Positions 1-64,000 of a stretch of 64,000 bases of DNA are shown piece by piece. The first letter of the stretch is position 1; every line of letters begins with the position of its first letter. The notes below the pieces were generated by a model that saw only the letters and a program-made list of their open reading frames with translations, made no database searches and was not told where the DNA came from. The translations under genes were made by a program, and so were the position numbers. Location of the stretch: positions 2,790,001-2,854,000 of the forward strand of contig NC_016476.1 in NCBI RefSeq assembly GCF_000226095.1, written 5' to 3'. The stretch is from Thermothelomyces thermophilus ATCC 42464. Taxonomy: Eukaryota; Ascomycota; Sordariomycetes; Sordariales; Chaetomiaceae.

Positions 1-2221
1 TTTGTCCTTTTGTATGATCCGTTCGTCGACTTAAAATGTCTGCTTATATATTTTCTTTGCCCTTCTTATAGCAGATCTCGAAGTTAAATTCTGTAAGGAA
101 TTTTGCCTATTGTATTTGTTGTCTATTAAGTTCCTTTGTTATTATAAAGTATCGTAGGTTCTTATAATCTATATATACTTGTACTAGTTTAATTGTACCA
201 CTGAGGTATAGTCGCCATTCCTTGAAAGCTTTAATAATCGTAAGTAGTTCCTTGTTGTAGATCGGATAATTAAGATATAGTCTATTAAGCTTCTTTAAAA
301 AGAAGGCTATAGGATGTAGCTTCCCTTGTTCGTCTCGTTGTCCTAATTGTCTTCCGATAGCATAGTCTGAAGCGTCCGTTTCTACTTTAAATGGCTTCTT
401 AGGGTCTAGTAGTACTAGTACTAGATCTTTAGTAATGGCGTTACGAATCTGTATAAATACTTGCTTATGTCGCTCTTCCCATTGGAATTTAGCGTTCTTC
501 TTAGTAAGTTTATATAAAGGTCGTATAATCGCTCTAAAGTTCCTAATGAACATTCGGTAGAAGTTCGTAAATCTAATGAAGCTTTATACTTCTGTAACTG
601 ACGTTAGTCATAGCCAATTCTTAATAGCTTTAACCTTTAAAGGTTCTATCTGGATTTGTCCTAGGGATATTTCGTATCCTAGAAATACCGTTTTCCTAAC
701 GTAGAACTCGCTCTTTTCCTTATTAACTAATAGCTTATATATATATAGCGTGTCTAGTACTGCTTTTACGTACTTCTAGTGTTTGTCTATTGTCTTAGAG
801 AAGATGAGTATATTGTCGAGATAATATACTATAAATTTATCGAGAAAGGGTCAGATAGCTTAATTAATTAGGGCTTAGAACGTTGCTAGCGCGTTTGTAA
901 GTCTGAATAGCATGACGAGGTACTTATAGTAGCTATAGGGTGTCCTAAAGGCCGTTTTCCACTCGTCGCCTTCTTTGATCCGTATATAGTTATAGGCCGA
1001 TAGCAAGTCAAGATATATAAAATATTAGGCTTCTGCTAACTGATCTCGGAGCCGTAAGATTAGTGGTAATAGGTATCGATTTTTCACGGTCTGTTCGTTA
1101 AGTTGCCGATAGTCGATGTATAACCGTAGCTTTCTGTCTTTCTTAGGCATAAATAGGATTAGGTAGCCTGCTAGTAATATCGACAGGCGGATATGTCCTC
1201 TTCGAAGGTTCTCCTCCAAATATCGCTTAAGTTCTTCGTTCTGTGTCTAACTCGTATAGTAAATCTTAAAGAACTTTAGTTATGCTCCTTCCTTAAGCTT
1301 GATCTCGTAATCCTATAGGCTGTATTCTAGTAATCCTTCTAGATGCTTCGGTTCGAATGCTAGGTATCCTTTGTATTCTTTTAGTACTTCCCTAGTCTTG
1401 TCTTGTCTCTTGGTTTTCTAATAGTATATAAACTTAGTTCTATCTATAGTAATGCTAGCAATTTCTCCTGTCTTAACCTATTACTCTAATTGCAGTGCTC
1501 TGTATTTGTCAACGGAAAGAACAGCTATTAGCGGTTCGGCTCGTTCCTCCTATTGTGATATCGATATCATTGTACCGCCTCTTCTAGAGTCTATAGTGGT
1601 CTGCCTACCATTGTCTATCTCTTATAGTAGATCTATAGGATATGCCCTTCTCTGAGCATTGTCCGCTCGCGATCCTTGTATGCTCCTTATCTTGCTAGTT
1701 AAATATAACTCTATTTAGGGTCGTAGGTAGCTACCATTCTTCTAGCTAATGTCTAGGTCGTAATCTTCATGCTATAGTAATCCTAATATCATATCTTTAT
1801 CGTTACCTATATCTACGATACTAAATACGATTGCTATAGTCTTCCCTACTATAGTAATGTCAATTGGTTTGGTCTCCCTATATACCTATTATATTAGAAA
1901 TGGCCCTTTAATCATACTATGCTTCCGCTTCATTCTCTAGGGTATCTGTAGCTAATTTATAAGTATTAGCGAGATTAGGTTTATCTCTGCTCTACTATCT
2001 ACTAATGCGAGCATTTTGTGCTATTTCTATTGTGCTATTATCTATAGTCGCTTGTCTTACTGCTATCGTCCAAAGATTATAGCAATTTCCTATATTTCTG
2101 CTAGGAGGTCTCGATATAGTGGTCTCTTGCGCTAGTTCCTCCTATACTATGCTACTACCTGCTGCTACGTAGGCATTAATGGTTTTCGGGCCCTTTGAAG
2201 GGCCCTGACCCGTTTCCTAGG
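1..2221 (-). pseudogene. pol: pol of element A (protease, RT, RNase H), RIP-degraded, 3' truncated by window edge
   Basis: Would encode the retroelement polyprotein that processes Gag and copies the RNA into DNA. The frame opens at CCT (2221) in the -1 frame relative to gag. Visible in order are the protease motif LVDSRAE with the glycine of DSG lost (near 2000), RT motifs PKKDRKLRLYIDYRQLN (about 1150-1100) and a catalytic box mutated from YLDD to YLDN (near 815), and an RNase H segment with VETDASDYAIG (near 380). The RNase H stretch 553-107 has no stop for 148 codons, the longest open piece here. Elsewhere conserved Gln and Trp codons read TAG or TAA. Integrase and chromodomain are beyond position 1. 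Non-functional as it stands. Confidence 0.9.
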
Positions 2222-4437
2222 TTAGTATTGACCTCTTTAGTTGTTTGGCTAATAGCGGCTTTGTCGATTATGCTTAATTCCATAAGCCATTAGGTGCTTG
2301 TAGCTTCCCACCATTAGGTCCGTTCTACTTTCTGTCGTGCGTACCATAGCTTTATCTGAAGCTCCCGAATTCGTAATTTCTTTTCGTCTGCGTGATAAAG
2401 GCAATCGTTACTCTAGTACGAGTCCTATATATCTCGTCTAGTTCCGTAGTACCTAGGCCAGGCTTGTCTTAGAACTACCGTAATGCTTTCTAGACTACAG
2501 GCCTCAATCTTCTAGAGCAATTCGGCCGCTCTATTTCCTATATTGTAGACCTATTCTATAGGGCGTAAGCTTCTATCCTCATTTCCTTGTCAGGTCGGCT
2601 AGTGATTGTTTTCGAATTTGTCGTGGAAATGATATCGGCATTTGTATGCTATACATTAGAACCAGGGCACTTGCGCATGTGCCTTGTGTCAAGGGTGTAG
2701 TCGCGTGGCGTTGCCTAGGAGGTATTAGAATTCTTTCCCGAATCCTTCCTATTGTACGTAGATCGTAGGTACTCTAGTGCTAATATAGGAGTGTTTCTTC
2801 TAGTAGCTTTCTTATATATATTGGTCTTTTCTGTGGTTTATATATATAAACTAGTATTCTAGGTTCTATATATTGTTACTAAGTTGCTAGCCGTCAAGAT
2901 ACTTAGTATAGCTATTAGGCCTATTATATATTATAGGCTGTTCTCCTTTAATAGTTTCTATAATACGTCAGAGTTTCCTTATTTTATCCCTTATTCTATC
3001 ACTCTAGTAGGCAAGTCGAATTAAGCGTCTATCCTATTCGTATAGTTCTATATTAAGCCGAAAAACTTCGTTATAATACTATTCGATTTGTTCCTAGAGG
3101 AATAAAACATTAGGTCTAGGTCTTTTAATTCCTTAGGTATCAGTTGTCTACGATCTATCCTGCCTCTACGTGACTATAAAACCCTACTACCTCAAGGCTA
3201 GGAGAATCGAAACTAGCGGTATATATTCTCCTGCCATGTCCTATTCGGCAAGACCTATCTCCAGGTCTATAGTGACTAGTTCAGAGTATAGTGCTTGTTT
3301 GTCTTTACTATCGCCGTCGTGTCCGAGACTGTCCGTGTCACTGTCCCTGTCTTTGTAGCTTATAGCTATTACTTCGATGACGTCCTTAGTGGTTTCGTCG
3401 ATAGCTGTAATTTTCTTTCTAGGGACTATCTTCTACTCTTTCTTTAGGCTTTGATATTCTCGCTTATAGTGCCCTTTCTTTCTATAGTTATAGTAGGTAA
3501 TATTAGACTTATCTTTGGTCGTCTTCTTCTAGTCCTACTTTTATATTATATTTATATCTATAGCTCTAGGGTACGTCTTATACGAGGTACTAACGTATAC
3601 TTGCTTTTTCTTATTATTAGCCTTAACTATAGTTCCGTTCATTTGACCTCGTTTCTGCTGCTCTCGTATATAGAGTCGATTATCGATCTTGATGGCCTAT
3701 ATAATATATTTGTCTAGAGTCTTAGGCCAATTATACTTATATAGCTTGTCCTTAACCTTTTCCTTTAAGCCATTATAGAATAATTATATTAATACCTTAT
3801 CGTTAAGCTAAGACTTAAGCATATCCTATCTAAACTATATAGCGTAGGAGGCTGCTAACTTGGTCTATTAGAGATTAGTAAGTCTTTCTTATATATAAAT
3901 CTTCTTATCTTTGTTATTAAAAACTTTCTAAAGCTCTTCTTCGAAATAGTCATAAGATTAGAAGACTACCTATATAAACGCGTCTCGATCATCTTCGTCT
4001 TCCTTAGTAAGATAGTCATTCTACGTAGGCTCGAACTATCTAAGTGCCTTACCCTCTAGTCTCGTAGCTATATAGAGGACTTTGGCTTTATCGTCTAGAA
4101 ACTTGTCGTTATTAAGCTAGAAGTAGGATCAGAGGTTTGTTAGGAATCTTACGAGATCCTCATTGGTTCCTCTATATTTGCTAGGTAGTTCGATCTTAAT
4201 ACGCTTCGCTTTGGCGCCCTCGAGTGCCTCGATTTTAGTGTAGGCCTCGTTAACCAACTTTTGCAAGTACTTTTCGCGGTTCTCGAGTTCCTTAATTCGA
4301 GCTTAAGCAGCCTTATCTCTCTAGTCCAACTCTTAGATCTGCTACTAGAGTTGACTAAGCTAAGCAAGCAGCTATTCGGCCGTAACGTCGGTAGCTATGT
4401 CAATATCGAGGTCGAAGTCACCTCCATTCTGAACTAT
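2176..4437 (-). pseudogene. gag: gag of element A, RIP-degraded
   Basis: Capsid/nucleocapsid frame of 754 codons including the TAA stop, the same length as in C, D, F, G and H. The expected start codon reads ATA (4437-4435), followed by codons for V-Q-N-G-G-D. The N-terminal part has a Gln/Glu-rich coiled-coil-like stretch and the segment KLVNEAYTKIEALEGAKAKR. A mutated CCHC knuckle (Y-x2-Y-x4-H-x4-Y in place of C-x2-C-x4-H-x4-C) sits near codon 315. About 420 further codons follow before the stop at 2178-2176. Stops inside the frame are TAG or TAA at likely Gln/Trp positions. Confidence 0.85.
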
Positions 4438-4464
4438 GACAGAATAAAGGGAGTGGTAATAACG

Positions 4465-4896
4465 TGTGACGAACCTAACTTAGACTCTTCTAAAAGGGTC
4501 TAGATAGGGGTAGATTAAGCGGGACAAATAGGCAGGTCATCTAAGGGATTCGGTGAAGCTAAAGGGTTTACAATAATACTAGAGTTGCCTCTTATAATAA
4601 TTAGCAATGCTTGGTATAAGTACTGTAATTGTGATTATTACTACTAGTAAACTCCTAGAGCTTACTAGAACGAGTGACTAGCTATCTAATATACTTGTCT
4701 AGTTTCCTTATTTCTAAGTGTTCCCCCTAGATTCCGATCGTATAATCGCTGCTGTGATCCTTCGATCATTGTTCGGGTGCTTGCCTTGATCGAAGTGCGA
4801 TCATTACGATCACTTCCTGATTGGTCCTTAGGTCTTGCGGTTCCTAATTGGTTCCGTGTGCCTTGTCGGGTCGCCTTATGCGGTCGAATCGTGACA
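4465..4896 (-). repeat. 5' LTR of element A (U3 type I)
   Basis: 432-bp LTR bounded by TGTGACGAACC and ...TCGTGACA on the plus strand, so in element sense it starts TGTCACG and ends TTCGTCACA. The R/U5 side (left on the plus strand) is shared with every other LTR here. The U3 side differs from types II and III and is close to C only. It contains repeated GATCA/TGATC motifs and ATTGG (CCAAT in element sense). Confidence 0.93.
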
Positions 4897-5221
4897 CCGC
4901 GATCTAGAAGGTATTATAGTAGTTCTAAAACGAGCCTAGCCTAGGTACTATAAAATAGGACAAGATATATAGGACTCGTGCTAGAGTAACGATTACCTCT
5001 ACTACGGGGACGAAAAGAAATCGCGAATTTAGGAACTTTAGATAAAGCTATAGCACGTACGATGAAAAGCAGAACAGACCTAATAGTAGGAAGCTATAAG
5101 CACTCGATAGCTTACAGGAATAAGTACAATCGATGAAGCTACTATTAGCTAAATAACTAAAGAGGTTAGCACTAACCTAGGAAACGGGTCAGGGCCCTTC
5201 GAGGGGCCTAAAAACTATTAA
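4897..5221 (+). pseudogene. gag: gag C-terminal end of element B
   Basis: The last roughly 108 codons of gag, collinear with H 46056-46380, ending at the conserved TAA (5219-5221) just behind the junction hairpin. The rest was separated by the insertion of A. The remaining frame has RIP-type TAG/TAA stops. Confidence 0.85.
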
Positions 5222-8200
5222 TGCCTATATAATGGTAAGTAGTAGCGTAGTATAGAAGGAACTAGTATAAGAGACTACTATATCGAGACCTCTTAGTAGA
5301 AATATAGGAAATCGCTATAATCTTTAGACAATAGTAGTAACACGAGCAACTATAGATAATAGCACAATAGAGACAGTATAAAATGCTTGTACTAGTAGAT
5401 AGTAGAGCAGAGATAAACCTAATTTCGCTAACGCTTATAAATTAGCTATAGATACCCTAGAGAATAAAGCGGAAGTATAGTATAGTTAAAGGGCTATTTC
5501 TAATATAATAGGTATATAAGGAGACCGAACCAATTAACATTACTATAGTAGGGAAGACTATAGTAATCGTATTTAGCATTGTAAATATAGGTAATGACAA
5601 AGATATAATATTAGAGTTACTATAATATAAAGATTATAACCTAGACATTAGCTAGAAGAATAGTAGCCACCTATAACCCTAAACAGAGTTATATTTGACT
5701 AGCAAGATAGGGAGTATACAAGGATCGTAAGTAGACGATACTTAAGGGAAGGCATATCTTACAGATCTACTATAAGAGACGAATAGTAGCAGGCAGACCA
5801 CTATAGACTCTAGAAGAAGTGGTATAACGACACCGACGTTACGATAGGAGGAACGAGCTAAACCGCCGATAGCTATTCTTTCCATTAACGAATACAGAGC
5901 ACTATAACTAGAGTAGTAAGTTAAGACAGGAGAAATCGCTAGTATCGCTATAGACGGAACCAAGTTTGTATACTATTAGAAAGCCGAGAGACGAGATAAG
6001 ACTAGGGAAGTACCGAAGGAATACGAAGGATACCTAGCATTCGAACCGAAGCATCTAGAAAGATTATTAGAGTATAGCCTATAGGATTATGAGATTAAGC
6101 TTAAGGAAGGAGCACGATTAAAGTTCTTTAAGATTTACTATATAAGCCAGATATAGAATAAAGAACTTAAATAATATTTAGAAGAGAACCTTTGAAGAGG
6201 ATATATCTGCCTGTTAATATCGCTAGTAGGCTACCTAATCCTGTTTATACCTAAGAAAGACGGAAAGCTACAATTATACATTAACTATTGGCAACTTAAT
6301 GAACAGACTATGAAAAACTAATACCTGTTACTACTAATCTTATAGCTCTAAGATTAGTTAGCAAGAGCCTAATATTTTACGCATCTTGACTTACTATCGG
6401 CCTATAACTATATATAGATTAAAGAAAGCGACGAGTGGAAAACGGCCTTTAGGACACCCTATAGTTACTATAAGTACCTCGTCATGCTATTCGGACTTAC
6501 GAACGCGCTAGTAACGTTCTAAGCCCTAATTAATCAAGCTATCTAACCCTTTCTTAATAAATTTACGGTATGTTATCTCGATGATATACTTATCTTCTCT
6601 AAGACAATAGACAAACACCGGAAGTATATAAGAGTAGTGCTAGACGCGTTATACGTGTATAAGCTATTAGTTAATAAGGAAAAGAGCGAATTCTACGTTA
6701 AGAAGATAATATTTCTAGGATACGAGATATCCCTAGGACAAATCTAGATAGAACCTTTAAAGGTTAAAGCTATTAAGGATTAGCTACGACCGATATTAGT
6801 TATAGAAGTACAAAGTTTCATTAGGTTTACGAACTTTTACCGGATATTTATTAGAAACTTTAGAGCGATCGTATAACCTTTGTACGAACTTACTAAGAAG
6901 AACGCTAAATTCTAATAGGAAGAGTAATATAAGCAAGCATTTACGTAGATCTGTAACGCCATTACTAAAGATCTAGTACTAGTGCTATTAGACCTTAAGA
7001 AGCTATTTAAGATAGAAACGGATGCTTTAGACTATGCTATCGGAAGATAGTTAGGATAACGAGATGAATAAGGGAAGCTACATCCTATAGCCTTCTTTTT
7101 AAAGAAGCTTAATAGACTACGTCTTAATTATCTAATCTATAATAAGGAACTACTTATAATTATCGAAGCTTTTAAGGAATAGCGATTATACCTTAGCGGT
7201 ATAATCGAACTAGTATAAGTATATATGGATTATAAGAATTTATAGTACTTCACGACAATAAAGGAGCTTAATAGACGACAAATATAATAGGCAGAATTCC
7301 TTACGGAATTTAATTTTGAGATCCGCTATAAGAAGGGCAAAGAGAACGTATGAGCGGATGCCTTAAACCGATAAACAGATTATACAGAAGGACAAACGGA
7401 AATAACGCTACTATTAATTAAGGAACGAATAGACAGAACGCTATATTACGAAACGTAGACACCTATAGAAGATGATCTACTTGACTCGTTCCTAGAATGT
7501 TACGTAATCTTTTAAGAAGAAAGGATTAACAAGGTATGGTATCAAGTAATACCCGGACTAGTAGTACCTGATAGAGTGGAAGAAAAAGATAGGAAACTCT
7601 AGTACTAAGGTAAAGTATATATCTATAATAAAGATTAATAGCTGTAAATGATTTAAGAACTCTATAAGTCGAAACTCGGAGGATATAAAGGAGTTACAAA
7701 GACTATCGCACAAGTTAAGAAACACTACGATTTTCTATAGTTAACGGTACAAGTTAAGGAAGTTATATAGAACTACGACATCTGCAATTAAAGCAAAACA
7801 GCACGATATAAGCTATATAGGCTACTTTAGCCACTGCTAATAGCTGATAAACTATAGAGTTTAGTTACGATAGACTTTATTACGAAACTGCTAGAATCTA
7901 AGGACACGGCTACAGGAGTAATCTATGATAGCATTCTTACTATAGTAGATCGCCTGACTAAATAGGCATACTTCTTTCTCTATAAGGAATCCTAGATAGC
8001 CGAATAGCTAGTAGATATAATCTATTGGTAAGTCGCATTAGTACACGCTTAGCCGTAAGAATGGATTACTAATAGAGATACTAAGTTCGTATCGAAGTTC
8101 TGGCAAGCGTTAATATAACGATTAGGCATTAATAGCAAGCTATTAATAGTATATTACCTACAAACTAACAGACAAACGGAGTGACTAAACTAAGTTATTA

Positions 8201-8952
8201 AGTAATACCTCCGCTCTTACGTTAACTACTAGTAAGACGACTAGGTCATGCTATTACTAATAATATAACTCGCTTATAATATAATACTAACGGAAACGAC
8301 TAAAGTCACACCGTTCTTTATAAACTATAGATACGAAGCAGACCTTAGGTAAGGACTAGAGGTTATAGTGCGAAGAGCAGCAGTCAAAGTGAAACAAATA
8401 TATATACTATACGAGAAGCTTAAAAACGAACTTAAGTTTGTTAGAACTAGAATAAAGAACTACTACAATAAATATAGGCTTGAGGGACCTTGCCTAGAGA
8501 GGGGAGATAAAGTCCACCTAATTATACAAAACCGGTAAACTAAACGACTAAACACGAAGCTAGACTTTAAGAAGGTCGGACCCTTCGTTATTAAAGAACG
8601 AATTTCGATATCTAACTACTAACTATCGTTACTATTATCTATATAACTACAGATAGATATTTTTCATATTTCATTTCTCGAACTAGCACCAAAGAATGCT
8701 AAGACTGCTATAAATATCAAAGTAGAGGACAAAGAGGAAGAATAGAACGTTAAAAAAATTTTAGATTTACGTATTATTAATAGGGAACTATAGTATCTAG
8801 TTAAATAGCTTGATTTTAGACTAGAAGATAACTTATAGGAACTAGTTAAGAATTTAAACTGCCCTAAGAAACTAGAATAGTTCTACCGGTAGAATCCGGA
8901 TCGACTAAAGGAAAACCTAGGACAGAACCAAAGACAGCGCCCTAGTCGATAG
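5176..8952 (+). pseudogene. pol: pol of element B (PR-RT-RH-IN-chromodomain), full length, RIP-degraded
   Basis: A 3777-bp frame (1259 codons) from the CCT that opens the -1 frame to TAG at 8950-8952, the same length as D. Visible are protease LVDSRAEINLIS, RT with an intact YLDDILIFS box (from about 6574), RNase H, an integrase with Cys/His and D-D-E regions, and a C-terminal chromodomain (about 8750-8880; the Trp of the KWLDF motif is here a TAG). Chromodomains in this lineage read methylated histone H3 to steer integration to heterochromatin. The end overlaps the antisense gene (8846-9499). Dozens of TAG/TAA codons make it non-functional. Confidence 0.9.
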
Positions 8953-9499
8953 CATCGATAGCATTATTAATTTATAACGAGGGTATAGTAAGCGCCTCTT
9001 GCCGCTCTTACTGCTTAACCTCCTCTAACTCGTCTAAGGTTAATAGACTATACGCTACTATATCGGTACCTTTCTTTACCAAAAACTCCTTCTGCTAATA
9101 AAGACGCTAGAGCCGTATAAGCTTTTTAGATAACTCGCGCTAGGCTTTTTCTGGATAGTATTAGAATTTATCTAGCTTAAGTTTAGTATAATGTTTAGCA
9201 TCCTTAATATAATGTTGCTCTTAGAGAATATAATCTACTAGAACGAACATTAGGAATTACATTTAAAAAAAAAAAAAGGAAACGTGCTTATAGGAAGAAA
9301 GCGGTATATTAGAGCTATTACAAGAACGACCTCGACAAATACAGGCTTTGTAACGCTTTATACATACGATCATCTTATAGACAAGACCTTGCAATGTGTA
9401 CTAAGAGCAAGGTATAACGACAAAACCGTTCTTAGTAATGTTCTAAGCAAGGGAAGCATGGTAACGTGTAGAATATAACTTCCGTTTCTTTATCGGCAT
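8846..9499 (-). pseudogene. Antisense Zn2Cys6-like + coiled-coil gene of element B, spliced, RIP-degraded
   Basis: Minus-strand gene, tail-to-tail with pol. Exon 1 runs from ATG at 9499 down to 9292 (208 nt). Codons 31, 34, 41, 50, 53 and 60 are C/Y/Y/Y/C/C, the C-x2-C-x6-C-x8-C-x2-C-x6-C spacing of a fungal Zn2Cys6 cluster with Cys-to-Tyr changes of the RIP type. The intron (9291-9238, 54 bp) starts ATAAGC, a likely mutated GTAAGC. It contains a 13-bp poly-T run on this strand, a CTAAT branch-like site and a final TAG. Exon 2 (9237-8846, 392 nt) is rich in Glu, Lys and Leu (QKEFLVKKGTD, LDELEEVK) and suggests a coiled coil. It ends in TAA. Function unknown; a DNA-binding regulator is inferred from the Cys pattern only. 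Confidence 0.72.
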
Positions 9500-9626
9500 T
9501 TTGTCAATATAGTAACTATAATGTAGAAACAGGAAGAATATAGTACTTACAAGCGAAGGGTTATTAGCGCTATTTGAAATGGCCTAAGAGGGCTTTCGGG
9601 TCGAAAGCCTTAAAGGAGGGGCATTG

Positions 9627-10074
9627 TGTCACGGATAAGTATATAGACAGTCCGGTAGGCTGTAGCTAGGACGTGGGACATTCCGATAGCTAATCACTTG
9701 ACGGACTAATTAGAAGACTATTACTACTAAGACTAAGGTCTTTACTAGTGATAATAATATATTACTATCGATAATACGGAATTACGGAGTAAAAGGAGAA
9801 ATGGTATTAGTAATAACTATTAAAGAGGGATAGATGATTATATATATATAGCTAGCTAGTCACTTGTTATAGTAGACTCTAGGAGTTTACTAGTGATAGT
9901 AACCTATAATCACAGTACTTATACCAAGTATTGCTAACTACTGTAAGAGATAACTCTAGTGTTGTTATAAACCCTTTGGCTTTACCGAATCCCTTAGATG
10001 ACCTGTACGCTTGTCCCGCTTAATTTACCTCCGTCTGAACCCTTTTAGAAGAAGTCTGAGTTAGGTTCGTTACA
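9627..10074 (+). repeat. 3' LTR of element B (U3 type II)
   Basis: 448 bp, from TGTCACGGATAAG to GGTTCGTTACA. Same length and U3 type as the LTRs of F and the solo LTR at 26579. It is preceded by a conserved stem-loop GGCTTTCG/CGAAAGCC (9591-9609) and the polypurine tract. Confidence 0.93.
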
Positions 10075-11714
10075 CTTTGTACTTCTATAATTAACGTTAA
10101 TTATAGCTACTTCTTGATAGCTTTAACCTTCAAGGGTTCTATCTAGATTTGTCCTAGGGATATTTTGTATCCTAAAAATACTATCTTCTTAATGTAAAAT
10201 TCGCTCTTTTCCTTGTTAACTAATAGTTTATACGCGTATAGCGCGTCTAGCACTACTTTTATATACTTCTGGTGTTCGTCTATTATCTTAGAGAAGATAA
10301 GTATATCGTCGAGATAATATACCGTAAATTTGTTAAGAAAGGGTTAGATAGCTTGATTAATTAGGGCTTAGAATGTTACCAGCGTATTTATAAGTCCGAA
10401 TGGCATAATAAGGTACTTGTAGTGGCTATAGGGTGTCCTAAAGGCCGTTTTCTACTTGTCGCCTCCTTTGATCTATATATAGTTGTAGGCCAATAGCAAG
10501 TTAAGACGTATAAAATATTGGGCTCCTATTAACTAATCTTAGAGCTATAAGATCAGCGGTAACAGGTATCGATTTTTCATAGTCTATTCGTTAAGTTGCT
10601 AATAGTTAATATATAACTATAGCTTTCCATCTTTCTTAGATATAAATAGGATTAGGTAGCCTATTAGTGATATTGATAGGTAGATATATCCTCTTCGAAG
10701 GTTCTCCTCCAAATATCGCTTAAGTTCTTCGTTCTAAGTCTAGCTTATATAATAGATCTTAAAGAACTTTAGTTATACTCCTTCCTTAAGCTTAATCTTA
10801 TAATCCTATAGGCTATATTCTAGTAATCCTTCTGGATACTTCAGTTCGAATGCTAGGTATCCTTTGTATTCTTTTAGTACTTCCCTAGTCTTATCTCGTC
10901 TCTCAGTTTTCTATAAATATACGAACTTGGTTCTGTCTATAGCAATACTAGCGATTTCTCCTATCTTAACCTACTACTCTAATTGCAGTGCTCTATATTC
11001 GTTAACGGAGAGAATAGCTATCGGCGGTTTGGCTCGTTCCTCTTATTACGATATTAATGTCGTTATACTGCCTCTTCTAGAGTCTATAGTAGTCTGTCTG
11101 CTACTGTCCGTCTCTTACGGTAGATCTGTAGGATATGCCTTCCCTTGAGTATCGTTTGCTTATGATCCTTATATGCTCCCTATCTTGCTAGTCGAATATA
11201 ACTCCGTTTAGGGTTATAGGTAGCTACTATTCTTCTAGCTAATATCTAGGTTATAGTCTTTATACTATAGTAACCCTAATATTATATCTTTGTCGTTACC
11301 TATATCTACGATACTAAATACGACTACTATAGTCTTCCTTGCTATAGTAATATCGATCGGTTTGGTCTCTCTACATACCTATTACGTCGGAAATAGCCCT
11401 TTAACTATGCTATACTTCTACTTCATTCTCTAGGGTATCTATAGCTAATTTACAAGCGTCGGCGAAATCAGGTTTATCTCTACTCTACTATTTACTAGTA
11501 TAAGCATTTCATATTATTTCCATTATACTATTATCCATAGTCGCTTATCTTACCACCGTCGTCTAAAGATTATAGCGATTTCCTATATTTCTACTAGGAG
11601 GTCTTAATATAATAGTCTCTTATGCTAGTTCCTCCTATACTATGCTACTACTTACTACTATATAGGCGTTAATGGTTTCTAGGCTCCTTGAAGGGCCCTA
11701 ACCCATTTCCTAGG
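10075..11714 (-). pseudogene. pol: pol of element C (protease and RT only)
   Basis: The first 547 codons of pol, from CCT (11714) to the B insertion. Protease region near 11500, RT from about 10760 to 10075 with a catalytic box near 10310. Many TAG/TAA codons. The -1 frame relative to gag is kept. RNase H, integrase and chromodomain are missing from this side of B. Confidence 0.88.
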
Positions 11715-13930
11715 TCAGTACTAACCTCTTCGGTTATTTGGTTAATAGCGGCTTTGTCGATCGTACTCATTTCCGTAAGCCATTAAGTGCTTATAGCTTT
11801 CTACCATTAAGTCTATTCTACTTCTCGTCATACGTGCTATAGCTTCATCTAAAGCTCCCGAATTCGCGATTTCTTTTCGTCCGCGTGATAGAGGTAATCG
11901 TTGCTTTAGCACAAGTCCTATATATCTCGTCCTATTCCATAGTACCTAGGCTAGGCTCGTCTTGGAACTATCGTAATGCCTTTTAGATTATAGGCCTCGA
12001 TCTTCTAAAGCAATTTAGCTGCTCTATTTCCTATATCGTAGACCTATTCTATAGGGCGTAAGCTTCTATCCTTATTTCCTTATTAGGTCGGCTAGTAATT
12101 GTTTTCAAATTTGTTATAGAAGTAGTATCGGCATTTGTATACTATATATTAGAACTAAAGTACTTATATATATACCTTATATCGAGGATATAGTTATATA
12201 GCGTTGCCTAGGAGGTATTAGAATTTTTTCCTAAATCCTTCCTATTATATGTAGACTATAGGTACCTTAACGCTAAGGTAGGAATGTTTCTTCTAGTAGC
12301 TTTCCTACGTATACTTGTCTTTTCTACGGTTTGTATATATAAACTAGTATTCTAGGTTCTATATATCATTACTAAGTCACTAGTTATCAAGGTACTTAGT
12401 ATAGCTATTAGGCCTATCATATATTATAGGCTGTTCTCCTCTAATGGTTTCTATAATATATTAGAGTTCCCTCGTCTTATCCCTTATCTTATCGCTCTAC
12501 TAGACAAGTCAAATCAAGCGCCTATCCTATTTATATAGTTCTATACTAAGCTAGAAAACTTTATTATAGTATTATTCGATTCGTTCCTAGAGAAATAGAA
12601 CATTAGGTCCAGGTCTTTTGATTCCTTAGGTATTAGTTGTCTACGATCTATCCTACCTTTGTATAACCGTGAAACCCTACTACCTCAAGGCTAGGAAAAT
12701 CGAAATTGGCGGTATATACTCTCCTACCGTATCCTATTTAACAAGACCTATCTCTAGGTCTATAGTGACTAGTTTGGAGTACGATGCTTATTCGTCTTTA
12801 CCATTACTATTGTATCCAAGACTATCTATATTACTACCCCTATCTTTGTAGCTTGTAGCCGCTACTTTGATAACGTCCTTAGTAGTTTCGTCGATAGCTA
12901 TAATTTCCTTTCTAGAGACTATCTTCTACTCTTTCTTTAGGCTTTGACATTCTCGCTTATAGTGCCCTTTCTTTCCATAGTTATAGTAGGTAACATTAGA
13001 CTTATCTTTAGTCGTCTTCTTCTAGTCCTACTTCTATGCTATATCTATATTTATAGCTCTAGGGTACGTCCTATATAAGGTACTAACGTATACTTGCTTT
13101 TTCTTATCATTAGCCTTAACTATAGTTCCATTTATTTGACCTTGTTTTTACTACTCTTATATATAGAGTTAATTATCGATTCTAATGGCCTATATAATAT
13201 ATTTATCTAGGGTCTTAGACCGATTATACTTATATAGTTTATCTTTAATCTTTTCCTTTAAGCCGTTATAGAATAATTATATTAATACCTTATTATTAAG
13301 CTAAGACTTAGGTATATCCTATCTAAACTATATAGTATAAGAGGCTATTAACTTAATCTATCGGAGATTAGCGAGTCTTTCTTATATATAAATCTTCTTA
13401 TCTTTATCGCTAAAAACCTTCTAAAGCTTTTCTTTAAAACGGTTATAGGATCAAAAGACTATTTATATAAATATATCTTAGTTATCTTCGTCTTCCTTAG
13501 TAAGGTAGTCATTCTATATAGGCTTAAACTATCTAAGTGCCTTGCCCTCTAGTCTTATAGCTATATAGAGGACTTTGGCTTTATCGTCTAGAAACTTATT
13601 ATTATTAAGCTAGAAATAGGATCGAAGGTTTATTAGGAATCCTATAAGATCCTCCTTAGTTCCTCCGTATTTGCTAGGTAGTTTGATCTTAATACAGCTT
13701 GCTTTAGCGCCCTCGAGTGCCTTGATTTTAGTGTAGGCCTCGTTAACCAGTTTCTACAAATGCTTTTCGCCGTTCTCGAGTTCCTTGATTTGAGCTTAAG
13801 CAGCCTTATCTCTCTAGTCTAACTCCTAGATTCGCTAATAGAGTTAACTAAGCTAGGCAAGCAACTATTTAGCTATAATGTTAATAACTATATTAATATT
13901 AAAGTTAAAGTTACCTCTATTCTAAACTAT
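11669..13930 (-). pseudogene. gag: gag of element C, RIP-degraded
   Basis: 2262 bp, identical in length to the other gag copies, from ATA (13930-13928) in place of ATG to TAA (11671-11669). Same layout: coiled-coil-like N-terminus, mutated CCHC knuckle and long C-terminal extension. In this copy the junction heptamer is AGGAAAT instead of AGGAAAC. Confidence 0.84.
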
Positions 13931-13957
13931 AATAGAACAAAGAGAGTAATAGCAACG

Positions 13958-14396
13958 TATAATAAACCTAACTTAGACTTCTTCTAAAAGGGTTTAGACA
14001 AAGGTAGATTAAGCAAGACAAGTAGGCAGGTCGTCTAAGGGATTCGGTAAAGCTAAAGGGTTTATAATAACACTAGGGTTATCTCTTATAGTAGTTAATA
14101 ACGGTGCTTGGTATAAATACTATAATTATAAGGTTACTATTACTAGTAAACTCCTAGAGTCTACTAGAATAAGTGACTAACTATCTAATATACTTGTCTG
14201 GTTCCCTTATTTCTAAGTGTTCCCCCTTAGGTTCTAATTGTATGATCGCTACTACGTTCCTTCGATCATTGTTTAGGTGCTTGCCTTGATCGAAGTGCGA
14301 TCACTTCGATCACTTCCTAATTAGTCCTTAGATCTTGCGGTTTCTAATTAGTTCTGTGTGCCTTGTCAGGTCGCCTTATGCAGCTAAATCGTGACA
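13958..14396 (-). repeat. 5' LTR of element C (U3 type I)
   Basis: 439 bp, starting TATAATAAACC (mutated TGTGACGAACC) and ending TCGTGACA on the plus strand. Its U3 matches LTR A (CTTGATCGAAGTGCGATCA block at about 14291-14309), so A and C belong to the same LTR subfamily. Right flank ttagt is the expected target-site copy; the partner is outside the window. Confidence 0.9.
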
Positions 14397-16630
14397 TTAG
14401 TCCTATATTGCTATGCTAATAAGCATGCTAAAGCCTCTCTAGTTATATATAAAGGAAACTATACCTAATAGGATAGATAAAAACCTCTATCCTGCCTTTA
14501 ACACCTAATCTAGAATACTAATATACTATAAAGAAAAGGAGAAGTAGCTAAAGTAAGCCTATAAAGGCCTTACTTCCCGGTTTAGCCTCCTTATAAGGCG
14601 ATATTCTAGAAGCCTCCCTAGGTCTATTAACTACTATAGAACCCTCCTTACTAGCCTACGGTTATAGGCCCCTATACCCTATAAAACGAGGTCTAGGTCT
14701 CTTTATAACTATATTTCCTAGGATTCCTATATCTAGCTTCTTAGTAGGTTTAAGCACTAGACGACTAGGTGCTCTATAGTCTCTCTCCCCTAGCTATAGG
14801 TATAGTAAGGGATATTAACCCCTGGGACTTAAACCCTAAAAAGGAAGTCATAGAGGCTAATAGCCCCTATATAGGCCTATACTAGTAGGGAGCTCTAGGT
14901 CTTTATTAGGCCGTAGTGCCGTTATAGGCCTTCCCTTATGAAAACTAGGTATAGGGGGTCCTTGTCTAATACATGCTATATCCTCCTACTAGCTTAGTTA
15001 GCCTTCTAATAGTTGCTCTAGCTAGCTACTATAGCTAGTTCTATAGCCTATAGCCTTCCTTATAAGGTTTATGGGGGGGGTAAACCCCCTCTATAGCCCT
15101 TTCAAACCTATTACCGGACCGTCGACCTTACTACCTCTAAGGCTATAAGCTTTAGCTCCTAGCCCCTTGCCCTAGCCCTTCTTTTCCGGAACCTCTAGCT
15201 TAGCCTATTATAAGCCTATTAGATAAGAGCCCTTATAGGGACCTAGGTAGCCCCTAGGCCTATCTTAGTCTATAGAAGTAGTTAGTCAAGTTTAACTTCG
15301 AAGTTAGCTAGCCTCTTATTAAGATAGAGGTCAAGGGGTAGTACCTAGGCTTCTATTTCGAGGCACTAGATAAGGGTAGCCTTATAGGCCCTAGTGATTA
15401 CTTAAAGGGCCTTATATTAGGCCTTCGATAGCTCCTTAGTAAGGCCTTCTAGCTTGCCCCCTAGCTTAATAGGCTTATAGAAGTTCGAGGCCCTATAGGC
15501 TAGGGCACTATGGATATACTTAGTATAGACCTTATAGGCCTATAGGAAGCTAGGGCCCTAGGTCTTTATAGCAAGCCTAGTTAGGATAAACTCCTAGGTT
15601 TCTAGCTACTTAGCTACCTTTATATAATAGGGGCCTTATTATAGCCTCTAATCTAGCTAAACCCTAAGGAATCTAGCTAACGTTGATAGGGCTATAGTAG
15701 TAGTATCCCTTCCAGGCTATAGGAGCTCTAGTAGTTATAATTACTATTTCTAGCCCTTATTAAAGTAGATAAGTTTGTATTTTTCTAGGGCAAAAGCTAT
15801 ACCTTAGGTCTTTACCTACTATAGATAGGCCTTCTAGGCTCTCTATAACTAACTATTATAGGCCTCCTTAGCCCTGCTAAAGGCTAGAAGGTTAGTATCA
15901 TTAGCAAAGCCTATTAAACTAACTATAGGGCAGGCCTATCGAATGACCTAGTAGAGAGAGGCTATATAGAGGATAAATAGTATAGGGGAGAAAGGTAACC
16001 CTTATAAAACCCTAGCCCTTATTACTATATCCTCTATTTCTTAGCCATTAAAGTAAAGGATAACTACTCTATCCTATAGCTACTCCCTAACCTAGACCAC
16101 TACCTACTTTAGGAAGCCCTAGCCCTATAGAGTGGCTGGTAGCTAGGTGTGGTTAACCGTATTAAAGGCCTTTAAGATGTCGAGCTATAGGAGGGAGGTA
16201 GCTGCATTATACCTCTAAGCCTCCTAGACCTAAGCTATAATGAGCCGAATAGCTAGCTCTATAGATCTATATTTCTAGTTATCTATTTATTTAGCTAGGA
16301 GAAGCCTATAGGCCTCTATAATAGCGGTTACCTTCTAGGTAACTATAGCCTCCAATACCTTACCTACTATTAGTAGGAGTGCTATAAGCCTATAGTTACC
16401 TGGGGTAAAGTAAGCCTATAGGGGTTTACTAGGCTTATAGAGGACTACTATTTTAGCCTTTTTAAACTAGGCTAGGAAATAGCCAAGCTATAGGCTCTCT
16501 AAGGCTAGTATAGCTAGTATCTAGAAGAGTAGCTACCTATAGGCCTTTAATAGACCTATAAAGAGGAGGTCCTCCCTTAGGGCTTTCTATTTGCTAGTAA
16601 GGGCGTATCTATCTATATATTACTATTCTT
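14397..16630 (-). pseudogene. LINE (non-LTR retrotransposon) reverse transcriptase relic
   Basis: Minus-strand remains of a non-LTR reverse transcriptase. The motif QGLPFSPILFILY reads from about 16006 to 15968 (the Q is a TAA). The catalytic box is FAND (15908-15897), a mutated FADD, followed by TNLLAF. Upstream on this strand are segments fitting RT motifs 0-3 (to about 16560). The FADD box and order suggest a Tad- or I-like fungal LINE. Most Gln/Trp positions are TAG. The left end abuts the LTR of C. The right end passes into element E near 16610-16640; the exact boundary is not visible. The endonuclease relic at 58300-59262 is in the same orientation and could belong to the same or another copy. 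Confidence 0.75.
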
Positions 16631-17080
16631 TAGCAGTCTAGTGTAGATTTGTCCTATTATTTTAGGAGTTCTGACTTTAGGGGTTAGAGCGCTATTATTA
16701 TAGGGTATCTCCTATTAGAAGGTTTAGGAATAGCTTTACTAGGTATACTTTAAAGGAGTAAGAGCGGTAGACTAAGTTTATATTCGATCTTACTAGTTAT
16801 AGGAAGACTTAAAGGAAAGGAGGAAGTCTTCCTAGATTAGCTACTTAAATGGAAGAGTCATCTTTAAGGAAGTTATCTAAATAGAAAGGCATGATCAAGG
16901 ATAGTAACCTTAGGTACTATTCTTCTTAATAATTTAATAAATACCTTAATTAGAATCGCTATTTTTAATGCCTCTTATATCTAGGTATATTAAAACCTTG
17001 TTAGAAAGGATACTATTAAAATTGCCTTAGTTACTAAAGTTTGGAAATCTTACTTCAGACTTAGAAGTTAAATGTCGTAC

Positions 17081-17504
17081 TATGACAAACCCAACTCAGA
17101 CTTCTTCTAAAAGGGTTCAGACAAAGGTAGATTGAGCAGGACAAGCAGGCAGGTCGTCTAAGGGATTCGGTGAAGCCGAAGGGTTTATAATAACACTAGA
17201 GTTGTCTTTCACAGTAATTAGTAATGCTTGGTATACGTACTGTGATTATAGGACAGGTTGCTATCACTAGTGAACTCTTAGAGTCCACCGTAACGAGTAA
17301 CTATCTATATATATATATAATCCTAGTGATCATTCCTGATCACGGTGATTGTGAGTGATCGTATGGTGGTGATTACCCTAATCACTGGTAAGCGTAGTGA
17401 TTACTATGCTTCCTATGTTGTAATTGGTCCTTTCGTTCCTTTGACTTGATTGGCCTATTTGTGCTAGTGGCTTAGGCGGCATTTATATATATATTTCCGT
17501 GACA
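17081..17504 (-). repeat. 3' LTR of element D (U3 type IIIa)
   Basis: 424 bp, TATGACAAACCC to TTCCGTGACA. U3 ends (element start) with TGTCACGGAAATATA, as in G and H, but the middle differs, with a cluster of GTGAT/ATCAC motifs. The polypurine tract lies at about 17510-17517 on the plus strand (as pyrimidines). Confidence 0.94.
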
Positions 17505-17633
17505 TGATGCCTTCCCTCTAAGGCTTTTGACCTAAAAGCCTTCTTTAGGTCGTTTCAAATAGCGCTATTATCCCTTGTGTTCCTTGTATGTGTTTTTCTC
17601 CTTAGCCCCTTATTACCCTTTATACTATTAATT

Positions 17634-18244
17634 ATGCCGTCTAATGTGTGTAGATCCCTAGTATCTATTTATTATAAGCGTTTAGCTTAGTTTATTTCTA
17701 ATTACGGGTTTATAGTGATAGCGTGTTCCTATTGTATAGAGTATAACCAAGTATATAAAATGATTGAAAAATCTTGTCGCTACAAGGCTTGTATACGTCA
17801 GGGTCATACTTATAATGGTTCCAGCGTTCTAGTTTCTTCTTGTAAGTTCCTATTTCCTTGTGAGGGTACGTCTCTAATCGTAGCGTAGTAGATCATATTA
17901 TATACGAGCAACGTCGTTTAAAGGCTAAAGAAAAAGAAGCCAAGGCCTTGCTATAAGAATATTAATATAAAGCTTTTAAGGCGTTAGCCTATCTAACTCG
18001 GGTCTATAAATAATAAGAGTTCCTAGTAGAGAAGGGAGCAGATATGGTTATACGGGGTTTGTCAAATCTAGATAAATTAGAGGTAGTAGAACGGTAGGAA
18101 TCGGGGGCCGTTGTATAACTTAATGGTAGTGTCGACGTTATTAACTAGGGCGCTGTTTTTGGTTCTATCTTAGGTTTGCCTTTGGCCGATCCGGGTTTTA
18201 CTAATAGAACTATTCTAGTTTCCTAGGGCAGTTCAAATTCTTAA
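17634..18244 (+). pseudogene. Antisense Zn2Cys6-like + coiled-coil gene of element D, best preserved, two exons
   Basis: Opposite strand to D's pol, tail-to-tail and overlapping it by 107 bp. Exon 1 17634-17841 starts at ATG and has one in-frame stop. Codons 31/34/41/50/53/60 are C,C,Y,Y,C,Y: Zn2Cys6 spacing with three Cys-to-Tyr changes. The intron 17842-17888 (47 bp) begins GTAAGT, has CTAAT at 17874 and ends GTAG. Splicing restores the frame into exon 2 (17889-18244): YEQRRLKAKEKEAKAL, then EFLVEKGADMVIRGLSNLDKLE, a likely coiled coil. 188 codons in total, ending TAA. The start is 129 bp from the LTR, so antisense transcription from the LTR is plausible. Internal stops are TAG/TAA only. 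DNA binding is inferred, not shown. Confidence 0.75.
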
Positions 18245-21200
18245 TAGGTTCCTATAAGTTATCTTCTAGTCTAAAATTAAGCTATTTAACTAAGTACTAT
18301 AGTTCCCTATTAATAGTATATAAATCTAGAATTTCTTTGACATTCTATTCTTCCTCTTTGTCCTTTGCTTCAATATATATAGCAACCTTGGCGTTTTTTA
18401 GTACTAGTTCGAGAAGTAAAATATAAAAAACATCTATCTATAGTCGTATAGATGATAGTAATGATAGTCAGTAGTTAGATGTCGAAATTTGTTCTTTGAT
18501 AACGAAGGGTCTGACCTTCTTAAAGTCTAGCTTCGTGCTTGGTTGTTTAGTTTGTAAGTTTCGTATAATTAGATAGACTTTGTCTCCCCTCTCTAGGTAA
18601 GGTCCCTCGAGCCTATGTTTGTTGTAGTAGTTCTTTATTCTGGTCTTAATAAACTCGAGTTCCTTTTTAAGCTTTTTATATAATATATATATTTGTTCCG
18701 CTTTGACTGTTGCTCTCGGCACTGTAGCCTCTAGTCCTTGCCTAAGGTCTGCTTTATATCTGTAGTTTGTAAAGAACAGTATAACTTTAGTCGTTTCTAT
18801 TGGCATTATATTATAAGCAAGTTATACTGTTAGTAATAGTATGACCTAGTTATCTTACTAGTAGTTAACATAAGAGTAGAGGTATTGCTTGATAACTTAG
18901 TTTAGTCGCTCCGTTTGTCCGTTAGTCTACGGGTAATATGCTATTAATAGCTTGCTATTAACGCCTAATCGTTATATTAACGCTTACCAGAACTTTAATA
19001 CGAACTTGGTATCTCTATTAGTAATCTATTCTTATAGCTAAGTATATACTAATGTAACTTGCCAATAGATTATATCTACTAACTATTTAGCTATCTAGGA
19101 CTCCTTATAGGGAAAGAAGTATACCTATTTAGTTAGGCAATCTACTATAGTAAGAATACTATTGTAGGTTACTCCTATAGCTATATCCTTAGATTTTAGC
19201 AGCTTTGTAATAAAGTCTATCGTAACCAAGCTCTATAGTTTGTTAACTATTAGCAGTAGCTAAAGTAGCCTATATAGCTTATATTATACCGTTTTGCTTC
19301 AATTATAGATATTATAGTTTTATACGACTTCCTTAACTCGTGCCGTTAACTATAGAAAGTCGTAGTGTTTCCTAACTTATACGATAGTCTTTGTAACTCC
19401 TTTATATCCTCCGAGTTTCGACTTGTAGAGTTCTCGAATCATTCGTAGCTATTAATCCCCGTTATAGATATATACTTTACCTCGGTACTAGAGTTTCCTA
19501 TCTCTTTCTTCTACTCTATCAGGTACTAATGGTCCAGGTACTACTTAATACTATACCTTGTTAATCCTTTCTTCTTAAAAGATTATATAACACTCTAGGA
19601 ACAAGTTAAATGGATTATCTTCTACAGATGTCTACGTTTTGTAATGTAGCGTTCTATCTGTTTGTTCCTTGAATAATGGTAGTGTTGTTCTTGTTCGTCC
19701 TTCCGTATGATCTGTTCGTTAGCTTAAGATGTCTGCTTGTACGTTCTCTTTACCCTTCTTGTAGCGGATCTCGAAGTTGAATTCCGCGAGGAATTCTACC
19801 TATTATATTTATTATCTGTTAAGCTCCTTCGTTGTTGTAAAGTATCGTAAATTCTTATAATCTATATATACTTATACTAGTTTAATCGTATTACTAAGGT
19901 ATAGTCACTATTCCTTAAAAGCTTTAATAATTATAAGTAGTTCCTTATTATAGATTAGATAATTAAGATATAGTCTATTAAGCTTCTTTAAAAAGAAGGC
20001 TATAGGATGTAGCTTTCCTTATCTATCTTATTATTCTAATTATCCTCCGATGGTATAGTCTAAAGCGTCCGTTTCCACCTTAAATGGCTTCCTAGGGTCT
20101 AGTAGTACTAGTACTAGATCTTTAGTAATAGCGTCGCGAATCTATATAAATGCTTACTTGTATTATTCTTCCTATTAGAATTTAGCATTCTTCTTAGTAA
20201 GTTTGTACAAAGGTCGTACGATCGCTCTAAAGTTCCTAATAAACATCTGGTAGAAGTTTATAAATCTGATAAAGCTTTATACTTCTATAACTAATATTGG
20301 TCGTAGCTAATTCTTAATAGCTTTAACCTTTAAAGGTTCTATCTAAATTTATCCTAGGGATATCTTATATCCTAAAAATACCATTTTCCTAATGTAGAAT
20401 TTGCTCTTTTCTTTATTAACTAATAGTTTATACACGTATAGCGTGTCTAGTATTACTTTTATATACTTCTAGTATTCGTCTATCGTCTTAGAGAAGATAA
20501 GTATATCGTCGAGATAATATACCGTAAATTTGTCGAGAAAGGGGCGGATAGCTTGATTAATTAGGGCTTAGAACGTTATTAACGTATTTATAAGTCTAAA
20601 TAGTATGACAAGGTACTTATAGTGACTATAGGGTATCCTAAAGGCCGTTTTCTACTTATTGCCTTCTTTAATCTATATATAATTGTAGGCTAATGGCAAG
20701 TCAAGATATATAAAATATTAGGCTCCTGCTAACTAATCTTAGAGCTATAAGATTAGTAGTAACAGGTATTAGTTTTTTATAACCTGTTCGTTAAGTTACT
20801 AATAGTCGACGTATAACTATAGCTTTCCGTCTTTCTTAGGTATAAATAGGATTAGGTAGCCTGCTAGCGATGTCAACAGGCAGATATATCCTCTTCGAAG
20901 GTTTTCCTCTAAATATCGCTTAAGTTCTTTATTCTATATCTGACTTATATAATAAATCTTAAAGAACTTTAGTTATACTCCTTCCTTAAGCTTAATCTTG
21001 TAATCCTATAGACTATACTCTAGTAATCCTTTTAGATACTTTGGTTTAAATGCTAGGTATCCTCCGTATTCCTTTGGTACTTCCCTAGTCTTGTCTCGTC
21101 TCTCGGTTTTCTAATAGTATATAAACTTAGTTCCGTCTATAGCGATACTAGCGATTTCTCCTATCTTAACCTACTACTCTAATTATAGTGCTCTGCATTC

Positions 21201-21914
21201 ATTAACGGAGAGAATAGCTATCAGCGGTTTAGCTCATTCCTCCTGTCGTAATATTAGTATCGTTATGCCGCTTCTTCTAGAGTCTATAGTAGTCTGCCTA
21301 CCACTATCTATCTCTTATAGTAGATCTATAGGATATGCCTTCCCCTAAGTATTGTCTGCTCGCGATCCTTACGTACTCCCTATCTCGCTAGTCGAATACG
21401 ACTCTATTTAGGGTCGTAGGTAGCTACTATTCTTCTAGCTAATATCCGGGTTATAATCTTTATACTATAGTAACCTTAATATTATATCTTTATCGTTACC
21501 TATATCTATAATACGAAATATAACTATCATAGTCTTCCTTACCATAGTAATATTAATTAGTTTAGTCTCCCTATATACCTATTATATCGGAAATGGCCCT
21601 TTAACTATATTATACTTCTACTTTATTCTCTAGGGTATTTGTAGCTAATTTATAAGCGTCGGTAAAATCAGGTTTATCTCTACTCTACTATCTACTAGTA
21701 TAAGCATTTCGTACTATTTCCATTATACTATTATCTATAGTCGCTTATCTTACTACTGTCATCTAAAGATTATAGCGATTTCCTATATTTCTACTAGGAG
21801 GTCTCAATATAGTAGTCTCTTACGCTAGTTCCTCCTATACTACGCTACTACCTGCCATTATATAGGCATTAATAGTTTCTAGGCCCCTCGAAGGGCCCTG
21901 ACCTGTTTCCTAGG
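18138..21914 (-). pseudogene. pol: pol of element D (PR-RT-RH-IN-chromodomain), RIP-degraded
   Basis: 3777 bp from CCT (21914) to TAA (18140-18138), the same length as in B. The order of domains is protease (near 21690), RT (about 20930-20290), RNase H (about 20280-19780), integrase (about 19480-18480) and chromodomain (about 18350-18250). The segment 18806-18468 is open for 112 codons and covers the integrase C-terminal region (LERGDKVYLIIRNLQTKQPS). It extends 14 codons further than G and H, into the antisense gene. Confidence 0.88.
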
Positions 21915-24130
21915 TTAGTGCTAATCTCTTCGGTTATTTAGCTAATAACGGCTTCGTCGATCGTGCTCATTTCTATGAGCTATTAAGTACTTATAGCTTC
22001 CTACCATTAAGTCCGTTCTACTTTTCGTCGTATATACTATAGCTTTATCTGAAGCTCTTGAATTCGCGATTTCTTTTTATCTACGTGATAGAGGTAATCG
22101 TTGCTCTAGCACAAGTCCTATATATCTCGTTCTGTTCTGTAGTACCTAGGCTAGGCTCGTCTTAGAACTATTGTAATGCCTTCTAGATCGTAGGCTTTGA
22201 TCTTCTAGAGCAATTCGGCCGCTCTGTTTCCTATATTGTAGACCTATTCTATAGGGTGTAAGCTTCTGTCCTCATTTCTTTATTAGGTCGGCTAGTGATT
22301 GTTTTCGAATTTGTTACGGAAGTGATATTGGTATTTGTGTACTATATACTAGAACTAAGGCACTTGTATATATACCTTATGTTAAGGATATAGTTATATA
22401 GCATTGCTTAGGAGGTATTAGAATTCCTTCCTAAATCATTCCCATTGTATATAGACTGTAGGTACCCTAATGCTAAGATAGGAATGTTTCTTCTAGTAGC
22501 TTTCCCATATACGCTTATCTTTTCCGTAGTTTATATATATAAACTAGTATTCTAGGTCCTGTATATCGTTACTAAGTTACTAGTCATTAAGGTACTTAGC
22601 GTAGCTATTAGGCCTATTATATATCATAGGCTATTCTCCTTTAATAGTTTCTATAATATATTAAAGTTCCCTTGTCTTGTTCTTCATCTTATCGCTTTGC
22701 TAGGTAAGTCAAATTAAGCGTCTATTCTATTCATATAGTTCTATATTAAGTTAGAATACTTCATTATAGTACCATTCGATTTGTTTCTAGAGGAATAGAA
22801 CATTAGGTCTAGGTCTTTCGATTCCTTAGGTATTAGTTATCTATAATCTATCCTACCTCTATATGACTGTAAAACCCTACTACCTTGAAGCTAAGAGAAT
22901 CGAAATTAGTAGTACGTATTCTCCTGCCGTATCTTATTTAGCAAGACCTATCTCTAGGTCTATAGTGACTAGTTTAGAGTACGGTACTTGTTTGTCTTTA
23001 CCATTGCCGTTATATCCGAGACTATCCGTGTCACTACTCCTATCTTCGTAGCTCATAGCTACTACTTCGATAATATCCTTAGTAGTTTCGTCAATAGCTG
23101 TAATTTCCTTTCTAGGGACTATCTTCTACTCTTTCTTCGGACTTCGATATTCTCGCTTATAGTGCCCTTTCTTTCTATAGTTATAGTAGGTAACATTAGA
23201 CTTATCTTTAGTCGTCTTCTTTTAGTCCTGCTTCTATACTATATCTATATCTATAACTCTAAGGTATATCTTATATAAAGTACTAATATATATTCGCTTT
23301 TTCTTGTCATTAGCCTTAACTATAGTTCCGTTTATTTAACCTTATTTCTACTACTCTTATATATAGAGTCGATTATTGATTTTAATAGCCTATATAATAT
23401 ATTTATTTAAGGTCTTAGGCTAATTATACCTATATAGCTTATCTTTAACCTTTCTCTTTAAGCTATTATAGAATAATTATATTAATACCTTGTCATTAAG
23501 CTAAGACTTAAGTATATCTTATCTAAACTATATAATATAGGAGGCTACTAACTTAATTTATTAGAGGTTAGTAAGTCTTTCTTATATATAAATCTTCTTA
23601 TCTTTATTACTAAAAACCTTCCAAAGCTCTTCTTCGAAACGGTTATAAGATCAAAAGACTACTTATATAAACGCGTCTCGGTTATCTTTATCTTCCTTAG
23701 TGAGATAGTTATTCTATATAGGCTTAAACTATCTAAGTACCTTACCCTCTAGTCTCGTAACTATATAGAGGACTTTAGCTTTATCGTCTAGAAACTTATC
23801 GTCATTAAGCCAGAAGTAGGATCAGAGGTTTATTAGAAATCCTATAAGATCCTCCTTAGTTCCTCTGTATTTGCTAGGTAGTTCGATCTTGATACGGCTC
23901 GCTTTGGCGCCTTCAAGTGCCTTGATTTTGGCATAGGCCTCGTTAACCAATTTCTATAAGTGCTTTTCGCCATTCTCGAGTTCCTTGATTCGAGCTTGAG
24001 CAGCCTTGTCTCTCTAGTCTAACTCCTAGATTCGCTAATAGAGTTGACCAAGCTAGGCAAGCAGCTATTCGGCTATAACGTTAGTAGCTATGTCGATGTC
24101 GAGGTCGAAGTCACCTCTATTCTAAACTAT
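21869..24130 (-). pseudogene. gag: gag of element D, RIP-degraded
   Basis: 2262 bp, ATA (24130-24128) to TAA (21871-21869). Same layout as the other copies: CCHC knuckle mutated, long C-terminal extension. The junction heptamer AGGAAAC is at 21911-21905 and the GC hairpin follows. Confidence 0.85.
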
Positions 24131-24157
24131 AATAAAATAAAGGGAGTAATAATAACG

Positions 24158-24581
24158 TATAACAAACCTAACTTAGACTTCTTCTAAAAGGGTTTAGACG
24201 AAGGTAGATTAAGCGGGACAAGTAGGCAGGTCGTCTAAGGGATTTGGTAAAGCCGAAGGGTTTATAATAATATTAGAGTTATCTTTTATAGTAATTAGTA
24301 ATACTTAGTATATGTACTATAATTGTAGAATAGGTTACTATTACTAGTGAACTCTTAGAGTCTACTATAACGAGTGACTATCTATATATATATATAATCC
24401 TAGTAATCATTCCTAATTATGGTAATTGTAAGTGATCGTATGGTGGTGATTACCCTGATCATTGGTGAGCGTAGTGATTACTATGCTTCCTATGTTGTAA
24501 TTGGTCCTTTCGTTTCTTTGATTTGATTAGCCTGTTTGTGCTAGTAGCTTAGGCGGCATCTGTATATATATTTCCGTGACA
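24158..24581 (-). repeat. 5' LTR of element D (U3 type IIIa)
   Basis: 424 bp, the same length as its partner at 17081. Differences between the two look like transitions, as expected for RIP after insertion. Confidence 0.94.
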
Positions 24582-26578
24582 CATACTTAAGTAGACATTA
24601 TAGTAGATAGACTTACTAAAGTTATTTAGGTTATATTCCCTTTACTAATAGACAAGGGATTACCTAGTCTCTTTTTTAGTTATAACGTTATTAAATACCT
24701 TAAGCGTTTTAAAAAGGTTTATGAGATCTTTAGTAAAGATAATAGCGATAAGATCTCTTACTTTGAATAGTAGTATATAAACAATCTTCGGGAAATCCTA
24801 GACTAGTAGCTAGAGTTAAAGAAGAAGGATTAGGCTACTTTCGAAGCTATTATTAAGGAACGCTAGAAGTGGAATGACTCTCACTAGGAAACTTCTACTT
24901 AAGAGCTAGAGCGTCTTCTAGATTCCTAGTATATAGATTTGGCTAAGTCTATTTATAACTACCTAGAGTATGTTAACGTCCTACTTACCTAAGTACTAAA
25001 GAAGAAGAAAGCGGTCTATTAGTTATTAGCTATCTAAAAGGTATAGGATAGATTTCCCCTTGCTCTCTAGACTAGCCTTTAGGTCTATAAGAGGGGTGAT
25101 TCGTAGGCTGACGACATAGAGTAAGAAGACTTCTATAATTTTATATAGGAGTGTCTATATAAGGGAGTTAACGCTAGGTTAGTATACTATAAGTTAGATT
25201 TAAAAGGAGGAAAGGTCAAACTATAGGTAAGCTAGACTGTTAAGAAAAGTCCTTTGGCTCTCTAGGCATAGGAAAGTCCTTTAGGTTTGTCTGCCTAAAG
25301 GGACACTGCCTTTGATAAGATCGTCGACGGGCTTACGGATGCCTTATATAAGCTTTAGATCAACAAGGGCAAGGTTGGCTATAAATCCTCGGATAGGGGT
25401 AGGCGTTCCTATGACTAGACGGACGACCTGAGCGATGACGAGATCAAGGAAATCTAAACCTACCTATCGGCTACTTAAGAGTCTTAGTAAAAAAAGAAGA
25501 GTAGCGGATTCTAGCCGAGTTTAACCTCGGCTATACCTCGTAGCTACTACTACTATAGTGACTAGACGTACTTTGCCTATAGGTATCTAGTCCTAGTAAA
25601 GGATATTTATAATAGTCTTATCTATCGGCTCGGTTTTAAGTAGATCTTAGGTAAGAGAGATCTTACTCTTTTAGAAAGCTAGTAAGTCGAAATCCTTAGT
25701 AAAGATATAGCTATTATAGCTAATTAGGAGACCTAGTAGCATATTATTTACGTTTATACCTCTCTTTAGCTAGATCTTCTTAGTTAGAATCCATATTAAT
25801 GGTTTATAGAGAGTTACTAAAAGGAATATAGCTAGGAGTACTATCCGGATCTAAACCTTATTACTAATAAGGCCTTCCTTTAGTATACTAAAGGCTTATA
25901 CCTACTAGAAGTAATCGTAACCTCCCTTAATCGCCCTACTAACACTAAGAGAGTTTCCCTAGAGTTAATCTACAATTACACTAAGGCTAGGGAGATCAAT
26001 TTCTGGATAGATTGTAAGTAAGATAGATATATTCTTGTCTAATAGGTGAAACAGACGGCGTCTTAGGCGGACGACTCCGTTTTTGCCACCGATTGTAAAG
26101 GCTTACTAACGGACGTATTACGGTCTGACTAGATAGCGATATAAGCTTTTAATGCTATCAAGTTAGAGGTTAATAGTAAAGATATTTCTAATAAGGATAG
26201 TAATATAGTAATTATAGTATAGAGTACTACCTTTATAAAACGCCATTTTATAGAAATAGAAGATAAGCTAATATAGGATCTTATTAGGTGAGAGGGAACT
26301 AATAAAGTAAAGACTATTTAATTACCAAAAAGGAATATAGAAGCAAGAGGAACTAACTCTCTAGCTATAAGCTAGGGGGTTATAGCTACTACTAAGAAGG
26401 CTACTAATCTAGCTAGTAAGGGAGCTCTCCCCCTAGCTAGATAGAAACAAACTATTCGCTTCAGGGAATTAGAGAAATCGACTAAGGAAAATATAATCTA
26501 TAATATACTCTCTCTAGTTAGTAAGGCTCTTTAAGCGAAGATACTTACTATTGACAAGGTCTTAGGGATCTCCCTAGC

Positions 26579-27026
26579 TGTGACGAACCCAACTCAGACT
26601 TCTTCTGAAAGGGTCCAGACGGAGGTGGATTGGGCGGGACAAGCAGGCGGGTCGTCTGAGGGATTCGGTGAAGCCAAAGGGTTCACAACAACACTTAGAG
26701 TTGTCTCTCACAGTAATCAGCAATGCTTGGTATGAGTACTGTGATTGTGATTGTTACCACTGGTGAACTCCCAGAGTCCACCATAACGAGTGACTAGCTA
26801 GCTATATATACACAATTGTCTGTCCTTCTTCAATAGTTATCACCAGTACCACTTCTCCTTTCACTTCGTGATTCTGCGTTGTCGACGGTGACATGTTATT
26901 ATCACCAGTGAAGACCTTAGTCTTGGCGGTGATAATCTTCTGATTGGTCCGTCAAGTAATTGGCTGTCGGAATGTCCCGCGTCCTGGCTACAGCCTGCTA
27001 GGCCGCCCATGTGCTTATTCGTGACA
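26579..27026 (-). repeat. Solo LTR (U3 type II), nearly free of RIP, inserted in E
   Basis: 448 bp from TGTGACGAACCC to TTCGTGACA with perfect 5-bp target copies ctagc (26574-26578 and 27027-27031). There is no internal region. It keeps CAG, CAA, TGG and CACA runs that are TA-mutated in the full elements, so it is the best reference for the original LTR sequence. In element sense it has CCAAT motifs, a TATATATA box (from about 26805 on the plus strand) and the conserved R/U5 end. It probably arose by recombination between the LTRs of a type II element such as F. Confidence 0.96.
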
Positions 27027-30000
27027 CTAGCGTTTAAGAACACGCTAATTACTTTCCTTAAGTAGGATTATAAAAGTCCTTAGAAAGTAATCGAGTATAA
27101 GGGCTCGGCTATTCCCTTCCCTAATAAGCCGGCTTTATAAATAAGAGGGAGAGCGCTATAAGAGGTTAAGACATACCTTAGCTATCTAGGTAGATAGAGT
27201 AGCATTAAGGGAGAAGAGTCTATAATTACAGTTTCGGCATTTCTGGGGGTTACTAATGATAGCTAGTAGGCCGTCGTAACGGACGGTTTCTAAAGCGATT
27301 ACCTTATTAGATAGCGAGACTAGCTAGATTTGGAAGAAATCGAAACATCTTTCTAGGCTCTAATCCATACGCTCTCTACTAGCTAGAAGATCTAGATAGG
27401 TATACTTATATAGATATATATACTACTAATGCTCTATTATAACTTTAAGGATCTAAGGGGTAAGAAGGTACTTACTCTAATTAACACCAGATCTAATTAT
27501 AATATAATTACCCTTAGCCTAATATAGGGATACTATCTCCCTATATAGATGATGATGGTAATTTCCTAGGGTCTTTATAATAGTAGGCTGTTTACTAGGG
27601 AAACGGTTAATACGATGATCTTAGGGGCTGTCTCGATCTATAAGTATTTCTTTATTTTAGATAGAGATACTAGTAACTATTAAATCTTACTAGGTATACC
27701 ATTTATCTATAATATAAGCCTGATATTTAATTATAAAGCTGGCTATCTAGTTATAGCGAATATTATCGCTAAGAATAAATTAATTAAAGCGTTAATTATC
27801 TCGGATATTATAGCTAAAACGACGTTCGAAAGAAAACATTAACTTATAGGGGACGAACTCTAGCGTCTAGTCATAATAACTACTGCTACCCCCGTACTCG
27901 CCAGTATTTAAGATAGTAAAATTCTACTTAGATTTCTTAATGATCAGGCTAGTAAAGCCATTTTTAATATAATACTAAGAATTTCTTGCCTACCTCTTAT
28001 CGATGTACTTACTAAAGTTTCGACATTTTGTCTTATTAGATAGGACACTTCAAAATAGAGATACTAGAAAACAGAGGGCGAAACGGACGAGCCTGGCTGT
28101 CTAGATAGATAGAAAATGCTTAGGAAACTTACGTCAGAGGTTAGAAAAGGGTTATAGGAGGTATAGACGTTTACTATACGAAAGTCCGTAGCTAGAAAAG
28201 TTCACCCTATAGATATAGCCACTAGCGATAGTTTGGTACCTAATGGTGACCCTAACTAGTAGGAACGGTGCCTAGAGGAAGCTACTAAAAAGATAAAGTT
28301 TAGGTTAGAGTAGGATAGCTTTATTATACTACGGTTTTTAGACCTAGAGCCTAGGACGTAACTTACTACCGAACGGCTTAATATGCTACTTATATCTATA
28401 GGAAGCTTTCTATCTAACTAGGAGAAGGAACTCTTTATATAGGTCCTCTAGAACTAAGAGGCTACCCTAGCGTAGGATTTTACTAAATATAGGCAGATTT
28501 ACCCTGATATTATCCTTCCTTAGGTTATCCGGACTATTCCTTACATAGTATGGTAATCAAAGAGTATCCCTATCCTAAAGCCGTTAATGCCAAAGGTTAT
28601 TAACCTCCTAAAGTAGCAGATCTAGCGTAGGATTATTAAGTCTAGCTATAGGAGCTACTATAATAACTAGTTCCTAGTCCTTAAAAAGAATAGTAGTCTC
28701 TAGCTAATCAATAACGCCTAGAAAGCTAACGTTATAACTATATAGGATGTATTCGTACCACCGGCTATAGAAGAATTTAGTAAGGACTTTGGTGGTTATA
28801 AAGTTATCTCCCTCTTAGATCTGTTTTCTAGGTACGACCAAGTTAGCCTTGACGAAAGGAGCTAGGATCTTACTACCTTTTAAACGCCTATTAGCCTCTT
28901 CTAGATATATACCCTCCCTATAGGCGGAACGAACTCTATTACCTAGTTTTAGCGAGCGATGACCTAGATCTTCTAGAACCTAATTCCGGATATCTGTCGT
29001 GTTTACCTAGACGATATCTATATAAAGGGACTACGGTCTGACTATAACAGGGAAGAAGTTGCCCCTAGGTTGTGGAAGTTCGTAGTCGAACACCTCTAAA
29101 ACGTTAATATAGTTCTCCTAAACGCTAAACTTGCTAGAGCTACCATTATAGCTAGGAAATCCTAGTAGTACCGCCCGTAAGTAGTGTTACTTGGCTACCT
29201 CTATACACCCGAAGGGCGACTACCTAATAATGCTAAAGTTACGAAAATCCTTAAGTAGACTTCCTATTCGGATTTAAAGGATATTTGTACCTTCCTAGGG
29301 ATCGTTAGCTACTACCGGATCTAGATAAAGCACTTTGCTACTATTACTCGGCCGTTATACGACCTGATAAAAAAGAATGCCTATTAGGAATGGGGCCCTA
29401 CTTAATAGCAAGCTATAAAGGAACTCTAAACTCGAATGACCACTGCCCTAGTCCTCGTACTACTTGTTTTTGATGACCCTAGATATAGTTAGATATACCT
29501 GATGACCGATGTAAGTCTTTTCGGTTAGGGAGGAGTCATTAAACAAGTCGGCCCTAACAAAAAGAGGTACCTATACCGGTTTAAGAGTAGGATATAGTCT
29601 AAGGCAGAGAAACGGTATGACCCTATCAAACGGGAGCTCCGTAGACTACTCTTCCTATTGAAACGTTTCTAATAGTACCTCTTTAGCGTTCACTTTATCG
29701 TAGAAACAGACGCTCTTGTCCTAGTTTACTAGTTAAACGGTACGGCTAGTAATGTACCTAGAGCCTTAATAATACAGTAGATCGTATAGATTTAGCTGTT
29801 TAACTTTAAAGTTAAGCATATTCTAGGTTCTAAAAATGCTATTACTAATAGGCTTTCGTAGAAGCCTTCTAGTCTATTTAACCAAATAGAAAAAGCAAAC
29901 AAAGAGGATATTGATGATTAGGTTAACGTATAAATCTATACTAACCGTATTAGCGATCCTTCTAAACCTATAGACCCGAACCTTAAGGAAGGATACTCTA

Positions 30001-31550
30001 AATACTCTAGAGCTATCGTATAGTACTTGGCTACTCTAGAAAAACCTATGGCCATCCGACCACACTAGCGGTAACGTCTGTTTAAGAAGGAAGCGCTTAA
30101 ATATTTAGTAGATAAGGGCTATCTGTTCCTTTGGCTAGTAAACGATACCTAGAATCTTTACCATATAGTAGATACCTTAGAAGAAAGGCAACGAATTTTC
30201 TAGGCTTGCTACGATAAGATAGGCTATAAGGGTGGAGAAGCTACTTACTAGAGGGTTACTAACTATTATTACTAGAAGGGAATGTACGCTAACATAGCAG
30301 AGTAGATTTGTACCTACCTAGAGTATTAGGCATAGGATGCTAAAAGATTTAAGGAGGTACATTTATATTCGGAACCTTCTCTAATCCTATTTACGAAATG
30401 GTACTTAGATATCTAGTTTATGCCCTCTAACCAGGGGGAGAAGCCTTATTTCCTCCTCGAGGTACGTAACGATCTTATAGGATTTATAGAAGCTGAAGTC
30501 CTACCTAACAAATTAGCTAGAGCGGTAAAGAACTTTATTAACTATAATATTTTTCTTCGTTAGGAACTCCTAATAGTTATAGTCGTTAATAGGGGATCTA
30601 AATTTAAAGGGGAAGTAAAAGCTATCCTAGAGGAACTAGGGGTAAAATGTATTATTATTTCTCCCTATAACTCTAGGGCTAACAATATTAATAAGGCTAG
30701 ATATATACCTATTATAGCTACCCTAGCAAAGATAACCGTAAAGATTAGAAAGAACTAGTAACAGCTTCTTCCCTACGTCCTATATACTGACCGTACTACC
30801 GTTCGAAATAGCTATAGCCGCTTACCCTTTAACCTTATCTATAACTACGATCCTATCAGCCCAATCGAAAACGATATTCCTACCTAGCGAATTCTTTACT
30901 AAGACTCTATAGCCATCTAATTAGACAGAGAAAATCAAGTAGAAGCCCGTCTACAATTATTAGAACCCTATACTAAGGTACTACTTAATATAGAATTCGA
31001 TCTAGAAGTTACCGCTAAAAAAGTTACTAAAGCTAGACGAAAAATGGCTAAACGCTAAAACGAAGCCTACTACTATAAATTTAGAGCCGAGAATACCTAA
31101 GTCAAGGTAGGCGATCTTATTCTAGTATATAATAACATTCGGCAGATCGATATAAGCTCGTTTTGAAAACTCTAATACTAGTGGCATAGTCCGTACTAGG
31201 TCCGGGAAGTCAGGAACAGAAATACCTATTACCTAGAGACTCTTGACGGTATGACTATATAGATACTATATTCTGTAAACTGTATTAAGAAGTTTTTTAA
31301 GCGGGATAGAGTTTAGCTTAAAGCCGACAGATCTGACAGTTTTCTAGGCAAGCAGAACCCCTAGAACTAGGAAGTAGGTTCTTTGCTACCGGAAGCACTT
31401 AAAGAAGTGGTAGTAGAAGAGGAAGCTCCTAGACAAACTAGGTAACTATAACTAAGCGACCGACTTACTAGATCTAAAGCCTAAGAGTAACGACAGCAAC
31501 GACAGGAGCTTATAGTCAAACTGACTAGAGGGAAACTACCTAGATTTTGA

Positions 31551-32104
31551 CCTTCGAGCTATTAATAGAAGTACAAGTTAACCCCGTTTGATTTTACTTC
31601 TATTTACTCTTTACTACCTAAACCCCTAATTACCCCTTTTCTATACTACCTTTACCTCTTTTCCCTAACTCCCTAATTCCCTACCTATAAACGCCGTTTA
31701 CCCTATTTATAAGCTACCTATTAATTCCTAACTATACTATCTAAATCTGTTGAAATTAGAGAGCTCTTTTTCTACGTTACTAGCTAGATATTCTTTAGCT
31801 AGCTATTAAGGTCAAATTTGGCCTAACCTGTAAGTCAAGGGTTAGGATCTTAGGAGCTATCGTTAACTATATCTTCTTATAAGCACTTCTTGTCACTCTA
31901 GTAGCAGTTTCCGTACCATCCATCTAGGACAGGACCTATTAAAATATAGCTATAGAATGGTCATATAGCGTAGATGGTGATAGGCTTCTTGTTCCTTAGA
32001 GGGGTGACCTTAGTTATCGACCTTTGGTAGGACTATTTATAGGCCTAGTACGGTGCCGGATTCCTATATCCCTGATTAGCTCTTCTTCTGACTAGAGGGA
32101 GGAA
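31551..32104. other. 3' flank of E, mutated, no confident gene
   Basis: AT-rich, pyrimidine-rich start (31580-31720), then sequence in which the minus-strand frame of Y may continue in another frame. TGTTGAAATTAGAGAGC at 31750 could be an LTR start, but no partner copy is in the window, so this is not called. Confidence 0.4.
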
Positions 32105-32660
32105 GTTATTCTTATATGTCCCTAAATACCTGGATGAACAACCTAAGAACTTAGGCCTAGTAGGTAACTATAGTGTGAATCTACCGACTAAATAGACCAC
32201 TATTATTGATTTCCGCGAAAACCGGGTGTAACCGCTTTGCCAGAGCTCCCTTATGGGTATAGAAGAATTCTATATAGGTAGGAGCAAGTCTTAGGATTCC
32301 AAATATCTGCTCTAAGGCGTCAGGATTAGGGTTTAGCTCCTAGCAAATGTATAGGACTACCTATATCTTAGGGTGCTTAATAAAGAAGAATCTATAGTAC
32401 AAAAGGAATAATTCGTACTAGTACTATATTAAGGCTACCTCTAGGTAATCTAAAGGCATTAAGGGATCTTCTAGGTAAGCTACTCTCACTACCTATATAA
32501 ACTTAGGAGGTACTAGGAACCGATTATCCTAGGTAGTCGTCAAATCTACCGGCCGGTTAGTTATCAAGGGAAGTATAGGCTTAGTATTTTTGTCGATTTC
32601 TACGTCTTCCTAGACAGAGGATTTATATCTCCAGCGCTTAACTCTTTTGGTAGATATAGT
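32105..32660 (-). pseudogene. Y: unrecognised minus-strand reading frame behind E, RIP-degraded
   Basis: About 185 codons of protein-like sequence on the minus strand with TAG/TAA interruptions only. It starts near KRWRYKSS (about 32650) and includes EIDKNTKPILPL, YYRFFFIKHPKIQVVLYI, QELNPNPDALEQIFGILRL and GALAKRLHPVFAEINN. It then loses its frame near 32110. I do not recognise the family. It is convergent with the E polyprotein, the same arrangement as the antisense gene of the chromoviruses, but no Cys cluster is visible. RIP damage implies that it was repeated, so it probably belongs to a mobile element. Confidence 0.5.
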
Positions 32661-32893
32661 GGTCGAACTTACTTACGGGAGCTTATAACAAGTTCAAAGG
32701 GGAAGTAATATAGGAAGAAGTAGTACTAGCCGTCTAAGTAGAGGAAGACGATTATAAGCAAGAGTTAGTTAGAAAGGTAGAAAAGCAGGAAGAAGTTTAA
32801 AGAGAAATAGGGGATACTTATCCTTTAAACGTTTAATAGTTAAGGTACTAAAACTACTAGACTTCTATTTAAAGAAGGCACGCCTAGGCTAGA

Positions 32894-32986
32894 ATAACCT
32901 ATTATATAATAGGTTATACTCCTTTATTATTACGAGATAAAATATAAGTCAAGGTCATTCTTTAAGATTATAATAAAGAATGACCT
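32894..32986. other. Two strong palindromes between Y and Z
   Basis: A perfect 24-bp palindrome (32894-32917, half-site ATAACCTATTAT) is followed by a 13-bp inverted repeat AGGTCATTCTTTA (32952-32964 / 32974-32986, loop 9). They lie in the gap between minus-strand Y and plus-strand Z. They could be regulator sites, a hairpin or remnants of element ends. Confidence 0.7.
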
Positions 32987-33091
32987 AGTTATATAGGGGC
33001 TAATATAGTTATCTATTAGATAGCACTAGAACTAGTAAATATAGCCTAGAATAGCTAGATAAGGAAGGTGTCTAGGAGGAACTAGAAAGTC

Positions 33092-33099
33092 TATAAATA
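33092..33099 (+). promoter_or_regulatory. TATA box candidate upstream of Z
   Basis: TATAAATA lies 89 bp before the ATG at 33188 and is followed by a CT-rich stretch (33113-33135), a common layout in fungal core promoters. Confidence 0.5.
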
Positions 33100-33636
33100 C
33101 CCCTAACTTAACCTTCTTCTCCTTTCTCTTTTCTATAACTAATAACTATAAACTACAAATCGCCAATTTACAAAAACGCTAAATAAAATGTCTTCTCTAC
33201 CTAGTCAGATAGCTAGGTACTATTAGGCAAGTATTCTACTAAGCGATTCTTTTCTAAATGTTGGTAGTCTAGGTTTTAAGCGACTCTATGTAAGTCTCCC
33301 GATGGAAAACATATATAGGGACAACGTTAGAGAGTTAGATCGAAGAAGAAGAGAAGGATTAGTTCCTCTCCCTCTGACTAGAAGGCCAAACTAACCAAGT
33401 ACAGGACTACCTTTACTCCTTCTAGGAGAGGACCCTAAAACTCCAAGACTCTTTCTTTAGTACCTCCTTACGACTTAGGTTCCAAGGGAAGAAATCGCTA
33501 ACTACCTAGGGAGCGGCAATACCTAGAAGCTCTTTAATGAACTATATACTAGGCCTATTTCCTACCCTAGGGAAGTAGTAGCTAGAAGGCTAAAATAGCT
33601 TACAAGTCCTAGTCTTAAGACTAATGAGTAGATCGT

Positions 33637-34084
33637 TATTACAGATAAGCACATAGACGGTCCGGCAGGCTACAGCCAGGACGTAGGACATTCTAATAGC
33701 TAATTACTTAACAGACCAATTAGAAGACTATCATTACCAAGACTAAGGTCTTCACTAGTGATAATAACATATCACTATCGATAATACAGAATCATAGAGT
33801 AAAAGGAGAAATGGTACTAGTAATAACTATTAAAGAGGGACAGATAATTATATATATATAGCTAGCTAGTCACTTGTTATAATAGACTCTAGGAGTTTAC
33901 TAGTAATAGCAACCTATAATTATAGTACTTATACCAAGCATCGCTAACTACTATAAGAGATAACTCTAGTATTATTATAAACTCTTTAGCTTCACCAAAT
34001 CCCTTAGACGACCTATACGCTTGTCCCACTTAATTTACTTCTATCTAAACCCTTTTAGAAGAAGTCTAAGTTAGGTTTATCATA
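33637..34084 (+). repeat. 5' LTR of element F (U3 type II)
   Basis: 448 bp, starting TATTACAGATAAG (mutated TGTCACGGATAAG), ending GGTTTATCATA. Same type as B and the solo LTR. Confidence 0.95.
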
Positions 34085-34463
34085 CGTTGCTATTACTCCC
34101 ATTGTTCTATTATAGCTTAGAATAGAGATAATTTTAACCTTGATATCGATATAGCTACTAACGTTACAGCCGAATAGCTGCTTGCCTAGCTTGATCAACT
34201 CTAGTAGCAGATCTAGGAGTTAGACTAGAGAGATAAGGTTACTTAAACTTAGATTAAGAAACTCGAGAACGGCGAAAAGCACTTGTAGAAGCTAGTTAAC
34301 GAGGCCTATACTAAAATTAAGGCACTCGAAGGCGCTAAAGCGAGCTATATTAAGGTCGAACTACCTAGTAAATACAGAGGAACTAAGGAGGATCTTATAG
34401 GATTCCTAACGAACCTCTAATCCTACTTCTAGCTTAATAACGATAAATTTCTAGACAATAAAG

Positions 34464-34890
34464 TGTGACGAACCCAACTCAGACTTCTTCTAAAAGGGTC
34501 CAGACGAAGGTGAATTGAGCGGGACAAGCAGGCAGGTCGTCTAAGGGATTCGGTGAAGCCAAAGGGTTTATAACAATACTAGAGTTGTCTCTCATAGTAA
34601 TTAGCAATGCTTAATATAAGTACTATGATTATGATTGTTACCACTGGTAAACTCCTAGAGTCTACTATAACGAGTGACTATTTATATGTATATATACTCC
34701 TAGGATCACTAGTAGTCGTAGTAATCATTTATACTAGCTTACCTAGCTCATATCGTAAGCTAGTGATCCTCTATTAGGATCATTTCTTGCTAAGCGTGAT
34801 CCCGTCCTGATTGGTCTATCATTCCTTCGGCTTGATTGGCCCGTTCGTGCCAGTGGCTTAGGCAGCATCTATATATATATTTCCATGACA
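34464..34890 (-). repeat. 3' LTR of element G (U3 type IIIb)
   Basis: 427 bp, TGTGACGAACCC to TTCCATGACA; pyrimidine complement of the polypurine tract follows at 34896-34904. U3 shares its ends with D but carries its own centre (AGCTTACCTAGCTCATATCG region), as in H. Confidence 0.95.
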
Positions 34891-35016
34891 CGATGCCCTC
34901 CCTCCGAGGCTTTCGACCCGAAAGCCCTCTTTTAGGCCGTTTCAAATAGCGCTAACATCCTTTCCACGTATACCTTGTAATTTTTCCCTTTTCCCATACT
35001 GCTAGTGACTAACAAA

Positions 35017-35677
35017 ATAGCAGATCGTGTTTCTAAGCACCGATCCTCGAAATCCCAATAGCGTGCCACGCTTGCTTCTTTTATTAATTCTTCTAGTATA
35101 GACGTCATACCGTGTTTATAGTGTTTTAAGCAGAACTTGGCTTATCGTATGGCGTCAGGCTCTTCTCGCTATAGCAAGTGTATATGTCGGGGTCGTTCTT
35201 GCGATAGTTCCGACGTAGCGTCTACTTATTTGTAACCTAGTTTATTACCTTAATGTTCGTAGCTAATTCTTTATAATAATAAAGATTATATCCAAATAAA
35301 AGTATATAGAACAAGAAGAGGCTGATGCCGAAGAGGCCCTTTTTGTCCTTTAGACTTAACTTTAGACGGCTATCGGTCGATTAGCTCGTCTTTATCGCTA
35401 GAAACGTTTCTTGAAGGAGCGGGGTTCCGAGCTATTTCGTCGAGGTATATAGTCTCTAGAGGAAATAGAGGCGGAAGAACGGAGGGTACGAGAGTCCGAA
35501 GCACGTGTTATTAGTAATATACGGTCCTAGGGTGCTAACGTCCCGTTTGACTAGTCTTCTTTAGGCCTGGATTTGTCGGAGGCCGACTTGGCCGTTTTGT
35601 CTAAGCTAGTGCCTACGGTCGATCCGGGTTCTGCTAGTAGAACTATTCTAGTTTCTTAGGGCAGTTCAAGTTCTTGA
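35017..35677 (+). pseudogene. Antisense Zn2Cys6-like + coiled-coil gene of element G
   Basis: Opposite strand to pol of G, starting 127 bp from the LTR. The start codon is ATA (35017-35019), probably mutated ATG. Codons 33/36/43/52/55/62 are C,C,Y,Y,C,C with exact C-x2-C-x6-C-x8-C-x2-C-x6-C spacing. The second half is in another frame: YIEQEEADAEEALFVL, LKERGSELFRRG, LEEIEAEERRVRESEARV, highly charged and probably coiled coil. Then DLAVLSKLVPTVDPGS and TGA at 35675-35677. The frame change near 35225-35295 matches the intron position in D and B, but the splice sites are not clear here (GTAACC at 35232 is a candidate donor). It overlaps the end of pol by 65 bp. Confidence 0.68.
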
Positions 35678-38600
35678 CTAGTTCTTATGAGTTGTCTTCT
35701 AGTCTAAAATCAAGCTATTTAACTAGGTACTATAGTTCCCTATTGATAATATATAAATCTAGAATTTCTTCGATATCCTATTCTTCTTCCTCGTCTTCTG
35801 CTTCGATGTATATAGCAACCTTGGTGTTTTTTGGTACTGGTTCGAGGAGTGAAATATAAAAAACATCTATCTATAGTCGTATAGATGACGGTAACGATAG
35901 TCAGTAGTTAGATGTCGAAATTCGTTCTTTAATAACGAAGGGTCCGACCTTCTTAAAGTCTAGCTTCGTGCTTGGTCGTTTGGTTCGTAAGTTCTATATG
36001 ATTAGGTAGACTTTGTCTCCCCTCTCTAGGCAAGGTCCCTCGAGCCTGTGTTTATTATAGTAGTTCTTTATTCCAGTCTTGACAAACTCGAGTTCTTTTT
36101 TAAGCTTTTTATATAGTATATACATTTGTTCCGCTTTGACTGCTGCTCTCGGCACTGTAACCTCTAGTCCTTACCTAAGGTCTGCTTTATATCTGTAGTT
36201 CGCGAAGAACGGTGTGACTTTGGTCGTTTCTGTCGGCGTCGTGTTATAGGTAAGTTGTGCTGTTAGTAATAGCATGACCTAGTCGTCTTACTAGTAGTTG
36301 ACGTAAGAACGGAGATACTACTTAATAACTTGGTTTAGTTACTCCGTTTGTCTGTCGGTTTGCGGGTGATATGCCGTTAATAGCTTGCTATTAACGCCTA
36401 ATCGTTATATTAACGCTTGCTAGAACTTCGATACGAACTTAGTGTCTCTGTTGGTGATCTATTCTTGCGGCTAAGCATATACTGATGTAACTTGCCGATA
36501 GATTACGTCTGCTAGCTATTTAGCTGTCTAGGACTCCTTGTAGGGAAAGAAGTATACCTATTTAGTTAGGCAATCTACTATAATAAGAATACTATTGTAG
36601 ATTACTCCTATAGCCGTGTCCTTAGATTCTAGCAGCTTTATAATAAAGTCTATTATAACCAAGCTCTATAGTTTGTTAGCTATTAGTAGTAGCTAAAGTA
36701 GCCTATACGGCTTATATCGTGCCGTTTTGCTTCGATTGCAGATATTGTAGCTCTATATAACTTCCTTAACTCGTGCTATTAACTGTGGAAAGTCGTAATG
36801 TTTCTTGACTTATGCGATAGTCTTTATAACTCCTTTATATCCTCCGAGTTTTGACTCGTAGAGTTCTCGAATCATCCGTAGCTATTGACCTTTGTTATAG
36901 ATATACGCTTTACCTTGGTACTAGAGTTTTCTATCTTTTTCTTCCACTCCGTCAGGTACCACTGGTCCGGGTGTTACTTAATACTATACCTCGTTAATCC
37001 TTTCCTCTCGAAAGATTACGTAGCATTCTAGGAACGAGTCAAGTAGATTATCTTCTATAGGTATCTGCGTTTCGTAGTGTAGCGTTCCGTCTGTTTGTTC
37101 CTTGAACAATGGTAGTATTGTTTCTGTTTGTCCTTCTGTATGATCCGTTCGTCGGCTTAAGATATCCGCTTGTACGTTCTCTTTGCCCTTCTTATAACGG
37201 ATCTCAAAGTTAAATTCTACAAGGAACTCTACCTATCGTATTTGTCGTCCGTTAAGCTCCTTCGTTGTCGTAAAGTATCATAGGTTCTTATAATCTATAT
37301 ATACTTATACCGGTTTAATCGTGCTGCTAAGGTATAGTCACTATTCCTTAAAAGCTTTGACAATTGTAAGTAGTTCCTTGTCATGAATCGGATAATTAAG
37401 ACGTAGTCTATCGAGCCTCTTTGAAAAGAAGGCTATAGGATGTAGCTTTCCTTGTCTGTCTCGTTGTCCTAATTGTCCTCCGATGGCGTAGTCTAAAGCG
37501 TCTATTTCTACCTCGAATGGCTTCTTAGGGTCCGGTAGTACTAGTATTAGATCTTTAGTAATGGCGTTACGGATCTACGTAAATGCTTACTCGTATCGCT
37601 CTTCCTATTAGAATTTAGCGTTCTTCTTGGTAAGTTCGTATAAAGGTCGTGCGATCGCTCTAAAGTTTCTAATGAATATTTGGTAGAAGTTTGCAAATCC
37701 GATGAAACTTCGTACTTCCGTAACTAACGTCAGTCGTAGCTAATTCTTAATGGCTTTAACCTTTGAGGGTTCTATCTGAATTTGTCCTAGGGATATTTTG
37801 TATCCTAGAAATACCGTTTTCCTAATGTGGAATTTGTTCTTTTCCTTGTTAACTAATAGTTTATATATATATAGTGTGTCTAATACTACTTTTATGTGCT
37901 TCTAGTGTTTGTCTATCGTCTTAGAGAAGATGAGTATATTATCGAGATAACATATCACAAATTTATTAAGAAAGGGTCGGATAGCTTGATCAATCAGGGC
38001 TTAGAACGTTGCTAGCACGTTTATAAGTCCGAATGGCATGACGAGGTACTTGTAATAGCTATAGGGTGTCCTAAAGGCCGTTTTCTACTTGTTACCTTCT
38101 TTGATCTATATATAGTTATAGGCCGATGGCAAGTCAAGACGCGTAAAATATTAGGCTCCTACTAACTGATCTTGGAGCCGTGAGATTAGCGGTAACGGGT
38201 ATCGATTTTTTACGGTCTGTTCGTTAAGTTACCGATAGTCGACGTATAACCGTAGCTTTCCGTCTTTCTTAGGCATAAACAGGATTAGGTAGCCTGCTAG
38301 CGATGTCGATAGGCAGATATATCCTCTTCGAAGGTTTTCCTCCAAATATCACTTAAGTTCTTCGTTCTGTGTCTAGCTCGTATAGTAAATCTTAAAGAAC
38401 TTTAGTTATGCTCCTTCCTTGAGCTTGATCTCGTGATCCTATGGGCCATGTTCTGGTAATCCTTCTAGATGCTTCGGTTCGAATGCTAGGTATCCCTTGT
38501 ACTCCTTCGGTACTTCCCTAGTCTTATCTTGTCTCTCGGTTTTCTAATAGTATACAAACTTGGTTCTATCTATAGCGATACTAGTGATTTCTCCTGTCTT

Positions 38601-39347
38601 AACCTACTGCTCTAATTATAGTGCTCCGTAGTTATTAATAGAGAGAACAGCTATCGGCGATTCGGCTTGTTCCTCCTATTACGATATCGATGTTATTATG
38701 CTGCCTCTTCTAGAGTCTATAGTGGTCTGCTTACTACTATCTGTCTCTTGTGGTAGATCTATAGGATATGCCTTTCTCTAAGTATTGTCTGCTCGTGATC
38801 CTTATATACTCCCTATCTCGCTAGTCGAATACGACTTTATTTAGGGTCGTAGGTAGTTACTATTCTTCTAGCTAATGTCCGGGTCGTAATCTTCATACTA
38901 TAGTAACCCTAATATCATATCTTTATCGTTACCTATGTCTACGATACTAAATATGACTACTATAGTCTTCCCTACTATAGTGATGTCGATCGGTTCGGTC
39001 TCTCTATATATCTATTACATTAGAAATAGCCCTTTGACTATGTTATGCTTCTGCTTTATTCTCTAAGGTATCCGTAGCTGATTTACAAGTGTCGGTAATA
39101 TTAGGTTTATCTCTACTCTACTATCTACTAGTATAAGCATTTCGTGCTGTTTCTATTGTGTTGTTATCTACAATCGCTTGTCTTGCCGCCGCCGCCTAAA
39201 GATTACGGCGATTTCCTATATTTCTGCCGGGAGGTCTCGGTATAGTGGTCTCTTACGCTAGTTCCTCCTGTACTACACTACCACTTGCCGTTACATAGGC
39301 GTTAATAGTTTTCGGGCCCCTTGAAGGGCCCTGACCCGTTTCCTAGG
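35613..39347 (-). pseudogene. pol: pol of element G (PR-RT-RH-IN-chromodomain)
   Basis: 3735 bp, 1245 codons with TAG at 35615-35613, identical in length to H. Domain order as in H: protease near 39125, RT about 38370-37700, RNase H about 37670-37190, integrase about 36850-35900, chromodomain about 35780-35650. TAG/TAA interruptions. Confidence 0.9.
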
Positions 39348-41563
39348 TCAGTGCTAACCTCTTCAGTTGTTTGGCTAATAGCGGCTTTGTCAATCGTGCT
39401 CATTTCCGTAAGCCATTGAGTGCTTACGGCTTCCTACCATTAGGTCCGTTCTGCTTTCCGTCGTACGTGCTATAGCTTCGTCTGAAGCTCCCGAATTCGC
39501 AATTTCTTTTCGTCTACGTGATAGAGGTAATCGTTACTCTAGCACGAGTCCTATATATCTTGTCTAGTTCTATAGTACCTAGGCTAGGCTTGTCTTGGAA
39601 CTATCGTGATACCTTCTAAATTATGGGCTTCGATCTTCCAGAGCAATTCGGCCGCTCTATTTCCTGTATCGTAGACCTATTCCATAGGGCGTAAGCTTCC
39701 GTCCTCATTTCCTTGTTAGGTCGGCTAGTGATTGTTTTCGAATTTGTTACGGAAGTAGTATCGGCATTTGTATGCCATATACTAGAACCAAAGCACTTAT
39801 ATATATACCTTATATCGAGGGTATAGTCGCGTAGCATTGCCTAGGAGGTATTAGAATTCTTTCCCGAATCCTTCCTACTATATATAGGCCATAGGTACTC
39901 TAATACTAATATAGGAGTATTTCTTCTAGTAGCTTTCCCATATACGTTCGTCTTTCCCACGGTTTGCTCGTATAAACTAGTATTCTAGGTTCCGTACGTC
40001 GTTACTAAGTTACTAATCGTTAAGGTACTCGGCGTAGCTATTAGGCCTATTATATATCATAGGCTATTTTCCTTTAATAGCTTTTACAATACGTCGGAGT
40101 TCCCTTATTTCGTCCTTTATCTTATTACTCTATTAAGCAAGTCAAGTCAAGCGCCTATCCTATTTACGTAGTTCTATATTAAGTTAGAAAACTTCGTTAT
40201 AGTACTATTCGATTCGTTCCTAGAGGAATAGAGCATTAGGTCCGGGTCTTTCGATTCCTTAAATGTTAGTTGTCTACAATCTATCTCGCCTCTACGTAAC
40301 TATGAAACCCTACTGCCTCAAGGCTAGGAGAATTGAAATTAGCGGTGTATACTCTCCTGCCGTGTCCCATTTGGCGAGACCTATCTCTAGGTCTATAGTA
40401 ACCAGTTTAGAGTATGGTGCTTGTTCGTCTTTACTATTGCTGTCGTGTTCGAGACTATCCGCGTCACTGTCCTTGTCTTTGTAGCTTGTGGCCGCTACTT
40501 TGATAACGTCCTTGGTAGCTTTGTCGATAGCCGTAATTTCCTTTCTAGGGACTGGTTTCTATTCTTTCTTTAGGCTCTAGTATTCTCGCTTATAGTGCCC
40601 TTTCTTTCTATAGTTATAGTAGGTAATACTAGACTTGTCTTTAGTTGTCTTCTTCTAGTCTTGCTTCTATGCTACGTTTATATCTATAGCTCTAGGGTAT
40701 GTCCTGTACAAGGTACTAACGTATACTCGCTTTTTCTTATCGTTAGCCTTAAGTGTAGTTCTGTTTATTTGACCTCGTTTCTACTACTCTTATATATAGA
40801 GTCGATCATCGATCCTAATGGCCTATATAATATATTTATCTAGGGTTTTAAACTAATTATACTTATATAGCTTGTCTTTGACCTTTTCCTTTAAGCCATT
40901 ATAGAATAATTATATTAATGCCTTATCATTAAGCTAAGACTTAAGTATGTCCTATCTAAACTATATGGCGTAGGAGGCTACTAACTTAGTCTATTAGAGA
41001 TTAGTAAGTCTTTCTTGTATATAAATCTTCTTATCTTTGTCGCTAAAAACTTTCCGAAGCTCTTCTTCGAAACAGTTATAAGATCGGAAGACTGCCTATA
41101 TAAATGTATCTTAGTCGTCTTTGTCTTCCTTAGTAAGATAGTCATTCTATATAGGCTCGAACTATCTAAGTGCCTTGCCCTCTAGTCTTGTAGCTACGTA
41201 GAGGACTTTGGCTTTGTCGTCCGGAAACTTGCCGTCATTAAGCCGGAAGTAGGATCGGAGGTTTGTTAGGAATCCTATAAGATCCTCCTTAGTTCCTCTA
41301 TATTTGCTAGGTAGTTTGATCTTGATACGCTTCGCCTTGGCGCCCTCGAGTGCCTCGATTTTAGTATAGGCCTCGTTAACCAACTTCTATAAGTACTTCT
41401 CGCGGTTCTCGAGTTCCTTGATTTAGGCTTAAGCAGCCTTATCTCTCTAGTCTAACTCCTAGATCCGCTGCTAGAGTTGACTAAGCTAAGTAAGCAGCTA
41501 TTCGGCCGTGACGTTAGTAGCTATGTCGATGTCAAGGTCGAAGTCACCTCTGTTCTGAACTAT
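39302..41563 (-). pseudogene. gag: gag of element G
   Basis: 2262 bp, ATA (41563-41561) to TAA (39304-39302). The N-terminal 41383-41162 stretch is open for 73 codons and reads GAKAKRIKIKLPSKYRGTKEDLIGFLTN, cleanly showing the capsid-like region. Junction heptamer AGGAAAC at 39344-39338. Confidence 0.88.
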
Positions 41564-41590
41564 AATAGAACAAAGGGAGTGGTAATAACG

Positions 41591-42017
41591 TATGACGAAC
41601 CTAACTTAGACTTCTTCTAAAAGGGTCTAGACGAAGGTGAATTGAGCAGGACAAGTAGGCAGGTCGTCTAAGGGATTTGGTAAAGCTAAAGGGTTTATAA
41701 CAATACTAGAGTTGTCTCTTATAGTAATTAGCAATGCTTGGTATAAGTATTGTGATTGTGATTATTACTACTGGTGAACTCCTAGAGTCTACTATAATAA
41801 GTGACTATTTATATGTATATATACTCCTAGGATTACTAGCAGTTGTGGTGATTATTTATACTAGCTTACCTGGCTTATATTGTGAGCTAGTGATCCTCTG
41901 TTAGGATCATTTCTTGCTAAGCGTGATCCTGTCCTGATTGGTCTATTATTCCTTTGGCTTAATTAGCCCGTTTGTGCTAGTGGCTTAGGCGGTATCTGCA
42001 TGTATATTTCCGTGACA
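41591..42017 (-). repeat. 5' LTR of element G (U3 type IIIb)
   Basis: 427 bp, TATGACGAACC to TTCCGTGACA. Compared with 34464-34890, all differences I found are C/T or G/A transitions. Confidence 0.95.
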
Positions 42018-43664
42018 ATAAAGCTAAAGTCCTCTACGTAGCTACAAGACTAGAGGGCAAGGCACTTAGATAGTTCGAGCCTATATAGAACGACTATCTT
42101 ACTAAAGAAGATAAAGACAACCGAGATACATTTATATAGGCAGTCTTTTAATCTTACAACCGTTTTAAAAAAAAGCTTTAAAAGGTTTTTAGTAATAAAG
42201 ATAAGAAGATTTATATATAAGAAAGACTTACTAATCTCTAATAGACCAAGTTAGTAGCCTCTTATGCTATATAGTTTAGATAGGATATACTTAAGTCTTA
42301 GCTTAACGATAAGGCATTAATGTAACTATTCTATAATAGCTTAAAGGAAAAGGTTAAAGATAAGCTATATAAGTACGACTAGCCTAAGACCCTAGATAAA
42401 TATATTATATAGGCTATCAGGATCGATAATCGACTCTATATACAAGAGTAGTAGAAATAAGGTTAGATAAACGGAACCGTAGTTAAGGCTAACGACAAGA
42501 AAAAACGAGTATATATTAGCACCTCGTATAGGACGTATCCTAGAGCTATAGATATAGACGTAGTATAGAAGCAGGACAAGAAGAAGACGACTAAAGATAA
42601 GTCTAACGTTACCTACTATAATTATAGAAAGAAAGGACACTATAAACGAGAATATCGAGGCCTAAAGAAAGACTAGAAACTAGTTCTTGGAAGGAAAATT
42701 ACGGCTATTAACAAAACTACTAAGGATATTATCGAAGTAGCAGCTACAAGCTATGAAAATAGGGATAGTAATATAGATAGTCTTAGACACAATAGCGATA
42801 GTAAAGATAAATAAGTACCGTACTCTAAACTAATTACTATAGACCTAGAGATAGGTCTTGCCGAATAGGACACGGCAAGAGAATATATACTATTAATTTC
42901 GATTTTCCTAGCCTTAAGATAGTAGGGTTTTATAGTTACCTAGAGGCGAGATAGATCGTAGACGACCGATACCTAAGGAATCGAGAGACCTAGACCTAAT
43001 GTTCCATTTCTCTAAGAACGAATCGAATAGTACTGTAACGAAGTTTTCTAGCTTAATACGGAACTGCGTAAACAGGATAGACGCCTAATTTGACTTACCT
43101 AGTAGAGTAATAAGATGAGGGACAAGATAAGGGAACTTCGATATATCGTAGAAACCATTAAAGGAGAACGGTCTATGATATATAATAGGCCTAATAGCTA
43201 CGCCGAGTATTTTGATGACTAGCAACTTAGCTATAACATATAGAACTCCAAATACTAGTTTATATACGCGAACCGCGGAAAGGATAAGCGTATATAGGAA
43301 AGCTATTAGAAGAAACACTCCTACCTTAGCATTAGAATATCCATAGTCTATATATAGTAGGAAGGATTTAGAAAAGAATTCTAATACCTTTTAGGCGACG
43401 CTACGCGACTATACCCTTAATATAAGGCATATATACAAGTGCCCTAGTTCTAGTATATAGTATATAAATGCCAATACTACTTTTACAATAAATTCGAAAA
43501 TAATTACTAGCCGACCTAATAAAGAAATGAAGATAGGAGCCTCCGCCCTGTAGAATAGGTCTATAATACAGGAAATAGAGCAGCCAAATTGCTCTAGAAG
43601 ATCAAAGCCCGCGATCTAGAAGGCATTATAGTAGTTCTAAAACAAGCCTAGCCTAGGTACTATG

Positions 43665-44091
43665 TGTCACGGAAATATATATGCAGATGCCGCCTAAGCC
43701 ACTAGCACGAACGGGCTAATCAAGCCGAAGGAATGATAGACTAATCAGGACGGGATCACGCTTAGCAAGAAATGATCCCAACAGAGGATCACTAGCTCAC
43801 AATATAAGCTAGGTAAACCAATATAAATAATTACTATGACTAGTAGTAATCCTAGGAGTATATATACATATAAATAGTTACTCGTCATAGTAGACTCTAG
43901 GAGTTCACCAGTAGTAATAATTACAATCACAGTACTCATACCAAGCATTGCTAATTACTATAAGAGACAACTCTAGTATTGTTATAAACCCTTTGGCTTC
44001 ACCGAATCCCTTAGACGACCTGCCTACTTGTCATGCTCAATCTACCTCCGTCTAGACCCTTTTAGAAGAAGTCTGAGTTAGGTTCGTCACA
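43665..44091 (+). repeat. 5' LTR of element H (U3 type IIIb)
   Basis: 427 bp, TGTCACGGAAATAT to GGTTCGTCACA. In element sense: two CCAAT motifs near the start, GATCAC repeats, TATATATACATA box at about 43859, then conserved R/U5. The next bases CGTTATTACCACTCCC would hold the primer-binding site. Confidence 0.95.
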
Positions 44092-44118
44092 CGTTATTAC
44101 CACTCCCTTTGTTCTATT

Positions 44119-46380
44119 ATAGTTTAGAACGGAGGTGACTTCGACCTTAACATCAACATAGCTACCAATGTCACAGCCGAACAGCTGCTTGCTTAGCTTA
44201 GTTAACTCTAGTAGCGGATCTAGGAGTTGGACTAGAGAGATAAGGCTGCTTAAGCTCGAATCAAGGAACTCGAGAACCGTGAAAAGTACTTGTAGAAGTT
44301 GGTTAATAAGGCCTATGCCAAAATCGAGGCACTCGAGGGCGCTAAAGCGAAGCGTATCAAGATCGAACTACCTAGCAAATATAGAGGAACTAAGGAAGAT
44401 TTTGTAGGATTCCTAATAAACCTCTAATCTTACTTCCGGCTTAATGATGACATATTTCTAGACAATAAAGCTAAAGTCCTCTATATAGCTACGAGACTAG
44501 AGGGCAAGGCACTTAGATAGTTCGAGCCTATGTAGAACGACTATCTTACGGAGGAAGACGAAGACGACCGAGACGCGTTTATATAGGCAGTCTTCCGATC
44601 TTATAACCGTTTCGAAGAAGAGCTTCGGAAGGTTTTTAGCGATAAAGACAAGAAGATTTATATATAAGAAAGACTTACTAATCTCTGATAGACTAAGTTA
44701 ATAGCCTCCTATACTATATAGTTTAGATAGGACATACTTAAGTCTTAGCTTAACGGTAAGGCATTAATATAATTGTTCTATAATAGCTTAAAGGAAAAGG
44801 TCAAGGACAAGCTATATAAGTACGATTAGCCTAAGACTCTAGATAAATATATTGTATAAGCTATTAGAATCGATGATTAACTCTATATATAGGAGTAATA
44901 GAAACAAGGTCAAATAAACGGAACTATGATTAAGGCTAATGACAAGAAAAAGCGAGTATACATCAGTACCTTATATAGGACGTACCCTAGAGCTATAGAT
45001 ATAGATATAGCGTAGAAGTAAGACTAGAAGAAGACGACTAAAGATAAGTCTAATATTATCTACTATAACTATAGAAAGAAAGGGCATTATAAGCGAGAAT
45101 GTCAGAGCCCGAAGAAAGAATAGAAACTAGTCCCTAGAAAGGAAATTACGGCTATCGACGAAACTACTAAGGACGTTATCGAAGTAACAGCTATAAGCTA
45201 TAAAGATAGGGACAGTGATATAGATAGTCTCGGACACGACGGCAACGGTAAAGACGAACAAGCACCGTACTCCGAACTGGTCACTATAGACCTAGAGATA
45301 GGTCTCGCCGAATAGGACACGGCAGAAGAGTATGTACCGCCAATTTCGATTCTCCTAGCCTTGAGGTAGTAGGGTTTTACAGTTATATAGAGGTAGGATA
45401 GATTATAGATAACTGATACCTAAGGAATCGAAAGACCTAGACCTAATGCTCTATTCCTCTAAGAACAAATCGAATAGTACTATAACAAAGTTTTCCGACT
45501 TAATATAGAACTACGCGAATAGGATAGGCGCTTGACTTGACTTGCCTAGTAGAGTGATAAGACGAAGGACGAAATAAGGGAACTCCGATATATTGTAGAA
45601 GCTATTAAAGGAGAACAGCCTGTGATATATGATAGGCCTGATAGCTACGCCGAGTACCTTGATAATTAGTAACTTAGCAACGATATGTAGAACCTAGAAT
45701 ACTAGTTTATACGCGCAAACCGCGGAAAAGACGAGCGTATATAGGAAAGCTACTAGAAGAAACACTCTTATCTTAGCATTAGAGTACCTATAGCCTACGT
45801 ATAGTAGGAAGGATTCGGGAAAGAATTCTAATACCTCCTAGGTGACGCCACGTAACTATACCCTCGACACGAGGTATATACGCAAGTGCCCTAGTTCTAG
45901 TGTATAGCATACAAATGCCGATACTACTTCCGCGACAAATTCGAAAACAATCACTAGCCGACCCGACAAGGAAATGAGGATAGAAGCTTACGCCCTGTAG
46001 AATAGGTCTACGATATAGGAAACAGAGTAGCCGAATTGCTCTAGAAGATCGAAGCCTATGATCTAGGAAGTATTATAATAGTTCTAAGACGAGCCTAGCC
46101 TAGGTACTATAGAATCGGACGAGATATATAGAACTTGTGCTAGAGTAATGATTGCCTTTATTACGCGGACGAAAAGAAATCGCGAATTCGGGAGCTTTAG
46201 ATGAAGCTATAGTATATACGATGAAAAGCGGAGCAGACTTAATGGTAGGAAGCCGCAAGCACTCAATGGCTTACGGAAATGAGTATGATTGATAAAGCCG
46301 CTATTAGCTAAACAACCGAAGAGGTTAGTATTGACCTAGGAAACGGGTTAAGGCCCTTCAAGGGGCCCGGAAACCATTAA
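44119..46380 (+). pseudogene. gag: gag of element H: 753-codon Gag with mid-protein CCHC knuckle
   Basis: Gag forms the virus-like particle and binds RNA. The frame has 753 sense codons from ATA (44119, probable mutated ATG, 28 bp after the LTR) to TAA at 46378-46380. In order: Gln/Glu-rich coiled-coil-like N-terminus (codons about 20-80), capsid-like region (IKIELPSKYRGTK onwards), a CCHC knuckle at about codons 315-328 (Y-Y-N-Y-R-K-K-G-H-Y-K-R-E-C, two Cys mutated), and a further 420 codons. These include coiled-coil-like sequence (about codons 450-500) and Cys/His-containing stretches (KCRYYFRDKFENNH, NLCQSNDCLYYADEKK). A knuckle followed by so long a tail is unusual. Interruptions are TAG/TAA. 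Confidence 0.88.
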
Positions 46381-49300
46381 CGCCCGTGTAGCGGCAAGTG
46401 GTAGCGTAGTATAGGAGGAACTGGCGTAAGAGACCACTATACCGAGACCTCCCGGCAGAAATATAGGAAATCGCTACAATCTTTGGACGACGGCGGCAAG
46501 ACAAACGACTATAGATAATAGCATAATAGAAATAGTACGAAATGCTCGTACTAATGGATAGTAGAGCAGAGATGAACTTGATTTTGCCGACGCTTATAAA
46601 TTAGCTATAGATACCCTAGAGAATAAAACAAAAGTATAGTATAGTCAAAAGGCTATTTCCGACGTAATAGGTATATAAGGAGACCGAACCGATCGATATC
46701 ACTATAGTAGGGAAGACTATAGCAGTCGTATTTAGTATTATAGATATAGGTAATAATAAAGATATAATATTAGGGTTACCATAGTATGAAGATTATAACC
46801 CGGACATTAGCTAGAAGAATAGTAGCTACCTACAACCCCGGATAGAGTTATATTTGACTAGCAAGATAAGGAGCGCGTAAGGATCGCAAGCAGACGATGC
46901 TTAAGGGAAGGTATGTCCTATAGATCTACCGTAAGAGACGGACAGTAGCAGGCAGACCATTATAGACTCTAGAAGAGGCGGCATAACAACATTGATATCG
47001 CGATAGGAGGAACAAGCTAAACTGCCAATAGCTATTCTCTCCGTTGACAAATGCAGAGCATTGTAATTAGAGTAGTAGGTTAAGATAGGAGAAATCACTA
47101 GCATCGCTATAGATGGAACCAAGTTCGTATACTATTAGAAAACCGAGAGACGAGACTAGAACGGGGAAGTACCGAAGGAGTATAAGGGATACCTAGCATT
47201 CGAATCGAAGCATCTAGAAAGATTACTAGAACACGGCCTATAGGATTATAAGATTAAGCTTAAGGAAGGAGTATGACTAAAGTTCTTTAAGATTTACTAT
47301 ACAAGCTAGATATAGAATAAAGAACTTAAGCGATATTTAGAGGAGAACCTTCGAAGAGGACATATCCGCCTATTGATATCGCTAGCAGGCTACCTAATCC
47401 TGTTTGTGCCTAAGAAAGATAGAAAGCTACGGTTATACGTTAACTATTGGTAACTTAACAAACAGACCGTGAAAAATCGATACCTGTTACTACTGATCTC
47501 ACGGCTCCGAGATCAGTTAGCAAGAGCCTAATATTTTACGCGTCTTGACTTGCCATCGGCCTATAACTATATATAGATCAAAGAAGGCGACAAGTAGAAA
47601 ACGGCCTTTAGGATACCCTATAGCCATTATAAGTACCTCGTCATGCCATTCGGACTTATAAACGCGCCGGCAATGTTTTAAGCCCTGATTGATCAAGCTA
47701 TCCAACCCTTTCTCGACAAATTTACAGTATATTATCTCGACGATATACTTATCTTCTCTAAGACGATAGACGAATACCGGAAGTACGTAAAAGTAGTATT
47801 AGACGCGCTATATACGTATAAGCTATTAGTTAACAAGGAAAAGAGCGAATTCTATATTAGGAAGATAGTCTTTTTAGGATATAAAATATCCCTAGGACAA
47901 ATTTAGATAGAACCTTCAAAGGTTAAAGCTATTAAGAATTGGCTACGACCAACGTTAGTCACAGAAGTACAAAGCTTTATCGGATTTACAAACTTCTACC
48001 GAATGTTTATTAGGAACTTTAGAGCGATTATACAACCTTTATACGAACTTACTAAGAAGAACGCTAAATTCCAATGGGAAGAGCGACACAAGCAAGCATT
48101 TACGTAGATCTATAACGCCATTACTAAAGATCTAGTACTGGTACTACTAGACCCTAAGAAGCCATTCGAGGTAGAGATAGATGCTTTAGACTATGCTATC
48201 GGAGGATAATTAGGATAACGAGACAAATAAGGGAAGCTATATCCTATAGCCTTCTTTTCAAAGAAGCTCGACAGACTACGTCTCAATTATCCAATCTATA
48301 ATAAGGAATTACTTACAATTGTCGAAGCTTTTAAGGAATGGCGACTATACCTTAGTAGCACGATTAAACTAGTACAAGTATATACGGATTACAAGAACCT
48401 ACGATACTTTATAATGACAAAGGAACTTAACAGACGACAAATACGATAGGTAGAATTCCTTACGGAATTTAACTTCGAGATCTACTACAAGAAGGGCAAA
48501 GAAAACATATAAGTAGATATTTTAAGCCGACGAACGGATTATATAGAAGGACGAACAGGAATAACACCACCGTTATTTAAGGAACAAATAGACAGAACGC
48601 TATATCACGAAACGTAGACACCTGTAGAAGATGATCTACTTAACTCGTTCCTAGAATGCTACGTAATCTTTCGAGAGGAAAGGATCAACGAGGCATAGTA
48701 TCAAGTAGCACCCGGACTAGTGGTACCTAACGGAGTGGAAGAGAAAGATAGGAAACTCTGGTACCGAGGCAAAGCGTATATCTACGATAAAGACTAATAG
48801 CTACGAATGATTCGAGAACTCTACGAGTTAAAACTCGGAGGACACAAGGGAGTTACGAAGACTGTCGTATAAGTCAAGAAACACTACGACTTTCCACAGT
48901 TAATGGTACGAGTTAAGGAAGTCGTACGGAGCTACGACATCTGTAATCGAAGTAAAACGGTACGATATAAGCTATATAGGCTACTTTAGCTACTGCCGAT
49001 AGCTGACAAACTATAGAGCTTGGTTACGATAGACTTTATTACGAAGCTGCTAGAATCTAAGGACATAGCTATAGGAGTAATCTACAATAGTATTCTTACT
49101 GTAGTAGATCGCCTGACTAAATAGGTATACTTCTTTCCCTATAAGGAGTCCTAGATAGCTAAACAGCTAGTAGACATGATCTATCGGCAAGTTATATTAG
49201 TATATGCTTGGCCGCAAGAATAGATCACCGATAGAGACACCAAGTTCGCATCGAAGTTCTAGTAAGCGTTAATAAGACGATTAGGCATTAATAGTAAGCT

Positions 49301-50069
49301 ATTAACAGCATATCACCCGCAGACTAACAGGCAAATAGAACAATTAAACTAAGTTATTAAGTAGTATCTCCGTTCTTACGTTAACTACTAGCAAGATGAC
49401 TAGGTTATACTATTACTAGTAGTATAACTCGCTTATAATATAATACTAACGGAAATGACCAAAGTTACACCGTTCTTTACGAATTACAGATATAAAGTAG
49501 ACCTTAGGCAAGGACCAGAGGTCACAGTGCCGAGAGCAGCAGTCAAAGCGGAACAAATATACACACTATATAAAAAGCTTAAAAAGGAACTCGAGTTTGT
49601 CAAGACCAGAATAAAGAACTACTACGACAAACATAGGCTCAAGGGACCTCGCCTAGAGAGGGGAGACAAAGTCTACCTGATCGCACGAAACTTACAAACT
49701 AAACAACTAAGCGCGAAGCTAGACTTTAAGAAAGATAGACCCTTCGTTATCAAAGAACAAATTTCGACATCTAACTACCGACTATCGTTACCGTCATCTA
49801 TACGACTATAGACAGATGTTTTTTATATTTTACTCCTCGAACTAGTACTAAAAAACGCTAAGGTTGCTACATATATCGAAGCAGAAGATAAGGAAGAAGA
49901 ATAAGATGTCGAAGAAATTCTAGATTTATATATTATTAATAGGGAACTATAGTACCTAGTTAAATGGCTTGATTTTAGACTAGAAGATAACTTATAAGAA
50001 CTAGTCAAGAACTTAAACTGCCCTAAGAAACTAGAATAGTTCTACCAGCAGAACCTGGATCGATCGTAG
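46335..50069 (+). pseudogene. pol: pol of element H (PR-RT-RH-IN-chromodomain), full length
   Basis: Single frame of 1245 codons in the -1 frame relative to gag, overlapping it by 46 nt. Counting from CCT: protease Asp75 in LMDSRAE; RT VNYWQLN near 368 and YLDDILIFS at 467-475; RNase H Asp616; integrase His837, CxxC ending at Cys870 (Tyr-Asp-Ile-Cys), then Asp900, Asp966 and Glu1002 (35 residues between the last two, the D-D-35-E rule). The GPY/F-like region (LERGDKVYLIARNLQTKQ) lies in the open segment 49455-49811. Chromodomain about 1194-1236 with an intact KWLDF motif. TAG at 50067-50069 ends it. Many internal TAG/TAA make it dead. Confidence 0.92.
46338..46368 (+). promoter_or_regulatory. 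Candidate -1 ribosomal frameshift signal at the gag-pol junction (H; same in the other copies)
   Basis: Heptamer A-GGA-AAC in gag frame (46338-46344), 6-nt spacer, then an 18-nt stem-loop (GGGCCC stem, TTCGAG loop; here AGGCCC on the left arm). Pol frame opens at CCT just before it and gag stops (TAA) 10 nt behind it. Same arrangement: A 2218-2212, B 5179-5185, C 11711-11705, D 21911-21905, F 51451-51457, G 39344-39338. The usual heptamer would be GGGAAAC; CTG to CTA is a RIP-type change, so the original may have been canonical. Confidence 0.6.
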
Positions 50070-50665
50070 GCACTAGCTTAGACAAAACGGCCAAGTCAGC
50101 CTCCAATAAATCCAGGCCTAAAGAAGACCAGTCAAACGGGACGTCAGCACCCCAGGACCGTATATTACTAATAATACGTACTTTGGAATCCCGTACCCTC
50201 TGTTCTTCCGCCTCTATTTCCTCTAGAGACTGTATACCTTGACAAAATAGCTTGGAACCCCGCTCCTTTAAGAAACGTTTCTAGCGACAAAGACGAGCTA
50301 ATCGACCAATAGCCGTCTAAAGTTAAGTCTAAAGGACAAAAAGAGCCTCTTTGGCATCGGCTTCTTCTTGTTCTATATGCTTTTGTTCGGATATAATCTT
50401 CGTTACTATAAAGAATTAGCTACAAACATTAAGGTAACAAACTAGGTTACAAATAAGCAGACGCTATATTAGAACCATCGTAAGAACGACCCCAACGTAT
50501 GCACTCGCTATAGCGAGAAGAGCCTAACGCCATACGATAAGCTAAGTTCTGCCTAAAACACTACGAACACGGTATGACGTCTATACCAGAAGAATTAATA
50601 AAAGAAGTAAGCGTGGTATGCTATTAGGATTTTGAGGATCGGCGCTTAGAAACACAATCTGCTAT
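50005..50665 (-). pseudogene. Antisense Zn2Cys6-like + coiled-coil gene of element H
   Basis: Same length (661 bp) and design as in G. The start is ATA (50665-50663), 127 bp from the 3' LTR. The Cys cluster reads C,C,Y,Y,C,Y at the conserved spacing (PCS-x-C...SYDGS). The second half, in another frame, is rich in Glu/Arg/Leu and ends TGA (50007-50005). It overlaps pol by 65 bp. A CTAAT and TATAG before the second half fit an intron end, but the donor is unclear. Confidence 0.67.
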
Positions 50666-50792
50666 CTTGTTAATCACTAGTAGTATAGGAAAAGGGAAAA
50701 ATTACAAGGTATATATAGAAAAGGATATTAGCGCTATTTAAAACAGCCTAAAAGAGGGCTTTTAGGTCGAAAGCCTCAGAGGGAGGGTATCG

Positions 50793-51219
50793 TGTCACGG
50801 AAATATATATATAGATGCTACCTAAGCTACTAGCACGAACGGGCTAATCAAGCCGAAGGAATGATAGACTAATTAGGACGGGATCATGCTTAGTAAGAAA
50901 TAATCCTAATAGAGGATCACTAGCTCACGATATAAGCCAGGTAAGCTAGTATAAATGATTACCACGACTGCTAGTGATCCTAGGAGTATATATACATATA
51001 AATAGTCACTCGTCATGGTGGACTCTAGGAGTTCACCAGTAGTAACAATTACAATTACAGTACTTATACCGAGCATTGCTAATTACTGTAAGAGATAACT
51101 CTAGTGTTGTTGTGAACCCTTTGGCTTCACCGAATCCCTTAGACGACCTGCCTGCTTGTCACGCTCAATCTACCTCCGTCTGGACCCTTTCAGAAGAAGT
51201 CTGAGTTGGGTTTGTCACA
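50793..51219 (+). repeat. 3' LTR of element H (U3 type IIIb)
   Basis: 427 bp, TGTCACGGAAATAT to GGTTTGTCACA. Preceded by the polypurine tract AGAGGGAGGG (50778-50787) and the conserved stem-loop (about 50752-50771). Confidence 0.95.
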
Positions 51220-51447
51220 CTACGGAATAGGACAAGACATATAGGACTCGTATTAGAGTAACGATTACTTCTACCACGTAGACGAAAAGAAATCGCGAAT
51301 TCGGGAACTTTAGATAAAGCTATAGCATGTACGACGAAAAGCAGAATAGACCTAATAGTAGGAAGCTATAAGCACTCGATAGCTTATGGAAATAAGTATA
51401 ATTAACAAAGCCGCTATTAGCTAAATAACTAAAGAGGTTAGCACTGA

Positions 51448-54400
51448 CCTAGGAAACAGGTCAAGGCCCTTCGAGGGGCCTAAAAACTATTAACGCCTGT
51501 ATAGCGGCAAGTAGTAGCGTAGTATAGGAGGAACTAATATAAAAGACCACTATATCGAGACCTCCCGGCAGAAATATAGAAAATCGCTATAATCTTTAGA
51601 CAACGGTAGCAAGACAAACGACTATAGATAATAGTATAATAGAGATAGCACGAAATGCTCGTACTAGTAGATAGTAGAGCAGAGATAAACCTAATTTCGC
51701 TAACGCTTATAAATTAGCTATAGATACCTTAGAGAATGAAGCAGAAGTATAGTATAGTTAAAGGGCTATTTCTAATATGATAGGTATATAAAGAGACTAA
51801 ACTAATTGACATTACTATAGTAGGGAAGACTATAGTAGTTATATTTAGCATTATAGATATAGGTAACGACAAAGATATAATATTAAGGTTACTATAGTAT
51901 AAAGATTATAACCCGGACATTAGCTAGAAGAATAGTAGCTACCTATAACCCTAAATAGAGTCGTATTTAACTAGCAAGATAAGGAGTATATAAGGATCGT
52001 AAGTAGACGATACTTAAAGGAAGGCATATCCTATAGATCTACTACAAGAGACGAATAATGGTAGGTAGACTATTATAGACTCTAGAAGAAGCGGCATAAC
52101 GACACTAACATTACGATGGGAGGAACAAGCTAAACTGCCGATAGCTGTTCTCTCCGTTGACGAATACGGAGCATTATAACTAGAGTAGTAGGTTAAGATA
52201 GGAGAAATCGCTAGCATCACTATAGACGGAACCAAGTTCGTATACTATTAGAAAGACAAGAGACGAGACAAGACTAGGGAAGTACCGAAGGAATACAAAG
52301 GATACCTAGCATTCGAACCGAAGTATCTAGAAGGATTACTAGAGTACGGCCTATAGGATTATAAGATTAAGCTTAAGGAAGGAGTATAACTAAAGTTCTT
52401 TAAGATTTACTATACAAGCTAGACATAGAACGAAGAACTTAAGCAATATTTAGAGGAGAACCTTTAAAGAGGATATATCTACCTATCGATATTACTAGCA
52501 GGCTACCTAATCCTATTTATACCTAAGAAAGATAGAAAGCTACGGTTATATATTAACTATTAGTAACTTAATAAATAGACTATAAAAAACTAATACCTAT
52601 TACTACTAATCTTATAGCTCTAAGATTAGTTAGTAGGAGTCTAATATTTTATATATCTTGACTTACTATTGGCCTATAACTATATATAGATTAAAGAAGG
52701 CAATAAGTAGAAAATAGCCTTTAGGATACCTTATCGTCACTATAAGTACCTTGTCATGCTATTTAGACTTATAAATACGCTAGTAACGTTCTAAGCCCTA
52801 ATTAATTAAGCTATCTGACCCTTTCTCGACAAATTTATAATATATTATCTTGACGATATACTTATCTTCTCTAAGACGATAGACGAACACCGGAAGTACG
52901 TAAGAGTAGTGCTGGACGCATTATACGTGTATAAGCTATTAGTTAACAAGGAAAAGAGCAAATTCCACGTTAGGAAGATAGTATTTCCAGGATACAGGAT
53001 ATCCCTAGGACAAATCCGGATAGAACCTTCAAAGGTCAAAGCTATTAAGGATTAGCTACGACCGACATCAGTTATAGGAGTATAAAGTTTCATCAGGTTT
53101 ACGAACTTCTACTAGATGTTTATTAGGAACTTTAGAGCGATCGTACGACCTTTATATGAACTTACTAAGAAGAATACTAAATTCTAATAGAAAGAACAAT
53201 ATAAGTAAACATTTATATAGATCTATAACGCCATTACTAAAGATCTAGTACTAGTGCTACTAGACCCTAAGAAGCCATTTAAGGTAGAAACGGACGCTTT
53301 AGACTATGCTATCGGAGGACAGTTAGGATAACAAGACAAATAAGGGAAGCTATATCCTATAGCCTTCTTTTTAAAGAAGCTCGATAGACTATGTCTTAAT
53401 TATCTAATCTATAACAAGGAACTACTTGTAATTATTAAAGCTTTTAGGGAATAGTAACTATACCTTAGTAGTATAATCGAAGTATATATAGATCATAAGA
53501 ATTTACGGTACTTCATAACGACAAAGGAGCTTAACAGACGACAAATACAATAGGCAGAATTCCTTACGGAATTCAATTTTAAGATCTGCTACAAGAAGGG
53601 CAAAGAGAACGTACAAGTAGATGCCTTAAACCGATAAACGGATTATATAGAAGGACGAATAGAAACAACGCTACCGTTATTTAAGGAACGAATAGACGGA
53701 ACGCTACATTACGAAACGTAGACACCTGTAGAAGATGATCTACTTGACTTGTTCCTAGAATGTTATATAATCTTTTAAAAAGAAAGGATTAATAAGGCAT
53801 AGTATCAAGCAATACCTAGACTAGTAGTACCTAATAGAGTAGAAGAAAAAGATAGGAAACTCTAGTACCAAGGTAAAGCGTATATCTACGACAAAGATCA
53901 ATAGCTACGAATGATTTAAAAACTCTATAAGTCGAAACTCGGAGGATACAAAGGAGTTATAAAGACTGTCGTACAAGTCAAGAAACACTATGATTTTCTA
54001 TAGTTAACGGTACAAGTCAAGGAAGTTATACGAAATTACGACATCTACAATCAAAGTAAAACGGTATAATATAAGCTGTATAGGCTACTTTAGCTACTGC
54101 TAATAGCTGACAAACTATAGAGTTCAGTTACGATAGACTTTATTATAAAATTGCTAGAATCCAAGGATATAGCCATAGGAGTAATCTATGATAGTATTCT
54201 TACTATAGTAGATCGCCTGACTAAATAGGTATACTTATTTCCCTATAAGGAGTCCTAGATAGCCGAATAGCTAGCAGACGTAATCTATTAGCAAGTTGTA
54301 TTAGTATACGCTTAGCTATAAGAATAGATTACCGATAGAGACACTAAGTTTATATTAAAGTTCTAGTAAGCGTTAATATAACGATTAGACGTTAATAGCA

Positions 54401-55215
54401 AGCTATTAACGGCATATCACCTACAGACTAACAGACAAATGGAGTAACTAAACCAAGTTATCAAGTAATACTTCCGTTTTTACGTTAACTACTAATAAGA
54501 CGACTAGGTCATGCTATTACTAATAGTATAACTTACCTATAATATAACGCTAATAGAAACGACCAAAGTTATACCGTTCTTTATAAACTATAGATATAAA
54601 GTAGACCTTAGGCAAGGACTAGAGGTTACGGTGCCGAGAGCAGTAGTCAAAGCGAAACAAATATACGTACTATACAAGAAGCTTAAAAACAAACTTAAGT
54701 TTGTCAGAACTAAAATAAAGAACTACTATGATAAATATAGGCTTAAGGGACCTTACTTAGAGAGGGGAGATAAAGTCTACCTAATTATACGAAACCTACG
54801 AACCAAACGACCAAGTACGAAGTTAGACTTTAAGAAGGTCGGACCCTTTGTTATTAAAGAACAAATTTCGATATCTAACTACCAATTATCATTACTATCA
54901 TCTATACAACTACAGACAGATATTTTTTATATTTCATTTCTCGAACTAGCATTAAAAAATGCTAAGACCGCTATAAATATCGAAGTAGAGGACGAAGAGG
55001 AAGAATAGGACGTCAAAAAAATTCTAGATTTATATATCATTAATAAGGAACTATAGTATCTAGTTAAATAGCTTAATTTTAGACTAGAGGATAACTTATA
55101 AGAACTAGTTAAGAATTTAAACTGCCTTAAGAAACTAGAATAGTTCTACCGGTAGAACCCGGATCGACTAAAGGAAAACCTAGGACAGAACTAAAGACGG
55201 CACCCTAGTCAATAG
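51448..55215 (+). pseudogene. pol: pol of element F (PR-RT-RH-IN-chromodomain)
   Basis: 3768 bp to TAG at 55213-55215; 9 bp shorter than B because of an in-frame deletion in RNase H (near 53475). Domain order as in H, with an intact Leu-Asp-Asp catalytic box near 52850 and an integrase C-terminal segment open at 54631-55008 (ERGDKVYLIIRNLRTKRPS). The chromodomain (about 55015-55130) has TAG in place of the Trp of KWLDF. RIP-mutated throughout. Confidence 0.9.
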
Positions 55216-55767
55216 TATCGATGGTATTATTAATCTATAACAAGGGTATAGTAAGCGCCTCTTACCGCTCTTACCGCTTAACCTCCTCTAACTCGTCTAA
55301 GGTCGATAGACTATATACTACTATATTAGTACCTTTCTCTACTAAAAACTCCTTTTACTAACGAAGACACCGGAGCCGTATGAGCTTTTCGGACAACTCG
55401 CGCTAGGCTTCTTCTAGATAGCGTTAGGATTTATCTAGCTCAAGTTCGGTACGACGTTTAATATCTTTAATATGACGTTGCTCCTAGAGAATATAATCTA
55501 CTAGAACGAATATTAGGAATTATATTTAAAAAAAAAAAAAAGAAAGGAGATATACTTATAGGAAGAAAGCGGTATACTAGAGCCATTACAAGAACGACCT
55601 CGACGAACGTAGGCTTCGTAACGCTTCGTACACGCGATTATTTCACAGACAAGACCTTATAACGTATACCAAGAGCAAGGTATAACGACAAAACCGTTCT
55701 TAGCAATATTCTAAGCAAGGAAAGTATAGTAATATATAGAATACGACTTCTATTTCTCTATTAGCAT
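55109..55767 (-). pseudogene. Antisense Zn2Cys6-like + coiled-coil gene of element F, spliced
   Basis: Starts at ATG (55767), 127 bp from the 3' LTR. Exon 1 is 55767-55560 (208 nt, as in B and D) with cluster residues C,Y,C,Y,Y,C at codons 31/34/41/50/53/60. The intron 55559-55501 (59 bp) begins ATAAGT (likely mutated GTAAGT), contains a 14-bp poly-T run on this strand and ends TAG. Exon 2 is 55500-55109 (392 nt, as in B), ends TAA and contains LDELEEVK. Close relative of B's gene. Overlaps pol by 107 bp. Confidence 0.72.
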
Positions 55768-55894
55768 TTTGTTAATATAGTGACTATAATGTAGAAATAG
55801 GAAGAATATAGTACTTACAAGCGAAGGGTTATTAGCGCTATTTGAAACGGCCTAAGAGGGCTTTCGGGTCGAAAGCCTTAAAGGAGGGGTATCG

Positions 55895-56342
55895 TGTCAT
55901 AGATAAGTATATAGACGGTCCGGCAAGCTATAGCCAGGACACGGGACATTCCGATAGCTAATCACTTGATAGACCAATTAGAAGACTATCACTACTAAGA
56001 CTAAGGTCTTCACTAGTAATAATAACATATCACTATTAATAACGTAGAATCATAGAGTAAAAGGAGAAATGGTACTAGTGATAACTATTAAAGAGGGATA
56101 GATAATTGTATATATATAGCTAGCTAGTCACTCGTTATAGTGGACTCTAGGAGTTTACTAGTAATAGTAACCTATAATTATAGTACTTATACTAAGCATC
56201 GCTGACTACTGTGAGAGACAACTCTAGTGTTGTTATAAACCCTTTGGCTTTACCGAATCCCTTAGACGACCTGTACGCTTATCCCGCTTAATTTACCTCC
56301 GTCTGAACCCTTTTAGAAGAAGTCTAAGTTGGGTTTGTTACA
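55895..56342 (+). repeat. 3' LTR of element F (U3 type II)
   Basis: 448 bp, TGTCATAGATAAG to GGTTTGTTACA, followed by the target copy atcgt. Polypurine tract AAAGGAGGGG at 55880-55889. Confidence 0.95.
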
Positions 56343-58299
56343 ATCGTTAGCTACCTATTTCCCTTATATATTAAGCTGTATAGCTAGGGGAAGATATACT
56401 TTAGCTAACGTTAGTATAATATTACTATAAGCCTATATAACATTAAAGGGCTTATATTAAGAAAGGAGTACCTAAACGGCTATAACCTCCTAAACCTACC
56501 TTAGTATATATTAATATCTTATAAGCTATACGTCTATATCTTTCTAGAAGCCATTAGCGACCTAAAGCCCGAGTGGTTAGCACTACCCCTATAAAAATAG
56601 AAAGATATAGCTAGAAAACGATTCTAAGTAATCCTCTACCACTTGCGATAGTCATACTAGGCTATAGCTATATATAACTAAATAGAGTCCTATCTCTATT
56701 ATATAGATTCCTATCCTTCTAATAAGTAGAGCCGAAAAGATCTGTTTAAGACTCTATAAGATAAGGTTATTCTCCCTAGCTTTCTTTTTCTACCGCCTAG
56801 GGGTTATATATATTGGCTGACAATATAGGTAACGTTAAAGTAGAAAGGCTAGTAGGAATACGGCGTCTAGGTTGCTAAGTTCTATCGCTTCTACTTTCAG
56901 AAGATACGATAGGGAGATAAGGCGTAGCTTAAGCTCCCCTAGCAGAAGGGTCATCTATACGTAGGGCTAAAAGTGATAGAGGCTAAGAATAAGATATTAA
57001 TACTCTAGCTTAGAATAATCCGGATGGCTCTAGGCTATCTACCTAATAGCTCCCTCTGGCTAGAAAAGCCAAAGAACCCTTAGGGGGATATCCGTCCCTA
57101 TTAACTACCTAGGTAGCCTATAGATAAGCCACTTTACGGGCCGCTAGTTCTATAGCTATAGCTATAGCTAGGATAGGCTAAATTAGTTATCTCTATCCGG
57201 ACAGAGGAAGGAGAAGATAACCTACCACTAACAAAGGAGTAACTAGTTATAAAGAAAGATTGTCAGGTCCCCCTAGACAATACTATCCAGCGGTTTCTTA
57301 GTAAGGCGCCTAAAGGGCTTAGGCCGCCTTAGCTACTCTAATAGGTACTCGAGTACCCTTACAAGCCAAGGATAGCTGTCTACTAGCATGTGGTAGAGCA
57401 GATAGAGGAATAACTTATAGCTACGGAAGGCTAAAGAAAACCTTTAGGGTCGTAATAATAGTAACTAGTCAAGTAGGTACCTTTAATAATATAATAGCCG
57501 CCTAGTTAGACTAAGACAAAGCCAAGCTAATATAGATATAGGAGATACGCTCGACCTAAGCTACTAAGAAAGGACAGGCTTGTTAGTATCGTCCTAATGA
57601 TAATCCTACTAAATAGACTCGGCCCCTACTATTTAAATGTTTAAGGCCTAAAGATCTTAAGCTAGTTCCTAAGTACCTGCCGTAGTTTATAGGCTAGGAT
57701 ACGCTAGATACTAAAGTAGAAGCCTAGTAAAGGCATTAGGCGTCTAAGAAACGGCCCTTGCCTAAAGGTAATAGTAGAGCTAAACAGGCCAAGCGTTATA
57801 AGGAATGTAAGTAAGGTTTTAGGTCCGAATTCGCTAGTAAGAGCCTTAAGGCGAATTCGAAGGGGAAGTATAGACTAGGGCTAGAAGTTCTTAATATAAC
57901 TAGAGGGATATAGGGTATAGTTTTATTTTTTCCGGTTCCGTAGAGCTTTACTATATATAATAGGTATAAATAGGGGTTACCTATCTAGGGGCGCTGGACA
58001 AGATAGATAAGAATAATAGATAGCTTTTAATACCCGTTTGCTCTAATAGATTAGAGTGACAGGATATGGTTCTTCTTTCTTTTATAAGCTAGAGTATCTT
58101 TTTCCACGTAAGTAAACTCTTTTACGTCTGTCCAGAGGAACATCGTTATCGCTACCTTCGCCCCTATCGTCGTTGCCGTCTAGATGGTCGGACTTGCCTA
58201 TTGTGACCGCGAATACTCGGATGCCCTGGACATTTTGAGCTGACGCTCCTTCCTATCTGACTAGATGGAGGTTTGGTTCTAGAGGTGCTGAGTAGTGCC

Positions 58300-59262
58300 C
58301 TGGAGGGTTGGTACTAGGTTAATATTAGCCTTCTTTACTAGAGCCAAGACTATAGCTATCTCCTTAAGGGCCTTTATAAGCCTATTAAAGGCCTATAGAA
58401 GCTCTTCTAAGCCTTAGAAGATAAGCCTAGCCAGAGCTAATACCTACCTACTAAGCTAGAGTAAGAGGTAGGTTACCTCGGCCTATATAACCTCCCTATC
58501 CAGGCTCTTTTAGTCCTACCCTCTACTAGCTAGTATAGGTTTACTAATCCCCTAGAGGGAGACGTATAGGGCCTATAGGTAGTAGTTAGACTTCTCCTAT
58601 TCCGCGAGATCCCTATAGGTTACTTCTAGTCCGGCTAAGGCCTAGAGTAGATTTATTATAGAAGGCTAGCTATATTAGTCCCCCTAGGGGGCCTTAGTTA
58701 CCTAGCTATATAGTATATATAGGTTAAGGTCCTACTAGTCTATAAGGCTAAGGAGGTCCCTAGCCTCTAAGCTAAGCCTGTTAAATAGGTCCTAGACTAG
58801 GTAGTAAAGGTTAAAGTCGCCTATAAGAACTAGTAGGTAAGATGGCTAGGGTAGGGCTAGTAGGTCCTATAAGAGGGCCTACTCTCCCTTATTATTATAG
58901 ACTAACTAGAGTTCGAACACCCTCTCTCCTAGGGCCAGAAAGGTTACCCTATACTAGTTCTTCTCTGCCAAATAGTCCTACTAGCTAACTAGGAATCGCT
59001 TAGCTACTAGAATAGCTACCTTGCCTTTAGGCTTATAAATTAGGTAATAGTTCGAAGCCTAGGGGGAAGTACATTAACCCTATAAATTGGTTAATCTACA
59101 GTTCCTAGATAGCTAGTAGGTCGTATTTAGCTTTCTCTAGTAGGACCTTAAGGGCCTGTTTATTACCTTAGGTGTTCTACTAAAGGATCTTAATTTACAT
59201 TCGAGGTAGCCGGAGCGAAGGCCGAGGGTATAGTAGTAGGCTCTATAGCTACTACCCCCTTG
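58300..59262 (-). pseudogene. LINE endonuclease (APE-type) relic
   Basis: Minus-strand remains of a non-LTR retrotransposon endonuclease, which nicks target DNA to prime reverse transcription. Reading leftwards: YDLLAIQELWINQF (about 59130; the IQEPW box), YLLVLIGDFNLYY (about 58835; the GDFN box), GDQYSQPSIINLL (about 58690) and KSNYY where SDH is expected (both residues changed in RIP fashion). About 90 further codons follow towards 58300. TAG stops. It may be the 5' half of the LINE at 14397-16630, with everything between as later insertions, or a separate copy. Confidence 0.7.
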
Positions 59263-60184
59263 ACCGGTTACAAAAGGGAAGGGGTTCTAGGCTGTAGAAA
59301 GGAGATATAGGTCTATCGGGTATTATATAGGGCGCTCCTAGCCGCCTATTAGGCTAGGGTAGGCCTCTTATAGGGAAGGTTATCTAATAAGGAGGTGCTT
59401 CTATTATAGCTACTAAGTTTTAAAGGGTATTTTAGCTAACTTAAGGGTTAGAATAGGTTAGGTTTAGGATGCTTAAAGGGTATTAATTATAGTATTCTAT
59501 TATATTACTACTACTTAGAGAGAGTAAATAAACTCTTATAATTCTATTAAGCTTAAAGACCTATATACTCTTAGATCTACTATAACTATATTATTAATAA
59601 CTTCCTAAGGGAGTTATTACTAGTGAAAAGGTAGTTAAAATATAATATACTAACCTTATAATATCTATAGATAAGTATATAATATTTTATTTAACTACCT
59701 TAAGGAAGGAAAAAGGGAAGAACAAATATAGGAGTTATAAAGAGGTAAGCCCTTTATATAGTAAGTATATATATATTATATTAAGGGCCTAGTTAGGCTC
59801 TAACTTAGGCCCTAACTAAGCCTTAGCTATATATCTTATAAATGACCTATAAATATCTTATAGACTAATTATATATACTTAGGTAGGTCAAGTAGGTCTA
59901 ATCTATTACTAAGTAGGTCTAGTCTATTACTAGGTAAAGCCTAGCATTATTTAGCCTAGGTAGAGCCTAGGCCTATAATACTAATAGTAGTTTAGAATCT
60001 AGAGACAAGTATAAACTTAAATATATCTAAGATTATAAGCTTATATATAGTAAGTACCTAGTTAAATACAAAAGAATTAGCTATAAATATAATATCTAGA
60101 AGACTAACTTCTAGCTATACTATATATATAAGTTAGTTACTAGATACTAGGTATGTTAAGGAGGTTAACCTATAACAATTTAAG
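59263..60184. other. RIP-mutated, no recognisable gene
   Basis: Probably the LINE 5' part up to about 59450, then TA-rich DNA with short direct repeats (GTAGGTCTA/GTCTATTACTA, about 59880-59930). No frame, RNA gene or element end is recognisable. Confidence 0.5.
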
Positions 60185-60450
60185 TAATATTATTACAGCA
60201 TTTGACTATCTATAGGTCAGATTTGACTGACCCACTAACAGGGATAACGAGCCAGGGTCAACATATATTTAGACAGCTTCTCTAAGTGCCTCTGGCACTT
60301 AGAACAATTAACGCTTTTATCACCTACTTCTGCAGACCGTAACAGTTGGTCCAGGAGTGCCGCCCACGGCGCGAATACCGCTGTGGTGTCGTACCTTTGC
60401 AGCCTTCTGAGCTGTACTGATTGCAGCCACCGAGCTGTAGCAAATATAAG
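60185..60450. other. Island of unmutated unique-looking sequence with a hairpin
   Basis: Composition changes sharply to balanced, CpA-containing sequence. A 9-bp inverted repeat CTAAGTGCC/GGCACTTAG (about 60281-60301, loop 3) is the only structure seen. No convincing reading frame. Confidence 0.5.
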
Positions 60451-60840
60451 GCAAACGCCTATATAGATACCTCTATAAGAAGTAGGACTTGATTCTAGTC
60501 CTAAGCTTAGTTATAGGTAGCTAATAGGAAAATATATAAAACACTATAATAATAGGATAATACTACTACTTTCTATTATAATATTGTTATAGAAAGAAAG
60601 TACGTTTAAAAGCTATTTATAGCTATAGTATAGGCATTATATTTTCCTTCTAAGTAAGGGACTTAATATAGTCTATTATATATAGATATATCTATTATAT
60701 AAGGTTAGATAAGATAAGCCCTATAGATACTAGCAAACGGACAGTTCTTTATTCCTATCCTCTACTTATACTAGAGCCATAGGGCTAGTAAACGTAGGAA
60801 GAAGACATTACACTTTTAAAGTATTTTAAATACCATAACC
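60451..60840. other. AT-rich, RIP-like, no gene seen
   Basis: TA-rich sequence with many short palindromic TATATA runs between the island and the host-like region. I see nothing that can be named. Confidence 0.5.
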
Positions 60841-61332
60841 ATCTTCTATTACCACTCCTCGTAAGCAGGTAAGCCAGTCAGACACTTACACAAGAATACA
60901 GTTATCGCAAGGTGTAACTCATATTGCGGAACGTCTCTAAAATCCTTCACAAGACGTACGCAGACGGCGCTAAGATCCGGCTAAGGATTCGGCAGCACGT
61001 CTCGTGGAACTCTCTGGCCCTGCCCGGCGTACGGAGGCGCTGGCAACCCAGTCGATGGCAGTGAGTTGTGCATCTTGCTTGATATCTCGAGTCCAAAGAC
61101 CTCTCGTGGCGGATGCTCTCAGTGACGAAGTAGGGGGAGTGATTGTTGGACGAAGAAGGAATGCTGGCAAGCACACTTTTTTGAGTTAAAAGGGGGTCGA
61201 CTGAGCTATCTATGAGGAAGGCGGACACTCCAGGACCTTGACACTCATATCAGCCATCAGACTTCCTCGTGGCTTGAACCAGGGTAAGGGCCAACATCCC
61301 GTCTCGTTCCAGTTTACAGGAGTTAACGATGA
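60841..61332. other. Host-like sequence upstream of the Est1-type relic
   Basis: Balanced composition, no RIP signature. Short frames exist on both strands but none is convincing. A protein-like stretch SAIRLPRGLNQGKGQ on the plus strand (about 61250-61300) might be a further piece of the downstream gene in another frame. Confidence 0.35.
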
Positions 61333-62252
61333 ACTAGGTATCACGTAGGTCTTTCTAACATCTGCGCCCTAGCCGGGTACGGCGACGAGAACAACTTCAT
61401 TTCCTTAGCCTCAAGACCACCGCCCTTCCCATGGAGGACCACGCAGATGCAAGACGCCGAAACCCCCGCCTCAAACCGTACCAGTACAGAAGCTAACAAG
61501 AAATTCCCCCACGCCCTCCGACTCTTTACCAGCACCTATACCATCGTCTACCGCCGCTTCGGCGACAACACCATCCTCTCATACCTACATGTCACCCTCG
61601 TTTTCATTTACCACCTCACCTTCTGCCCTGACGCCATAGCCCATGTCGCCCCTCATTTACCCTGGAAGCTGACAGCACTCATGCTGAATCCGTTGGTTTC
61701 GTTTTCCTCGTCTTCTGCTGAACAGCAGCACAACGGTTCGAATCTGTTAGAGAGTGAGGGGTTCCCCGCCATCCGGGAGGTCCGGAAGGGTGAGGACGAG
61801 GATGTCGAGGTTACTAAGACGACGAAAGAGGAGAGTTCTGCAGGCAATGGGGGCCAGGAGAACACCAAGTCCTTGAAATTGGACCTGGCCCGCCGCGGCC
61901 GCCGCCCGCTGCCAGACGACTACGCTATGAGAGGGTTCCCTTGGGTCGAGCGGTATTTCCCCGGTAACTGGTTCAACACGGACAAGAGGGTTGATGATGA
62001 CGACAAGTACCTGGAGCTAGCCTCTATGATTCTGGAGAGGAGGAACAGGTTGTTGTGGCTGGGTGTACGCATCGCGGCGCGCGAGGGAGGTGGCAAGTCG
62101 TTGACTTTTTTGATCCCAAGACCAGGATGTTCGGCGTCAACCCGGCATATGAGGTTGAGCTCGATCTGCAGTTACCGGAAATGCCACCTATCCCGAGTCA
62201 GAGCGTGGATATGGATATTGAGGATTTGCCTGATGCGGGGAGCGTGGCGTGA
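61333..62252 (+). pseudogene. C-terminal relic of an Est1-type DNA/RNA-binding domain protein, frameshifted
   Basis: Frame open from 61333 (first Met 61447): LSNICALAGYGDENN, then LRLFTSTYTIVYRRFGD, LSYLHVTLVFIYHLTFCPDA, PWKLTALMLN, RRPLPDDYAMRGFPWVERYFPGNWF and ASMILERRNRLLWLGVRIA. This pattern is what I know from the C-terminal part of fungal Est1/SMG-type proteins (telomerase accessory / RNA decay relatives). After RIA the protein continues in another frame (RWQVVDFFDPKTRMFGV...DIEDLPDAGSVA, TGA 62250-62252). A frameshift in the GCGGCGCGCGA run (62074-62084) therefore breaks it. The N-terminal TPR-like part is not seen upstream, so the gene is truncated. Composition is host-like. Confidence 0.6.
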
Positions 62253-62809
62253 GTGGAGCAGAAATCTGGGGTGGCGGCCAGCCGCGACTCGGAGAATAGG
62301 AAAAAATGACAAGCCAAGGAACACAAATGGTCCCTAACCGGCTTACGACCAGCATAGCAGCAGCAGCGTAATGACCTTGGCACAGGAAGATTTCTCGTAC
62401 GAGGTTCTCCACCCGACCCTGCCGATCCCGACGACTTGCCGGCTTTGACCTGAGCCGAAAATGCAACCCATTCTCCGACCTAGGCTCGAAATCGTTGTGG
62501 ACGAGTTTGATGTATTAGAAGATGTACCTTGTTTTCTTCTTTCCCTATATCCGTATGTCTCAAAATGGACCTTCGCTGTTTTGATGTTCATATTTCCTGC
62601 CCCCTGAGAGATGCTTAGAGTGGTGATGGCATTCGATGGGTTGTCACTGTGTTGCGGGGTTAACCATCTTTGTGTACCATCTCCCTACCCCCTAAAAGAG
62701 AGAGCTACGCCAAACAGCAATGATTCGGAAATCGCCCTCACATCCGTCGCCTTCCATACCACCCGGAAGACATCCACCAGCACGGTGAGAACGCGCAACG
62801 TCCCGCGAG
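62253..62809. other. Intergenic region before the kinase gene
   Basis: Balanced, unmutated sequence; should contain the 3' end of the relic and the kinase promoter. CAG repeat-like stretch at about 62351-62368. No distinct element recognised. Confidence 0.4.
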
Positions 62810-64000
62810 TTGCTCGGCTTTGGGAGCATCGTCCGATCGTGCTCCCCCGGCACTGGGTCCCCACTCCGTTCGGCCGGCCAGACGGACAGCAGCACGCGGA
62901 TAAAATATGTTCCGGCCGTAGCACCAAAAATCTTTTTGCGAGTGGGATTTGGCATGCTGAATCGACCTGCCTCCACAACCAAGATTCACGTTTGGACCCG
63001 CTCCACCATGCGCAGATCCACAAGGAAAATGTTCCCCTTCGAACACGGCCAGATACTGCAGGGCAGGATATCCTCTTATACAATTGCTGCTGCTCTTCGC
63101 AACCGTCAGGGAGGACCATGGCTTGCTACGGACGTAATTCTGCCAATTCTCTTATGAACCTCTTTCTAACGTGGAGCAGTGGTCCAAAGCAAGAGAGAGT
63201 CACGGTGAAGGCTGCACCAGCAAAGCGCCTAGAAAACGAAGCCCGGATGCTCCGACTATTCCAAGGGTGTGACTCGATCCGCCAGCTGGTCGATAAGGTC
63301 GAGGATCCACGATCCTTGGTGCTCGAATATATGGACGACACTGCATTTAACTTGCTAAAGGCGAAGCGTCTTCCTAAGGCTGAGGCCAAGCGTGCCCTCA
63401 AAGCCACGGTTCAGGCACTTGTTGTACTACATGAAAAGAACATTGTACACACAGGTACGTTCTAGATACGTAATGTTTGCTCTCTAGATATAGCAGAGTA
63501 ACGCTAATCGTCCTATAGATATCAAACCAGATAATATCCTTGTCAAATATAGCCCGGCTGGTACTCTATATAAACTTGGCGATCTAGGAGACTGTTCTAC
63601 GCCAGACGTACCCTCGAACGATGGAGGGCATTTAATCGGTGCCGAACTCTTCTGTGCTCCAGAGGTGCTGCTTGGAATCCCCTGGACAGTCAAGGCTGAC
63701 ATCTGGGGCCTTGGTGCCACAGTACGTGCTTTCTAATCATAGTAGCATCTAACTCTCTAATGCCAGCTACAGGGAATTACTCTTATAACCGGCCGATATA
63801 TATTCTTACCAAGAAATGCCCCCCCTCCGGGCGATCCGCGATTATCCTTAGCAGTCCTCCAAATCCAAAATGACTTCTATGGGCCTATTAGTAGGCAAGC
63901 GCTCCACGGCCTGGCGGATGACTCGATTCAGCCGTTGCTAGAACAGTTCGAAGTGAACTATCGGCCATTCCCTTTGTCATCCGCCTCTGATATGATCAAT
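62810..64000 (+). CDS. Protein kinase, spliced, 3' end beyond the window
   Basis: Proposed exons 62810-63133, 63190-63454, 63519-63721, 63767->64000; introns of 56, 64 and 45 bp with GTAATT/GTACGT/GTACGT donors, CTAAC or CTAAT branch-like sites and AG ends. All junctions keep one frame. Glycine-loop region LQGRISSYTIAAALR, VAIK-like lysine in VTVKAAP, alpha-C Glu in LENEARM, hinge LVLEYMDD, catalytic loop HTDIKPDNIL (HTD instead of HRD), DLG in place of DFG (LGDLGDCS), APE in CAPEVLLG, and DIWGLGAT. It would phosphorylate Ser/Thr, judging by the DIKPDN loop. The start at 62810 is the least certain part; an upstream ATG (62611) lies in a different frame that joins exon 2 without the first intron. 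Looks intact as far as seen. Confidence 0.8.

What the first reader, a model, noticed from the sequence alone, without database searches (positions are those of the whole stretch)
17634..18244. Antisense Zn2Cys6-like regulator gene carried by a chromovirus family
Five copies (B 9499-8846, D 17634-18244, F 55767-55109, G 35017-35677, H 50665-50005) carry, opposite to the 3' end of pol, a gene with the spacing C-x2-C-x6-C-x8-C-x2-C-x6-C. This is the PROSITE-type spacing of the fungal binuclear zinc cluster. In every copy the six positions are only Cys or Tyr, and Tyr is what RIP makes of Cys. A charged coiled-coil-like half follows, and in D, B and F the two halves are joined by a GT/AT...AG intron at the same place (exon 1 always 208 nt). 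A retrotransposon encoding its own putative transcription factor in antisense would be a new kind of element-encoded regulator. Spacing and intron are seen directly; DNA binding is inference.
Basis: partly seen in the sequence, partly recalled or inferred. Interest (0 to 1): 0.9.

Follow-up and report, generated by a model that had tools for sequence, protein, structure and literature searches.

The report
Antisense zinc-cluster regulator in fungal retrotransposon
A jumping element in a fungus carries, written backwards next to its end, a gene that looks like a small DNA-binding protein, and this gene together with the element's promoter appears to have been swapped as one unit between otherwise nearly identical elements.

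Summary
The window holds RIP-damaged chromovirus (Ty3/gypsy) copies of Thermothelomyces thermophilus. Between pol and the 3' LTR each carries an antisense, intron-containing gene (aORF): a Cys6 zinc cluster, then a long predicted helix. Un-RIPped copies exist in the same genome. Of 156 homologues found, 101 keep all six Cys; named ones are fungi. In three other genera the gene model reads into the antisense of pol. Profile comparison suggests the two halves of the cluster are swapped relative to host Zn2Cys6 factors.

Main new result: four aORF types share one gag-pol chassis. Between the three types compared along the element, gag-pol has almost no transversions; aORF and U3 differ strongly; a block with a palindrome and the putative polypurine tract, and R-U5, do not. 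In 127 loci aORF and U3 type agreed in 123; one lacked U3 and three mismatches were nested or neighbouring elements. Three types have nearest relatives in other genera. So aORF+U3 behaves like an exchangeable regulator-promoter cassette, which could explain the U3 'subfamilies' of the Podospora element crapaud.

Inferred, not shown: expression, DNA binding, U3 as target, and whether it represses or activates.

The parts
17634..18244 (+). aORF of copy D (type D): exon 1 17634-17841, intron 17842-17888, exon 2 17889-18244; RIP-damaged
8846..9499 (-). aORF of copy B (type B): exon 1 9499-9292, intron 9291-9238, exon 2 9237-8846; RIP-damaged
   Evidence: intact relative P0050 and un-RIPped copies L032-L049
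55109..55767 (-). aORF of copy F (type B): exon 1 55767-55560, intron 55559-55501, exon 2 55500-55109; RIP-damaged
35017..35677 (+). aORF of copy G (type G), RIP-damaged, intron ends not fixed
50005..50665 (-). aORF of copy H (type G), RIP-damaged, intron ends not fixed
17320..17504 (-). U3 of the 3' LTR of copy D (approximate: LTR start to TATA-like run), type D
34697..34890 (-). U3 of the 3' LTR of copy G (approximate), type G
50793..50986 (+). U3 of the 3' LTR of copy H (approximate), type G
9627..9838 (+). U3 of the 3' LTR of copy B (approximate), type B
55895..56108 (+). U3 of the 3' LTR of copy F (approximate), type B
17522..17540 (.). 19-bp palindrome between aORF start and LTR (copy D); also 9591-9609, 34908-34926, 50757-50775, 55859-55877
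18189..18209 (-). End of the shared chassis (end of chromodomain coding) in copy D; sequence is type-specific beyond it. Same place: B 8881-8901, F 55144-55164, G 35622-35642, H 50040-50060
18191..24222 (-). gag-pol chassis of copy D: gag-like, RT, RNase H, integrase zinc-binding (below cut-off), SH3_Tf2-1 and chromodomain matches; stretch searched, not exact gene ends

Best explanation
A chromovirus encodes, antisense and next to its 3' LTR, a spliced protein of about 200 residues: an N-terminal Cys6 zinc cluster (putative DNA contact), a 66-residue helix (putative dimerising coiled coil) and a low-confidence, probably flexible tail. The gene starts on the LTR side, so its transcript probably begins at or near the 3' LTR. 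Its most likely role is a self-made regulator of the element's own U3. aORF and U3 are probably cognate and have been exchanged together between elements that share one gag-pol, most simply by template switching during reverse transcription of two co-packaged RNAs. Because the types are old, co-exist in one genome and stay with their own U3, I favour a type-specific repressor (copy-number or immunity control) over an activator. Shown by sequence: gene, intron, Cys conservation, antisense position in this genome and three other genera, common chassis, type-specific aORF and U3, their linkage. Inferred: transcription start, dimer, DNA binding, U3 as target, sign of regulation.
For: Intact homologues with all six Cys, 101 of 156. 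At least 18 exon-2 matches without stops among 216 matches in the own genome. Antisense position in three other genera: tails of P0084, P0043, P0041 match the antisense of pol at 28-43 bits, best of 150 shuffled tails 20.8. Transversions per site in gag-pol 0.000-0.010 between types against 0.15-0.27 in the aORF; type-specific only from pol-end position 309 on, and both states of a polymorphism at position 255 occur in three types. aORF and U3 type agree in 123 of 127 loci; one has no U3; three mismatches are nested or neighbouring elements. Nearest relatives of types B, D and G lie in other genera. Transversions by codon position 32, 19, 48 between types B and D (p = 0.0017). AlphaFold pLDDT 85 with helix 67-132.
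Against: No expression, binding or regulation data. aORF and U3 are neighbours, so linkage alone can be passive. No DNA dyad shared by all U3 types; word enrichment in U3 weak. Zn_clus matches sub-threshold, fold search not significant. Codon test not significant for B-G and D-G. Whole-element comparison was made for three of the four types only. No DNA context from other species could be fetched.
Confidence: 0.55

Rival explanations
1. The aORF is a cognate activator of its own U3 rather than a repressor.
For: Recalled: many fungal zinc-cluster proteins activate. Linkage of aORF and U3 fits equally.
Against: A trans-acting activator would also serve resident copies of the same type, which favours the common type, whereas several old types persist. 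No activation domain recognised, though such domains are often not recognisable.
Confidence: 0.25
2. Passive mosaics: template switching joins 3' ends of different element lineages to a common gag-pol; aORF and U3 travel together only because they are neighbours, and the protein does something else or little.
For: Recombination between co-packaged RNAs is an accepted explanation for LTR mosaics (crapaud paper, section 8). Nothing functional was measured here.
Against: The junction sits at the same place in four types, right behind the chromodomain; a block between aORF and U3 stays constant; six Cys kept in diverged homologues.
Confidence: 0.25
3. Silencing escape: sense and antisense transcripts overlap here, small RNAs arise, and types diverge to avoid cross-silencing; the protein is secondary.
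For: The variable part includes the part expected to be transcribed on both strands (inference).
Against: Does not by itself explain a conserved protein in many genera or third-position excess of changes.
Confidence: 0.1
4. The protein acts on nucleic acid in another step (packaging, integration choice, RNA binding) and not on transcription.
For: It is small, no activation domain is recognised, and the zinc cluster differs from the standard order.
Against: It does not explain why U3, but not R-U5 or gag-pol, goes with the aORF type.
Confidence: 0.1
5. Chance antisense frame produced by RIP.
For: Cys and Tyr are related by RIP-type transitions, and the window copies are broken.
Against: Intact homologues and un-RIPped copies.
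Confidence: 0.01

Closest known systems
HBZ / APH-2 of HTLV-1 and HTLV-2 (passages of PMC3185765)
   Same: Antisense, spliced regulator gene with the start towards the 3' LTR; HBZ has a coiled coil (leucine zipper) and represses viral sense transcription
   Different: Different protein fold; no exchange of a regulator-U3 cassette described in the passages I saw; here expression and function are untested
Retand plant Ty3/gypsy elements with antisense TRP28 ORFs (passages of PMC11963269)
   Same: Antisense ORFs between pol and 3' LTR, product predicted to bind DNA, regulatory role proposed by the author
   Different: Non-chromovirus plant lineage, TRP28 domain, region of about 3-6.6 kb; coupling with U3 type not mentioned in the passages I saw
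crapaud of Podospora (PMC10787394: abstract, sections 8, 9, 12 and passages)
   Same: Chromodomain element under RIP with old subfamilies that differ in U3 while R, U5 and most of the internal region are shared
   Different: Only two ORFs drawn; the words antisense and zinc do not occur in the main text; whether it has the aORF was not tested here
Gal4-type Zn2Cys6 factors (Pfam Zn_clus, 16 of 60 host matches compared)
   Different: Halves apparently in swapped order, Pfam below cut-off, short protein
Immunity regions of lambdoid phages (recalled)
   Same: Regulator gene and its target sites exchanged as a unit on a common chassis
   Different: Phage; function proven there, only inferred here

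Membership tests
Chromovirus (Ty3/gypsy) | LTR pair, RT, RNase H, integrase parts and C-terminal chromodomain | tested here: met
   LTR pairs of D and G; RVT_1, RT_RNaseH, SH3_Tf2-1 and Chromo over cut-off in copy D; integrase zinc-binding and gag below cut-off; Chromo 52 bits in L047
Zn2Cys6 (Gal4-type) zinc cluster | Six Cys with C-x2-C-x6-C-(5-12)-C-x2-C-(6-8)-C spacing (pattern recalled) | tested here: met
   75 of 156 homologues exact, 26 close variants; E type x7 and x9, read by eye
Zn2Cys6 (Gal4-type) zinc cluster | Match to Pfam Zn_clus at its cut-off (21 bits) | tested here: not met
   P0001 10.8 bits, L047 exon 1 12.8 bits. E <= 1 in 15 of 41 and 11 of 14 members, best E 0.0011; their bit scores were not shown
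Zn2Cys6 (Gal4-type) zinc cluster | Order of halves: basic half first, Pro before the second half, Asp/Asn after the first | tested here: not met
   Pro before first Cys of half 1 in 53 of 55 aORF proteins (host half 2: 16 of 16, host half 1: 2 of 16); Asp/Asn after last Cys of half 2 in 54 of 55 (host half 1: 13 of 16); swapped order 94.2% against native 68.7%
Zn2Cys6 (Gal4-type) zinc cluster | Fold | tested here: inconclusive
   the plain PDB search with the exon-1 model did not run
Zn2Cys6 (Gal4-type) zinc cluster | Zinc and DNA binding | not testable with these tools
   needs protein
Antisense-ORF LTR elements (HBZ-, Retand-like) | Gene antisense to gag-pol, between the last sense gene and the 3' LTR, present across copies | tested here: met
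Antisense-ORF LTR elements (HBZ-, Retand-like) | Antisense transcript from the 3' LTR | not testable with these tools
   no RNA data held
crapaud | Sequence relationship to the Podospora element | not tested
   no Podospora genome in the collections used

The most novel reading that the evidence does not exclude
The retrotransposon carries an exchangeable immunity module, as lambdoid phages do: a type-specific antisense repressor with a half-swapped zinc cluster plus its cognate U3 target, kept in several ancient types by an advantage of rare types, on one nearly uniform gag-pol chassis.
Probability: 0.3. Interest if true: 0.95.

Novelty: new variant of a known kind. Interest (0 to 1): 0.84.

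Why it matters
Antisense regulators of LTR elements are known in deltaretroviruses and suspected in plants. A fungal counterpart that moves as a regulator-promoter cassette would show that retrotransposons can carry type-specific self-control. It would also give a direct, testable reason for U3-only subfamilies of fungal elements such as crapaud, whose cause its authors left open after finding that escape from RIP was not it.

Tried and rejected
Chance antisense frame or pure RIP artefact: rejected by intact homologues and un-RIPped copies.

Scans of viral contigs and genome contigs with alignment A1: 73 and 86 stretches matched a pattern, none encodes a relative. So no DNA context from other species was obtained.

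U3 words and CGG dyads: no dyad was found in all types; six-mer enrichment is marginal and only in some D and G copies (smallest value 0.012 of 500 resamplings, not corrected for the 23 U3s tested). Not used as evidence.

Tail motif GSSGGTPPVSQGS (up to five substitutions) in 15 of 69 homologues, shuffled mean 0.02: it lies on the chassis side of the junction, so it speaks for overlap with pol rather than for relatedness of the aORF bodies.

Codon-position test between B and G (p = 0.25) and D and G (p = 0.38) not significant; B-D exon 1 p = 0.038, exon 2 p = 0.041, together 0.0017.

Half swap: aORF half 2 scores almost as well against host half 2 (75.9%) as against host half 1 (82.7%), so the swap rests mainly on half 1 (94.4% against 16.6%) and on the Pro and Asp/Asn positions. 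Highest value in 30 column shuffles: 19.6% (native order) and 6.6% (swapped). An earlier whole-domain comparison gave 39.7% over 16 columns, 20 column shuffles at most 2.2%.

P0003 left out as context evidence: its tail matches both strands of L047, which suggests a chimeric contig. E-type aORF has another spacing and no close homologue (best 36% identity). L062 is window copy H itself (100%). In the 127-locus table overlapping loci were not removed (for instance L072/L106 and L042/L096). L073 is put with B and with E/E, probably a nested insertion; not resolved further. L066 lacks a U3 match.

Not in print: paper searches (listings only; nothing returned) showed no fungal antisense zinc-cluster ORF in titles or abstract starts; subscription journals are mostly missing from that library.

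Full report
What is there. The window lies in contig C5 of a 38.7-Mb, 7-contig genome. Proteins annotated for Thermothelomyces thermophilus ATCC 42464 lie on contigs with exactly the lengths of five G000 contigs (10931058, 5454242, 4710208, 4127677, 4116359), so that is the organism. Repeats cover most of the window up to about 56 kb. Copy D has RT, RNase H, SH3_Tf2-1 and chromodomain matches over cut-off, and gag and integrase zinc-binding matches below it; an un-RIPped copy has a clear chromodomain. Only four stop-free frames of 150 codons or more exist in the window, as expected for RIP-damaged DNA.

The gene. All five reported copies have the six-position motif with Cys or Tyr only. Exon 1 is 208 nt in B, D and F, introns are 54, 47 and 59 nt, and the exon sums are in frame. 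In the own genome a protein search with P0050 gave 216 matches, of which about 150 are listed; 18 listed exon-2 rows (99% identical) and nine exon-1 rows (96%) have no stop. A search with the G-type relative P0001 gave 159 matches, and every listed row has stops. In un-RIPped L047 the gene runs from ATG to stop through GTAAGC...TTCTAG and reads, at the junction, as P0050 does. It ends tail-to-tail inside pol with a 113-nt overlap.

Relatives. Three protein searches returned 156 distinct proteins. 75 have the exact spacing, 26 a close variant, 55 neither; 9 of the 55 have only Cys or Tyr at the six places, and several others start in exon 2 or lack part of the cluster (not checked one by one). 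Named sources include Parathielavia, Canariomyces, Chaetomium, Corynascus, Staphylotrichum, Apiosordaria, Verticillium, Colletotrichum, Trichoderma, Fusarium, Microdochium and Pseudomassariella (Sordariomycetes by recall). In the 41-member alignment A2 the six Cys are invariant, but I chose its members by the motif. At least 44 homologues run through the exon junction without insert; 12 carry an in-frame insert at that same place (my count by eye from 29 rows that the script listed), consistent with one homologous intron (the script's word for the exon-2 start allows only L or V there).

Antisense in other genera. The C-terminal ends of gene models from Chaetomium globosum (P0084), Staphylotrichum tortipilum (P0043) and Corynascus similis (P0041) match the antisense of the T. 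thermophilus pol end, chromodomain region (E 7.7e-6, 5.7e-11, 1.7e-10; 28-43 bits; best of 150 shuffled tails 20.8 bits). These three were picked because their ends looked like run-on readings. So the place next to pol is not special to this genome.

One chassis, several cassettes. RIP makes transitions, so transversions measure older divergence. In 400-nt windows of gag-pol, pairs of different type show 0.000-0.010 transversions per site and pairs of one type 0.000-0.007. In the aORF windows pairs of different type show 0.15-0.27, in LTR windows 0.035-0.11. At finer scale the pol end has 0-1 transversion per 60 columns, the aORF is highly diverged, a block with a 19-bp palindrome and the putative polypurine tract has none, U3 is diverged again (D and G share its first part), and R-U5 has 0-1 per 60 columns up to the ragged ends. 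A census of 39 further pol ends plus the five window copies gives clusters of 14 (E), 12 (B), 10 (D), 7 (G) and one other. L062 is window copy H, so 43 sequences are distinct; the odd one, L085, has a reversed insertion at the pol end. The fourth type, E, also has an aORF, and 18 of 19 palindrome bases (L064, read by eye). In 42 sequences (L085 and the duplicate left out) the pol end is alike between types up to about position 300 and type-specific from position 309 on; both states of a transversion at position 255 occur in types E, B and D. The two LTRs of D, of G and of H resemble each other more than those of other types. Whole copies were compared for three of the four types.

Linkage. In 127 loci, chosen by aORF or pol but never by U3, aORF and U3 type agreed in 123 (two of them with a close second choice). 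One had no U3; three apparent mismatches are LTRs of nested or neighbouring elements. I found no mixed element, with L073 unresolved. Sampling is uneven: 58 loci came from the B-type query, 30 from the G-type query and 39 from the pol-end query. Because aORF and U3 are neighbours, linkage alone does not prove function; what is notable is that the equally near pol end and R-U5 do not follow the type.

Age of types. In a 32-row tree, the D copy groups with a Corynascus protein (98/90), the B type with a Canariomyces protein (89/88), and the G copy with P0001 (99/96) and then Parathielavia and another Canariomyces protein (89/93). The rows wD and wF have unusual composition. Types B, D and G are thus probably older than these genera, while the chassis within T. 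thermophilus is nearly uniform.

The protein. AlphaFold gives mean pLDDT 85 for P0050 with short helices and a strand around the Cys positions, a helix from 67 to 132 and a low-confidence tail. Pfam's Zn_clus match is below cut-off for P0001 and L047 and aligns the first half of the aORF cluster to the second half of the Pfam profile. Against 16 of the 60 zinc clusters found in this genome, aORF half 1 matches their half 2 at 94.4% and their half 1 at 16.6%; aORF half 2 matches their half 1 at 82.7% and their half 2 at 75.9%. Swapped order gives 94.2%, native order 68.7%. Pro before the first Cys and Asp/Asn after the last Cys point the same way. I read this as a zinc cluster with its halves in the other order; it still needs a structure. 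Fold comparison was inconclusive.

Coding constraint. Between the un-RIPped B copy and copy D, transversions fall 32, 19 and 48 times on codon positions 1, 2 and 3 (p = 0.0017), as expected for a protein under selection; B-G and D-G gave no significant result.

Mechanism. Antisense orientation lets an intron survive retrotransposition, because the genomic RNA is not spliced there. With the gene start towards the 3' LTR, a zinc-cluster protein made from there and acting on U3 is the simplest reading of why U3 and aORF differ by type while the rest does not. Template switching would produce such mosaics. Old co-existing types suggest an advantage of rare types, which fits a repressor of one's own type better than a shared activator. 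This whole paragraph is inference.

The palindrome. GGCTTTCGGGTCGAAAGCC lies 91 bp upstream of the aORF ATG in L047 and occurs 203 times exactly in the genome, none for the reversed control. It is a candidate operator, or part of the polypurine-tract region; I cannot tell which.

Literature. Crapaud in Podospora shows old, U3-localised subfamilies with a mostly homologous internal region. Its authors found that escape from RIP was not the cause and left promoter selection or recombination open (abstract, sections 8, 9, 12 and passages). The words antisense and zinc do not occur in its main text. Retand (passages) and HBZ (passages) are the nearest antisense precedents. A test of copy movement was left out and referred.

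Noticed in passing
window 9591-9609, 17522-17540, 34908-34926, 50757-50775, 55859-55877: A 19-bp near-perfect palindrome between aORF start and LTR stays constant in types B, D, G (and 18 of 19 bases in one E copy) while its neighbours differ; 203 exact copies in the genome.
   Followed up: partly
L051-L055, L057, L058, L064, L068, L072, L075, L077, L079, L086: A fourth cassette type (E), not seen as such in the window copies studied, with its own aORF and U3 and a slightly different Cys spacing.
   Followed up: partly
L032-L049: Copies whose aORF exon 2 has no stops; all are type B, so this type was probably active last. The poly-T run in the intron differs in length between the copies seen.
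   Followed up: partly
L085: A reversed LTR followed by a B-type aORF sits right at the end of the chassis.
   Followed up: no
window 62608-63465: ORF in the GC-rich flank with a protein kinase match just below the Pfam cut-off (30.8 against 31.7 bits); the ORF at 61333-62337 has no match.
   Followed up: no
P0118, P0140, P0146, P0148, P0151, P0155, P0156: Public records annotate pieces of the aORF as separate T. thermophilus hypothetical proteins (MYCTH_ names), several with odd joins.
   Followed up: no
P0041, P0115, P0139: Three different aORF branches occur in Corynascus similis, so several types may co-exist in a related genome too.
   Followed up: no
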